Part shown: one piece after another, positions 1-64,000 of the stretch
Layout of the letters: each line of letters begins with the position of its first letter
Position numbering within the stretch: position 1 is the first letter of the stretch
Assembly (NCBI GenBank): GCA_024642065.1
Contig: JAHEBW010000046.1
Location: 97,152-161,151 of the forward strand
Reading direction: 5' to 3'
Source: Polynucleobacter sp.
GTDB taxonomy: Bacteria > Pseudomonadota > Gammaproteobacteria > Burkholderiales > Burkholderiaceae
DNA: 64,000 bases
The notes under the pieces: model-generated
Seen by the model: only the letters and a program-made list of their open reading frames with translations
Database searches by the model: none
Told to the model about the DNA's origin: nothing
Program-made: the position numbers and the translations under genes

Positions 1-168
1 AGAAGCTCTAACAATGATGACTCTTAAATTAGGGCTAGAGGTTGGCAGGATTAATTTACGTGAAGATTCTGGATCTTCAGAAACAGTAATGCCGGCCTTT
101 GCCAACATGGGCAAAGTTTCATCAAAGATGCGGCCTTTGGATAGGGCTAAGGTAATCATATTAGACAT
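1..168 (-). CDS. hisG: ATP phosphoribosyltransferase, N-terminal part (runs off window start)
   Basis: Reverse-strand translation from ATG at 168: [55 protein letters not shown]; typical HisG N-terminus; not in ORF track. Confidence 0.9.
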
Positions 169-175
169 GCCTCTA

Positions 176-1459
176 TTATTTCACGCGCGCGATATTGGCG
201 CCCACTGCAGCCAATTTTCGCTCCATACGGTCGTAACCACGATCTAGGTGATAAATACGATCAACAATCGTTTCACCTTTTGCAGCCAAGCCAGCAATAA
301 TCAAACTGGCAGATGCCCTAAGGTCTGTAGCCATCACAACGGCACCAGATAAACTGTCAACACCCTCTGTTGTTGCAGTATTACCTTCAATAACAATATT
401 GGCACCCAAGCGATTCAATTCTTGAACGTGCATAAAGCGGTTTTCAAAAATTGTCTCTGTTACACGTGATGTACCCGATGCAACAGCATTCATGGCCATA
501 AATTGGGCCTGCATATCAGTTGGGAATGCTGGGTATTCTGATGTTTTAAAGCTCACCGCTTTAGGACGTTGATTCATCTTCACATGAATCCAATCAGGAC
601 CTAATTCGATTTGAAGACCAGCTTCACGCAATTTATCAATCACAACATCCAAAGTATCTGGTCGTGCATTTTTGATCATCAAATCAGCACCCAATTCACC
701 CATTGCACCCGCAACACACATAAATGTGCCAGTTTCAATACGATCTGGGATGATGCTGTGCTCAGCGCCATGCAAAGCCTTTACGCCCTGAATGATCAAA
801 CGATCGGTACCCAAGCCAGTAATCTTTGCACCCATCTTAATTAGGAGCTCTGCTAAATCAGTGACCTCAGGTTCGCGAGCAGCGTTTTCTAATACAGTTT
901 CGCCGTCAGCCAAAACTGCCGCCATCAACAAATTCTCTGTACCTGTCACAGTGATCATATCTGTGAGTATTTTTGCGCCCATTAATGCGTTTGGATTTTT
1001 TCCAAACTTGGCTTCTATATACCCATGCTCAATATGAATATCAGCACCCATCGCCTTTAGGCCTTTGATATGCTGATCCACTGGACGTGCGCCAATAGCG
1101 CAACCACCAGGCAAAGAAACCTTGGCATGACCAAAACGAGCTAATAAGGGTCCTAAAACCAAAATAGAAGCGCGCATTGTCTTCACTAAATCATAAGAAG
1201 CTTCTGGCGTGTGGATGTCTGCGCCGTCCAAAATAACAACAGAGCGATCATCTGGATTAGGGAAAGTCACCTTCAAACCCATTTGAGCCAAAATTTTCAG
1301 AATGGTTCTGACATCCTGCAAGTCAGGCAAGTTACGCAAAGTAATAGGTTCAGCACTCAAAAGCGCGGCGCACAGAATTGGCAAGGCCGCATTTTTTGCA
1401 CCCGTAATGGTGATTTCACCTTTTAAAGCCTGACCACCCTGAATTGATAACTTATCCAC
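176..1459 (-). CDS. murA: UDP-N-acetylglucosamine 1-carboxyvinyltransferase
   Basis: [49 protein letters not shown] motif. Confidence 0.97.
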
Positions 1460-1527
1460 TATTGCTCTCTACAGTTTCTTAAATGACGACCCAACACTCC
1501 ATGAGCTGAATCGAACCTTATTTATAT

Positions 1528-1776
1528 TTACTTATCTTTATCTTGCGCAAACTCTGCAGGCGTTAAGGCTTTGAAAGAAAGTGCATGTATTTCAGCCTTC
1601 ATCCTATCACCCAATGCCGCATAAACTTTTTGATGGCGCTGTACTAAACGCAAGCCCTCAAACTCACTACTCACAATCGTAGCAAAAAAATGCTGGCCAT
1701 CACCTTCAACATTGATGTGGTCACAAGCAATACCTTGCTCGATATAAGACTGAACCTGCTCTGGAGTTGGTAACAT
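1528..1776 (-). CDS. BolA/IbaG family protein
   Basis: 82 aa, BolA-like fold sequence (DGQHFFATIVSSEFEGLRLVQRHQKVYAAL); adjacent to murA and mla genes. Confidence 0.85.
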   Translation of the reverse strand: MLPTPEQVQSYIEQGIACDHINVEGDGQHFFATIVSSEFEGLRLVQRHQKVYAALGDRMKAEIHALSFKALTPAEFAQDKDK

Positions 1777-1793
1777 TTTATTCTCTTAACTCA

Positions 1794-2576
1794 TCAATGA
1801 CGTAGCTTATAGCCTGAAGCTAGCATTCGCAAAGCAATTGCCGCAACGAGCATAAAAAATACGCCAACTACCGTGACACTGAACCAAGGCGATACATCAG
1901 ATACGCCAAAAAATCCAAATCTGAATCCGTCAATCATATAAAAGAAAGGATTGAAATGGGAAATACTTTGCCAAACTGCGGGCAAAGTATGAATAGAGTA
2001 AAAAACGCCTGAAAGCATAGTTGCGGGCATGATGAAAAAATTCTGAAAGGCCGCTAACTGATCAAACTTTTCAGCCCAAATACCGCCAATCAAACCAAGA
2101 GCCCCCAATACACCAGAACTAAGTAGTGCGAATATGAGAATCCACAATGGATATTCAAAATGAATATTAGTAAACCAACAGGTTGCTAAAAACACACCCA
2201 AACCAACAACCAAGCCTCTGACCATTGCCGCTAAAACATATGCAGAGAAAAATTCAATATGCGACAAAGGTGCTAATAAAACAAAAATTAAATTGCCTGT
2301 AATCTTTGACTGAATAATTGATGACGAAGTATTTGCAAAAGAATTTTGCAAAAGACTCATCATCACAAGACCAGGGATCAAGAAAGCTGTGTAACTAATC
2401 GCGTCATAGACTTTGACATGATCTTCTAGCACATGACCAAAAATCATTAAATACAAAATGGCAGTTAAGACAGGTGCAGCTACCGTTTGGAAACTAACTC
2501 GCCAAAAACGTTTTACTTCTTTATAAAAAAGGGCAAAGAAACCGCTCGCCACAGTGAATGACTGTTGAGGAATCAT
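1794..2576 (-). CDS. ABC-2 type transporter permease
   Basis: 260 aa, six hydrophobic segments, ABC-2 membrane signature; overlaps downstream end of ATPase gene. Confidence 0.88.
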   Translation of the reverse strand: MIPQQSFTVASGFFALFYKEVKRFWRVSFQTVAAPVLTAILYLMIFGHVLEDHVKVYDAISYTAFLIPGLVMMSLLQNSFANTSSSIIQSKITGNLIFVLLAPLSHIEFFSAYVLAAMVRGLVVGLGVFLATCWFTNIHFEYPLWILIFALLSSGVLGALGLIGGIWAEKFDQLAAFQNFFIMPATMLSGVFYSIHTLPAVWQSISHFNPFFYMIDGFRFGFFGVSDVSPWFSVTVVGVFFMLVAAIALRMLASGYKLRH

Positions 2577-3316
2577 GATGAACTATCCTCGCTCATGATT
2601 TGCATAAAGACATCTTCCAAATCACCATCACGAGCATCTTTATTTTTTACGCGGCCCAATAAATTAGCTGTTGTATCTAAAGCAACGATTTGCCCTTTTT
2701 TGAGCATAGCAATTCGACCGCACAATTGTTCAGCTTCTTCTAAATAATGAGTTGTTAAAACAATCGTATGCCCTTCTTGATTCAGACGACTTACAAACTT
2801 CCACAAAGATTGTCTTAGCTCAACATCAACACCAGCAGTTGGCTCATCCAAAACAATCACTGGAGGACGATGCACCAGAGCTTGAGCAACTAAAACACGT
2901 CTTTTCATACCACCTGATAAAGCACGCATATTTTTATCAGCTTTATCAGTTAAACCTAAGTGGTGCATGATCTCGTCGATCCAATCAGAATTATTTTTAA
3001 TCCCAAAATAGCCTGACTGAAATTCAAGAGTTTCACGAACGTTAAAAAAAGGATCAAATACCAACTCTTGAGGAACTATTCCCAATAGGCGACGAGCTGC
3101 CCTAAAGTCCAACTGAACATTGTGCCCCATCACTTTGGCTCGACCAGAACTTGGACGACATAGCCCCGCCAAAATAGAAATCAGAGTTGTTTTACCAGCG
3201 CCATTAGGCCCGAGTAGGCCAAAGAATTCGCCTTCTTGAATTTCTAAGTTGATGTGGTCAAGGGCCTTCAGCGACCCGTAATTTTTACTGAGATCTTCGA
3301 ATGCTATGGCGCTCAT
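2573..3316 (-). CDS. ABC transporter ATP-binding protein
   Basis: Walker A GPNGAGKTT, signature LSGGMKRR, Walker B VIVLDEPTAGVD. Confidence 0.93.
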   Translation of the reverse strand: MSAIAFEDLSKNYGSLKALDHINLEIQEGEFFGLLGPNGAGKTTLISILAGLCRPSSGRAKVMGHNVQLDFRAARRLLGIVPQELVFDPFFNVRETLEFQSGYFGIKNNSDWIDEIMHHLGLTDKADKNMRALSGGMKRRVLVAQALVHRPPVIVLDEPTAGVDVELRQSLWKFVSRLNQEGHTIVLTTHYLEEAEQLCGRIAMLKKGQIVALDTTANLLGRVKNKDARDGDLEDVFMQIMSEDSSS

Positions 3317-3591
3317 GACAACACAATATCAGCGAGGTCATAAACCTTAGCTAGGCTGGCTAGCTTCTCTGGAATAGCATTCAACTGAATGATGACACCA
3401 CGTTTTGAAGCAACTCGCTTCAGAGAGAGAATGACGCTTAAAGCACTTGAGTCAAATGTTTTTAATAACTGGCAGTCTATTGTTAAAACGCTACCCGCAC
3501 TCAATTGCTCAATGACCTTCACTCCCGCAGCAAGAATTTCTTCAACATTCTCATGCGAAACGACTAAAGGTAATTGATAAGAGGTGCTCAT
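3313..3591 (-). CDS. mlaB: STAS-domain protein, MlaB-like
   Basis: 92 aa STAS-like (DCQLLKTFDSSALSVILSLKRVA); position within mla cluster. Confidence 0.75.
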   Translation of the reverse strand: MSTSYQLPLVVSHENVEEILAAGVKVIEQLSAGSVLTIDCQLLKTFDSSALSVILSLKRVASKRGVIIQLNAIPEKLASLAKVYDLADIVLS

Positions 3592-3600
3592 ATAAATTAA

Positions 3601-4242
3601 TTATTTATTGGTAGAAAGTGCTGTATTGCGGTCTTGTAAAAACTTCACCAAACCATCAATGCCACCCTTACTCACTTGGTCATTAAATTGGTTGCGATAA
3701 GACTCAATCAACCAAGCTCCCAAGATGTTGATGTCATAAACCTTCCAACCGTTTGGACCTTTTTCTAAACGATAGTCCAACTGAATAGGCTCACCTTTAC
3801 CAACGACCGCTGTTTTAACAATCACGTCCGTATCATCAGCAGCAGCTCTGAAAGGTTTGTACTGTACTTTTTGATCTTTCACTTGCGCCAATGCGCCACC
3901 GTAAATACGCACTAATAAAGTTTTAAATTCTTGAGTAATTTGGGCCTGCTGTTGAGGCGTAGCTTTTGACCAATTACGCCCCATAGACAAGCGTGTTGTT
4001 TTTTGAAAATCACTGTGCGGCAAAATCTTCTGATCCACCAAGGCATTTATTTTTCTCAAATCGCCCGACTGAATTGCTTTGTCATTTTTAATAGTTGTCA
4101 TGACGTCTTCAACAACAAATTTCACCAAACCATCAGGCGTATTTGTGTTTTGCGCAAAGGCAAATGAATTGACCATCAGGAAAAGGGGTAAGGCTAAAAA
4201 AGCTTTTAAAAATGATGCGCGCATAACTCTCAGTTTTATCAA
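3601..4242 (-). CDS. mlaC: phospholipid-binding protein MlaC
   Basis: Signal peptide plus Tol-Tol-Ttg2/MlaC features (RIYGGALAQVKDQKVQYKPF, YDINILGAWLIESYRNQF). Confidence 0.9.
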   Translation of the reverse strand: MIKLRVMRASFLKAFLALPLFLMVNSFAFAQNTNTPDGLVKFVVEDVMTTIKNDKAIQSGDLRKINALVDQKILPHSDFQKTTRLSMGRNWSKATPQQQAQITQEFKTLLVRIYGGALAQVKDQKVQYKPFRAAADDTDVIVKTAVVGKGEPIQLDYRLEKGPNGWKVYDINILGAWLIESYRNQFNDQVSKGGIDGLVKFLQDRNTALSTNK

Positions 4243-4306
4243 ATAAATAGTAATATTGAATTGTATTAGCTATTGAGCACAAAGGCTCAGGCTGAGTGAC
4301 TTAAAG

Positions 4307-5041
4307 TCACTCATCGTCTTTCATAGGAGGAGGCTCTCCATCATAGATCTGGCTACGACGTCGCTGCATATATCCATCTCTTAAGAAGCTATATTTATCA
4401 AAAGCAGCATCTTCAAGCAATTGACCTGCATCCAATAAGTCAGCTCGCCTATTAATAATTCTCAAGCCATTTACTGCAACTTTTTCATCACTATTGAGCT
4501 TATTGGTATTAATCATGAAGTCAGTCTCAATATCGACCACCAAACCCACAGTATCCCTAACGTTGCTTGGGCCAAAAAACGGTAAAACAACATAAGGGCC
4601 ATCACCCACACCCCATACAGCTAGTGTTTGCCCAAAATCTTCACGATTTTTATCCAAACCCATATCCGTAGCGACATCAAAGAAGCCCAAAATACCAATT
4701 GTTGAGTTCACTAAAAATCGACCGATATCACTTGCTGCGTTGCTTGGCTTACCTTGCAAAAGGTTATTGGCTGCAATCAAGACATCATTAATATTGCTAA
4801 AGAAGTTAGTAACACCCGTTCTCACAAACTCAGGCAAAACAAATTTATAAGCCTCAGCAGCAGGCTTGATGACATAGTCATCGGCTACTTCATTAAAGCT
4901 AAATACCGCTCGGTTCACTCGCTCAAAAGGATCGATCTTAGCAACGCGCTCAGTCTGCTGAATGGAAGCACAGGCGCTCAATGCCAAAACGGTCAACACC
5001 ACAAAGCTTTTTAAAAATTGATTAATGATTCGGCTTGTCAT
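4307..5041 (-). CDS. mlaA: MlaA/VacJ family lipoprotein
   Basis: Lipobox LSACAS; DPFERVNRAVFSFNE and RFLVNSTIGILGFFDVA motifs. Confidence 0.93.
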   Translation of the reverse strand: MTSRIINQFLKSFVVLTVLALSACASIQQTERVAKIDPFERVNRAVFSFNEVADDYVIKPAAEAYKFVLPEFVRTGVTNFFSNINDVLIAANNLLQGKPSNAASDIGRFLVNSTIGILGFFDVATDMGLDKNREDFGQTLAVWGVGDGPYVVLPFFGPSNVRDTVGLVVDIETDFMINTNKLNSDEKVAVNGLRIINRRADLLDAGQLLEDAAFDKYSFLRDGYMQRRRSQIYDGEPPPMKDDE

Positions 5042-5068
5042 GGTGGCGAGTTTTTTAAAATTGAATAA

Positions 5069-5545
5069 TTACTTCTTATCAGCTGGCGCTGAGTCGGATG
5101 CTTTGCTGTATAAAAATTGGCTGATCAAGTTTTCCAACACAATAGCTGATTGAGTTTGAGTTAATTTGCTGCCCTGGCTGATCATGGCTTCATCTCCGCC
5201 CGCTTCGATGCCAATATATTGCTCGCCCAAAAGCCCAGATGTCAAAATTTTGGCAGAGCTATCTTTAGGGAACTTATAACGCTGCTCAAAGTTCATCACA
5301 ACTGTTGCCTGATAACTTTGATCATCAAAACGAATTTCCGCAACACGTCCAACAACAACTCCAGCACTTTTTACTGGGGCGCGCGGCTTTAATCCACCGA
5401 TATTGTCAAATTTGGCGCTTACTTGATATGTAGGTTCAAAAGTAAATGCGCTCATATTGCCGGCCTTTAATGCCAAAAATAGAAGTGCAAGTAAGCCTAA
5501 GGCTACAAATAATCCTACCCAGATATCTAATGATTGTTTTTTCAT
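5069..5545 (-). CDS. mlaD: outer membrane lipid asymmetry protein MlaD (MCE domain)
   Basis: N-terminal TM then MCE domain (FDNIGGLKPRAPVKSAGVVVGRV; LTSGLLGEQYIGIE). Confidence 0.94.
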   Translation of the reverse strand: MKKQSLDIWVGLFVALGLLALLFLALKAGNMSAFTFEPTYQVSAKFDNIGGLKPRAPVKSAGVVVGRVAEIRFDDQSYQATVVMNFEQRYKFPKDSSAKILTSGLLGEQYIGIEAGGDEAMISQGSKLTQTQSAIVLENLISQFLYSKASDSAPADKK

Positions 5546-5571
5546 ATTTTTATAAACTTTATAAGACTTTA

Positions 5572-6360
5572 TCAGCTTGAGAACATCACAGCAGTTAAAA
5601 GAAAATCTAGAGCCAGAACTGCAAGGGATGCAATCACAACAGTTCGAGTGGTTGCTCTTGCAACGCCCTCTGGCGTTGGCTTCGCCTCATGACCCTGGAA
5701 AAGAGCAATAAATGTCACTGCCACTCCGAAGACCATGCTCTTGATCACGCCATTACCGATGTCTTGAGCAACATCAACACCCGCTTGCATCTGAGCCCAA
5801 AAAGCACCGTCATCAACACCAATCAGAGGCACACCCACAAGATATCCACCCATGATGCCTACGGCACTAAAAATTGCAGCTAGGATAGGCATTGCAATAA
5901 TGCCGGCCCATAATCTTGGAGCCACAACGCGGGTCAATGGATCGACTGCCATCATTTCCATAGCGCTGAGCTGTTCGCCTGCTTTCATCAATCCAATTTC
6001 AGCGGTTAAAGATGTACCAGCGCGACCAGCAAACAATAAAGCAGTCACAACGGGGCCTAGCTCACGAGTTAATGAGAGTGCCACTAACAATCCCAATGCT
6101 TGCTCTGAACCATAACGATTTAAGGTGTAGTAACCCTGTAAACCAAGAACAAAACCAACAAATAAACCTGACACAGCAATAATGACAAATGAGTAATTAC
6201 CAACGAAATGAACTTGATCAGTTACAAGGCGAGGACGCTTTAATAAAAATGAAGAACGACGCATGATCGTCAAGAACATGCGGGTGGCATAACCTAAGCC
6301 ATTGAGATTTTCTCGAACAAATGCGCCAAGCCCTGCTAATGTATTTAGAACGATATTCAT
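5572..6360 (-). CDS. mlaE: lipid asymmetry ABC transporter permease MlaE
   Basis: MlaE signature (RELGPVVTALLFAGRAGTSLTAEIGLMKAGEQLSAMEMMAVDP). Confidence 0.95.
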   Translation of the reverse strand: MNIVLNTLAGLGAFVRENLNGLGYATRMFLTIMRRSSFLLKRPRLVTDQVHFVGNYSFVIIAVSGLFVGFVLGLQGYYTLNRYGSEQALGLLVALSLTRELGPVVTALLFAGRAGTSLTAEIGLMKAGEQLSAMEMMAVDPLTRVVAPRLWAGIIAMPILAAIFSAVGIMGGYLVGVPLIGVDDGAFWAQMQAGVDVAQDIGNGVIKSMVFGVAVTFIALFQGHEAKPTPEGVARATTRTVVIASLAVLALDFLLTAVMFSS

Positions 6361-7211
6361 ACGCTCGCCCCAAAATCTTCAGCCAAGGTTTTACCTGGAT
6401 AGTGAAATGGCACAGGGCCATCTGGCTCAGCAGATACAAACTGTTTTACAAATGGATCTGATGAAGCCTTCAAATCGTCAGGCGTTCCTTCCGCTGCAAT
6501 TTTTCCATTTGCAATGAAATAAACATAATCGGCGATTTCGAATGTCTCTGGAATGTCGTGCGTCACTAAAATACTGGTAGCGCCCAAAGCTTGATTCATA
6601 TTCTTAATCAAGCGAGCTGTAATTCCTAAAGAAATTGGATCTAAGCCAGCAAATGGCTCGTCATACATAATCAATGGCGGATCCAAAGCAATGGCTCTTG
6701 CTAGCGCAACACGTCGGGCCATGCCTCCAGAAATTTGCGATGGCATCAAATCTCTAGCACCACGCAAACCAACTGCATTTAATTTCATTAAAACCAAATC
6801 TCGCAAAGTTTCTTCGCTAACTTTGGTGTGTTCTCTTAATGGGAATGCAACGTTTTCAAAAACGCTCATATCTGTAAACAAGGCGCCGAACTGAAACAGC
6901 ATACCCATGCGTCGACGAGCACTCATTAATTCTGAAGTATTCATCGCGCCAACATCTTGGCCTTCAAAAAGAACCTGTCCTTTTTGAGCGCTGACTTGAC
7001 CGCCAATTAAACGCAAAACAGTTGTTTTGCCACAGCCTGAACCACCCATCACGGCAATTACTTTGCCGCGCGGGAATTCCATGTTCAAACCAGAAAGAAT
7101 CGTTCTCTCCCCGGGTGCGTAGGAAAAATCTACGCCCTTAAGAGATACGATTGAATTGAGTGTATTCACGTTTCTATTTGAATCTGCCACTATGCTTTCC
7201 GATTGGGTCAT
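6357..7211 (-). CDS. mlaF: lipid asymmetry ABC transporter ATPase MlaF
   Basis: Walker A GGSGCGKTT, ISGGMARRVALARAIALDPPLIMYDEPFAGLDP; overlaps mlaE start. Confidence 0.95.
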   Translation of the reverse strand: MTQSESIVADSNRNVNTLNSIVSLKGVDFSYAPGERTILSGLNMEFPRGKVIAVMGGSGCGKTTVLRLIGGQVSAQKGQVLFEGQDVGAMNTSELMSARRRMGMLFQFGALFTDMSVFENVAFPLREHTKVSEETLRDLVLMKLNAVGLRGARDLMPSQISGGMARRVALARAIALDPPLIMYDEPFAGLDPISLGITARLIKNMNQALGATSILVTHDIPETFEIADYVYFIANGKIAAEGTPDDLKASSDPFVKQFVSAEPDGPVPFHYPGKTLAEDFGASV

Positions 7212-7247
7212 AGTGGCAGTGTATCAACTTCAGAAGTGCGCTTTGAA

Positions 7248-8711
7248 TTAACGTGGCAATACGCTGCTGCCCATCAAGAACTCATCGACCGCACGAGCAC
7301 ATTGACGACCTTCACGGATTGCCCAAACTACGAGAGACTGACCTCGGCGCATATCACCAGCAGCAAATACTTTTGAAACGTTCGTGTAATAGGCTTTATC
7401 GCCTTCAGTGCTTGCCTTTGCATTACCGCGAGCATCTTTCTCAACACCAAATGCATCCAACACTTGTTGAACAGGGGATACAAAGCCCATTGCCAAGAAC
7501 ACTAAATCAGCTTTCATTTCAAATTCACTGCCAGCGATTTCTTGCATCTTGCCGTCTTTCCATTCAAGACGAACACCAATCAATTTCTCAACCTTACCGT
7601 TTTTACCTTCAAAACGTTTAGTTGCCACTGACCAATCGCGGTCACAACCTTCATCATGTGATGAAGATGTACGCAACTTAGTTGGCCAATATGGCCAAAC
7701 CAATGGTTTGTTTTCTTCAGCTGGTGGCTGAGGCAATAACTCAAACTGAGATACTGATGAAGCGCCATGACGATTTGAGGTGCCCACACAGTCTGAACCC
7801 GTGTCACCACCACCAATAACAATCACATGCTTACCATCTGCACGAATTTCATTCTTATTGTCACCAGCAACTTCTTTATTTTGTGGGATCAAGAACTCTA
7901 ATGCGTAATGAATGCCAGATAACTCACGGCCTGGAACTGGCAAGTCGCGTGGCTGCTCTGCGCCACCAGTGATAACCACTGCATCAAAGTCTTTTTGTAA
8001 TTGCTCTGGAGATACAACCTTCTTAGAGTAATTTTTAACTTCTTTGCCAGGTGTGTCTTTACCTACAAAAGTACCAGTTTCAAATTTAACGCCTTCAGCT
8101 TTCATTTGCTCAACGCGACGATCAATTAAACCTTTCTCCATTTTGAAGTCAGGAATACCGTAGCGAAGCAAACCACCAACACGGTCATTCTTTTCATAAA
8201 GAGTAACGTCATGACCAGCGCGTGCTAACTGTTGTGCTGCAGCCATACCAGCAGGACCTGAACCAACAATAGCTACTTTTTTACCAGTCTTTTGTTTTGC
8301 AATTTGTGGTTTAACCCAATCATTGGCCCATGCTTTATCAATAATCGCATGTTCAATAGACTTAATACCTACCGGCGCTTCATGAATACCTAATGTACAA
8401 GCAGCCTCACAAGGTGCAGGACAAATACGGCCCGTGAACTCAGGGAAGTTATTAGTCGAATGCAACACATCAATAGCTTGTTTCCAGTCTTGCTGATAAA
8501 CCAAATCATTAAAGTCTGGAATGATGTTATTAACAGGACAACCGTTGTTACAGAATGGAATACCGCAGTCCATACAACGTGCACCCTGAGTTTTTGCCTC
8601 ATCATCTGTCAAAGCCAAAACAAACTCTTTGTAGTGCTTTACACGTTTCTTAGGTTCCTCGTAGTGCTCGCTGAGGCGCTCGTATTCCATGAATCCAGTG
8701 ACTTTACCCAT
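7248..8711 (-). CDS. gltD: glutamate synthase small subunit
   Basis: Cys-rich Fe-S region [45 protein letters not shown]; next to gltB. Confidence 0.97.
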
Positions 8712-8750
8712 CTTTATTCCTTTAGTCCTTTGTCTCTTTACTGATCTAAC

Positions 8751-11700
8751 TTAAACAGAAGCTACTTTTTTGCTACCTTGAGATTTCTCCCAAAGCTCAC
8801 CTAAAGCTCGCTTGTATTCAGTTGGGAATACTTTGACAAAACGTGCACGTGACTTTTCCCAGTCAGCCAAAATTGCTTTAGCACGCTCTGAACCTGTATG
8901 TTTGAAGTGGCGCTCAATAAGACCTTTTAAGATCACCTCATCAGTTAAACGCTCGCCACCTTCTTTAACATTCACTGGAGCATGCCACTCTGATTTTGGC
9001 AATTTTGCTTCTTGCTCAGCGCTTGTTAATACTGGCTCAAGTGTTGCCATACTTGTATTACAACGTTTAGCAAATAAGCCATCTTCGTCATAAACATAAG
9101 CAACGCCACCACTCATACCAGCAGCAAAGTTACGACCTGTTAGACCGAGGGCAACTACTGTGCCGCCTGTCATGTATTCGCAACCATGGTCACCAGTGCC
9201 TTCAACAACAGCAATAGCGCCTGAGTTACGAACAGCAAAACGCTCACCAGCAACACCGTTAAAGAATGCTTCACCAGCGATAGCACCATAAAGTACAGTG
9301 TTACCAACAATGATGTTCTGTGATGTGTCACCACGGAATTCATGAGGCGCGCGAACAATCACACGACCACCTGACAAACCTTTACCAACGTAGTCATTGC
9401 CATCACCCACCAAGTCCATGGTCACACCATGAGCCAAGAATGCAGCGAAACTTTGACCGGCTGTTCCATTCAATTGAATGTGAATCGTGTCATCAGGCAA
9501 ACCTTCGTGGCCATAACGTTTAGCAACCTCTCCTGACAACATCGCACCAGCAGTACGGTTCACGTTCTTAATTGGCTGAATGAAAGAAACACGCTCGCCT
9601 TTTTCTAAAGCAGCTTTTGATTTCTCAATCAATGTATGGTCAAGTGCTGTTGATAAACCGTGATCTTGAGTTTCCACTTGGAAACGTGGCACGCTTGCTT
9701 CAACATTTGGCGCTTGGAAAATCTTTGTGAAATCTAAGCCACGAGCTTTCCAATGCTCAACACTCTTCTTCGTATCCAAAAACTCAGTATGACCAATTAA
9801 ATCGTCAAATTTGCGAATACCTAATTGCGCCATAATTTCGCGAGCCTCTTCTGCAATAAAGAAGAAGAAGTTCACGACGTGCTCTGGCTTGCCTGAGAAT
9901 TTCTTACGCAATTCTGGATCTTGTGTTGCAACACCAACTGGGCATGTATTGAGGTGACACTTACGCATCATGATGCAACCCTCAACAACTAACGGTGCTG
10001 TTGCGAAACCAAATTCATCGGCGCCCAATAAAGCACCGATCACGACGTCGCGACCAGTTTTCATTTGACCGTCAGCTTGAACACGAATACGACTTCGTAA
10101 TCCGTTCAACACCAATGTCTGTTGAGTTTCAGCAAGACCTAGTTCCCATGGGCTACCAGCATGCTTGATAGATGACAATGGTGATGCGCCTGTGCCGCCA
10201 TCATGACCAGCAATCACAACGTGATCAGCCTTGGCTTTTGCAACACCAGCAGCAACCGTACCAACACCTACCTCAGAAACCAATTTCACAGAGATGTCAG
10301 CTTTGCTATTCACATTCTTCAAATCGTGAATTAACTGCGCCAAATCTTCAATGGAATAAATGTCGTGGTGCGGAGGAGGTGAAATCAAACCAACACCTGG
10401 AACTGAGTAACGTAATTTACCGATGTAATCAGAAACCTTGCTACCAGGAAGTTGTCCGCCTTCACCAGGCTTAGCGCCCTGAGCCATCTTGATCTGAATT
10501 TGATCTGCAGAAGTTAAATACTCAGCAGTTACACCAAAACGACCTGAAGCAACTTGTTTAATCTTTGAGCGAAGTGAATCACCTGCATCCAATGGAATAT
10601 CGGCTTGGATAATATCTTCGCCAATAATGCTTGCAAGAGTTTCGCCTTTCTTAATTGCGATACCTTTGAGTTCATTGCGATAACGCTTGTTATCTTCACC
10701 GCCCTCACCTGTATTTGATTTGCCGCCAATACGATTCATCGCAATAGCTAGAGTTGCATGCGCTTCAGTTGAAATCGAACCTAAAGACATAGCACCCGTT
10801 GCAAAACGCTTAACAATCTCTTTTGCTGGCTCAACTTCATCCAATGGAATTGCTTTGCTTGGGTCAAGCTTAAATTCAAACAAGCCACGCAATGTCATAT
10901 GACGCTTAGTTTGGTCATTAATGATATTGGCGTACTCTTTATAAGTTTGATAACCGCCTTTTTCTGGACCTTGGCGTGTTGAGTGCTGCAACTTAGCGAT
11001 TGAGTCTGGCGTCCACATGTGATCTTCACCACGAATACGGAAGGCATACTCACCGCCAGCATCAAGCATATTGGTTAGAGTTGGATCGTTACCAAATGCC
11101 AAGCTGTGCATTTTTAATGCTTCTTCAGCAACTTCAAAAATACCAATACCACCAACGTTAGATGCTGTTCCTTTGAAGTACTTATCAATTAACTCTTTGT
11201 TTAAGCCAATTGCTTCAAAGATTTGTGCGCCTGTGTAAGACATGTAAGTGGAGATACCCATCTTAGACATCACTTTTTGCAGACCTTTACCAACAGCTTT
11301 CGTAAAGTTCTTAACTACTTTCTCTGCAGACAAATCACCTTTTAATCCTTTAGCCATATCTACTAAAGTTTCCATAGCCAAGTACGGGTGAACTGCCTCA
11401 GCGCCGTATCCTGCTAACAACGCAAAGTGATGAGTCTCGCGTGCACTGCCTGTTTCAACTACCAAACCAGTGCTTGTACGAAGACCTTTTTCAACTAAGT
11501 GCTGATGAATAGCTGATGTAGCCAACAATGCTGGAATAGCCACGTGATCAGCAGCAACTTGACGGTCACTAATAATCAAAATGTTGTAACCAGAATTAAC
11601 AGCGTCAACTGCCTCTGCGCACAAAGACGCTAAACGTGCTTCAACTCCATCCTTGCCCCATGCTGATTCATAACAAATATCTAATTCGTATGAACGGAAC

Positions 11701-13499
11701 TTGCCACCTGTGTAATGCTCAATGTGACGGATCTTAGCAATGTCATCAAAATCCAAAATCGGCTGAGATACCTCCAAGCGCATTGGAGGATTGATGTTGT
11801 TGGTGTCTAAAAGATTTGGCTTAGGACCAACGAACGACACCAATGACATCACCATGTTTTCACGGATAGGGTCGATCGGCGGATTAGTTACCTGAGCAAA
11901 CAACTGCTTGAAGTAGTTATAAAGCGTTTTATTTTTATTTGATAAAACTGCCAATGGGCTATCGTTACCCATTGAACCAATAGCTTCTTCACCTGATGAA
12001 GCCATCGGCGCCATCAAGAATTTCAAATCTTCTTGTGTATAGCCAAATGCCTGCTGACGATCTAAAAGATTAGCTGCAGGACGAATGTTTTCAGCATCAA
12101 CCTTGATGTCATCTTTAGTCGCTTCAATTTCATCCAACTTGATACGAACTGCATCAATCCAGCTCTTGTATGGTTTCGCTTTTGCTAAAGCATCTTTTAA
12201 TTCAACGTCATCAATAATGCGGCCTTGTTCCATATCGATTAGGAACATCTTGCCTGGTTGCAAGCGCCACTTTTTAACAATTTTGTTTTCTGGGAAAGTT
12301 AGTACACCTGCCTCAGAAGCCATGATGACCAAGTCATCATCTGTTACGTAGTAACGAGCTGGGCGCAAACCATTTCGGTCAAGTGTTGCACCGATCTGAC
12401 GGCCATCTGTAAATGCAATCGCTGCTGGACCATCCCATGGCTCCATCATCGCTGCATGATATTCATAGAATGCACGACGATTGTCATCCATCAATGTGTG
12501 CTGTTCCCAAGCTTCAGGGATCATCATCATCATGGCATGAGCCATTGGATAACCAGCCATCACTAATAACTCTAAACAGTTATCAAAGCTTGCTGTGTCT
12601 GATTGGCCTGGATAAATTAAAGGCCATAATTTTTGTAGATCATCACCCAATACTGGAGAACTAATGGCGCCTGTACGGGCATTGATCCAGTTCACGTTAC
12701 CCTTCACAGTATTAATTTCACCGTTGTGGGCAATCATGCGATACGGGTGAGCCAACTCCCATGCTGGGAATGTGTTGGTTGAGAAGCGTTGATGCACTAA
12801 TGCAAGCGCAGAAACAACTCTTGTATCTTTTAAGTCTTCGTAATAAGCGCCAACCTGGTTAGCTAATAGCAAGCCTTTGTAAACAACAGTTCTAGCTGAC
12901 ATTGATGTCACAAAGTACTCTTTGCCATGTTGCAATTGCAATGCTTGAATTGCGTGGCTACCAGTTTTACGAATCACGTACAACTTACGCTCTAGCGCGT
13001 CTGTTGTCATGATGTCACGGCCGCGACCAATAAAGATCTGACGAATAACTGGCTCTGTCTTACGAACAGTTGGAGACATTGGCATGTTCATATCAACAGG
13101 CACATCTCTCCAACCTAAAACTACTTGCCCTTCATTCCGAACAGTTCTTTCAAGTTCTTGTTCGCAAGCTAATCTTGATGCTCTTTCCTTTGGCATGAAA
13201 ACCATACCAACACCGTATTCGCCGAAAGGTGGCAATGTCACACCTTGCTTGGCCATTTCTTCACGATAGAACTGATCTGGCACCTGAATCAAAATACCTG
13301 CACCGTCACCCATGAGTGGATCTGCACCAACAGCGCCACGGTGATCAATGTTTTCAAGAATCTTTAAGCCTTGAGTCACTATGTCATGGCTTTTTTTACC
13401 TTTGATATGGGCAACAAAACCCACGCCACAGGCGTCGTGTTCATTTACTGGGTCATAAAGACCTTGCGCTTCTGGGCGCAACGAAGTCGTAGTAGTCAC
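8751..13499 (-). CDS. gltB: glutamate synthase large subunit (GTG start)
   Basis: 1582 aa; N-terminal [13 protein letters not shown] class II GATase; [21 protein letters not shown]. Confidence 0.98.
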
Positions 13500-13571
13500 G
13501 GAATCATTCCTTGGTAAGTAATCGCTTGTCTTTTTGAAGACAAATCTACCCCAACAGCGGGGTTTTAAAGA

Positions 13572-13600
13572 ACTATAGGGGATTACCCCTGTACTTGCAA
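13572..13600 (-). promoter_or_regulatory. putative sigma70 promoter of gltBD (TTGCAA - 17 nt - TATAGT)
   Basis: Reverse strand TTGCAA (13600-13595), 17 nt, TATAGT (13577-13572), about 73 nt upstream of the GTG; spacer contains GGGG TAAT CCCC dyad. Confidence 0.55.
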
Positions 13601-13640
13601 TATAAAATAATTGGTGTCTGTCACTAATTATTTTATATTG
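13598..13640. repeat. REP-like perfect inverted repeat, 15-bp arms, 13-nt loop
   Basis: CAATATAAAATAATT (13598-13612) / AATTATTTTATATTG (13626-13640), loop GGTGTCTGTCACT; downstream of RAYT-like gene. Confidence 0.85.
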
Positions 13641-13727
13641 CCTAACTAGAAACTAGTAATTAGGGACAGAGTAGAATTATTGAGGGAGTTTAGGTGATTC
13701 ATTTTGGTGCAAATTAAACTAATCGAC

Positions 13728-14423
13728 TCAGCTTGGATCGATCTTTTTAGGCCTCCCAGCCTTTCTAGGGATCAAGGGGCGAGTTGTTTTAGGGGCTATT
13801 TTAGCTAGCAATTCAGGTGAGGCTAGTGGCCAACCATAATTTAAGTGGTTACTCACTTTTTCGAAATCACCTATAGATATTTGCTCAGAAACTGCCTTTT
13901 GCCAGGCTAACTGACGTTCAAATGGTGTGTTCCCCAAACTCCAATACTTCGAATGATCAGAAATCCAGGGCACTACCTCTGCCCCCACATGATGACGATA
14001 AGTCGACCAAGACCAATCATCAGGGTTTTGCACCAAGCCGGATCGCACGGGATCTTGCTCAATATATTTTTGGCATAACAGTAAGTACATCTCGGGATCG
14101 ATCAAGGCTGACTTAAATCGACCTTCCCATACTGTGCCAGTTCTTTTGTGTTTTTGATTAAACATTTGTGCGTAGCGGCGACCAACTGACTGCATGGTTC
14201 TTGTTGCACTTAAGTAAGTTTTGGGTGTGGCCAAAATATGAACATAGCTTGGCATCAGAACATAAGCATGAATGGCTAACTCATATTCTCTAGCGGCATC
14301 TCGCAACCACTCTAAATAAGAGCGCCTCTCGTCATCAGAAAGAAAAATTTCTTGTGAGTTATTACCTCGCACCATGATGTGCAGAGGATATCCAGCCAAA
14401 ATAACTCGTGGAAGCCTTGCCAT
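13728..14423 (-). mobile_element. IS200/REP-associated tyrosine transposase (RAYT/Y1_Tnp)-like gene
   Basis: 231 aa; family-typical IMVRGNN, AIHAYVLMPSYVHILATP, GTVWEGRFKSALI, KYIEQDPVRSGLV; C-terminal KAGRPKK. Confidence 0.88.
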
Positions 14424-14425
14424 AT

Positions 14426-15541
14426 TTATTTAGTAATCAGTTTCTGGAATTCTTTATTGGCGTAACGATCTGTCATGCCGGCAATGTAATGAGAGATTCT
14501 TCGGTATATCTCATCCTTAGGACGAAAATCAGAAGGGATATCTTGAGGATGCTTCTCAAAATGATTAAAAAGTGCAACGATCATGTCGCTAGCATTTTTT
14601 GTCATCTCATTCACTTGCGGATGCCGGTATAGGTTTTTAAATAAAAATCTTTTCATCTCGGTTGCTTGCTCTCGCATCAGCCCAGAAAAAGCAACTAAGC
14701 TTTTTTCTTTTCGAACGTCATCAACAGAGAGTGGATTAGCTGCCTTGATGCGCTGTTGAGTTTCCTTGACCAAGTCATCAACGAGCACATGAATGATGTG
14801 TCGAACAACCTCATAAACCATTCGTCGACCACTTAAACCGGGAAAACTTTTTTGAACAATATCTTTCTGATCACGCCACAATGCAACTTCATCCATTTGT
14901 TCAATTGTTAGCAAACCAGAACGAATGCCATCATCAATATCATGATTGTTATAAGCAATCTCATCAGCAAGATTAGCTAACTGCGCCTCTAAGCTTGGCT
15001 GCATGCCATTGATAAATCTCTGACCCAGTAAACCTAGCGTTTGCGCATTCTTTGCAGAGCAGTGTTTCAAAATGCCCTCACGGGTTTCATAAGACAGATT
15101 TAAGCCATCCCATTTTGCATAACGCTCTTCTAAAAAATCAACCACCCAAAGACTTTGTAAATTATGTTCAAAACCGCCATGGTCCTTCATACAACCATTC
15201 AAGGCATCTTGGCCAGCATGCCCAAAAGGCGTGTGCCCTAAGTCATGCGCTAAAGAAATGGCTTCCACTAAATCTTCATTGAGTTGAAGTCGTCTTGCAA
15301 CAGCACGACCAATTTGAGCAACCTCAAGACTATGGGTTAGTCGATTGCGAAAGTGATCGCCCTCATGATTTAGAAAAACCTGAGTTTTATATTCGAGCCT
15401 TCGAAAGGCTGTTGAGTGAATAATTCGATCGCGATCTCTTTGAAATGGATTGCGACCCGATTGCGTTGGTTCAACTGGCTCAGAATGAACACGGCCTAGA
15501 GTAGTGTTTGACTGTACTGCGTAGCAAGCCAAGCTCTTCAA
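14426..15541 (-). CDS. dgt: deoxyguanosinetriphosphate triphosphohydrolase-like protein
   Basis: HD domain: [47 protein letters not shown]. Confidence 0.94.
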
Positions 15542-15543
15542 AT

Positions 15544-16626
15544 TTATGCAGCCCCTGTTGCGCTAAGTGTCTGCGTCACTAAAGCCTCGTCTACTGGCTT
15601 AATAACTGAGTGGCCAATACCGTCCAACAAGATGTATCGGATTTCACCACCTTCGGCTTTTTTATCAACTCTCATTAAATCCATATAGCGAGTCACTCCA
15701 AATTGCGGAGGAACTGTTGGCAACTTCAAGGCAGCAATCAGGGCTTTAATTCTTTGTGATTCAGCTTCAGACAAATGGCCCAGACGAGCAGATAAGTCAG
15801 CTGCCATCACCATGCCACAACCAACAGCCTCACCATGTAACCATTCTCCATAACCCATGCCTGCCTCAATGGCATGGCCAAAAGTATGGCCAAAATTGAG
15901 GATGGCTCGCACACCACCTTCTTTTTCATCAAGGGCAACTACTTGAGATTTAATTTCACAAGAACGTTGAACTGCATGCTCCATTGCTTTTGGGTCGCAT
16001 GTATTCAAAGCATCAATATTTTTTTCAATCCAAGAGAAAAAGTCGCCATCAGCAATAGCACCGTGCTTAATCACTTCAGCCAAACCGGCAGCCAACTCTT
16101 TAGGTGGCAATGTCTTTAAAGTATCTAAATCGGCAATAACGGCTTGAGGCTGATAAAAAGCCCCCACCATATTTTTTCCTAAAGGATGATTGATGCCTGT
16201 TTTTCCACCAACGGATGAATCAACTTGCGATAGCAAAGTAGTCGGCACTTGTATAAAGCGAATACCTCTCATATAGCAGGCAGCTGCAAACCCAGTCATG
16301 TCGCCAATAACACCGCCTCCTAGAGCCACTAATGTACTTTTTCGATCTGCACCGCTCTCTAATAAAGCGTCAAATATCTTTTGTAGGGTTTCCCAAGTTT
16401 TATAAACTTCCCCGTCAGGCAAAACAACTAAACGAACTTTTTGCCCAAGACTCTCGAGAGTCTTAACAACACGATCAGCATAAAGAGGCGCAACAGTTTC
16501 GTTGGTGACAACGGCAGTAAAAGTTCCTTTTAAATGCTTTTTGTAAAGCTCGGGGCGATCAATTAATTGAGCTCCAATATGGATTGGATAGCTGCGCTCA
16601 CGAAGATCAAGTTCAAGTGTTTTCAT
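15544..16626 (-). CDS. aroB: 3-dehydroquinate synthase
   Basis: [59 protein letters not shown]. Confidence 0.98.
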
Positions 16627-17147
16627 TTTGACAATTCAAATTGCATCATTAATGTATTAACCAGCTGCGAAACACTGGGCTTTCCTGTGTCAACTGTGTG
16701 ATGCGCAGCTTCACGGTATAGAGGATCTCGAACTTCATAAAGCTTTTCTAGGGTTGCTCTAGCATCCCCATTATTTAATAAAGGACGCCCCTTATCATTT
16801 CTTGTTCGCAACCATAGCTCATGTGGGTTAGCTCTTAAATAAAAGACAACGCCGCGGTCATGCAAGTTCGCTCGATTCTCTGGAGATAAAACTGCTCCGC
16901 CCCCAGTGGCCAACACCAAGTTTTTTTCTTGAGTTAACTCATCAATGACCTGCGCTTCACGCTTTCTAAAACCAGGCTCCCCTTCCATCTCAAAGATAGT
17001 AGGGATCTTGACACCGCAGCGCGCCTCTATTTCATGATCAGTATCAATAAAACGACGCCCTAATCTCTTAGCCAAGAGCCGACCTACGGTAGTTTTACCC
17101 GCACCCATTAGGCCTACTAAGAAGATATTGTCTGGAATCGTATTCAC
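16623..17147 (-). CDS. aroK: shikimate kinase
   Basis: [33 protein letters not shown]. Confidence 0.97.
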
Positions 17148-17157
17148 AAGTGAGATT

Positions 17158-18255
17158 CTACTGAGCCTTTTGCTTAGAAACCAATGTTGGCGTTAAAAAA
17201 ATTAATAGCTCCGTCTTATCAACCGTTTTTGACTCCTGGCGGAATAAAGCGCCTAAAAATGGTATTTCACTAAAAAATGGCGTCTTAGCCTTATCTTTTC
17301 GCTCCATATCCTGAAAAATTCCGCCCAAAATAACTGTACCCCCGCTTTCAACTGAGACTTGAGTCTTCACGTGCTTGGTATCAATCGCGAAACCCTGCTC
17401 TGTTTTGAGACCCACACTATCTTTATTAATATCGACATCTAAGACAATCATTTCATTTTTCTGAATCCGTGGACGAACCTCTAAACGTAAGTTGGCTTTT
17501 CTAAATTGCACCTTTGTGGCGCCTTGTCCCGCCGAAGACTGATAGGGCAACTCTGTACCCTGCTCAATTAAGGCTTGAGTGTTATCTGCAGCCAATACCC
17601 TTGGGTTCGAAATGATATTTCCCTGACCACTTGCCTCTAATGCAGATAATTCAATTTGTAATGCCTGCCCAGCCTGCTTGCCCAACAAACCAATCGCGGC
17701 AACACCTGGCTCAAAGCCATGCAAGCCACCAGCAGTTAATGTATTAGTTCCCGAAATCTGACCTGATCTAGATTGATAAGCCAACTTGGTTCCTAAGTTT
17801 TTCGCAAACCTTCTTTCGGCTTCAACAATTCGAGCCTCAATCATGACCTGTCTTAATTCTGTTTGAATTTGATTAACCTGATTCAGCTGTTGAGCTCTCT
17901 CTAACTGTCTTTTTTCAAATGCCACAATTTCTTCATGAGGCGCGACCCAAAGTACATCTGCATCATATTTATGCCCCAAAGATCGGCTAGCCAAAACAGA
18001 ATCAAATACGGCTTGCCATGAAGCTTTTTTCATATGGATGCTGACTTGCCCGGAAACCTTTTCGCTTAACATCAAATTAATGCCTTTTGTGTCCGCAAGG
18101 ATCTGCAATAGCTGTCGAATATCTATTGACGTAAAACTCATACTCAAAGGCTCTTGCCTCACTTTGTCGTTTGCAATTGCAATCGCCTTGTTAGGGGCAC
18201 ACAAAAGCATGGCGCTCCACAAAAAGTATTTAAAAGAATCTCGTCTACCGATCAT
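17158..18255 (-). CDS. compact PilQ-like secretin (STN-like region plus secretin core)
   Basis: 365 aa; [35 protein letters not shown] (STN-like), [67 protein letters not shown]; lies next to aroK. Confidence 0.85.
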
Positions 18256-18257
18256 GC

Positions 18258-18770
18258 TTAAGGCCTCTCTCTAAATGCTTTAATAAGCTGACCAGATTTT
18301 GATTCAAGCAATAAGTATTGCTCGTTAAGCTCTTTAATACGCCAACCCAATTTCAGAACCTGACCGGGAATGACAAGCATTTGCTCTCCATCTAACTCAA
18401 TCAAAGCCTTAGATAAATGATTCAATTGAATGTGCCCTAAATAAAGAATTGAAAGCTGCGTTTCTGGCAATGCCTCATTTTGTAATTCGGCATGAACTGA
18501 CTGACTCAGCAACTGTGTTTTTAATTCCTGAATTTCGCTGATACGAGCCCTGTCATTTTTGACAAGTAATTCAGCTTGGGCGGCTTGCTCAAAAATTAAA
18601 TACATCAGTACAAAGACAAGTCCAATGGTGAGAACTAAATGGATTGGCACTGAGTAAATATTTAAGAACTTATCAAGAGGAGCAAAGTCAACTTGAGCAG
18701 TTGAGTTAATGCTTTTTTGCTCGACAGAAACTGCATCAAATGCTTCGGAAGTAAGGGATCTTTTAAACAT
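18258..18770 (-). CDS. small single-TM protein with PilO/PilP-like layout, cotranscribed with secretin
   Basis: 170 aa: N-terminal TM (IHLVLTIGLVFVLMYLIFEQ), coiled-coil-like region, C-terminal beta-rich (LVIPGQVLKLGWRIKELNEQYLLLES); 2-nt gap to secretin ORF. Confidence 0.6.
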   Translation of the reverse strand: MFKRSLTSEAFDAVSVEQKSINSTAQVDFAPLDKFLNIYSVPIHLVLTIGLVFVLMYLIFEQAAQAELLVKNDRARISEIQELKTQLLSQSVHAELQNEALPETQLSILYLGHIQLNHLSKALIELDGEQMLVIPGQVLKLGWRIKELNEQYLLLESKSGQLIKAFRERP

Positions 18771-18845
18771 CCCAGTATTTTGAAAAAAATGAGGTCAAAA
18801 AAGAATCAGACCCATCCTGTTTTTTGTATGCAATTTCAGATTTTT

Positions 18846-18865
18846 ATGTCAGAAACATCTGACAT
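18846..18865. repeat. 8-bp dyad in mrcA/pil-like divergent intergenic region
   Basis: ATGTCAGA AACA TCTGACAT, perfect arms. Confidence 0.7.
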
Positions 18866-18907
18866 TATTTTTAAGCCTAATTGCTAAGCTATCTCTATAA
18901 TCAAACC

Positions 18908-21217
18908 ATGAGCTCATCACGCACCCCTGTTCGCCCACCATCACGTCTTGGCGGTGGAAGACAACCTAGAAATTCTCAACGAGACTGGCGCCAGTACATG
19001 ATTCGATGGGGAATTTTTCTTGGGAGTGCGGGCCTTATCTTAATAGGCTTGGTCATTGCTTATGCACTGATTATTGCCAAACCAAACTTACCTGATTTAG
19101 ATACCATCACAGACTACAAACCTAAGGTACCACTTAGGATCTACACAGCCGACAATGCGTTGATCGGTGAGTTTGGTGAAGAGCGTCGCAGTGTTATGTC
19201 AATTCAAGAAATGCCCGCCTATTTAAAAAATGCGGTGGTGGCTATTGAAGATGAGCGCTTTTATGAACACGGCGGCGTTGATTATTGGGGAGTGCTCAGA
19301 GCTACTCTTGCCAATTTGCGCGGCAGACTATCGCAAGGTGCTTCAACAATCACAATGCAGGTAGCTAGAAACTTTTTCTTAACAAATGAAAAGTCATTTA
19401 GCAGAAAAATTTATGAGGTACTGCTTGCTTGGAAAATTGAAGCCAACTTACCTAAAGAAAAAATTCTTGAGCTTTACATGAACCAAATCTATCTTGGTCA
19501 AAGAGCTTATGGTTTTGCTAGTGCTGCTCAGATTTACTTTGGCAAAGACATTCGTGAAATATCGATTGCTGAAGCTGCAATGCTTGCTGGTTTACCTAAG
19601 GCACCATCAGCATATAACCCAGTCGTGAATTACCGCCGAGCAAAAATCAGACAAGAATACATTTTGCAAAGAATGCGTGATCTAAAAATGATTACGCAAA
19701 GTCAATATGAATCGGGCTTGCAAGAAACGTTACATGTTCGAGGTGTGGGCAAAGAGTTCTTAACAAAGGCTGACTACGCCGCAGAAATGGCTCGCCAATT
19801 ATTAATTAGCGAATATGGCGACAGTATTTACACACAAGGTATGACTGTCATCACAACGATTCGTAAGTCTGAACAGGATGCCGCCTACTCTGCAGTTCGT
19901 AAAGGCATTATGGATTACGAACTACGTCACAAGTACCGTGGTCCAGAAGGCTATATCAATCTTCCAGAAGGTTCTGTAGAAAAGCAACGCGCCATTGATG
20001 ATGCTTTGAGTGATCACCCAAGTAGCGATGATTTGTTAGCTGGTGTTGTCACTGAAGTGAATTCCAAAGAAATTAAAGTGGTCATCGCAACAGGTGACAC
20101 CATCAGCATCAAAGGTGATGACCTCAAACTAGGAAGCATTGCTCTATCAGAAAAAGCTCAGCCTAAACAACAAATCAAGCCAGGCGCAATTATTCGAGTG
20201 CTTCCTTCAGATGGTCGCTGGGTACTTGCTCAGATGCCGCAAGTTGAAGCAGCATTTGTTGCACTAGATACGCATGATGGCGGCATTCGGGCTTTAGTTG
20301 GAGGCTTTGATCACAATAGAAATAAGTTTAATCACGTATCCCAAGCTCAACGTCAGCCAGGCTCTTCATTTAAACCATTTGTTTATGCAGCCGCCATTGA
20401 AAAAGGCATCATGCCCAACACGATTGTTAATGATGCTCCTCTATCAATTAGCGGCTTAGAAACTGGCGGCCAAATGTGGGAGCCAAAAAACTATGATGGC
20501 AAATTCGAAGGTCAAATCCGTCTTCGTACTGCTTTAGCAAAATCAAAGAACTTAGTCTCCGTTCGTGTCATTCGCAAAATTGGCGCACGTTACGCTCAAG
20601 ACTACATTCAGCGCTTTGGCTTTGAACCTGAAAAGCATCCTCCTTATCTAACCATGGCTTTAGGTGCAGGCTCTGTAACACCTTTGCAACTAGCTACTGG
20701 TTATGGTGTGTTTGCAAATGGCGGCTACCGTGTTGAGCCTTATTTGATTAGCAAAGTGCTCGATGCAAAGGGCAATGTTCTTTTCGAGGCAACGCCTCAA
20801 AAGTCTGGTGACAGCCAACTTAAAGTTTTAGATTCCAGAACCGCTTTTGTTATGGATAGTCTTTTACAAGAAGTGACAAAAACCGGAACAGCTGCATCAG
20901 CAAGACCAGCTTTAGGACGTAGCGATATTGCAGGCAAAACAGGTACAACCAATGAATCTATGGATGCATGGTTTGCCGGTTACCATCCTAATATTGTTGC
21001 AGTAGCATGGATTGGCTTTGATAAACCAAAGAGTTTGGGTGATAGAGAAACCGGTGGTGGCTTAGCGCTACCCATGTGGACGCGCTACATGAAAACTGCC
21101 CTAAGTGGAATGCCTGAGAGTCCAAGGACACCTCCTGCCGGTGTTTCACAACAAGATGGTGACTGGGTTATTCCAGAATTCGTACCATTTTTAGGCAGAA
21201 CTACTGTTCTTGAATAA
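18908..21217 (+). CDS. mrcA: penicillin-binding protein 1A
   Basis: Transglycosylase EDERFYEHGGVDYWG and GASTITMQVARNFFL; transpeptidase PGSSFKPF; start taken at MSSSRTP rather than ORF-track start 18881. Confidence 0.95.
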   Translation: MSSSRTPVRPPSRLGGGRQPRNSQRDWRQYMIRWGIFLGSAGLILIGLVIAYALIIAKPNLPDLDTITDYKPKVPLRIYTADNALIGEFGEERRSVMSIQEMPAYLKNAVVAIEDERFYEHGGVDYWGVLRATLANLRGRLSQGASTITMQVARNFFLTNEKSFSRKIYEVLLAWKIEANLPKEKILELYMNQIYLGQRAYGFASAAQIYFGKDIREISIAEAAMLAGLPKAPSAYNPVVNYRRAKIRQEYILQRMRDLKMITQSQYESGLQETLHVRGVGKEFLTKADYAAEMARQLLISEYGDSIYTQGMTVITTIRKSEQDAAYSAVRKGIMDYELRHKYRGPEGYINLPEGSVEKQRAIDDALSDHPSSDDLLAGVVTEVNSKEIKVVIATGDTISIKGDDLKLGSIALSEKAQPKQQIKPGAIIRVLPSDGRWVLAQMPQVEAAFVALDTHDGGIRALVGGFDHNRNKFNHVSQAQRQPGSSFKPFVYAAAIEKGIMPNTIVNDAPLSISGLETGGQMWEPKNYDGKFEGQIRLRTALAKSKNLVSVRVIRKIGARYAQDYIQRFGFEPEKHPPYLTMALGAGSVTPLQLATGYGVFANGGYRVEPYLISKVLDAKGNVLFEATPQKSGDSQLKVLDSRTAFVMDSLLQEVTKTGTAASARPALGRSDIAGKTGTTNESMDAWFAGYHPNIVAVAWIGFDKPKSLGDRETGGGLALPMWTRYMKTALSGMPESPRTPPAGVSQQDGDWVIPEFVPFLGRTTVLE

Positions 21218-21238
21218 ACCAGCTATTGTCAAAGCTAA

Positions 21239-21619
21239 TTAAGGGCGATACACAACCTGAAGATTAGCCTTGGCTTGCTGGCTAGCTAAGCGACTCAACT
21301 CCGCAAATAATTCGGCGCCCGTTTTTGTGTCTAACCACAAAGGCTTTACTAGAGTTCCAGCCCAGCGATAGTGAAAACCACCTTCTTTGGCAGCAACCCA
21401 GATCTCCTGAAGCGGGGCCTGTGTATTGACCACAATCACGCTGCGATCTTCAAACTGAATATTGACGACATTTCCACCCTGTCGAGCAATATCAAGGTCC
21501 AAATCTGTCTCTTGGAATGCCTCTTCTAAAGACATTTCAATTGCTTTTAGGGTCTTTTCTGCAATCGTATAAAAACTTGAGTCAGATAAGGGTTCAATTT
21601 CAGTTAAATTTTTGTTCAT
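21239..21619 (-). CDS. cyaY: frataxin-like iron donor protein CyaY (start uncertain; ORF extends to 21655)
   Basis: NVVNIQFEDRSVIVVNTQAPLQEIWVAAKEGGFHYRW motif. Confidence 0.9.
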   Translation of the reverse strand: MNKNLTEIEPLSDSSFYTIAEKTLKAIEMSLEEAFQETDLDLDIARQGGNVVNIQFEDRSVIVVNTQAPLQEIWVAAKEGGFHYRWAGTLVKPLWLDTKTGAELFAELSRLASQQAKANLQVVYRP

Positions 21620-21673
21620 ATTTTCGGTATTGGCCATGCTATAGTCAGCGATCACTTTTAAACTTATATTTAT

Positions 21674-21841
21674 ATGCGTTTTATTGTATCTAGGACTTGG
21701 ATTCTTTGTGCGGCAATATCCCTTCTCGGATGTGGGATACGTGGCCCGTTAACGCACCCCAATGTTCCTAATATGCCCAATCCTCCAGAAAAGGCTGAGC
21801 CAATGCAAAAACAATGGCCGCCTGCGAAAGAAGTTAAATGA
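21674..21841 (+). CDS. lptM: LptM-like small lipoprotein
   Basis: Reading + strand: MRFIVSRTWILCAAISLLGCGIRGPLTHPNVPNMPNPPEKAEPMQKQWPPAKEVK*; lipobox LLGC, CGIRGPL; ATGA overlap with lysA; not in ORF track. Confidence 0.85.
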   Translation: MRFIVSRTWILCAAISLLGCGIRGPLTHPNVPNMPNPPEKAEPMQKQWPPAKEVK

Positions 21842-23127
21842 GTCTCATCCCTCACCTCAATGGTTTTTCACTTAAAAACAAGCTTTGGCATGCCGAAGAT
21901 GTAGCGCTATCGGACATTGCAAAGCAATTTGGTACGCCAACTTACGTTTACAGCAAAAAAGCTCTTACTGATGCTTTTAATGCCTATGAAGCAGCCTGCG
22001 TTCGATCTAATGGCGCTAGACGCGCCCGCGTTCACTATGCAATGAAAGCCAATAGTAATTTAGCAATCTTGAATGTGTTTGCTAAATTAGGTGCAGGCTT
22101 CGATATTGTTAGCGCTGGTGAATTAGCCCGCGTGTTAGCAGCTGGCGGCTCAGCAGATAAAGTTGTTTTTTCCGGAGTAGGTAAAAGCAAATCAGAGATG
22201 ATTGCAGCGCTCAAGGCTGGCGTGAAATGCTTTAACTTAGAATCCATTCCTGAGCTCACACGACTCAATGAAGTAGCAGGTAGCTTAGGTGTTAAAGCCA
22301 AGATTTCTTTACGAGTCAACCCTGACGTTGATCCAAAAACACACCCTTATATTTCAACAGGTCTAAAAGGAAATAAATTTGGTATTGCTTATGATGATGT
22401 GATTGCCACTTATCAAGCAGCTGCTCAAATGCCTTTCTGTGAAATTATTGGCATTGACTGTCACATCGGCTCACAGATTACTGAAATCAGTCCCTACCTA
22501 GATGCTTTAGATCGCGTTTTAGATTTGATTAAAGCTTTAGATGCGACGGGTATTAAGATTCATCACCTTGATATCGGTGGCGGCTTAGGTATTAGCTATA
22601 CCAATGAAACACCACCGGCCATCACTGACTTTGCCAATACACTTTTAAATCATATTGAAGACAAGGGTTTTGGCGATCTAGAAGTTTTATTTGAGCCAGG
22701 TCGGTCATTGGTTGGTAATGCAGGTTTACTACTCACCACGATTGAATATCTCAAACCAGGTGAGACGAAGAATTTTTGTATTGTCGATGCAGCCATGAAT
22801 GACCTCATGCGTCCAGCTATGTACGAGGCTTACCATGCCATTGTGGCAGTCAATGATCAAAGCTCAGCTTCGTCAATGACCTATGACATCGTTGGTCCTA
22901 TTTGCGAATCAGGAGATTGGCTAGGTAGAGATCGCCAACTAAAAGTTGAACCAGGCGATCAGCTAGCAATTCTCTCTGCTGGTGCTTATGGCTTTACGAT
23001 GAGCTCCAATTACAACACTAGAGGTCGCGCTGCTGAAGTAATGGTTGACGGTGGAAAAGTTCACTTGATTCGTGAACGAGAGACTATTGAAAGTCTTTTT
23101 GCTAACGAAAAACTACTACCTGCTTAA
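21838..23127 (+). CDS. lysA: diaminopimelate decarboxylase
   Basis: VHYAMKANSN, GIDCHIGSQITE, FEPGRSLVGNAG, ICESGDWLGRDR. Confidence 0.97.
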   Translation: MSLIPHLNGFSLKNKLWHAEDVALSDIAKQFGTPTYVYSKKALTDAFNAYEAACVRSNGARRARVHYAMKANSNLAILNVFAKLGAGFDIVSAGELARVLAAGGSADKVVFSGVGKSKSEMIAALKAGVKCFNLESIPELTRLNEVAGSLGVKAKISLRVNPDVDPKTHPYISTGLKGNKFGIAYDDVIATYQAAAQMPFCEIIGIDCHIGSQITEISPYLDALDRVLDLIKALDATGIKIHHLDIGGGLGISYTNETPPAITDFANTLLNHIEDKGFGDLEVLFEPGRSLVGNAGLLLTTIEYLKPGETKNFCIVDAAMNDLMRPAMYEAYHAIVAVNDQSSASSMTYDIVGPICESGDWLGRDRQLKVEPGDQLAILSAGAYGFTMSSNYNTRGRAAEVMVDGGKVHLIRERETIESLFANEKLLPA

Positions 23128-23145
23128 TTCAATAATTAAGCAGGT
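23118..23145 (+). terminator. stem-loop terminator overlapping lysA stop codon
   Basis: ACCTGCTTAATT CAAT AATTAAGCAGGT then CTTTT; 12-bp perfect arms; left arm contains last lysA codons and stop. Confidence 0.75.
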
Positions 23146-23158
23146 CTTTTACCGCAAA

Positions 23159-24349
23159 TTAAAGTGTTCCGTAGCTGTGTAAGCCTGACAAGAACATATT
23201 CACACCAATGAATGCGAAGGTAGTTACTAGCAAGCCAACCAAGGCCCACCAAGCAGCTACCACGCCTCTTAGGCCTTTCATCAAGCGCATATGCAACCAA
23301 GCTGCGTAGTTCAACCAGACAATCAATGCCCAAGTTTCTTTAGGGTCCCAACTCCAGTAACCACCCCAAGCTTCAGCAGCCCATAGAGCTCCTAAGATTG
23401 TCGCAATTGTGAAAAAGGCAAAGCCAACTGCGATGGCCTTGTACATAACGTCATCCATCAGCTCTAAGCTTGGTAAGCGATCTGCCAGTATATTTTTAGA
23501 CTTTAGTAAGTAAGCTATCGCCACCATTGCAGCTAATGCAAAAGTACCGTAACCAATAAAGTTGGCTGGTACGTGAATCTTCATCCACCAACTTTGAAGA
23601 GCGGGAACCAATGGTTGAATCTGGTGAGCATCGCGTGACACGCTGTACCAAAATATAAAAGCAACAGCAGCCAGAATAATCCAAAGCACAAATGCGCCTA
23701 AAACCAACGATTGGTAGCGAGCTTCATAGTACAAATGGAAGAGTGCTGTAATTAAACAAAATAAGATAAATACTTCGTATAAGTTCGAAATGGGAATATG
23801 ACCAATATCAGCACCCATCAAATAAGACTCATACCAACGTACCAACATACCTGTTAAACCAATGTAAACGGCAGCCCATGAAAGCTTAGATGCGGCTGGC
23901 CCCATTGCATTTGAACGTAGTGCAAAACTTAAGCTGTAAAACAAAGTACTTAAAGCAAAGAAAACGCTCATCCATAAAATGGCTGACTGGCTAGAAAGCA
24001 TGTACTTTAAAAAGAATGCTTGCTCTGATCTCGCTAAGGATCCGCCCTCAGGTGTTTGATAGAAATAAATCGCTAAAAATGCTAAGGCTGTTGCACCAAT
24101 CATTAAGTTTCTTAACGGCGCCCAAGACCAACCCAAGAATGCTAAAACAGGAACAGAACAAAATAGAATTGCTTGCTCGTAACCGTCCATATACCCTGAG
24201 AATTTCATCTCAGCAACAACAGCGCCGATCACCAAGGCAATCGCAAACAGATAATCAACCCATTGCAAGGATTTGAAAACATCCGCAATACTTTGACGCA
24301 AAGTTAGGGTCCAACCACCTTGAACTGAACTAACGTATTTAGTTTCCAT
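23159..24349 (-). CDS. ccsA: cytochrome c biogenesis protein CcsA/ResC family
   Basis: WAAEAWGGYWSWDPKETWALIVWLNYAAWLHMR (WWD domain), multi-TM. Confidence 0.94.
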   Translation of the reverse strand: METKYVSSVQGGWTLTLRQSIADVFKSLQWVDYLFAIALVIGAVVAEMKFSGYMDGYEQAILFCSVPVLAFLGWSWAPLRNLMIGATALAFLAIYFYQTPEGGSLARSEQAFFLKYMLSSQSAILWMSVFFALSTLFYSLSFALRSNAMGPAASKLSWAAVYIGLTGMLVRWYESYLMGADIGHIPISNLYEVFILFCLITALFHLYYEARYQSLVLGAFVLWIILAAVAFIFWYSVSRDAHQIQPLVPALQSWWMKIHVPANFIGYGTFALAAMVAIAYLLKSKNILADRLPSLELMDDVMYKAIAVGFAFFTIATILGALWAAEAWGGYWSWDPKETWALIVWLNYAAWLHMRLMKGLRGVVAAWWALVGLLVTTFAFIGVNMFLSGLHSYGTL

Positions 24350-26492
24350 TTTTTAAATCTTCCTGATACTTTGTAAACTCTTTTTCAAAATCAAGAGTCT
24401 TTCGTGACGTCGACATTGCAAAAATATTCTTGCCTTCACCTAAGCTTCTAACCCAAATTCTGCGCTCAGGCAAATAGAACATTGCAAAAATGCCCAGCAC
24501 CAATAGTAAACAACCTAGATAAACCATGTTCTTACCAGGGGATCTTGTTACCTGGAAAACGCTTGCTTTTACCTCTTCAAAGGAATCCAACTGAAAAACC
24601 AAGGGTGCTGGATAAAAGTTTGCATCTGATAGAGCTGATGTAGCAGCCTGAATGAACTTTTGACTCTCTTGATCTGGCTTGGCGGGTGCTAAATTTAATT
24701 GGGCTCTAGCTTCTTGCCAGAGCTCCCAAATAACGCCGTTTAAAACCTTCAAAATGACTTCAGCTGCTTTTTCTCGCTCTGCTTCTGGAACAGCCTGATC
24801 AATAAATTCACCTAAAGCAGCAAAACCTCCTGGCATCGTGCCCGCTTCTTTGGCTTGGGTCACAGCAAAATCGCTAGCTCCAGCAAATAACTCTATCGAG
24901 CGCATCGCGCTTTCTTTTAATTGCGCAATTGCCTGTGGTGATGAGGAGAAACCTTTTTGCTGACCTAAAGTTTGCGCAAAACGTTCAACAGCTCTTTGTC
25001 TTGCGCGAGGGTCTTGCAAAATAGTTCGCAAGGTCAGCCATTCATTAAGACTTAAATTAGTATCTGCCGGAACACGTAAGTATCTAAATTCTTGAGCTGC
25101 ACTTTCACGCACCCCAAATAAAAACATAGGCATGCCATCTAAGAAAAGTGGCTGCATGTAGTTGCTATATTCTCGTGCCTGACCAGACGCATCACGAAGC
25201 TTATATTGCACTGATGGGCCAACGTTTTTTAAATCCGTTGTCTTGCTTGTTTTGGCGCCCGAACCTAAACGATTATTTAATGCTTTTGCTAAGCCAGCAT
25301 CAGCAGATTGTGTAGCAACTCCTCTAGCGTCAGATTGCCCAGAAGCATTGGAAATATTCTCCACATTCGTTGGTCTAAACCCAACAAACTCTAATGTGTA
25401 ACTGGCGCCATTGCTGGACTTTAATGCTGTACTTTGCCCAACCTCTCCACTCACCATGAAACTTGTCTTTACAGAATGAGCAGGACCCAACATTGGATAG
25501 GCGCGCAACTTCAGCTTTGATCCGCCATCTTCAAAACTAGATTGATAAATAGCCACTCCACGATGGATTAAAGGCTCGTTCACTTTAATCTTTGCTTCGG
25601 ACTCTTTACCTGTATCAAGGTCTTTAATCAACACTTCACTCATGAAGAGTTTAGGCATGCCAGTGCTGTAATACTCAACATGAAACTTTTTCAATTCAAT
25701 TGAAAAAGGTAACTCTTGAATAATGCTGCCGCTAGTTGCACTTAATAAAGCTGTTGCACTTGTGCCACCTTCTGGCACAAAAATATTAGCGCGATAGCTT
25801 GGATTACTAGCGCTTAACTTATGCTCGCTTGGAATTTCAGAAATGAGCATGCCTTGAGTATTGCTAGGCAAAATACTTTTACCGCCAAACCAAATTTGGC
25901 CTCTTGTGAATAAATCACCATCCAACAGGCCACCCAAACAAATTAAAACAATGGCGCTGTGCGCGAAGATGTAACCCCATTTACTCGCCGCACCTTTTTT
26001 GGCCATCACTTTAGAGTGATCATCTGCTAATTGAGTTTTTACTGAATAGCCATCTTTAACTAAACGGTTAGCAATGGCATCTGCTGCAGCCTGATGACTA
26101 AGCGGGCTTGTGTACTCAAAGTGGTGATGTAATGCACGCAAACCGCCTTCTTTGACATGCTCTTTCCATGCGCGAATATCCGCCAACATTTTTGGCGCAT
26201 TACGTAAAACACAAAAGGAAACTGATACAACCAAGAACGCCAGAATTAATAGGAACCACCACGCTGTGTAAACAGCGAACAAACCCAAACCGTTAAAAAT
26301 CTCGGCCCAGAATGGCCCAAATTGATTCACATAATTTGCGTAGGGCTCACTTTGCTTGATGACAGTACCAATGATGCTAGCAATTGAAATAATTGTTAAC
26401 AAAGCAATCGCAAATCGCATAGATGACAAAAGCTCTACGCTGGCACGATTAAACCTTTTAAATGCGCTGATATCTGTTGAAGAAATAGTCAT
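24339..26492 (-). CDS. resB: cytochrome c biogenesis protein ResB/Ccs1
   Basis: 717 aa, ELLSSMRFAIALLTIISIASIIGTVI and C-terminal TM MVYLGCLLLVLGIFAMFYLPERRIWV; overlaps ccsA. Confidence 0.93.
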   Translation of the reverse strand: MTISSTDISAFKRFNRASVELLSSMRFAIALLTIISIASIIGTVIKQSEPYANYVNQFGPFWAEIFNGLGLFAVYTAWWFLLILAFLVVSVSFCVLRNAPKMLADIRAWKEHVKEGGLRALHHHFEYTSPLSHQAAADAIANRLVKDGYSVKTQLADDHSKVMAKKGAASKWGYIFAHSAIVLICLGGLLDGDLFTRGQIWFGGKSILPSNTQGMLISEIPSEHKLSASNPSYRANIFVPEGGTSATALLSATSGSIIQELPFSIELKKFHVEYYSTGMPKLFMSEVLIKDLDTGKESEAKIKVNEPLIHRGVAIYQSSFEDGGSKLKLRAYPMLGPAHSVKTSFMVSGEVGQSTALKSSNGASYTLEFVGFRPTNVENISNASGQSDARGVATQSADAGLAKALNNRLGSGAKTSKTTDLKNVGPSVQYKLRDASGQAREYSNYMQPLFLDGMPMFLFGVRESAAQEFRYLRVPADTNLSLNEWLTLRTILQDPRARQRAVERFAQTLGQQKGFSSSPQAIAQLKESAMRSIELFAGASDFAVTQAKEAGTMPGGFAALGEFIDQAVPEAEREKAAEVILKVLNGVIWELWQEARAQLNLAPAKPDQESQKFIQAATSALSDANFYPAPLVFQLDSFEEVKASVFQVTRSPGKNMVYLGCLLLVLGIFAMFYLPERRIWVRSLGEGKNIFAMSTSRKTLDFEKEFTKYQEDLKNGN

Positions 26493-26514
26493 ACCCTAAT
26501 CTATAAAAAATAAA

Positions 26515-26537
26515 GCCCACAAACTAAGTTCGTGGGC
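26515..26537 (-). terminator. stem-loop downstream of cytochrome c4 gene
   Basis: GCCCACAAACTAAGTTCGTGGGC, near-perfect stem with one internal mismatch, followed on the reverse strand by TTTATTTTTTAT. Confidence 0.65.
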
Positions 26538-26569
26538 CCTTCTTATTAGAAAAACTTAAAGAAGTTTTA

Positions 26570-27238
26570 TTAACGTACGCCAGCGATATAGTCTGCTACA
26601 GCCTTGATTTCTGCATCAGACATTCTAGATGCAATCGCACTCATCTGCACGCTGTTCTTGCGCTCACCAGAACGGTATGCAACCAACTGCGCTTCTGTGT
26701 ACTCAGCGTGTTGACCTGAGATACGTGGGTATTGTGCTGGGATACCTGAACCGTTAGGACCATGACAACCTGCACAAGCCGCTACTGATTTTGAAGCAAT
26801 ACCACCACGGTAGATCTTTTGACCCAATTCAATACTTGCCTTGTTTTTAGCAGTACCCGTTCCTGGAGTTTGCTTTTCTAAATAAGCACCTATGTTAGCC
26901 ATATCTTCTTCAGACAATAAACCTGCAAACGCGCCCATAATTGCGTTTACACGATCTTTACCGCCTTTGTAATCCTTTAGCTGCTTAACAGTGTATGCAG
27001 CGTGCTGACCAGCTAGCTTTGGATACGCCGCTGCACCACTATTGCCATTAGTACCGTGACAGCTAACGCAGGCTACAACGCCTCTTTTGGCATCGCCACT
27101 GTTATATAGCGTGTCACCTTTGGCTGCATCAGGAGCAGCTGGCTTTGCAGCAGGCTCAGCAGCAAAGCTCACGCTTGCTAATGACAAACCCAAAGTAATC
27201 ACTAAAGTCTTTAATGTGGCTGAAATTGTTTGACGCAT
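26570..27238 (-). CDS. diheme cytochrome c4
   Basis: Signal peptide plus two CXXCH motifs (CVSCHG, CAGCHG); start taken at MRQTIS. Confidence 0.93.
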   Translation of the reverse strand: MRQTISATLKTLVITLGLSLASVSFAAEPAAKPAAPDAAKGDTLYNSGDAKRGVVACVSCHGTNGNSGAAAYPKLAGQHAAYTVKQLKDYKGGKDRVNAIMGAFAGLLSEEDMANIGAYLEKQTPGTGTAKNKASIELGQKIYRGGIASKSVAACAGCHGPNGSGIPAQYPRISGQHAEYTEAQLVAYRSGERKNSVQMSAIASRMSDAEIKAVADYIAGVR

Positions 27239-27348
27239 GTGCACTCACCCTATGTATATGATGCGAAAGATTCAAAAATCTTTATTTTTAATTAAACAAC
27301 TAATTATCAACGAGAGATTTTACAATAGGTCTAACCTTTTAAACACCT

Positions 27349-29027
<1,679 letters not shown>

Positions 29028-29036
29028 TCTTAAGAA

Positions 29037-30674
29037 TTAATCAAGGCGCTCTAAGAAGCGATCGGGTTTCATAAATCCGATAACTCTCTTAGAGCTTTTT
29101 TCTTGCCCCTGCTCATCAAAAAATAGAATTGCAGGCGGGCCAAATAAGCCAAAACGTTTCAAAATTAATTGATGATCAGCCGTATTTTTAGTGACATCTA
29201 CTTGAATCAATTGATATCCATTTAATTTTTTTACAACATGAGCGTCGCTAAAAGTAAGAAGTTCCATTTCTTTACAAGTGACGCACCAATCCGCATAAAA
29301 GTCTAAAAGCACCAACTTATTATTTTCTTTAGCAGCCTTCAGTGCTTTATCTAGTTGATCAACCCTTGTGACTCGCTCAAAAATTAATCCTGAAGATAAC
29401 TGATGGGTTGCTTGAGCATCTGTTGATTGTTTGCTTGTAAATATTGGTGACACAACCCATGCTGCCAAAACAACCAACAACACTCCAAATATTTTTTGGA
29501 TGGTCATCATCCATGCTCCGGCTTTTGGCAGCAATCCCTTTGCCCCTATTGCCAACAACATCAAAGGTAAGCCCATACCTAAAGCCATTACAAACAATAA
29601 CAAACCACCCCAAGGTATAGATCCTGTGTGTGCGATGAATGCCAATACTCCGGCTAACGGCGCAGTCACGCAAGGGCTGGCAATCAGTGTAGAAATTGCA
29701 CCCAATAGAAATGCGCCAACAATACTTCCGCCTTCTTGTTTTCCAGCGATTCGATCTAAATGATTATGTATTGCATGCGGCAATCGCAACTCATAGAAAC
29801 CAAACAAGCTTGCAGCCAATGCTAGCAATAAGATTGCAAAGCCAGCAAGCACCCAAGGATTTTGTAGAAACACTTGTATATTGGCGCCAAGCGCAGCAGT
29901 CAACATACCCGCTAAGCTATACATTAAAGCCATGCCTAATACATAACTTATGGCCAATACACTTGATCGCCATTTCGATATATTTTGATGTCGTAATGTT
30001 TTGGAACCAAAAACAACGCTAGACATGATGGGCAGCATTGGCAATACACATGGCGTTAATGCCATAGCTAAGCCAAGAATAAAAAATGCTCCCAACAATA
30101 TCAACGGGGAAATGTTGGCTAAGAGTTGCGTTAACTGTCCAGCGTCATCCCTTGCCGCCCACAGTTCAGCAATCCCTCCAGGGCTTTGATTGGGCACATT
30201 AGCCACTTCATCTAGCAACACACCAGAAACAACTACTTGTGGCGCTGATAGCGTGAATTTAAGCTGCATCGGTGGATAACAAATCCCTTTATCAGCACAA
30301 CCCTGCAATTCCATTTGTAAGATCAAGCCACGCTTTACCAAATCAACAGATACAGGAAGCGTTATTGAAAATTGTTTAGGATAAGTTTCTAATTTCTTTC
30401 CAAAATTTTCATCGAATTTTATTTTTCCTGGCGGTAACTGCGCCACCCCTAAAGCATCATTGCTAGCGCCGCCGAGCAATTTAAATTTAATAGATTCTTT
30501 GTAGATGTAATAGCCTGCTTCTGGCTTTACTGTGAGCTGCACACCACCTGACTCGTTTGATTGTGCGATCACTTTGAACGCTTGCTCAGGTGGTAAAAAG
30601 TCAGCCGCTGATACAGCGCCTGGCATCAAATTAATACTAAAAATAGCTAGTGCTAATAATAATTTTTTGAGCAT
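29037..30674 (-). CDS. dsbD: thiol:disulfide interchange protein DsbD
   Basis: FYADWCVTCKEME thioredoxin motif, central TM domain ALTPCVLPMLPI; start taken at MLKKLL. Confidence 0.94.
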   Translation of the reverse strand: MLKKLLLALAIFSINLMPGAVSAADFLPPEQAFKVIAQSNESGGVQLTVKPEAGYYIYKESIKFKLLGGASNDALGVAQLPPGKIKFDENFGKKLETYPKQFSITLPVSVDLVKRGLILQMELQGCADKGICYPPMQLKFTLSAPQVVVSGVLLDEVANVPNQSPGGIAELWAARDDAGQLTQLLANISPLILLGAFFILGLAMALTPCVLPMLPIMSSVVFGSKTLRHQNISKWRSSVLAISYVLGMALMYSLAGMLTAALGANIQVFLQNPWVLAGFAILLLALAASLFGFYELRLPHAIHNHLDRIAGKQEGGSIVGAFLLGAISTLIASPCVTAPLAGVLAFIAHTGSIPWGGLLLFVMALGMGLPLMLLAIGAKGLLPKAGAWMMTIQKIFGVLLVVLAAWVVSPIFTSKQSTDAQATHQLSSGLIFERVTRVDQLDKALKAAKENNKLVLLDFYADWCVTCKEMELLTFSDAHVVKKLNGYQLIQVDVTKNTADHQLILKRFGLFGPPAILFFDEQGQEKSSKRVIGFMKPDRFLERLD

Positions 30675-30676
30675 GA

Positions 30677-31006
30677 TTAAGCTCGACCTTCTGAGGTTTG
30701 ACAGACAACCCAATCGGCATAACTCTGATTGACGTCGCTAAGTTCAATAGTAATGATTTCCGGAACTTCGTACGGATGTCTACTGGCTAGCAGCTGTTGT
30801 ACTGCCAACTTTTGTTTTGATGATGTTTTAATGTGCAGCGGATATTCCACTGTGGTTTCTAAAGCATCTTTCCATTTATAAAAGGAATTACACGGTGCTT
30901 GTATTTGCACGCATGCTGCCAAATCACGCTTTACCAGTTCCTCTGACATGCTTAGTGCCTGCTCATGAGTTGGCATTGTTGTGATAATTAGATATATCGA
31001 ATCCAT
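30677..31006 (-). CDS. cutA: divalent cation tolerance protein CutA
   Basis: LAACVQIQAPCNSFYKWKDALETTVEYPLHIKT, HPYEVPEIITI. Confidence 0.95.
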   Translation of the reverse strand: MDSIYLIITTMPTHEQALSMSEELVKRDLAACVQIQAPCNSFYKWKDALETTVEYPLHIKTSSKQKLAVQQLLASRHPYEVPEIITIELSDVNQSYADWVVCQTSEGRA

Positions 31007-31025
31007 AGCCCATTATCTTCCAAAC

Positions 31026-31054
31026 AAAAAAGCCTGGCAAAACCAGGCTTTTTT
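31026..31054 (-). terminator. rho-independent terminator after rplQ
   Basis: AAAAAAGCCTGG CAAAA CCAGGCTTTTTT, perfect 12-bp arms. Confidence 0.9.
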
Positions 31055-31070
31055 ATGAGGCTATCTGAGA

Positions 31071-31457
31071 TTACTCTGCAGATGGGGCTTCTGTTGTTTC
31101 TGGACGATCCAACAATTCAACTAAAGCCATAGGTGCATTGTCACCTACGCGGAAGCCAAACTTAAGGATACGCAAGTAACCACCTGGACGCGTTGCAAAA
31201 CGTGGGCCAAGCTCTGTGAAAAGCTTAGTTACCATTTCGCGATCACGAAGGCGATCAAATGCTAAACGACGGTTAGCCAAGTTATCTTTTTTACCTAAAG
31301 TAATGAGCGGCTCAACTACACGACGCAACTCTTTAGCTTTTGGCAAAGTTGTTTTAATAACCTCATGTTGCAACAATGAATTTGACATGTTGCGCAACAT
31401 CGCTAAACGATGTGAGGATGTACGATTTAATTTACGAAGTCCGTTTCCGTGACGCAT
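31071..31457 (-). CDS. rplQ: 50S ribosomal protein L17
   Basis: [24 protein letters not shown]. Confidence 0.98.
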
Positions 31458-31475
31458 GGTGGCTCTTCCTTTCTA

Positions 31476-32456
31476 TTATTTCTCAAGACCTGCAGGCGGC
31501 CAGTTGTCTAGCTTCATGCCCAAGGTCAGACCGCGAGCGGCCAAGACATCTTTAATTTCATTCAATGATTTACGGCCAAGATTTGGAGTCTTTAACAACT
31601 CGTTCTCTGTACGTTGAATGAGATCACCGATGTAGTAAATGTTTTCAGCTTTTAAGCAGTTTGCAGAGCGTACTGTTAACTCTAAATCATCAACAGGGCG
31701 CATCAACATTGGGTCAACTGCAGGTGAGCGGCTTGGAGCTGCGTCGCCAGCAGCTTGTGTACCTTCAAGCTGTGCAAATACTACTAACTGATCAACCAAG
31801 ATGCTTGCTGATTGACGAATTGCTTCTTCTGGAGTTAATACGCCATTAGTTTCAATTGTCATTACCAAACGATCTAAGTCTGTACGCTGTTCAACACGAG
31901 CTGACTCAACTGCATAACTTACACGGCGAACTGGGCTAAATGAAGCATCTAGAACAATACTACCGATAGTTTTTGAAGACTCGTCTTGATATTTACGTAC
32001 GTTACCAGGAACGTAACCACGACCTTTTTCCACTTTGATCTGTACATCTAATTTGCCGTTTGCAGACAAGTTAGCGATCACGTGATCTGGGTTGATGATT
32101 TCAACATCATGTGGCAACTCAATATCTTTTGCTGTTACAACGCCAGCACCTTCTTTACGCAATGTTAAAACTACTTCATCGCGCTGTTGTAATTTAAAAA
32201 CGATACCTTTGAGGTTCAAAAGTAGGTTAACAACGTCTTCTTGGACGCCATCAATTGTTGAGTACTCATGTACAACGCCAGCAATGCTGACTTCTGTAGG
32301 AGCACAACCTACCATGGACGACAAAAGCACACGACGCAAGGCATTACCCAAGGTATGGCCATAGCCGCGTTCAAACGGCTCCATAACTACTTTCGCTTGG
32401 TTCTCTGCAAGCGCTTCAACAGAAATAATTTTCGGCTTCAGCAGTGTGTTTTGCAT
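31476..32456 (-). CDS. rpoA: RNA polymerase alpha subunit
   Basis: [23 protein letters not shown]-terminal [22 protein letters not shown]. Confidence 0.98.
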
Positions 32457-32483
32457 ATATTTATTCCTTAAGAGGGCGACACA

Positions 32484-33107
32484 TTAACGTGAGTAAAGTT
32501 CGACGATCAAGCTTTCATTGATATCGCCACCGATGTCATCGCGATCGGGAGCTTGCTTGAATGTGCCTTCTAATTTAGTTGCGTCTACAGATACCCAGCT
32601 AACATCACCAGACTGAGCAACAAGACCTAAAGACTCTTGAATACGAGTTTGTTTCTTAGCCTTTTCACGAATAGCAATAACGTCACCTGGACGAACTTGC
32701 ATTGAAGGAATGTTTGCAACATTACCGTTCAACAAAATTGCTTTGTGAGAAACTAATTGACGTGCTTCAGCGCGTGTTGAGCCAAAGCCCATACGATACA
32801 CAACGTTATCAAGACGTGACTCTAAAAGAGCCAACAAGTTTTCACCTGTATTGCCTTTACGACGTTCTGCTTCCGCGAAGTAACGACGGAATTGGCGCTC
32901 TAAAACACCATAGATACGTTTAACTTTTTGCTTTTCACGTAATTGATTACCGTAGTCAGATGTACGCGCACCAGATGTGCGGCCATGTTGACCAGGCTTA
33001 GTGTCAAGCTTGCATTTGTCAGATAAAGAGCGACGTGTGCTCTTTAAGAAAAGGTCGGTACCTTCCCGACGAGATAGTTTGGCTTTAGGGCCTATGTAAC
33101 GTGCCAC
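32484..33107 (-). CDS. rpsD: 30S ribosomal protein S4
   Basis: [21 protein letters not shown]. Confidence 0.98.
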
Positions 33108-33193
33108 GATTGCTTCCTTTCTTTGCCTTCAGTCCGAGAACCGATGGTGAGTCCACCCTATAAAAGCGATGGACGGTGGTCTTGATTAAAAAA

Positions 33194-33595
33194 TTAGATA
33201 CGACGACGTTTTGGAGGACGGCAGCCGTTGTGCGGAACTGGAGTCACGTCTTGAATTTCTGTGATTTTGATGCCAAGAGCATTCAAAGCACGAACAGCTG
33301 ATTCACGACCAGGACCTGGGCCCTTGATCTCAACTGATAAATTCTTGATGCCACACTCAATCGCTGCACGGCCAGCAACTTCAGCTGCTACCTGTGCCGC
33401 AAATGGTGTAGATTTACGAGAACCCTTAAAACCTTGACCGCCTGATGTTGCCCATGACAACGCATTGCCTTGGCGATCAGTGATAGTCACGATAGTGTTA
33501 TTGAATGATGCGTGAACGTGTGCGATACCGTCAGCAATATTCTTTTTAACTTTTTTACGGGCGCGAGCCGCGTTATTTTGTTGTGGTTTTGCCAT
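33194..33595 (-). CDS. rpsK: 30S ribosomal protein S11
   Basis: [46 protein letters not shown]. Confidence 0.98.
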
Positions 33596-33611
33596 TGTCA
33601 GCTCTTCCTAA

Positions 33612-33977
33612 TTATTTCTTAAGTGCAATACCGGCCTTACGAGGGCCTTTGCGTGTACGAGCATTAGTACGTGTGCGTTGACCGCGCATTGGCAAGCCTT
33701 TGCGATGACGAAGACCACGGTAGCAACCTAAGTCCATTAGGCGCTTGATGTTCATTGTCACTTCACGACGCAAATCACCTTCTACAGTGAATCTGCCTAC
33801 TTCTTCACGAAGTTTTTCTAAGTCTGCATCATTAAGATCTTTTACTTTCTTATCAATAGCAACACCTGAAGCTTCGCAAATCTTGCGAGCCAATGAGTTG
33901 CCAATGCCAAAAATAGCAGTTAGACCGATGACGGTATGTTGGTGGTTGGGGATATTGACCCCGGCGATACGTGCCAT
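33612..33977 (-). CDS. rpsM: 30S ribosomal protein S13
   Basis: [26 protein letters not shown]. Confidence 0.98.
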
Positions 33978-34010
33978 GTAACTTTCCTCTTTTTTGAGAC
34001 GGCTGCTTTA

Positions 34011-34127
34011 TTAACCCTGACGCTGCTTATGACGAGCATCTGATGAACAGATCACTCGAACCACGCGCTTGCGCTTAATAATCTTACAGTTGCGGCAGAT
34101 ACACTTTACTGATGCCAAAACTTTCAT
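34011..34127 (-). CDS. rpmJ: 50S ribosomal protein L36 (Cys-containing form)
   Basis: Reverse translation [38 protein letters not shown]; zinc-ribbon C-x2-C...C...H; not in ORF track. Confidence 0.95.
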
Positions 34128-34154
34128 AATTAACCTCTTCTATACAATTAGTTA

Positions 34155-34373
34155 CTACTTCGCGCGGAAAACAATTCGCGCTTTTGACAAGTCATAGGGA
34201 GTTAGCTCCACTGTAACTTTGTCACCAGGAAGAATACGGATATAGTGCATACGCATTTTTCCTGAGATATGTCCCAACACCACATGACCGTTTTCTAACT
34301 TCACACGGAACATGGCATTCGGTAAATTCTCAACTACCTCACCAGCCATTTGAATGACATCATCTTTTGCCAT
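34155..34373 (-). CDS. infA: translation initiation factor IF-1
   Basis: [53 protein letters not shown]. Confidence 0.98.
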
Positions 34374-34378
34374 ATAGC

Positions 34379-35716
34379 TTATGAGTTACCCATTTTGAAG
34401 TTGGCCTTCTTCAATAGTGAATCATATTGTTGCTGCATCATGTAAGACTGAACTTGAGCCATGAAGTCCATAGTTACAACCACAATAATTAATAAGGATG
34501 TGCCACCAAAATAGAACGGTACATTCCAACGCAACACTAAGAACTCTGGCAACAAACATACAAGAACCATGTATGCAGCACCCATCAAAGTTAAGCGTGT
34601 CAAAATCTTGTCAATGTAACGTGCAGTTTGATCACCAGGACGAATACCAGGAACAAACGCGCCACTCTTCTTTAAGTTATCCGCTGTATCTCTGCTGTTG
34701 AAAACCATGGCCGTGTAGAAAAAGCAGAAGAAAATAATGGCTAATGCGTACATCAAAATATAAACAGGCTGACCCGGCGCTAATGTTGCAGCCAAATCTT
34801 TAATAAATAAAGTTACTGGGTTAGTTGTTTCACCAGCTGTAAACCATCCAGCAATAGTTGCTGGGAACAAAATAATTGAAGAAGCAAAAATTGGAGGAAT
34901 AACGCCCGCCATATTTAACTTCAGTGGCAAGTGTGAAGACTGACCACCATAAACCTTATTACCAACTTGACGCTTTGCATAATTAACCAAAATACGACGT
35001 TGGCCACGCTCTACAAAAACTACAAAGTACGTTACAGCAGCAACAATAGCTACGATCAATATCGCAGAAATAATGCTCATTGAACCTGTACGAACTAACT
35101 CAAATAATCCACCCAATGCATTTGGCAAGCCAGCTGCAATACCGCCAAAAATAATAATTGAGATACCGTTTCCTAAACCACGCTCTGTAATCTGTTCACC
35201 TAACCACATCAAGAACATAGTGCCAGTAACCAAAGTGATCACTGTGTTTAATCTGAATAAGAAACTTGGATCAATTACTAAACCTGGCTGAGCTTCTAAT
35301 GCAATTGCAATACCCAAGGCTTGGAAAGTTGCTAATACAACTGTGCCATAACGTGTGTACTGCGTAATTTTTCTTTGACCAGCCTGACCATCTTTCTTAA
35401 TTGCCTCTAGTGAAGGCAAAACAATCGTCAAAAGTTGCATGATGATTGAAGCTGAGATGTAAGGCATGATGCCCAAAGCAAAAACAGTAAATCTTGACAA
35501 TGCGCCGCCTGAGAACAGGTTAAACATGCCCAAAATACCGCCACTTTGGCTATTAAATAATTGTGCTAACTGGTCAGGATCAATACCTGGTACAGGAATA
35601 TGTGCGCCAATGCGATAAACGACCAAAGCCAAAATCAAGAAGGTCAAGCGACGACGTAAGTCGCCGAACTTGCTTCCTGACTTCAAGCTAGATGCGTTTG
35701 GAGTTGCAATGGCCAT
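34379..35716 (-). CDS. secY: preprotein translocase subunit SecY
   Basis: [38 protein letters not shown]; multi-TM. Confidence 0.98.
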
Positions 35717-35732
35717 ATTGACTGACTAAACC

Positions 35733-36173
35733 TTAAGCAGCTTCAACAAATTTACCGCCGGCAGCTTCAACAGCAGCTTTTGCACCAGCTGTTGCCAACA
35801 AACCACGAACAGTAATAGCGATTGAAAGTTCACCAGTTTTGATGATCTTCACGCTCTTTGTTAAACCAGAAACAAGACCGCTCTTTTTCAAAGCAACCAA
35901 GTCAACTTCTGTCAACCCAAGCTTTTGCAAGTCAGTCAAAGTTACTTGACCATCAAACTGCTTGCTCAATGACACAAAGCCGCGTTTTGGTAAACGGCGA
36001 TACAAAGGCATTTGACCGCCCTCGAAACCAACTTTGTGGAAGCCGCCAGAACGTGACTTTTGACCTTTGTGACCACGACCAGCAGTTTTGCCTAAGCCAG
36101 AACCAATGCCGCGACCAACGCGACGCTTAGCGTGCTTAGCACCTTCTGCAGGTTTAATTTTATTTAGTTCCAT
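35733..36173 (-). CDS. rplO: 50S ribosomal protein L15
   Basis: [28 protein letters not shown]. Confidence 0.98.
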
Positions 36174-36189
36174 AACCGATCCCTAAGTA

Positions 36190-36366
36190 TTACTTGATTA
36201 CTTTTACCAAGTAAGACACTTTGTTAATCATGCCGCGTACTGCTGGCGTGTCTTGCAATTCAGAAACAGAATTCACGCGACGCAAGCCTAAGCCACGAAC
36301 TGTTGCGCGGTGATCTTCACGTGTAGCGATCAAGCTACGTACAAGTTGAATTTTTACTGTGCTCAT
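36190..36366 (-). CDS. rpmD: 50S ribosomal protein L30
   Basis: Reverse translation begins [58 protein letters not shown]; not in ORF track. Confidence 0.95.
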
Positions 36367-36383
36367 ATTTACTTTCCAGGCGA

Positions 36384-36902
36384 TTAACCTAGGATCTCCT
36401 CTACAGATTTGCCACGCTTAGCAGCGATTTCTGAAGGAGTGCTCATCTTGCGCAAGCCATCCAATGTTGCACGAACCATGTTGTATGGGTTTGTTGAACC
36501 TAATGATTTTGCAACCACGTTAGTTACACCCATCACATCAAATACAGCGCGCATTGGGCCACCAGCGATAACGCCAGTACCTTCTTTAGCAGGTGAAATC
36601 AAAACGCGTGACGCGCCGTGCTCACCAACTACTGTGTGCTGCAATGTGCCGCTGCGTAATGAAACCTTAAACATCTTGCGGCGTGCTTCGTCCATTGCTT
36701 TTTGTACAGCAACTGGCACTTCTTTTGATTTGCCTTTGCCCATACCGATACCGCCGTCGCCATCACCAACTACTGTTAGTGCAGCAAAACCGAGAATACG
36801 ACCACCTTTAACAACTTTGGTCACTCGGTTTACAGCGATCATCTTTTCACGCAAACCATCATCACGCTCTTCAGATTGAACTTTATTTTGCATCTTTGCC
36901 AT
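36384..36902 (-). CDS. rpsE: 30S ribosomal protein S5
   Basis: [41 protein letters not shown]. Confidence 0.98.
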
Positions 36903-36925
36903 AATATTTCCTTGAGCCTTCGCGA

Positions 36926-37282
36926 TCAGAACTTAAGGCCGGCTTCACGCGCAGCCTCTGCCAACGCTTTCACGCGGCCGTGATAACGGAAACCAGCACG
37001 GTCAAATGCTACTTCTGTAACACCTGCCTTGATGGCACGTTCAGCAATAGTTTTGCCGATTTGCTGAGCAGCAGCACTGTTACCACCATTGCCGTTCAAT
37101 GCTTTTTTAATATCGGCTTCCATAGTAGAAGCTGAAGCAAGAACTTTGGTGCCACATGGGCTGAAAAGCTGAGCAAAGATATGCTGATTCGAGCGATAAA
37201 TCGTCAAGCGATGCGCCAACTGTTCCGCAATTCTGATGCGGGTCTGGCGTGCGCGGCGAACTCGTGTTTCGTTTTTGTTCAT
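36926..37282 (-). CDS. rplR: 50S ribosomal protein L18
   Basis: [46 protein letters not shown]. Confidence 0.98.
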
Positions 37283-37294
37283 ATCTAACCCCGA

Positions 37295-37828
37295 TTACTT
37301 CTTCTTGGTTTCTTTGAGGCGAACTACTTCGTCTACATAGCGAACACCCTTGCCTTTGTATGGCTCTGGTGGACGGTATGCGCGAACTTCAGCAGCTACC
37401 TGGCCAACTTGTTGCTTGTTGGCGCCTTTAATAATGATCTCAGTTTGTGATGGAGTTTCTGCCTTAACACCTGCTGGCAAATCATGAATCACATCATGTG
37501 AGAAACCTAATTGCAATTTCAATGCGTTACCTTGCACAGAAGCACGGTAACCAACGCCCACCAAGCTAAGCTTGCGCTCAAAACCTGCTGTAACGCCTTT
37601 AACCATATTGCTTACCAAAGCACGTGTTGTACCTGATAAAGCATTTGATTCTGCTGACTCGTCATTGCAAACAACTTGTAAAACGCCATCCTTTTGTTGC
37701 AAACCAACTAGTGGGTGCAATGTGTGAGATAACGAACCCAATGGGCCCTTTACAGTTACTTGGTTTGCAGCGATTTGAACTTCTGCGCCTTTTGGCAACT
37801 CAATAGGGCTTTTACCGACTCTAGACAT
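37295..37828 (-). CDS. rplF: 50S ribosomal protein L6
   Basis: [25 protein letters not shown]. Confidence 0.98.
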
Positions 37829-37842
37829 CTTCGTTCCCCCTA

Positions 37843-38238
37843 TTAAGCTACGTAGCAGATGACTTCGCCACCCACGCCAATAGCGCGAGCTTTACGATCT
37901 GTCATCACGCCTTGTGGCGTAGAAATGATTGCAACACCTAGACCATCCAAAACCTTCGGAATGTCATGGCGACCTTTGTAGATACGCAAACCAGGTGTTG
38001 AAACGCGTTGAATGCGCTCAATAACTGGACGGCCTGCGTAATACTTTAGGCTGATATTTAATACAGGTTTAGCCGCTTCTCCAGCAATTTCAAAGCTGTC
38101 GATATAACCTTCGTCTTTTAGAACGTTGGCAATCGCTACCTTGAGCTTGGAAGAAGGCATGGCGACGTTTGTCTTCTGTACCGCTTGCGCGTTACGAATT
38201 CTCGTCAGCATGTCGGCGATTGGATCGCTGATACTCAT
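37843..38238 (-). CDS. rpsH: 30S ribosomal protein S8
   Basis: [42 protein letters not shown]. Confidence 0.98.
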
Positions 38239-38261
38239 GTGTTCTCCTAATCTTTCGCCGC

Positions 38262-38567
38262 TTACCAGCTGGCCTTGGTTACACCAGGGATCTCGCCACG
38301 GAAGGCGATTTCACGGATTTTGCTACGGGCCAAGCCGAACTTGCGGAACGTGCCGCGTGGACGGCCAGTTAATGCACAGCGATTACGCTGGCGAGTTGGA
38401 CTTGCGTTACGTGGAAGCTGTTGTAACTTCAAACGAGCTTCATAACGTTCTTCTTCGCTCTTAGAGACGTCATCAATAATCGCCTTTAACTCTGCACGCT
38501 TAGCAGCGTACTTAGCGACAGTCTTGGTGCGCTTCTTTTCGCGTTCAATCAATGCTAATTTAGCCAC
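38262..38567 (-). CDS. rpsN: 30S ribosomal protein S14 (long, Cys-less form)
   Basis: 101 aa; [43 protein letters not shown]. Confidence 0.98.
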
Positions 38568-38576
38568 GATGACCTC

Positions 38577-39119
38577 TTAATTGCGGAATGGGAATTTAAA
38601 CGCTGACAATAAAGCTTTAGCTTCATCATCAGTTTTAGCGGTAGTGGTAATGCTGATATTTAAACCACGTAGTGAGTCGATTTTGTCGTACTCAATCTCA
38701 GGGAAAATAATCTGCTCTTTAACACCGATGTTGTAGTTACCACGACCGTCGAATGCCTTACCAGAGATACCGCGGAAGTCGCGAACACGTGGCAATGCAA
38801 CCGTAATAAAACGATCTAGGAATTCATACATGATCTGACCGCGTAAAGTCACCATTGCACCAATTGGGTAGCCTTGACGGATTTTGAAACCCGCAATAGC
38901 TTTACGCGCTTTAGTAACAACAGGCTTTTGACCAGCAATCTTTGTTAGATCGCCAACCGCGTGCTCAATCACTTTTTTATCATTAACTGCTTCACCCAAA
39001 CCCATGTTCAATGTGATTTTGGTGATGCGTGGAACTTCCATAACAGATTTGTAGCCAAACTTTTGCATCAAGTCAGCTGCAACCTTTTCTTTATAGAAGC
39101 TTTGTAGACGTGTTGACAT
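38577..39119 (-). CDS. rplE: 50S ribosomal protein L5
   Basis: [24 protein letters not shown]. Confidence 0.98.
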
Positions 39120-39136
39120 ATTAATTAATCCTCGTC

Positions 39137-39445
39137 TTAGGCTGCTAACACAGCGCCAGTTGTCTTGAGGTAGCGAACCTTTTTGCCGTCAGCTTCTTTG
39201 ATGCCAACGCGTGAAGGTTTGCCGTTTGCGTCAACCAATGCAACGTTTGATACAGCGATTGGCATTGTCTTATCAACAACACCACCTGTTGTACCAGCTG
39301 ATGGATTTGGTTTAACGTTTTTCTTGTACACGTTAACGCCTTCTACGAGCAATTTGCCCTCAAGAATTTGTGTCACAGTACCTTTTTTACCTTTGTCACG
39401 ACCAGTAATAACTACTACTTGATCGCCTTTACGAATCTTGTTCAT
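39137..39445 (-). CDS. rplX: 50S ribosomal protein L24
   Basis: [24 protein letters not shown]. Confidence 0.98.
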
Positions 39446-39454
39446 ATCGACCCT

Positions 39455-39823
39455 TTAAATAACTTCTGGCGCGAGAGAAACGATTTTCATGAAGCGCTCA
39501 GTACGCAATTCGCGTGTTACTGGCCCGAAAATACGTGTACCAATTGGCTCTAGTTTTGCGTTAAGCAAAACAGCCGCATTGGAGTCAAATTTAATTAGTG
39601 AGCCGTCAGGACGGCGAACACCCTTGGCAGTGCGAACTACCACGGCGTTATAAATGTCACCTTTTTTAACACGTCCACGCGGAGCGGCGTCTTTAACCGT
39701 CACTTTAATAATGTCACCAATGCTGGCGTAACGACGTTTTGAACCGCCGAGCACCTTGATGCACAATACTTCGCGGGCACCGGTGTTATCGGCAACCTCT
39801 AGTCTGCTTTCAGTTTGAATCAT
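39455..39823 (-). CDS. rplN: 50S ribosomal protein L14
   Basis: [28 protein letters not shown]. Confidence 0.98.
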
Positions 39824-39957
39824 CTTTTTATCCCCAACTTGAGCGCCATAGGCAATCAGTCTTGGTTCCGTTGAGGGGCCCTTTGCCTTGCGGCTAAAAC
39901 CCCGGATTTATACTACTGAATCAATTTCTTTCCACATACGATCCTGGAAAGCCCTCT

Positions 39958-39986
39958 ACTATAACAGGCTCACAAGTTGTTTGCAA
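39958..39986 (-). promoter_or_regulatory. putative spc-operon promoter (TTGCAA - 17 - TATAGT)
   Basis: Reverse strand TTGCAA (39986-39981), 17 nt, TATAGT (39963-39958) inside the 181-nt rpsQ-rplN gap; overlaps AACAGGCT/AGCCTGTT stem 39963-39993. Confidence 0.6.
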
Positions 39987-40004
39987 GCCTGTTTTCTTAG
40001 TTTT

Positions 40005-40277
40005 TTAGATGCCTTTTGAGGCTTCTACCAAACGTGTAACTACCCAAGACTTGCTACGTGAAATTGGCTTAGATTCTGCAATTTCAACTGTATCGCCGTC
40101 TTTATATTGGTTAGCTTCGTCATGCGCATGGTATTTCTTTGATTTAGCAACATATTTGCCATACAAAGGATGTTTTACGCGACGCTCAACCAATACGGTT
40201 ACCGTTTTTTGCATCTTGTCGCTTACAACGCGACCGATCAAAGTACGGCGCAATGATTTTTTTGTAGTTTCAGTCAT
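40005..40277 (-). CDS. rpsQ: 30S ribosomal protein S17
   Basis: [31 protein letters not shown]. Confidence 0.98.
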
Positions 40278-40471
40278 TATTTTTGGCTCGCTTTCTGGGC
40301 AATAACAGTTTTCACACGAGCGATGTCGCGCTTTACTTTGCCAAGTTGGCTAGTATCTGTAAGTTGCTGCGTGCCCTTTTGCATACGCAATTTAAATTGG
40401 GCTTTTAGCAATTCAGATAACTCATTGTTTAAAGAGTTAACGTCTTTAGCGTTTAAATCGGAAGCTTTCAT
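40277..40471 (-). CDS. rpmC: 50S ribosomal protein L29
   Basis: [31 protein letters not shown]. Confidence 0.97.
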
Positions 40472-40486
40472 TTTGTCCCGTCCAGA

Positions 40487-40903
40487 TTAGGCGCCAATTT
40501 GGCGCACAACAAATGTAGTTTGAATAGGCAACTTAGCAGCAGCAAGTCTAAAAGCCTCGCGCGCCAATACTTCGTCAACACCATCCATCTCGTACAACAC
40601 TTTACCTGGCTGGATTTCAGCTACGTAGTACTCTGGGTTACCTTTACCGTTACCCATACGTACTTCAGCAGGTTTTTGTGAAATTGGCTTATCTGGGAAA
40701 ATACGAATCCAGATACGACCACCACGTTTAATGTGACGTGTCATTGCACGACGAGCAGCCTCAATTTGGCGAGCCGTTAAACGACCACGACCAACTGCTT
40801 TTAAACCAAAGTCACCAAAAGACACGCTACTTCCACGTGTTGCAACACCAGTGTTGCGGCCTTTTTGTTCCTTACGGTACTTACGACGTTTTGGTTGCAA
40901 CAT
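40487..40903 (-). CDS. rplP: 50S ribosomal protein L16
   Basis: [51 protein letters not shown]. Confidence 0.98.
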
Positions 40904-40905
40904 AA

Positions 40906-41718
40906 TTATTCTCCAGCCTTCTCAGCAGGCTTAGTTACTTTGCGCACGCGTTTTACGGCTGGCTTAGCATCACCTGCTGGCTTATCTCCATCTTCCTTGG
41001 CTTTACGTGGGGCACGTGTACCTGGACGACGAGCTTTTTTCTCTTGATCAGCTTCTGGTGAAGCTGGTGCAACTGCGTTTACATCTGTACGACCTAATGT
41101 GTCGCCTTTGTAAACCCAAACTTTTACACCGATAATGCCGTATGTTGTTTCAGCTTCTGAAGTTGCATAGTCAATATCAGCCTTCAAAGTATGAAGAGGT
41201 ACTCTTCCTTCGCGATACCATTCTGTACGAGCAATTTCAGCACCGTTCAAGCGACCTGCACTCATGATCTTGATACCTTGAGCACCTAAACGCATTGCGC
41301 TTTGCATCGCACGCTTCATGGCACGACGGAACATAATACGTTTTTCAAGCTGTTGTGTAATTGAGTCAGCGATTAACTGAGCATCAACTTCTGGCTTACG
41401 AATTTCTTCGATATTCACGTGAACTGGAACACCCATGCGCTTTTGTAATTCTTTGCGCAATACTTCGATGTCTTCACCTTTTTTACCAATAACAACACCA
41501 GGACGTGAGCTGTAAATTGTGATCTTTGCGTTCTTTGCAGGACGCTCAATGATCACCTTGCTCACTGATGCATTTTTCAATTTCTTCTTAAGGTAGCTAC
41601 GTACTTCAACGTCTTCTTGCAACATTTTTGCAAAGTCGTTGCTGTTGGCATACCAGCGTGAAGTCCAGTTACGGCTTACCGAGAGACGAAATCCGGTTGG
41701 ATGTATTTTCTGACCCAT
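40906..41718 (-). CDS. rpsC: 30S ribosomal protein S3 with basic C-terminal extension
   Basis: [25 protein letters not shown]-terminal Lys/Arg/Pro/Ala-rich tail. Confidence 0.98.
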
Positions 41719-41727
41719 GTCTCTTCC

Positions 41728-42057
41728 TTAGTTGCTCAAAGTCACAGTAATGTGACAAGTTTGCTTTTCAATTTTGTTGCCACGACCCTTAGCACGAGCT
41801 GTAAAACGCTTGAGCGAAGTTGCCTTATCTACTGTGACAGCTTTTACCTTGAGCTCATCAATATCAGCACCTGAGTTGTGCTCCGCGTTAGCGATAGCAG
41901 ACTCAACTACTTTCTTCATGATGAACGCAGCCTTTTTAGGGCTAAAAGTTAGGATGTTTAAAGCGCGTGCAATTGGCAAGCCACGAATTTGGTCAGCAAC
42001 CAAACGAGTTTTTTGCGCAGAAATGCGGGCGCTGCGGTGAATAGCTTTAGATTCCAT
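41728..42057 (-). CDS. rplV: 50S ribosomal protein L22
   Basis: [22 protein letters not shown]. Confidence 0.98.
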
Positions 42058-42066
42058 ATCGTCCTC

Positions 42067-42342
42067 TTACTTCTTAGCTTTTTTATCGGCCGCATGACCT
42101 TTAAACGTGCGCGTAAGCGCAAACTCACCTAGCTTATGTCCAACCATGTTTTCAGTGATGTACACAGGTACATGCTGACGACCATTGTGAACGGCAATCG
42201 TGAGACCAATGAAGTCAGGGAGAATGGTCGAACGGCGTGACCATGTCTTGATAGGCTTCTTATCTTTGTTGGCTACTGCAGTTTCAACCTTTTTAACGAG
42301 GCTAACTTCGCAGAATGGGCCTTTTTTAGCTGAGCGCGTCAT
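42067..42342 (-). CDS. rpsS: 30S ribosomal protein S19
   Basis: [47 protein letters not shown]. Confidence 0.98.
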
Positions 42343-42360
42343 GTCTATTTCCTTATTCTA

Positions 42361-43191
42361 TTAGCGCTTTTGACGACGTTGAGCAATCATGCTTGTCGTA
42401 CGCTTATTGCGACGTGTTCTGTAACCCTTAGTTGGTGTGCCCCATGGAGATACTGGAACACGACCTTCACCTGTACGACCTTCACCACCACCATGTGGGT
42501 GATCGACCGGGTTCATTGCAACACCGCGAACTGTTGGACGAATACCGCGCCAGCGATTTGCACCAGCTTTACCGATTTGACGTAGGCTATGCTCTTCATT
42601 ACCTACTTCACCAATCGTTGCACGACATTCAATGTGTACACGACGAACTTCACCAGAGCGCAAACGCACCTGACCGTATACACCTTCACGAGCTAGAAGC
42701 ACTGCTGAACCGCCAGCAGTACGAACCATCTGAGCACCTTTACCCGGCAACATTTCCACGCAGTGGATTGTGCTACCAACAGGAATATTTCTTAATGGCA
42801 AGTTGTTACCAACTTTAATTGGAGCCTCTGAACCACTCATGATAGCTTGACCAACTACTGCACCTTTAGGAGCAATAATGTAGCGACGCTCACCATCTGC
42901 AAATAGCAACAATGCTAAGTTTGCACTGCGGTTTGGATCGTATTCAAGACGTTCAATTTTCGCTGGAATACCATCTTTGTCATTACGCTTAAAGTCAACA
43001 ACACGATAGTGATGCTTATGACCACCGCCTTTATGACGTGTTGTGATGTGACCGTTATTGTTACGACCAGATTTTTGATGTTGTGGCTCTAACAAACCAG
43101 CAAAAGGTTTACCCTTGTGCAGGTCTGGATTGACCACTTTCACCATCGAGCGACGTCCTGGTGACGTCGGTTTGGTTTTCATTAGCGGCAT
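42361..43191 (-). CDS. rplB: 50S ribosomal protein L2
   Basis: [29 protein letters not shown]. Confidence 0.98.
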
Positions 43192-43193
43192 AA

Positions 43194-43508
43194 TTAATTT
43201 GCCTCCGCTTCAAAGTTGATTTCTTGACCAGGCTTCAAGCAAACATAAGCCTTCTTAGTATGGTTGCGACGACCTTCAAAACGGCCAAAGCGCTTTGCTT
43301 TACCTTTTTGATTAACAACCTGTACTGACTCAACCTGCACTTTGAATAGCAATTCAACAGCAGCTTTAATTTCTAGTTTGTTTGCATCGCGCATAACTTG
43401 GAAAACCACTTGTTCATTCTTTTCAGCAACCATTGTTGCTTTTTCAGAAATCACTGGGCCAACCAATACTTGCATTAAGCGATGATCATTTTTACGTGTA
43501 GCGATCAT
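43194..43508 (-). CDS. rplW: 50S ribosomal protein L23
   Basis: [29 protein letters not shown]. Confidence 0.97.
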
Positions 43509-44125
43509 TTGAGCATCTCCTCAATTTGAGCAACAGCAGACTTCAAGATCAATACTTTCTGGAAATGAATCAAAGAAAGCGGATCTGCGTGCTGAGCTTC
43601 AACCACACCAACTTTATGCAAGTTACGTGAAGCTAAATACAAATTCTCATCAACCTTATCAGCAATGATAAGAACTGATTCCAAGCCCATTGCTTTAACT
43701 TTTTCAGCTAAAAGCTTAGTTTTTGGTGCGTCAACTGTGAATGTCTCAACAATGTTAAGACGACCTTCACGAGCCAACTGAGAGAAGATTGAACGCATAC
43801 CTGCGCGATACATCTTCTTGTTAACTTTTTGTGAGAAGTTTTCTTCTGGTGAGTTAGGGAATATACGACCACCCCCGCGCCACAATGGTGAAGATGACAT
43901 ACCAGCACGAGCACGGCCAGTACCTTTTTGGCGCCATGGCTTCTTCGTAGTATGTTTAACTTGTTCACGGTCTTTTTGAGCACGGTTACCGCTACGAGCG
44001 TTGGCTTGATAAGCAACAACGATCTGGTGAACCAATGCTTCGTTATATTCACGCTCGAAAACTTCTGGAGAAGCAGAAACGCCTGCACCCAGTTTTCCGT
44101 CAGCTTGTAGGAGCTTTAATTCCAT
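43505..44125 (-). CDS. rplD: 50S ribosomal protein L4
   Basis: [43 protein letters not shown]. Confidence 0.98.
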
Positions 44126-44136
44126 GTGCGCGCTCC

Positions 44137-44787
44137 TTATTTAGCAGCAGCAGTTTTAACTGCTGGAGTGATGATGACTTTGCCGCCACGTGAACCTGGA
44201 ACTGCACCTTTAATCAAGAGCAATTTACGTTCAGCGTCAATACGAGCAACTTCAAGGTTTTGAACTGTGCGTGTTACGTCACCTAAGTGACCTGTCATAC
44301 GCTTACCTGGGAAAACACGACCTGGATCCTGAGCCATACCGATAGAGCCAGGAACGTTATGTGAACGTGAGTTACCGTGTGATGCACGACCAGAAGCAAA
44401 GTGGTAACGCTTAATAGTACCGGCGTAACCCTTACCAATCGTTGTACCTTGCACGTCAACTTTTTGACCAACTGCAAATGTATCAAGACCGATAATGTCG
44501 CCAACTTTAAGCTCACCAGCTTTAGCTGCGTCAATGCGGAATTCGTTTAATGCGCTACCTGCTAATACACCAGCTTTCGCATAGTGACCAGCTTGAGGTT
44601 TAACAACGCGTGAAGCACGGCGAGTTCCGAAAGCTAACTGTACAGCTGTATAGCCGTCAGTTTCTTCAGTTTTAACTTGCGCAATGCGGTTATCGCTAAC
44701 ATCGATAACTGTGACCGGTACAGCATCACCCTCTTCTGTGAAGAGGCGGGTCATGCCGACCTTACGGCCGATCAAGCCTAGGCTCAT
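44137..44787 (-). CDS. rplC: 50S ribosomal protein L3
   Basis: [45 protein letters not shown]. Confidence 0.98.
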
Positions 44788-44881
44788 ATTAATACTCCAA
44801 TGCTGACTACGATTGGCCAGCGGAAATTTATAAATAGTACTTTTTTAACAACTTTTCCCACACTTTTCTGGGAAGCCTGCT

Positions 44882-44910
44882 ATTGTAGCGCCTTTTTTGG
44901 GGCCCTGCAA
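44882..44910 (-). promoter_or_regulatory. putative promoter between rpsJ and rplC (TTGCAG - 17 - TACAAT)
   Basis: Reverse strand TTGCAG (44910-44905), 17 nt, TACAAT (44887-44882); both boxes overlap arms of CTGCTATTG/CAATAGCAG dyad. Confidence 0.6.
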
Positions 44911-44925
44911 TAGCAGTTAATGCAA

Positions 44926-45237
44926 TTACTGAAGCTTAATTTCGACATCCACACCAGCTGGAAGGTCTAATTTCATCAATGCATCAACAGTTTTTTCTGT
45001 TGGATCAACGATATCCATCAAGCGTAAGTGTGTACGGATCTCTAATTGATCACGTGAAGTCTTATTAACGTGTGGTGAACGTAGGATGTCAAAACGCTCA
45101 ATACGTGTTGGCAAAGGTACTGGACCCTTAACAACCGCACCTGTGCGCTTAGCTGTGTCTACGATCTCAGCAGCTGACTGGTCGATTAAACGATAGTCAA
45201 AAGCTTTTAATCTGATACGAATTTTTTGATTTTGCAT
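44926..45237 (-). CDS. rpsJ: 30S ribosomal protein S10
   Basis: [31 protein letters not shown]. Confidence 0.98.
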
Positions 45238-45330
45238 TTTTTATCCTAAAGAGCAGTGCGATGTTGTCGCGATATAACTAAAGAGCGCGGTGGCACGCAA
45301 CATTCGCGCCACCGTTTTCTGCAAAACTAA

Positions 45331-46521
<1,191 letters not shown>

Positions 46522-46558
46522 TTTTCAGCCTCTAATTCAAATAATTGTTAATTAAAAA

Positions 46559-48661
46559 TTACTTAGACTTTGCAGCAATCACTGCATCAGCCACGTTCTT
46601 TGGAGCCTCAGAATAATGTTTGAATTCCATGGTGTAAGTTGCACGACCTTGAGTCAATGAACGTAAACCTGTTGAATAACCAAACATCTCAGCCAAAGGC
46701 ACTTCAGCGCGAACAATCTTGCCGCCGCCAGGAATGTCATCCATACCTTGCAAAATACCGCGACGTGAAGACAAGTCACCCATTACGTTACCCATGAAGT
46801 CTTCTGGAGTTTCAACTTCAACAGACATCATTGGCTCTAGCAATACTGGGCTAGCTCTACGCATACCTTCTTTGAACGCCATTGAACCGGCCATTCTGAA
46901 AGCATTTTCGTTTGAGTCAACATCATGGTATGAACCAAAGAACAATGTTGCTTTGATGTCTACAACTGGGTAACCAGCTAACACACCGTTGTTCAATGTT
47001 TCTTGAATACCTTTATCTACCGCAGGAATGTATTCACGAGGAACTACACCACCCTTAATAGCGTCAACGAACTCAAAACCTTTACCTGGTTCTTGTGGTT
47101 CTAGTTTTAAAACTACGTGACCATACTGACCACGACCACCAGACTGCTTAACAAACTTACCTTCAACTTCTTCGCAAACCTTGCGGATTGTTTCGCGGTA
47201 AGCAACCTGTGGTTTACCAACAGTTGCTTCAACACCAAACTCACGCTTCATACGGTCAACCAAAATTTCCAAGTGCAACTCGCCCATACCGGAAATAATT
47301 GTTTGGCCAGATTCTTCGTCAGTCTTAACGCGGAATGAAGGATCTTCTTGTGCTAAACGATTCAACGCTAAGCCCATCTTCTCTTGGTCAGCCTTTGTTT
47401 TTGGCTCAACAGCTTGAGAAATAACTGGCTCTGGGAAAACCATGCGCTCTAAAACGATAACGCTATCTGGATCACAAAGAGTTTCGCCTGTTGTTGCTTC
47501 TTTCAAACCAACGGCAGCAGCGATATCGCCAGCATGAACTTCTTTAATTTCTTCACGTTGGTTAGCATGCATCTGAAGAATACGGCCAAGACGCTCTTTC
47601 TTACCCTTGATTGGGTTGTAAACAGTGTCGCCAGACTTCACGATGCCTGAGTAAACGCGGAAGAAAATTAACTGACCAACGAATGGGTCTGTCATGATCT
47701 TAAATGCCAATGCTGAGAATTTCTCATCATCTGCAGCTTTACGCTCACCTTGTGTACCGTCTTCTAATTCACCTGTTACAGGTGGAATGTCGATTGGTGA
47801 AGGCATGTAATCGATCACAGCATCCAACATCGCTTGAACGCCTTTGTTCTTAAATGCAGTACCGCACATCATTGGAACAATTTCGCCAGCAATTGTGCGA
47901 ACACGTAATGCTTTTTTGATTTCTTCTTCAGTTAAAGCTTCGCCGCCTAAATATTTGTTCATCAAATCTTCTGATGATTCAGCCGCTGCTTCAACCATTT
48001 TTTCACGCCATTCATCAGCACTTGCTTGTAACTCTGCTGGAATGTCTTCGTATGTAAATTTAGTACCTTGAGATGCTTCGTCCCAGAAGATAGCTTTCAT
48101 CTTCACTAGGTCAACAACACCCTTAAAGTTTTCTTCAGCGCCAATTGGAATTTGAATTGCAATTGGATTTGCCTTCAAACGTACACGCATTTGATCGTAT
48201 ACCTTGAAGAAGTTGGCACCAGTACGGTCCATCTTGTTCACAAACGCTAAACGAGGAACTTTATATTTGTTTGCTTGACGCCATACTGTTTCTGATTGTG
48301 GCTGAACACCACCTACAGCACAGTAAACCATACAAGCACCGTCCAACACGCGCATTGAGCGCTCAACTTCAATTGTGAAGTCTACGTGACCCGGTGTATC
48401 AATAATGTTAACGCGGTGTTCTGGGTAGTTACCAGCCATACCCTTCCAGAAAGCTGTTGTAGCCGCTGAAGTAATGGTGATACCACGCTCTTGCTCTTGT
48501 TCCATCCAGTCCATGGTAGCTGCGCCATCATGCACTTCGCCAATCTTGTGATTAACGCCGGTATAAAACAAAATACGTTCTGTTGTTGTCGTTTTTCCTG
48601 CGTCAATATGCGCAGAAATACCAATATTACGATAACGCTCAATAGGGGTTTTACGTGCCAC
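46559..48661 (-). CDS. fusA: elongation factor G
   Basis: [25 protein letters not shown]; 700 aa. Confidence 0.99.
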
Positions 48662-48685
48662 TTTATCCTCGTCTTTTCTGAGCTG

Positions 48686-49156
48686 TTAGAAACGGAAATG
48701 AGAGAAAGCTTTGTTAGCTTCTGCCATACGGTGAACTTCATCACGCTTTTTCATCGCACCGCCACGTCCTTCAGACGCTTCGATCAATTCATTAGCAAGA
48801 CGTTGAGCCATTGATTTCTCGCCACGCTTTTTAGCTGCTTCACGCAACCAACGCATAGCCAAAGCTAAACGACGTGATGGACGAACTTCAACAGGCACCT
48901 GGTAGTTAGCACCACCAACGCGACGGCTCTTCACCTCAACGATAGGCTTAACGTTGCCCATTGCAATTGAGAATACTTCTAGAGGTTCTTTGTTGGCTTT
49001 CTTTTCGATGTGCTCGAAAGCGCCATAAACGATACGTTCTGCAACGGATTTTTTACCATCCAACATCAAAACGTTCATGAATTTAGCAACTTCAACGTTT
49101 CCAAACTTTGGATCCGGAAGAATTTCACGCTTGGGTACTTCGCGACGACGCGGCAT
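48686..49156 (-). CDS. rpsG: 30S ribosomal protein S7
   Basis: [20 protein letters not shown]. Confidence 0.98.
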
Positions 49157-49241
49157 TACAACTCCTAATTTTATTCAGTTAGAGGACCATTCCTCAAAGT
49201 TACTCAACTAGATCACAATTGATCCGAAGTAACCACTTACT

Positions 49242-49266
49242 TAGCTAGCTCCAATTGAGCTAGCTA
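49242..49266 (-). repeat. perfect 10-bp stem-loop in rpsL-rpsG intergenic region
   Basis: TAGCTAGCTC CAATT GAGCTAGCTA. Confidence 0.8.
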
Positions 49267-49283
49267 CTTACGCAAAAAAGCTA

Positions 49284-49661
49284 TTAAGCTTTCTTAGCGC
49301 GCTTCGCACCATACTTGGAGCGAGATTGCTTACGGTCTTTAACGCCTTGCAAGTCAAGTGAACCACGCACGATGTGATAACGCACACCTGGCAAGTCTTT
49401 CACACGACCACCGCGGATAAGAACCACTGAGTGTTCCTGCAAATTGTGGCCTTCACCACCAATGTAGGAAATCACTTCAAATCCATTAGTCAAGCGTACT
49501 TTAGCTACTTTACGCAAAGCCGAGTTAGGCTTCTTTGGAGTAGTTGTATATACGCGAGTACATACGCCACGGCGCTGAGGACAGTTCTCAAGCGCAGGGC
49601 TCTTACTTTTTACGATCTCAGAAGTACGTGGACTTCTAAGTAATTGATTAATTGTTGGCAT
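49284..49661 (-). CDS. rpsL: 30S ribosomal protein S12
   Basis: [36 protein letters not shown]. Confidence 0.99.
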
Positions 49662-49708
49662 AGCTTACTTTCAAAGCAGAAAATTCTGCGGTTTGCGAAG
49701 AACTCGAC

Positions 49709-49737
49709 ATTCTAGACCGGTCAGCTCCTGCCGTCAA
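49709..49737 (-). promoter_or_regulatory. putative str-operon promoter (TTGACG - 17 - TAGAAT)
   Basis: Reverse strand TTGACG (49737-49732), 17 nt, TAGAAT (49714-49709), upstream of rpsL; -35 lies inside the stem-loop at 49720-49753. Confidence 0.6.
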
Positions 49738-49753
49738 GACGGCAAAAGCTGAC
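49720..49753. terminator. two-part stem-loop between rpoC and rpsL
   Basis: GTCAGCT CCT GCCGTC AA GACGGC AAA AGCTGAC; T-tract follows only on + strand, so terminator function for rpoC is uncertain. Confidence 0.45.
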
Positions 49754-49782
49754 TTTTTAGGTCTATTTAGTCCTTTTTGGCC

Positions 49783-52700
49783 TTATTCAGCCTCTCCTGT
49801 GGACTCTAAATCTACTGTTTCTTCAGATTTAGCTTCCTCAGCAGCGATCATTTCTGCACGTTCACGGTCCAACTGTTCGCGTACTTTACGTGCGCGACGG
49901 TAGGCCAAACCGGTACCGGCAGGGATGAGACGACCAATAATGACGTTTTCTTTGAGGCCACGAAGTGTATCGACTTTGCCCATAATGGCAGCTTCTGTAA
50001 GAACTCTTGTTGTTTCCTGGAAGGAAGCAGCTGAGATGAAGCTGTCTGTAGACAATGACGCCTTTGTAATACCCAATAGAACGTTGTCATACAACGCTGG
50101 ACGCTTACCATCCGCAATCATGCGGTCGTTTTCATCCAACATGTCTGATCTTTCAACTTGTTCACCAGTGATGAATTTCGTCTCGCCTGCGTCAGTAATC
50201 TGAACGCGACGTAACATTTGACGAACAATCACTTCAATGTGCTTGTCGTTAATCTTTACGCCTTGTAAACGATAAACGTCTTGAACTTCATCAACAATGT
50301 AAGTTGCCAATTCTTCAATACCCTTCAAGCGAAGAATATCGTGAGGATCAGCAGGGCCTTCAACAATCATTTCGCCCTTATTAACAACTTGACCATCGTG
50401 AACCAAGATTTGCTTTTCTTTTGGAATCAAGAACTCATGAGATTCGCCGTCCATGTCTGTAATAACAAGACGTTGCTTACCCTTAGTTTCTTTACCGAAT
50501 GACACAGTACCTGTGACTTTCGCCAAAATTGCTGCATCTTTTGGTGAGCGAGCTTCGAATAGTTCTGCCACACGTGGCAAACCACCGGTAATGTCTCGTG
50601 TCTTTTGCGCTTCGATTGGAATACGCGCCAACACTTCACCAACGTGAACAGTTTGACCATCTTTAACAGTGATCAAGGCGCCCACTTGCAAGCCAATTGT
50701 TACTGGGTGATCTGTACCGGCGATCAACACTTCAGCGCCAGCCGCATCGTACAAGCGAATCATTGGGCGAACACCCTTTGCAGCTGCACTACGACGCTTA
50801 CCGTCAATAACCACCAAAGTAGACAAACCAGTTACTTCGTCAACTTGCTTAGCAACCGTTACACCTTCTTCAACGTTTTCAAAACGAACAACGCCTGAGT
50901 ACTCAGTAATGATTGGACGAGTTAACGGATCCCATGTTGCCAAAGTAACGCCGGCTTTAATTGCAGCGCCTTCTTTAAGCGCTAACGTTGCGCCGTAAGG
51001 AACTTTATGACGCTCACGCTCACGACCATTGTCATCAGTAATTAATGCCTCACCTGAACGAGAAATAACAATCTGTTCACCTTTAGCATTGGTTACAAAA
51101 CGCATTGTTGGTGTGAAGCGCAAAATACCGTTTGATTTAGCTTCAACGTTATTAGCAACTGCAGCACGTGACGCAGCACCACCGATGTGGAATGTACGCA
51201 TTGTTAACTGTGTACCTGGCTCACCGATTGACTGAGCAGCGATAACACCAACTGCCTCACCAGAGTTCACCATCGTGCCACGACCTAAGTCACGGCCATA
51301 ACACTTAGCGCATAGACCAAAACGTGTTGCGCATGACAACGGTGTACGCACTTTAACTTCGTCGATACCCAATGAGTCGATTAACTCAACGTCATCTTCT
51401 GTCAACATTGTGCCGTCAAAAATAACTGTTTCTTGTGTATCAGGATTTACAACATCACCGATACATACACGACCCAAAATACGATCGCTTAAAGATTCAA
51501 TGACTTCACCACCTTCAACCAAGGCTTTCATAGAAACGCCATTAGTTGTGCCGCAGTCATCATCAAGAACAACCAAGTCTTGAGTCACGTCAACCAAACG
51601 ACGCGTCAAGTAACCTGAGTTAGCTGTCTTCAATGCAGTGTCAGCCAAACCTTTACGAGCACCGTGTGTTGAGATGAAGTACTGAAGAACGTTCAAGCCT
51701 TCACGGAAGTTAGCTGTAATTGGTGTTTCAATGATTGAGCCATCTGGCTTAGCCATCAAACCACGCATACCTGCTAACTGACGAATCTGAGCAGCAGAAC
51801 CACGCGCACCAGAGTCAGCCATCATGTAAATAGCATTGAAAGATTCTTGCTTAACTGTTTTACCGTGACGATCTACAACGTCTTCTTGAGATAACTGCTC
51901 CATCATGGCCTTACCGACCTGATCACCTGCAGCACCCCAAATATCCACAACGTTGTTATAACGCTCTTGATTAGTTACCAAGCCTGACATGAACTGCTTG
52001 TCATACTCTTTTACCTTACCAGCAGCTTCAGAAATAATGACTTCCTTCTGAGCTGGAATCAACATATCGTCAATCGCAATAGAGATACCAGCACGAGTTG
52101 CTAGACGGAAACCAGATTGCAATAGTTTGTCAGCAAAAATAACTGTTTCTCTTAAACCACAGCGACGGAATGACAAGTTGATTAAGCGAGAAATTTCTTT
52201 CTTCTTAAGCGCTTTGTTGATGCTGTCAAAAGACATGCCCTTAGGCAAGATTTCTGACAACATGGCACGGCCAACTGTTGTGTGACGCAATGTCACTTTC
52301 TTAGCAAAGCGTGCATCACCTTCAGCTTCTTTATCAACCAAATCATATTCAGTGATACGAACTGCAATACGTGTTGCCAACTCTACTTGCTTGTTTTCGT
52401 AAGCACGAATAACTTCGCTGATATCGGCAAATGTCATACCTTCACCCTTGGCGTTAATAGCCTCGCGTGTTGTGTAGTACAAGCCCAAAACGATATCTTG
52501 AGATGGAACAATTGAAGGTTCACCGTTAGCAGGGAACAAGATGTTGTTTGAAGCAAGCATCAATGTGCGCGCTTCCATCTGTGCCTCTAAAGACAACGGT
52601 ACGTGAACAGCCATTTGGTCACCGTCGAAGTCGGCGTTGAATGCCGCACAAACGAGTGGGTGCAACTGAATAGCTTTACCTTCAATCAACATTGGTTCAA

Positions 52701-54021
52701 ACGCTTGAATACCTAAGCGGTGCAATGTTGGCGCACGGTTCAACATCACTGGATGCTCACGAATCACTTCTTCCAAGATATCCCAAACGATTGGCGTTTG
52801 GTTTTCAACTTCTTTCTTGGCAGCTTTGATTGTTGTAGCAATACCTAATGTTTCTAACTTGTTAAAAATGAATGGCTTGAATAATTCAAGAGCCATTAAT
52901 TTTGGCAAGCCGCACTGGTGCAACTTGAGTGTTGGCCCAACCACGATCACTGAACGACCAGAGTAGTCAACACGCTTACCTAACAAGTTTTGACGGAAAC
53001 GACCGCCCTTACCTTTAATCATCTCAGCTAGAGACTTCAATGGACGCTTATTAGCACCAGTCATTGCCTTACCGCGACGACCGTTATCTAACAATGAGTC
53101 AACAGCCTCTTGCAACATACGCTTTTCGTTACGCACGATGATTTCTGGAGCGCGCAACTCTAACAAACGCTTCAAACGGTTGTTACGGTTAATCACGCGA
53201 CGATATAAATCGTTCAAGTCAGAAGTTGCAAAACGACCACCATCCAATGGCACCAATGGGCGCAACTCTGGAGGCAATACAGGCAACACTTCCATGATCA
53301 TCCAGTCTGGCTTGATACCAGAACGTTGGAATGCTTCAAGAACTTTTAGACGCTTAGCAAATTTCTTAATTTTTGCTTCGCTACCAGTTGCCTTCAAATC
53401 AGCGCGCAATACTTCAACTTCACGATCGATGTCGATAGAGCGTAGTAATTCACGAACGCCTTCAGCACCCATGATCGCTGTGAAAGCACCATCACCGAAC
53501 TCTTCTAACTTGGCGTAGTACTCGTCTTCAGACATGATCTGACCACGGCGCATTGCGCCTTCAGGTGTTAAACCTGCGTCAACGATCACATATGCTTCAA
53601 AGTAAAGAACGCGCTCGATGTCACGCAAGGTCATATCTAAAACCATACCCAAACGAGATGGCAAAGATTTCAAGAACCAAATGTGAGCAACAGGAGCTGC
53701 CAATTCGATGTGGCCCATGCGCTCACGACGCACTTTAGCCAATGTCACTTCAACGCCGCACTTCTCGCAAATAACACCGCGATATTTCAAGCGCTTGTAC
53801 TTACCGCATAAGCATTCGTAATCTTTAATTGGTCCAAAAATCTTGGCACAGAAAAGACCATCACGCTCAGGCTTGAAAGTACGATAGTTAATTGTTTCTG
53901 GTTTACGAACTTCACCAAAAGACCATGAACGGATCTTTTCTGGTGAAGCTAAACCAATCTTAATGGCGTCAAACTGCTCTTCGCCATGCGTCTGCTTAAA
54001 TAGATCTAGCAATGCTTTCAT
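49783..54021 (-). CDS. rpoC: RNA polymerase beta' subunit
   Basis: 1412 aa; [16 protein letters not shown]. Confidence 0.99.
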
Positions 54022-54022
54022 A

Positions 54023-57000
54023 TTAGCTGCGCTCCATGTCGATATCGATACCTAACGAGCGGATTTCTTTTACCAGCACGTTGAAGGACTCAGGCATGCC
54101 AGCATCAATGCTGTGCTCACCCTTGACGATGTTTTCGTAAACTTTGGTTCTACCGTTAACGTCATCTGACTTAACTGTGAGCATTTCCTGCAACACATAT
54201 GACGCACCGTAGGCTTCCAAAGCCCAAACTTCCATCTCACCGAAACGCTGACCACCGAATTGAGCTTTACCGCCCAATGGCTGTTGCGTTACTAATGAGT
54301 AAGGACCAGTAGAACGAGCATGCATCTTGTCATCAACCAAATGGTGAAGTTTCAAGACGTGCATTACGCCAACTGTTACAGATCTTTCAAATGCTTCACC
54401 AGTTCTACCGTCAAACAATGTAATTTGTTGACGTGAAGGTGTCATTGATAGCTTCTTAGCAACTTCTTCTGGGTATGCCATTTCTAACATCTTGGCAATT
54501 TCACCCTCTGTTGCACCATCAAAGACTGGCGTTGCAAATGGAGCGCCATCTCTTAAGTTGTTTGCCAACTCAAGAATTTGCTCATCTGTAAAGCTGTCTA
54601 AATCTTCTACACGACCAGTTTCGTTGTAAAGCTGCTTCATGAACTTGCGTAACTGCTCTGCTTTCGCTTGAGCCTTTAGCATTTCTTGAATGCGCTTACC
54701 AATACCTAACGCAGCCCAACCTAAGTGAACCTCAAGAATCTGTCCAACGTTCATACGTGACGGAACACCCAATGGGTTCAACACGATATCAACTGGTGTA
54801 CCGTCAGCCATGTAAGGCATGTCTTCCACCGGAGTGATTTTTGAAACAACACCCTTGTTACCGTGACGACCAGCCATCTTGTCACCAGGTTGTAAACGAC
54901 GCTTAACAGCCAAGTAAACCTTAACCATCTTGATAACGCCTGGAGCCAACTCATCACCTTGAGTTAATTTCTTGCGCTTCTCTTCGAAGTCTTGGTCAAA
55001 CTGTGTACGCTTAGCTTCGATAGCTTCTTTAATAGCTTCTACTTGCGCAGCAACATCTTCATCAGCAGGGCGAATATCAAACCAATGATATTTCTCAAGA
55101 TCAGCTAAATAATCTTTAGCAATCTTTGTGCCTTTTGCCAACTTCTTAGGGCCGCCATTAGCTACTTTGTTCAACAATAGTTTTTCTAAACGACTAAATG
55201 CATCACCTTCAACGATGCGCAACTGATCGTTCAAGTCCAAGCGATAACGCTTCAACTCTTCGTCAATAATTGCTTGCGCACGTGCATCACGCTCGATACC
55301 TTCACGTGTAAACACTTGAACGTCGATCACTGTGCCGGTCATACCTGAAGGAACACGCAATGATGTGTCTTTAACGTCAGAAGCTTTTTCACCAAAAATC
55401 GCGCGCAAAAGTTTTTCTTCTGGAGTTAGTTGAGTCTCACCCTTAGGCGTTACCTTACCAACCAACACGTCGCCAGCTTCCACTTCAGCACCAATATAAG
55501 TAATACCGCTGTCATCTAAACGGCTCAACTGTGTTTCAGCCAAGTTTGAGATGTCGCGAGTAATTTCTTCAGGGCCTAACTTTGTGTCACGAGCAACTAC
55601 TGATAACTCTTCAATATGGATTGATGTGTAGCGGTCATCAGCAACAACTTTTTCAGAGATCAAAATTGAGTCTTCGAAGTTGTAACCGTTCCATGGCATA
55701 AATGCTACAACCATGTTTTGACCCAATGCCAACTCACCTAAGTCAGTTGAAGCACCGTCAGCAATCACGTCACCACGGTCAACCATGTCGCCAACTTTAA
55801 CGATTGGACGCTGGTTAATGTTTGTGTTTTGGTTTGAACGTGTGTACTTGATGAGATTGTAAATATCTACACCAACTTCACCAGCCGCAGTTTCTTCGTC
55901 ATTAACACGAATCACAATACGGTTAGCGTCAGCATAATCAACCTTACCGCCACGCGTTGCCATAACGACAGTACCTGAGTCAACAGCAACTGTACGCTCA
56001 AGACCTGTACCAACCAATGGCTTAGTTGCGCGCAAGCATGGAACCGCTTGACGTTGCATGTTCGCACCCATCAACGCACGGTTTGCGTCATCGTGCTCTA
56101 AGAAAGGCACTAATGATGCAGCAGCAGATACGATCTGACTTGGCGCAACGTCAATGTACTGAATGCGCTCTGGGCTTACCATCATTGTTTCGCCAGCTTC
56201 ACGTGATGAAACCAACTCGTCTGTCAACTTACCAGACTTATCAATTGATGCGTTTGCCTGAGCAATCACATATTTAGCTTCTTCAATAGCTGATAAGTAA
56301 TCAACCTGATCAGTTACCTTGCTATTAACAACTTTACGGTATGGTGTTTCCAAGAAACCATGCTCATTTAAGCGAGCAAACAAAGCCAAAGAGTTAATCA
56401 AACCAATGTTTGGACCCTCTGGTGTTTCAATTGGACATACACGGCCATAGTGAGTTGGATGCACGTCACGAACTTCGAAACCTGCACGCTCACGAGTTAA
56501 ACCGCCTGGGCCCAATGCTGAAATACGACGCTTGTGCGTGATCTCAGATAATGGGTTAGTTTGGTCCATAAATTGTGACAATTGTGATGAACCGAAGAAC
56601 TCACGAATTGCTGATGAAATTGGCTTGCTGTTAATCAAGTCATGCGGCATCAAGTTTTCTGTTTCTGCTTGGCCTAAACGCTCTTTCACTGCACGCTCAA
56701 CGCGTGACAAACCTGCGCGGAACTGATTCTCTGCTAATTCACCAACACAACGAACACGACGATTGCCCAAGTGATCGATATCGTCGACTTCGCCTTTGCC
56801 GTTTCTTAAATCAACCAATAATTTGATTGTGTCTAGGATGTCTTCGTTTGAAAGAACCATCAAACCATCCATTGTTGGACGATTTAAACGGCTGTTCACT
56901 TTCATACGACCTACGCGTGATAGATCATAAGTATCTTCACTGTAGAACAAACGCTGGAACAAAGCTTCAACAGCATCTTCTGTTGGAGGCTCACCAGGAC

Positions 57001-58123
57001 GCATCATGCGATAAATCGCAATACGTGCAGCCATTTGATCTGCAGTCTCATCAATGCGCAATGTTTGCGAAATGAATGAACCTTGATCTAGGTCGTTTGT
57101 ATAAATTGTTTGTAGCTCTTTAACGCCTGCTTCTCTTAAGTTAGCCAAAAGAGTTTCAGTGATTTCTTCGTTAGCTGTTGCAAGAACTTCGCCTGTATCG
57201 CCATAAACAATGTTTTTAGCAACCACGCGGCCAATCAAATAATCATCTGGCACATTGATTGTTGTTGTTTTAGCTGCTTCAAGTTCGCGAATGTTTTTCG
57301 CGTTGATGCGCTTGTCTTTTGCAATAACAACATTGCCTGATTTATCAGTAATGTCAAAGCGCGCAACTTCACCTTTTAAGCGCTCAGCAACAAAATTCAT
57401 TTGTGCGCCAGCAGCTTGCAATTTGAAGTCATCAAAGCCGAAGAAGTTTTCCAAAATCTGCTCATCGTTCATGCCGATAGCTTTGAGCAAGATTGTGACT
57501 GGCATCTTACGACGACGGTCAATACGGAAATACAAAATATCTTTCGGGTCAAATTCAAAATCTAACCATGAACCACGGTAAGGAATTACGCGTGCTGAGA
57601 AAAGTAATTTTCCTGAGCTGTGTGTTTTACCTTTGTCATGTTCAAAGAACACGCCTGGTGAACGGTGCAACTGAGAAACAATCACGCGCTCTGTACCGTT
57701 AATAACAAAAGAACCTGTGTCTGTCATCAACGGGATTTCGCCCATGTAGACTTCTTGCTCTTTTACTTCTTTAACTTTAGTTGGTGCTTCGCGATCATTA
57801 ATGATCAAGCGAACTTTTGCACGCAAAGCAGAATGGAATGTCAAACCACGTTGCTGACATTCTTTAACGTCAAACGGTGGCGTTGATAAGTTGTACTGTA
57901 CGAATTCCATGCGCGCGAAACCATTGTTCGACACGATAGGGAATATTGAAGTGAATGCAGATTGCAAACCTTCATTTAAACGATCAGAAGGGCCTCTTGA
58001 TTCTTGCAAAAATTTTGCATAAGACTCAAGCTGCGTTGTCAACAAGTAAGGTACTTGATGATTATTGGGGCGCTTAGCGAAGCTTTTACGGATACGCTTG
58101 CGTTCGGTGAAACTATAAGCCAT
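54023..58123 (-). CDS. rpoB: RNA polymerase beta subunit
   Basis: Start at [15 protein letters not shown] (ORF track start 58177 is upstream); [30 protein letters not shown]. Confidence 0.99.
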
Positions 58124-58216
58124 GTCATCTCCGAATTTAAGCGACTGAGCAGAGATTTGGTGATTGGCCTCTACCAATCGTGGCTGACGGTGTGCGCGTG
58201 CACAACCCGACCAAAC

Positions 58217-58284
58217 TTGCCTTCTGCAGTCGTATCAGAAGGCAAACCAGATACCAAACTTTTTTAATATCTGGTTTGCCTTCT
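58217..58284 (-). promoter_or_regulatory. rplL-rpoB intergenic alternative-hairpin element (attenuator or RNase III site candidate)
   Basis: 17-bp perfect inverted repeat 58237-58253/58268-58284 plus competing 10-bp inverted repeat 58217-58226/58236-58245. Confidence 0.65.
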
Positions 58285-58293
58285 AAGCAAACC

Positions 58294-58311
58294 GGGCAGC
58301 ATAAGCTGCCC
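58294..58311 (-). repeat. 7-bp stem-loop just after rplL
   Basis: GGGCAGC ATAA GCTGCCC. Confidence 0.7.
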
Positions 58312-58322
58312 CATCAAACCTA

Positions 58323-58697
58323 TTACTTAAGTTCAACCTTAGCGCCAGCTTCTTCAAGCTTCTTCTTAGCATCTTCAGCAGTTGCTTTATCAACGCCTTC
58401 TTTGATTGGCTTCGGTGCGCCATCAACCAAGTCTTTAGCTTCTTTCAAGCCTAAACCAGTGATTTCGCGAACAGCTTTAATCACGCTCACTTTGTTTGCG
58501 CCAGCTTCAGCCAACACAACTGTGAACTCTGATTGCTCAGCGGCAGCAGCAGCACCGCCACCAGCGCCAGGAGCAGCAACAGCCATAGCAGCTGCTGATA
58601 CACCAAATTTTTCTTCAAATGCTTTAACTAGATCGTTCAAGTCCATTACAGACATATTGCCAACGGCTTCTAGAATGTCGTCTTTAGTAACTGCCAT
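58323..58697 (-). CDS. rplL: 50S ribosomal protein L7/L12
   Basis: [31 protein letters not shown]. Confidence 0.98.
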
Positions 58698-58748
58698 TTT
58701 TAAAACTCCTAATTCAAATTTCTTTAATTAATTAAAGTCAGACTGCAA

Positions 58749-59246
58749 TTACGCAGCTTCTTTAGCTTTCTTTTCTGCAACCGCTGCCAATACGCGAGCC
58801 ATACCAGAAACTGGGGCTTGCATAACGCCAAGTAACATAGCGATAAGATCATTACGACCTGGGATAGATGCCAAAGCTTTAACTGCCGCTGCATCCATTA
58901 CCTTGCCGTTGTATGAACCCGCTTTAATTACTAAAGCTGCTTGCGTTTTTGAAAAGTCGTTTAAAACTTTTGCTGACGCAACTGGATCTGCGGAGATACC
59001 GTAAATAAGCGGACCAGCCATCTCACCGGCCAATGATTCGAATGACGTACCTTGAACTGCACGACGTGCCAAAGTGTTCTTCATAACGCGAAGGTAAACA
59101 CCATTTGCACGAGCTTGAGCTCGAAGAGTAGTCAGTTCGCCCACTGGAATACCGCGGTATTCAGCTAGCACCATGGTTTGAGCTTGTGCAACTTCTGCAC
59201 TTACTTCAGCCACGACCGCCTTTTTGTCTTCCATATTTAAAGGCAC
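58749..59246 (-). CDS. rplJ: 50S ribosomal protein L10 (GTG start)
   Basis: [40 protein letters not shown] upstream of GTG. Confidence 0.97.
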
Positions 59247-59434
59247 TGTTTAACTCCTATTAACCTAACCGTTACCAGTTAGGGGTTGCACACAGGCGAA
59301 ATCTTTTCAGGATCGCCATCTGCGTTGGCACTATCTCTAGCATTAAGTGTTATTTCTAACTCACCAACGGTCTTTGATGTTCAAGTGCAAGATTTCTCTC
59401 ACACTTGACCCAAAGTTCTTTTTTTAGCTGCTGA
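59247..59434 (-). ncRNA. putative L10 leader (rplJL autoregulatory 5' UTR)
   Basis: 188-nt rplA-rplJ gap; TCAAGTG/CACTTGA stem (59381-59387/59402-59408), CATCAAAGACCGTTGGTGAG segment, CCTAAC...GTTAGG stem close to SD. Confidence 0.6.
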
Positions 59435-60130
59435 TTAAGCTGCTAATGAGTTTTGGTCAACACGTACGCCTGCACCCATGGTGCTGCTTACGGCAACTTT
59501 TCTCAAATAGATACCCTTACTAGCAGCAGGTTTTGCTTTATTCAAAGCATCCAAAAGTGCTAATAAGTTATTTTTCAATGCGCCTGGTTCAAATGAACGA
59601 CGACCGATCGTTGCGTGAACGATACCGGCTTTGTCAACACGGAACTGAACTTGACCTGCTTTTGCATTTTTAACTGCACCAGCAACGTCCGGGCTCACTG
59701 TGCCAACCTTAGGGTTAGGCATCAAGCCTCTTGGTCCCAAGATCTGACCCAATGTACCAACGATACGCATTGCATCTGGAGATGCGATCAAAATATCAAA
59801 ATCAATTTTGCCGCCTTTGATTTGGTCAGCTAAATCTTCCATACCAACAATTTCTGCACCAGCGGCTTTAGCTTGTTCAGCTTTTTCACCTTGAGCAAAA
59901 ACCGCTACACGTACTGACTTACCTGTACCAGCTGGCAATACAACTGAGCCACGAACAACTTGGTCAGATTTCTTAGCATCAATACCTAATTGAACAGCAA
60001 CGTCGATAGACTCATCGAACTTAGCAGTTGCAAATTCTTTAACAAGGCTTAGAGCCTCATCGATAGGGTAAAACTTATTACGGTCTACTTTTGCTTGAAA
60101 AGCAGCAACGCGTTTAGAAACTTTAGCCAT
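59435..60130 (-). CDS. rplA: 50S ribosomal protein L1
   Basis: [32 protein letters not shown]. Confidence 0.98.
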
Positions 60131-60132
60131 GA

Positions 60133-60564
60133 TTAGAGTCCTTCCACAGTGATACCCATAGAGCGGGCGCTACCAGCGATTGTGCGAACAGCTGCATCCA
60201 TATCTGCGGCTGTAAGGTCAGGCATTTTTGCCTTAGCAATTTCCTCAGCTTGTGCGCGAGTAATTTTGCCAACCTTGTCTGTGTGTGGGCGTGGAGAACC
60301 TTTTTCCAACTTAGCAGCTTTTTTAATCAAAACTGTTGCTGGAGGTGTCTTCATCACAAATGTGAAGCTCTTGTCTGCAAACGCTGTGATCACAACTGGA
60401 ATTGGAAGACCTGGTTCCATGCTCTGTGTTTGCGCGTTAAACGCTTTACAGAATTCCATAATGTTCAAACCGCGTTGACCTAACGCAGGACCAACTGGTG
60501 GCGATGGATTCGCTTTACCGGCTGGGATTTGTAGCTTAATAAAGCCAATAATCTTCTTTGCCAT
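60133..60564 (-). CDS. rplK: 50S ribosomal protein L11
   Basis: [44 protein letters not shown] (start after ORF-track start). Confidence 0.98.
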
Positions 60565-60682
60565 TTTTATACTCCAATAATGGTGCATCTATAAAAGATC
60601 ACCGTTGAGTAAAACGCCTTGTTAGAGCGGCAACCCTAACTCAGCTCCTCATACAAACCTGTTTACACAGGTCTGTAAATCT

Positions 60683-61252
60683 TTACATCTTTTCTACCTG
60701 ACCGAACTCAAGCTCTACAGGTGTGCCACGACCGAAGATCGTTACAGAAACTCTCAAACGAGATTTTTCATAGTTAACTTCTTCTACGTTGCCGTTAAAG
60801 TCAGTGAATGGGCCCTCTTTAACTCGAACCATTTCACCCACCTCAAACAATGTTTTTGGTTTTGGCTTATCAACGCCCGCTTGCATCTGGTCCATAATTT
60901 TTTGAACTTCTGCAGGAGAGATTGGTGACGGTTTATTTCTAACGCCGCCTACAAACCCAGTGACCTTTGGCGTGTTTTTAACCAAGTGCCATGTCTCATC
61001 AGTCATTTCCATTTCGATAAGAACATAACCAGGGAAAAAGCGGCGCTCAGAAACAGCCTTTTGGCCACTCTTGATCTCAACAACCTCTTCCGATGGCACT
61101 AAAATTTTGCCAAACTTTTCAGCCATACCAGAGCGAGAAATACGCTCTGCTAAACCTTTTTGCACACTCTTTTCCATACCAGAATATGCATGAATAACGT
61201 ACCAGCGCATATTGCCGCTAGTTTGTAAATTGGCTATTACTTGCTCAGACAT
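60683..61252 (-). CDS. nusG: transcription termination/antitermination protein NusG
   Basis: [52 protein letters not shown]. Confidence 0.97.
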
Positions 61253-61259
61253 CTTTAAC

Positions 61260-61634
61260 TCACTTCCAACCGAGGAATACAGAGAAAACTAACCACTCAA
61301 TGAGTTTGTCAGCAGTCCATAAGAACAACGCCATAACCACAACAAACGCAAATACCACTAGAGTCATTTGCGTTGTTTCTTTACGACTTGGCCATACAAC
61401 TTTTTTTGCCTCAGCAACTGATTCTTTGGCGTACGCTAAAAAGCGTTTGCCATCAGCCGAAACAGCAGCAATAACAATTGCTACCGCAAAGCCACCCAAC
61501 AACACAGCCAATCTCATCCAAATTGTTTGAGATGCCAATGTGTAATAAGCAACTAAGGAAAGAATAACAACAAGACCAGCGAGGATTAGCATCCAGCTGG
61601 TTTTGTTTTCTTGTTCGACTGATATCTGTGACAT
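61260..61634 (-). CDS. secE: preprotein translocase subunit SecE
   Basis: Start at [40 protein letters not shown]. Confidence 0.95.
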
Positions 61635-61650
61635 ATTTTTCAGTTTGCTG

Positions 61651-61726
61651 TGGCAGGGGCGGAGGGCATCGAACCCCCAACCTTCGGTTTTGGAGACCGA
61701 CACTCTGCCAATTGAGCTACGCCCCT
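61651..61726 (-). tRNA. tRNA-Trp(CCA)
   Basis: AGGGGCGTAGCTCAATTGGCAGAG...GGTCTCCAAAACC...GGGGGTTCGATGCCCTCCGCCCCTGCCA; 76 nt, CCA encoded. Confidence 0.97.
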
Positions 61727-61734
61727 TACGTTCA

Positions 61735-62925
<1,191 letters not shown>

Positions 62926-62957
62926 TTTTCAGCCTCAATTAATTGGATACCAAACTC

Positions 62958-63032
<75 letters not shown>

Positions 63033-63051
63033 AAACTTATGCCACCATTAC

Positions 63052-63126
63052 TGGAGCGGGTAGAGGGAGTCGAACCCTCGTCTCTAGCTTGGAAGGCTAG
63101 GGTAATAGCCGTTATACGACACCCGC
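63052..63126 (-). tRNA. tRNA-Gly(TCC)
   Basis: GCGGGTGTCGTATAACGGCTATTACCCTAGCCTTCCAAGCTAGAGACGAGGGTTCGACTCCCTCTACCCGCTCCA. Confidence 0.97.
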
Positions 63127-63181
63127 CAGGCACTTCACTCACCCACAACACACAACTTTTTACTGCAACTACAAATACATC

Positions 63182-63267
63182 TGGTGGGGAGGGATGGATT
63201 CGAACCAACGTAGGCGTAAGCCAACAGATTTACAGTCTGCCCCCTTTAGCCACTCGGGCACCTCCCC
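63182..63267 (-). tRNA. tRNA-Tyr(GTA)
   Basis: GGGGAGGTGCCCGAGTGGCTAAAGGGGGCAGACTGTAAATCTGTTGGCTTACGCCTACGTTGGTTCGAATCCATCCCTCCCCACCA; 86 nt with long variable arm. Confidence 0.97.
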
Positions 63268-63278
63268 GTTAACCGCAT

Positions 63279-63308
63279 ATTATTACTTAAATCAACGACT
63301 TTTGTCAA
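63279..63308 (-). promoter_or_regulatory. putative promoter of tRNA-Tyr/Gly/Thr-tuf-tRNA-Trp-secE-nusG operon
   Basis: Reverse strand TTGACA (63308-63303), 18 nt, AATAAT (63284-63279), GC-containing discriminator before tRNA-Tyr. Confidence 0.65.
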
Positions 63309-63347
63309 TTACAGTAATAAGAAAAAACAAAATATCCCTACAAAGCA

Positions 63348-63377
63348 AAACGCCCAGATCATTCGATCTGGGCGTTT
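63348..63377 (-). terminator. rRNA operon terminator
   Basis: AAACGCCCAGATC ATTC GATCTGGGCGTTT, 13-bp perfect arms; reverse strand continues TTTTGCTTTG. Confidence 0.9.
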
Positions 63378-63385
63378 CTAAAAGG

Positions 63386-63502
63386 TGCCTGGCAATTACT
63401 TACTTTCACACGGGTAATCCGCACTATCATCAGCGTAGAGTCGTTTCACGGTCCTGTTCGGGATGGGAAGGGGTGGTTCCAACTCGCTATTGTCACCAGG
63501 CA
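63386..63502 (-). rRNA. rrf: 5S ribosomal RNA
   Basis: TGCCTGGTGACAATAGCGAGTTGGAACCACCCCTTCCCATCCCGAACAGGACCGTGAAACGACTCTACGCTGATGATAGTG... Confidence 0.95.
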
Positions 63503-63608
63503 TAGAGGGTAGGTTGCTTGTTTATTCAACAAACAACCAAATTCGAGTAAGCAATTGGGAGTGACCGATCAAAAACGGCACTACATATTCGCACAAAAGT
63601 GCTTGTTA

Positions 63609-64000
<392 letters not shown>

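Follow-up and report, generated by a model that had tools for sequence, protein, structure and literature searches.

The periplasmic ring domain beside the barrel is regarded as contributing to the oligomerisation of secretins and to holding their vestibule, and the locus described here raises the question of whether a secretin lacking such a domain is a damaged gene or a working one, and what machinery it would serve. The locus lies in a stretch of 64,000 nucleotides (the window) from a Polynucleobacter genome of 1.67 Mb that is 99.6% complete and encodes a single secretin. A previous inspection, made without database searches (the sequence-only reading), had claimed that a 365-aa open reading frame passes from an STN-like segment through a short linker into an intact secretin core, and that N1 and AMIN domains appear to be missing. 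The frame is real and lies on the minus strand, which that inspection had left unstated; along the protein a signal peptide is followed by N0, a helical linker of approximately 28 residues and an intact core:

17158 to 18255, minus strand: N1-less PilQ-type secretin, 365 aa (Pfam Secretin E 5e-45; TIGR02515 306 bits; without Secretin_N)
17941 to 18153, minus strand: N0 (STN) domain, residues 35–105 (weak Pfam PF21305/PF07660; AlphaFold pLDDT about 82–89; Foldseek 4ar0)
17857 to 17940, minus strand: helical linker, residues 106–133, leading directly into the core, the site of the missing N1 (alignment with 10 relatives, spacer length, predicted helix)
17179 to 17856, minus strand: secretin core, residues 134–359 (Pfam Secretin, PF00263, at 205–359; Pfam and phmmer against solved PilQ)

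The core motifs quoted in the sequence-only reading are intact, and the progression from STN through a short linker to the core is confirmed by Pfam, alignment and spacer length. The N0/STN matches are weak by sequence (residues 40–105, Pfam), while by fold the domain is clear, the best Foldseek match being N0 of Neisseria meningitidis PilQ (4ar0, E 4e-7). AlphaFold (5 sequences) folded the core poorly, and predicted a helix following N0. Against the NCBIfam PilQ model TIGR02515 the score exceeds the cut-off of 284 bits. No Pfam match to Secretin_N (N1) or to AMIN was obtained in the protein at E values up to 10.

The distribution of this architecture was surveyed in 186 Polynucleobacter genomes, species representatives only, and the N1-less form was sought within the Burkholderiaceae. 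A pilQ match was found in 180 of the 186; among the 150 matches listed, frames ran from 320 to 424 aa and one contained an internal stop; further deep-branching species have intact frames of 354–379 aa. About 160 of the 186 species have the N1-less form with its reading frame open, whereas the matches listed in the family outside the genus fall in frames of 449–965 aa, starting at the core. Secretin_N does occur in 45 Polynucleobacter genomes, where the places listed are other secretins; these matches were rejected as a pilQ N1 because they sit in long GspD-like or approximately 525-aa MSHA-like secretins. For pilQ dN/dS is about 0.02–0.10 in nearly all unsaturated pairs, somewhat higher than for aroK and far below neutrality. 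A tree of AroB and AroK distributes the N1-less form across every major clade of the genus, and a single loss of N1 before Polynucleobacter radiated would thus be the simplest account. The chance that the gene is a pseudogene, an assembly error or a fragment of a normal PilQ is practically nil, as nothing in the host genome favours it, fragmented copies being confined to five small complete genomes elsewhere, while the shared open frame, the low dN/dS, the alignment and N1 profile described below and the presence of only one secretin in the host genome all stand against it. The single secretin also disposes of a second full-length PilQ elsewhere in the genome, and together with the recurrence of the short form in sister genomes it leaves no room for a frameshift concealing a full-length PilQ, the objection that the sequence-only reading had itself raised. 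Its proposal of a domain-level reduction and not a decayed pseudogene emerges stronger than it was put, since the reduced form spans the genus, has been passed on vertically and is maintained by purifying selection. In the five genomes with pilQ in fragments (G031, G032, G033, G035 and G051; L089–L093), which are complete at 1.6–1.9 Mb, the bacteria are possibly host-restricted.

The absence of N1, the domain that is named N3 in PMC7545093, is borne out by several independent comparisons. The same Pfam library detects Secretin_N in two family relatives (L063, E 3e-12; L065, E 3e-11), and all the other PilQ proteins of the family that were read (L063–L073) have N1. An N1 HMM built from 10 relatives gave no more than 0.6 bits on 63 Polynucleobacter PilQ proteins (62 plus that of the window), whereas the relative L068, kept out of the model, scored 125.9 bits and a HofQ-like protein from Proteus 26.8 bits. 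The spacer between N0 and core measures 21–28 residues in 37 proteins as against 89–110 in three relatives. When aligned by phmmer with solved structures, residues 34–139 match P. aeruginosa PilQ chain positions 281–386 and residues 110–169 match positions 424–482, so that the N1 stretch is skipped; alignment with 10 relatives shows a block removed cleanly, from about ‘..SRLFELNYQRAEEVRKLL’ to ‘..LKAIDRP’, where the N1 of the relatives occupies 60–80 residues. N1 is short and variable, and an N1 too divergent for detection might be imagined, yet this is very improbable, since the spacer could not accommodate a domain that takes up some 65 residues and the profile returns noise here while detecting the gammaproteobacterial HofQ-like protein. 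The much shorter vestibule that the sequence-only reading envisaged for such a secretin is a fair inference. Its claim about AMIN holds in that Pfam, which finds AMIN in L063, finds none here, but the lack is unremarkable: none is found in a relative of 449 aa either, others of 448–479 aa are too short to hold AMIN, and the domain is optional, being absent from 27 of the 197 secretins in a published survey (PMC7545093).

The genes on either side of the secretin indicate where it came from and what it may work with:

16623 to 17147, minus strand: aroK (shikimate kinase), the next gene downstream, whose conserved position identifies the ancestral pilMNOPQ-aroKB locus (translation; gene order in relatives)
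18258 to 18770, minus strand: unannotated partner, 170 aa, with inner-membrane helix, coiled coil and PilP/GspC-HR-like domain (AlphaFold, Foldseek, hhalign)
18585 to 18650, minus strand: hydrophobic transmembrane stretch of the partner, residues 41–62, VPIHLVLTIGLVFVLMYLIFEQ, within a predicted helix
18270 to 18449, minus strand: PilP/GspC-HR-like domain of the partner, residues 108–167 (AlphaFold, Foldseek, hhalign, PDB profile search)
18881 to 21217, plus strand: divergent class A penicillin-binding protein gene (mrcA/ponA), between which and pilQ relatives carry pilM-pilN-pilO-pilP (translation)

In relatives a divergent ponA is followed by pilM-pilN-pilO-pilP-pilQ-aroK-aroB, whereas in Polynucleobacter one gene of 170–270 aa replaces pilM to pilP, and it overlaps or abuts pilQ throughout the genus, in most cases overlapping it by four bases. 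The 170-aa product has no Pfam or NCBIfam match. AlphaFold predicts a long helix (residues 32–95) and a six-stranded domain (108–167) with pLDDT 82–88, and the best Foldseek matches, modest (E 0.004–0.04) and mutually consistent, are the HR domain of GspC (3oss) and PilP (2ivw, 2lc4, 3jc8 and 2y4y). A profile of 37 partners identifies the same domain in Burkholderiaceae PilP (hhalign probability 90.8) and, when run against the PDB, picks out the PilP entries 2ivw and 4av2 amid coiled-coil noise. By its HR-like fold and profile match the partner is a putative PilP, but Pfam does not recognise it and its anchor is different. By NMR, PilP binds N0 of PilQ and not N1, and its fold resembles that of the GspC HR domain (PMC3441751); a docking pair of this kind would survive the loss of N1, and the upstream protein, which the sequence-only reading had passed over, is likely to be the docking partner of the secretin. 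Elsewhere in the window (13728 to 14423, minus strand) lies a gene resembling Y1_Tnp (IS200/REP-associated) transposases; a Y1_Tnp gene of 183–232 aa is found near gltB in several clades (also at L002, L004, L074 and L080), a pattern suggestive of a domesticated RAYT retained by vertical descent.

The parallel reduction extends to the whole pilus machine, another aspect that had been missed. No PilO match occurs in any of the 186 Polynucleobacter genomes, a result that is supportive only, since the control was weak (3 of 14). True PilM and PilN were found across the 186 genomes only within fused proteins of approximately 560 aa that belong to another, MSHA-like system; PilM matches at E of about 1e-4 were taken, from size and position, as FtsA/MreB-type actin-fold proteins. 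About a dozen species (G050, G070, G082, G108 and others) carry this extra system, in which the fused PilM-PilN protein is encoded beside the approximately 525-aa secretin. A reduced pilB-pilC-pilD set lies between a CorC-like gene and coaE: PilB has 381 aa and is matched by its model only from position 174, PilC has 334 aa and is matched by the HofC model from position 60, and the prepilin peptidase PilD has about 150 aa. The major pilin, encoded elsewhere, is a full-length type IVa protein with PF00114 and the only one of these four parts that is not shortened. No separate retraction ATPase PilT was found in several complete genomes, which hold a single T2SSE protein (best ten candidates per genome scored). 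ComEC, of approximately 830 aa, was found in 161 of the 186 genomes; its linkage to pilQ is loose, since some species have lost pilQ alone and others ComEC alone (in G066 and G095 pilQ is present and ComEC has no match). A run of T interrupts the PilD frame of the host genome (L043, 10815–11260, C35), and reading continues in another frame, while relatives have an intact gene for a peptidase of approximately 150 aa; the interruption may be genuine, may mark a phase-variable tract or may stem from misassembly.

On balance we favour the view that the protein is a functional PilQ-type secretin and that its N1 disappeared in a single event preceding the radiation of the genus, in the course of a miniaturisation of the type IVa pilus machine. 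The best reading of the system as a whole is a miniaturised portal for a type IVa, presumably competence, pilus. The core would form the outer-membrane gate, assembling into its ring without N1, and N0, carried on its short helix, would bind the inner-membrane protein encoded upstream through the PilP/GspC-HR-like domain of the latter. The helix and coiled coil of that protein may stand in for PilM, PilN, PilO and lipoprotein PilP in linking the two membranes. With PilB as ATPase, PilC as platform and PilD as peptidase, all three shortened, the pilin filament would be built through the gate, and in most species ComEC would carry DNA taken up in this way across the inner membrane. With its four proteins PilMNOP replaced by one and its short PilB, PilC and PilD, the system may be the smallest of all type IVa pilus machines, and a genus under selection without N1 provides a natural minimal secretin in which the role of that domain becomes directly testable.

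A pilus of this kind might serve adhesion or surface attachment instead of DNA uptake, as the full-length type IVa pilin and the persistence of pilQ in some species without ComEC would allow. We consider this improbable given the retention of ComEC in the large majority of the genomes; moreover the lack of PilM, PilN and PilO, and of a separate PilT in the genomes checked, makes twitching unlikely.

A more serious alternative is a stand-alone envelope channel, made up of the N1-less secretin and the partner with the HR domain, which would serve mainly for DNA entry to ComEC or for export and would need no pilus for this. It draws on six members of the genus (G123, G164, G177, G145, G166 and G180; loci L074, L076, L077, L078 and L079 with L108, L110 and L111) that form one nested clade (support 0.994). 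At the CorC-coaE locus of this clade pilB and pilC are missing, pilD being kept in G123 and G164 and not in G177; no pilin match was obtained in G123, G145, G164, G166 or G180, nor any T2SSF match anywhere in G123, G145, G166 or G180, and G177 has a separate T2SS-like set. The secretin–partner pair is nonetheless intact in five of the six, all five with full-length ComEC. In G123, G177 and G164 dN/dS of the secretin is 0.04–0.05 (dS 0.8–1.7), equal to that of aroK, and for the partner gene in the clade it is 0.15–0.27. Retention of the secretin without the pilB/pilC pair (G123, G164, G177, G145 and G166) fits poorly with a purely pilus role, and the strong purifying selection makes a pilus-independent role possible. 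Set against this, pilus genes persist in the rest of the genus, the secretin is shortened in G180, and selection could look alike if each lineage had lost PilB and PilC only recently. The clade points either to a pilus-free role of the channel or to parts that escaped detection. As an account of the whole genus we regard the stand-alone channel as rather unlikely, and the miniaturised pilus portal is preferred; slightly less doubtful is the narrower proposal that in at least one clade a two-protein channel, comprising a secretin of N0 plus barrel with no ring-building domain and its HR-anchored partner, may work free of a pilus, probably with ComEC for DNA uptake. Having a conserved secretin but lacking the genes for a pilus motor, the clade sets the function of the secretin apart from that of the filament. 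As a separate observation, G123 and G164 keep pilD without detectable prepilins, and the G123 secretin scores 249 against TIGR02515, below the cut-off.

A literature search, with subscription papers outside its scope, turned up no description of a PilQ lacking N1, nor any of pili or competence in Polynucleobacter, and comparison with known systems places the locus as follows. The competence secretins HofQ/ComE (NF010083) are likewise small, without AMIN and tied to DNA uptake genes. However, the Proteus HofQ-like protein has N1 where the Polynucleobacter secretin has none, and the latter scores 203 bits against a HofQ cut-off of 554. This Proteus protein (L006, 368 aa) was rejected as a second short secretin of the same type, since it has N1 and is without most of N0. 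The partner shares the topology of GspC of the type II secretion system (3oss, 6hcg; PF11356), namely a cytoplasmic tail, one transmembrane helix, a coiled coil and an HR-like domain, but its profile matches PilP, the T2SSC/GspC model being matched by one of 37 partners and below cut-off; no Secretin_N-bearing GspD accompanies it, Secretin_N occurring nowhere in the host genome (G000). With PilP (2ivw, 2lc4, 2y4y) it shares the HR-like beta domain by fold and profile, while showing no lipobox and being anchored by a transmembrane helix and coiled coil in place of a lipid plus PilN/PilO. Among 197 type IVa secretins the dominant architecture is AMIN(0–3)-N0-Secretin_N-secretin, and the accessible text of that survey describes no N1-less form (PMC7545093). 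In VcPilQ, according to the same text, a helix of 32 angstroms connects N0 with the ring domain after it (PMC7545093); the Polynucleobacter secretin has a predicted helix at the same place, but it runs straight into the core. Relative to PilQ in general (TIGR02515; 6ve2, 9x0w, 6w6m, 4av2), the core, N0 with its following helix and the aroK-aroB locus are the same, whereas Secretin_N, AMIN, PilM, PilN and PilO are gone and PilP appears recast as a transmembrane protein. The secretin is filed, accordingly, not as an ordinary PilQ but as a PilQ-derived variant that departs from the family in one defining feature, N1.
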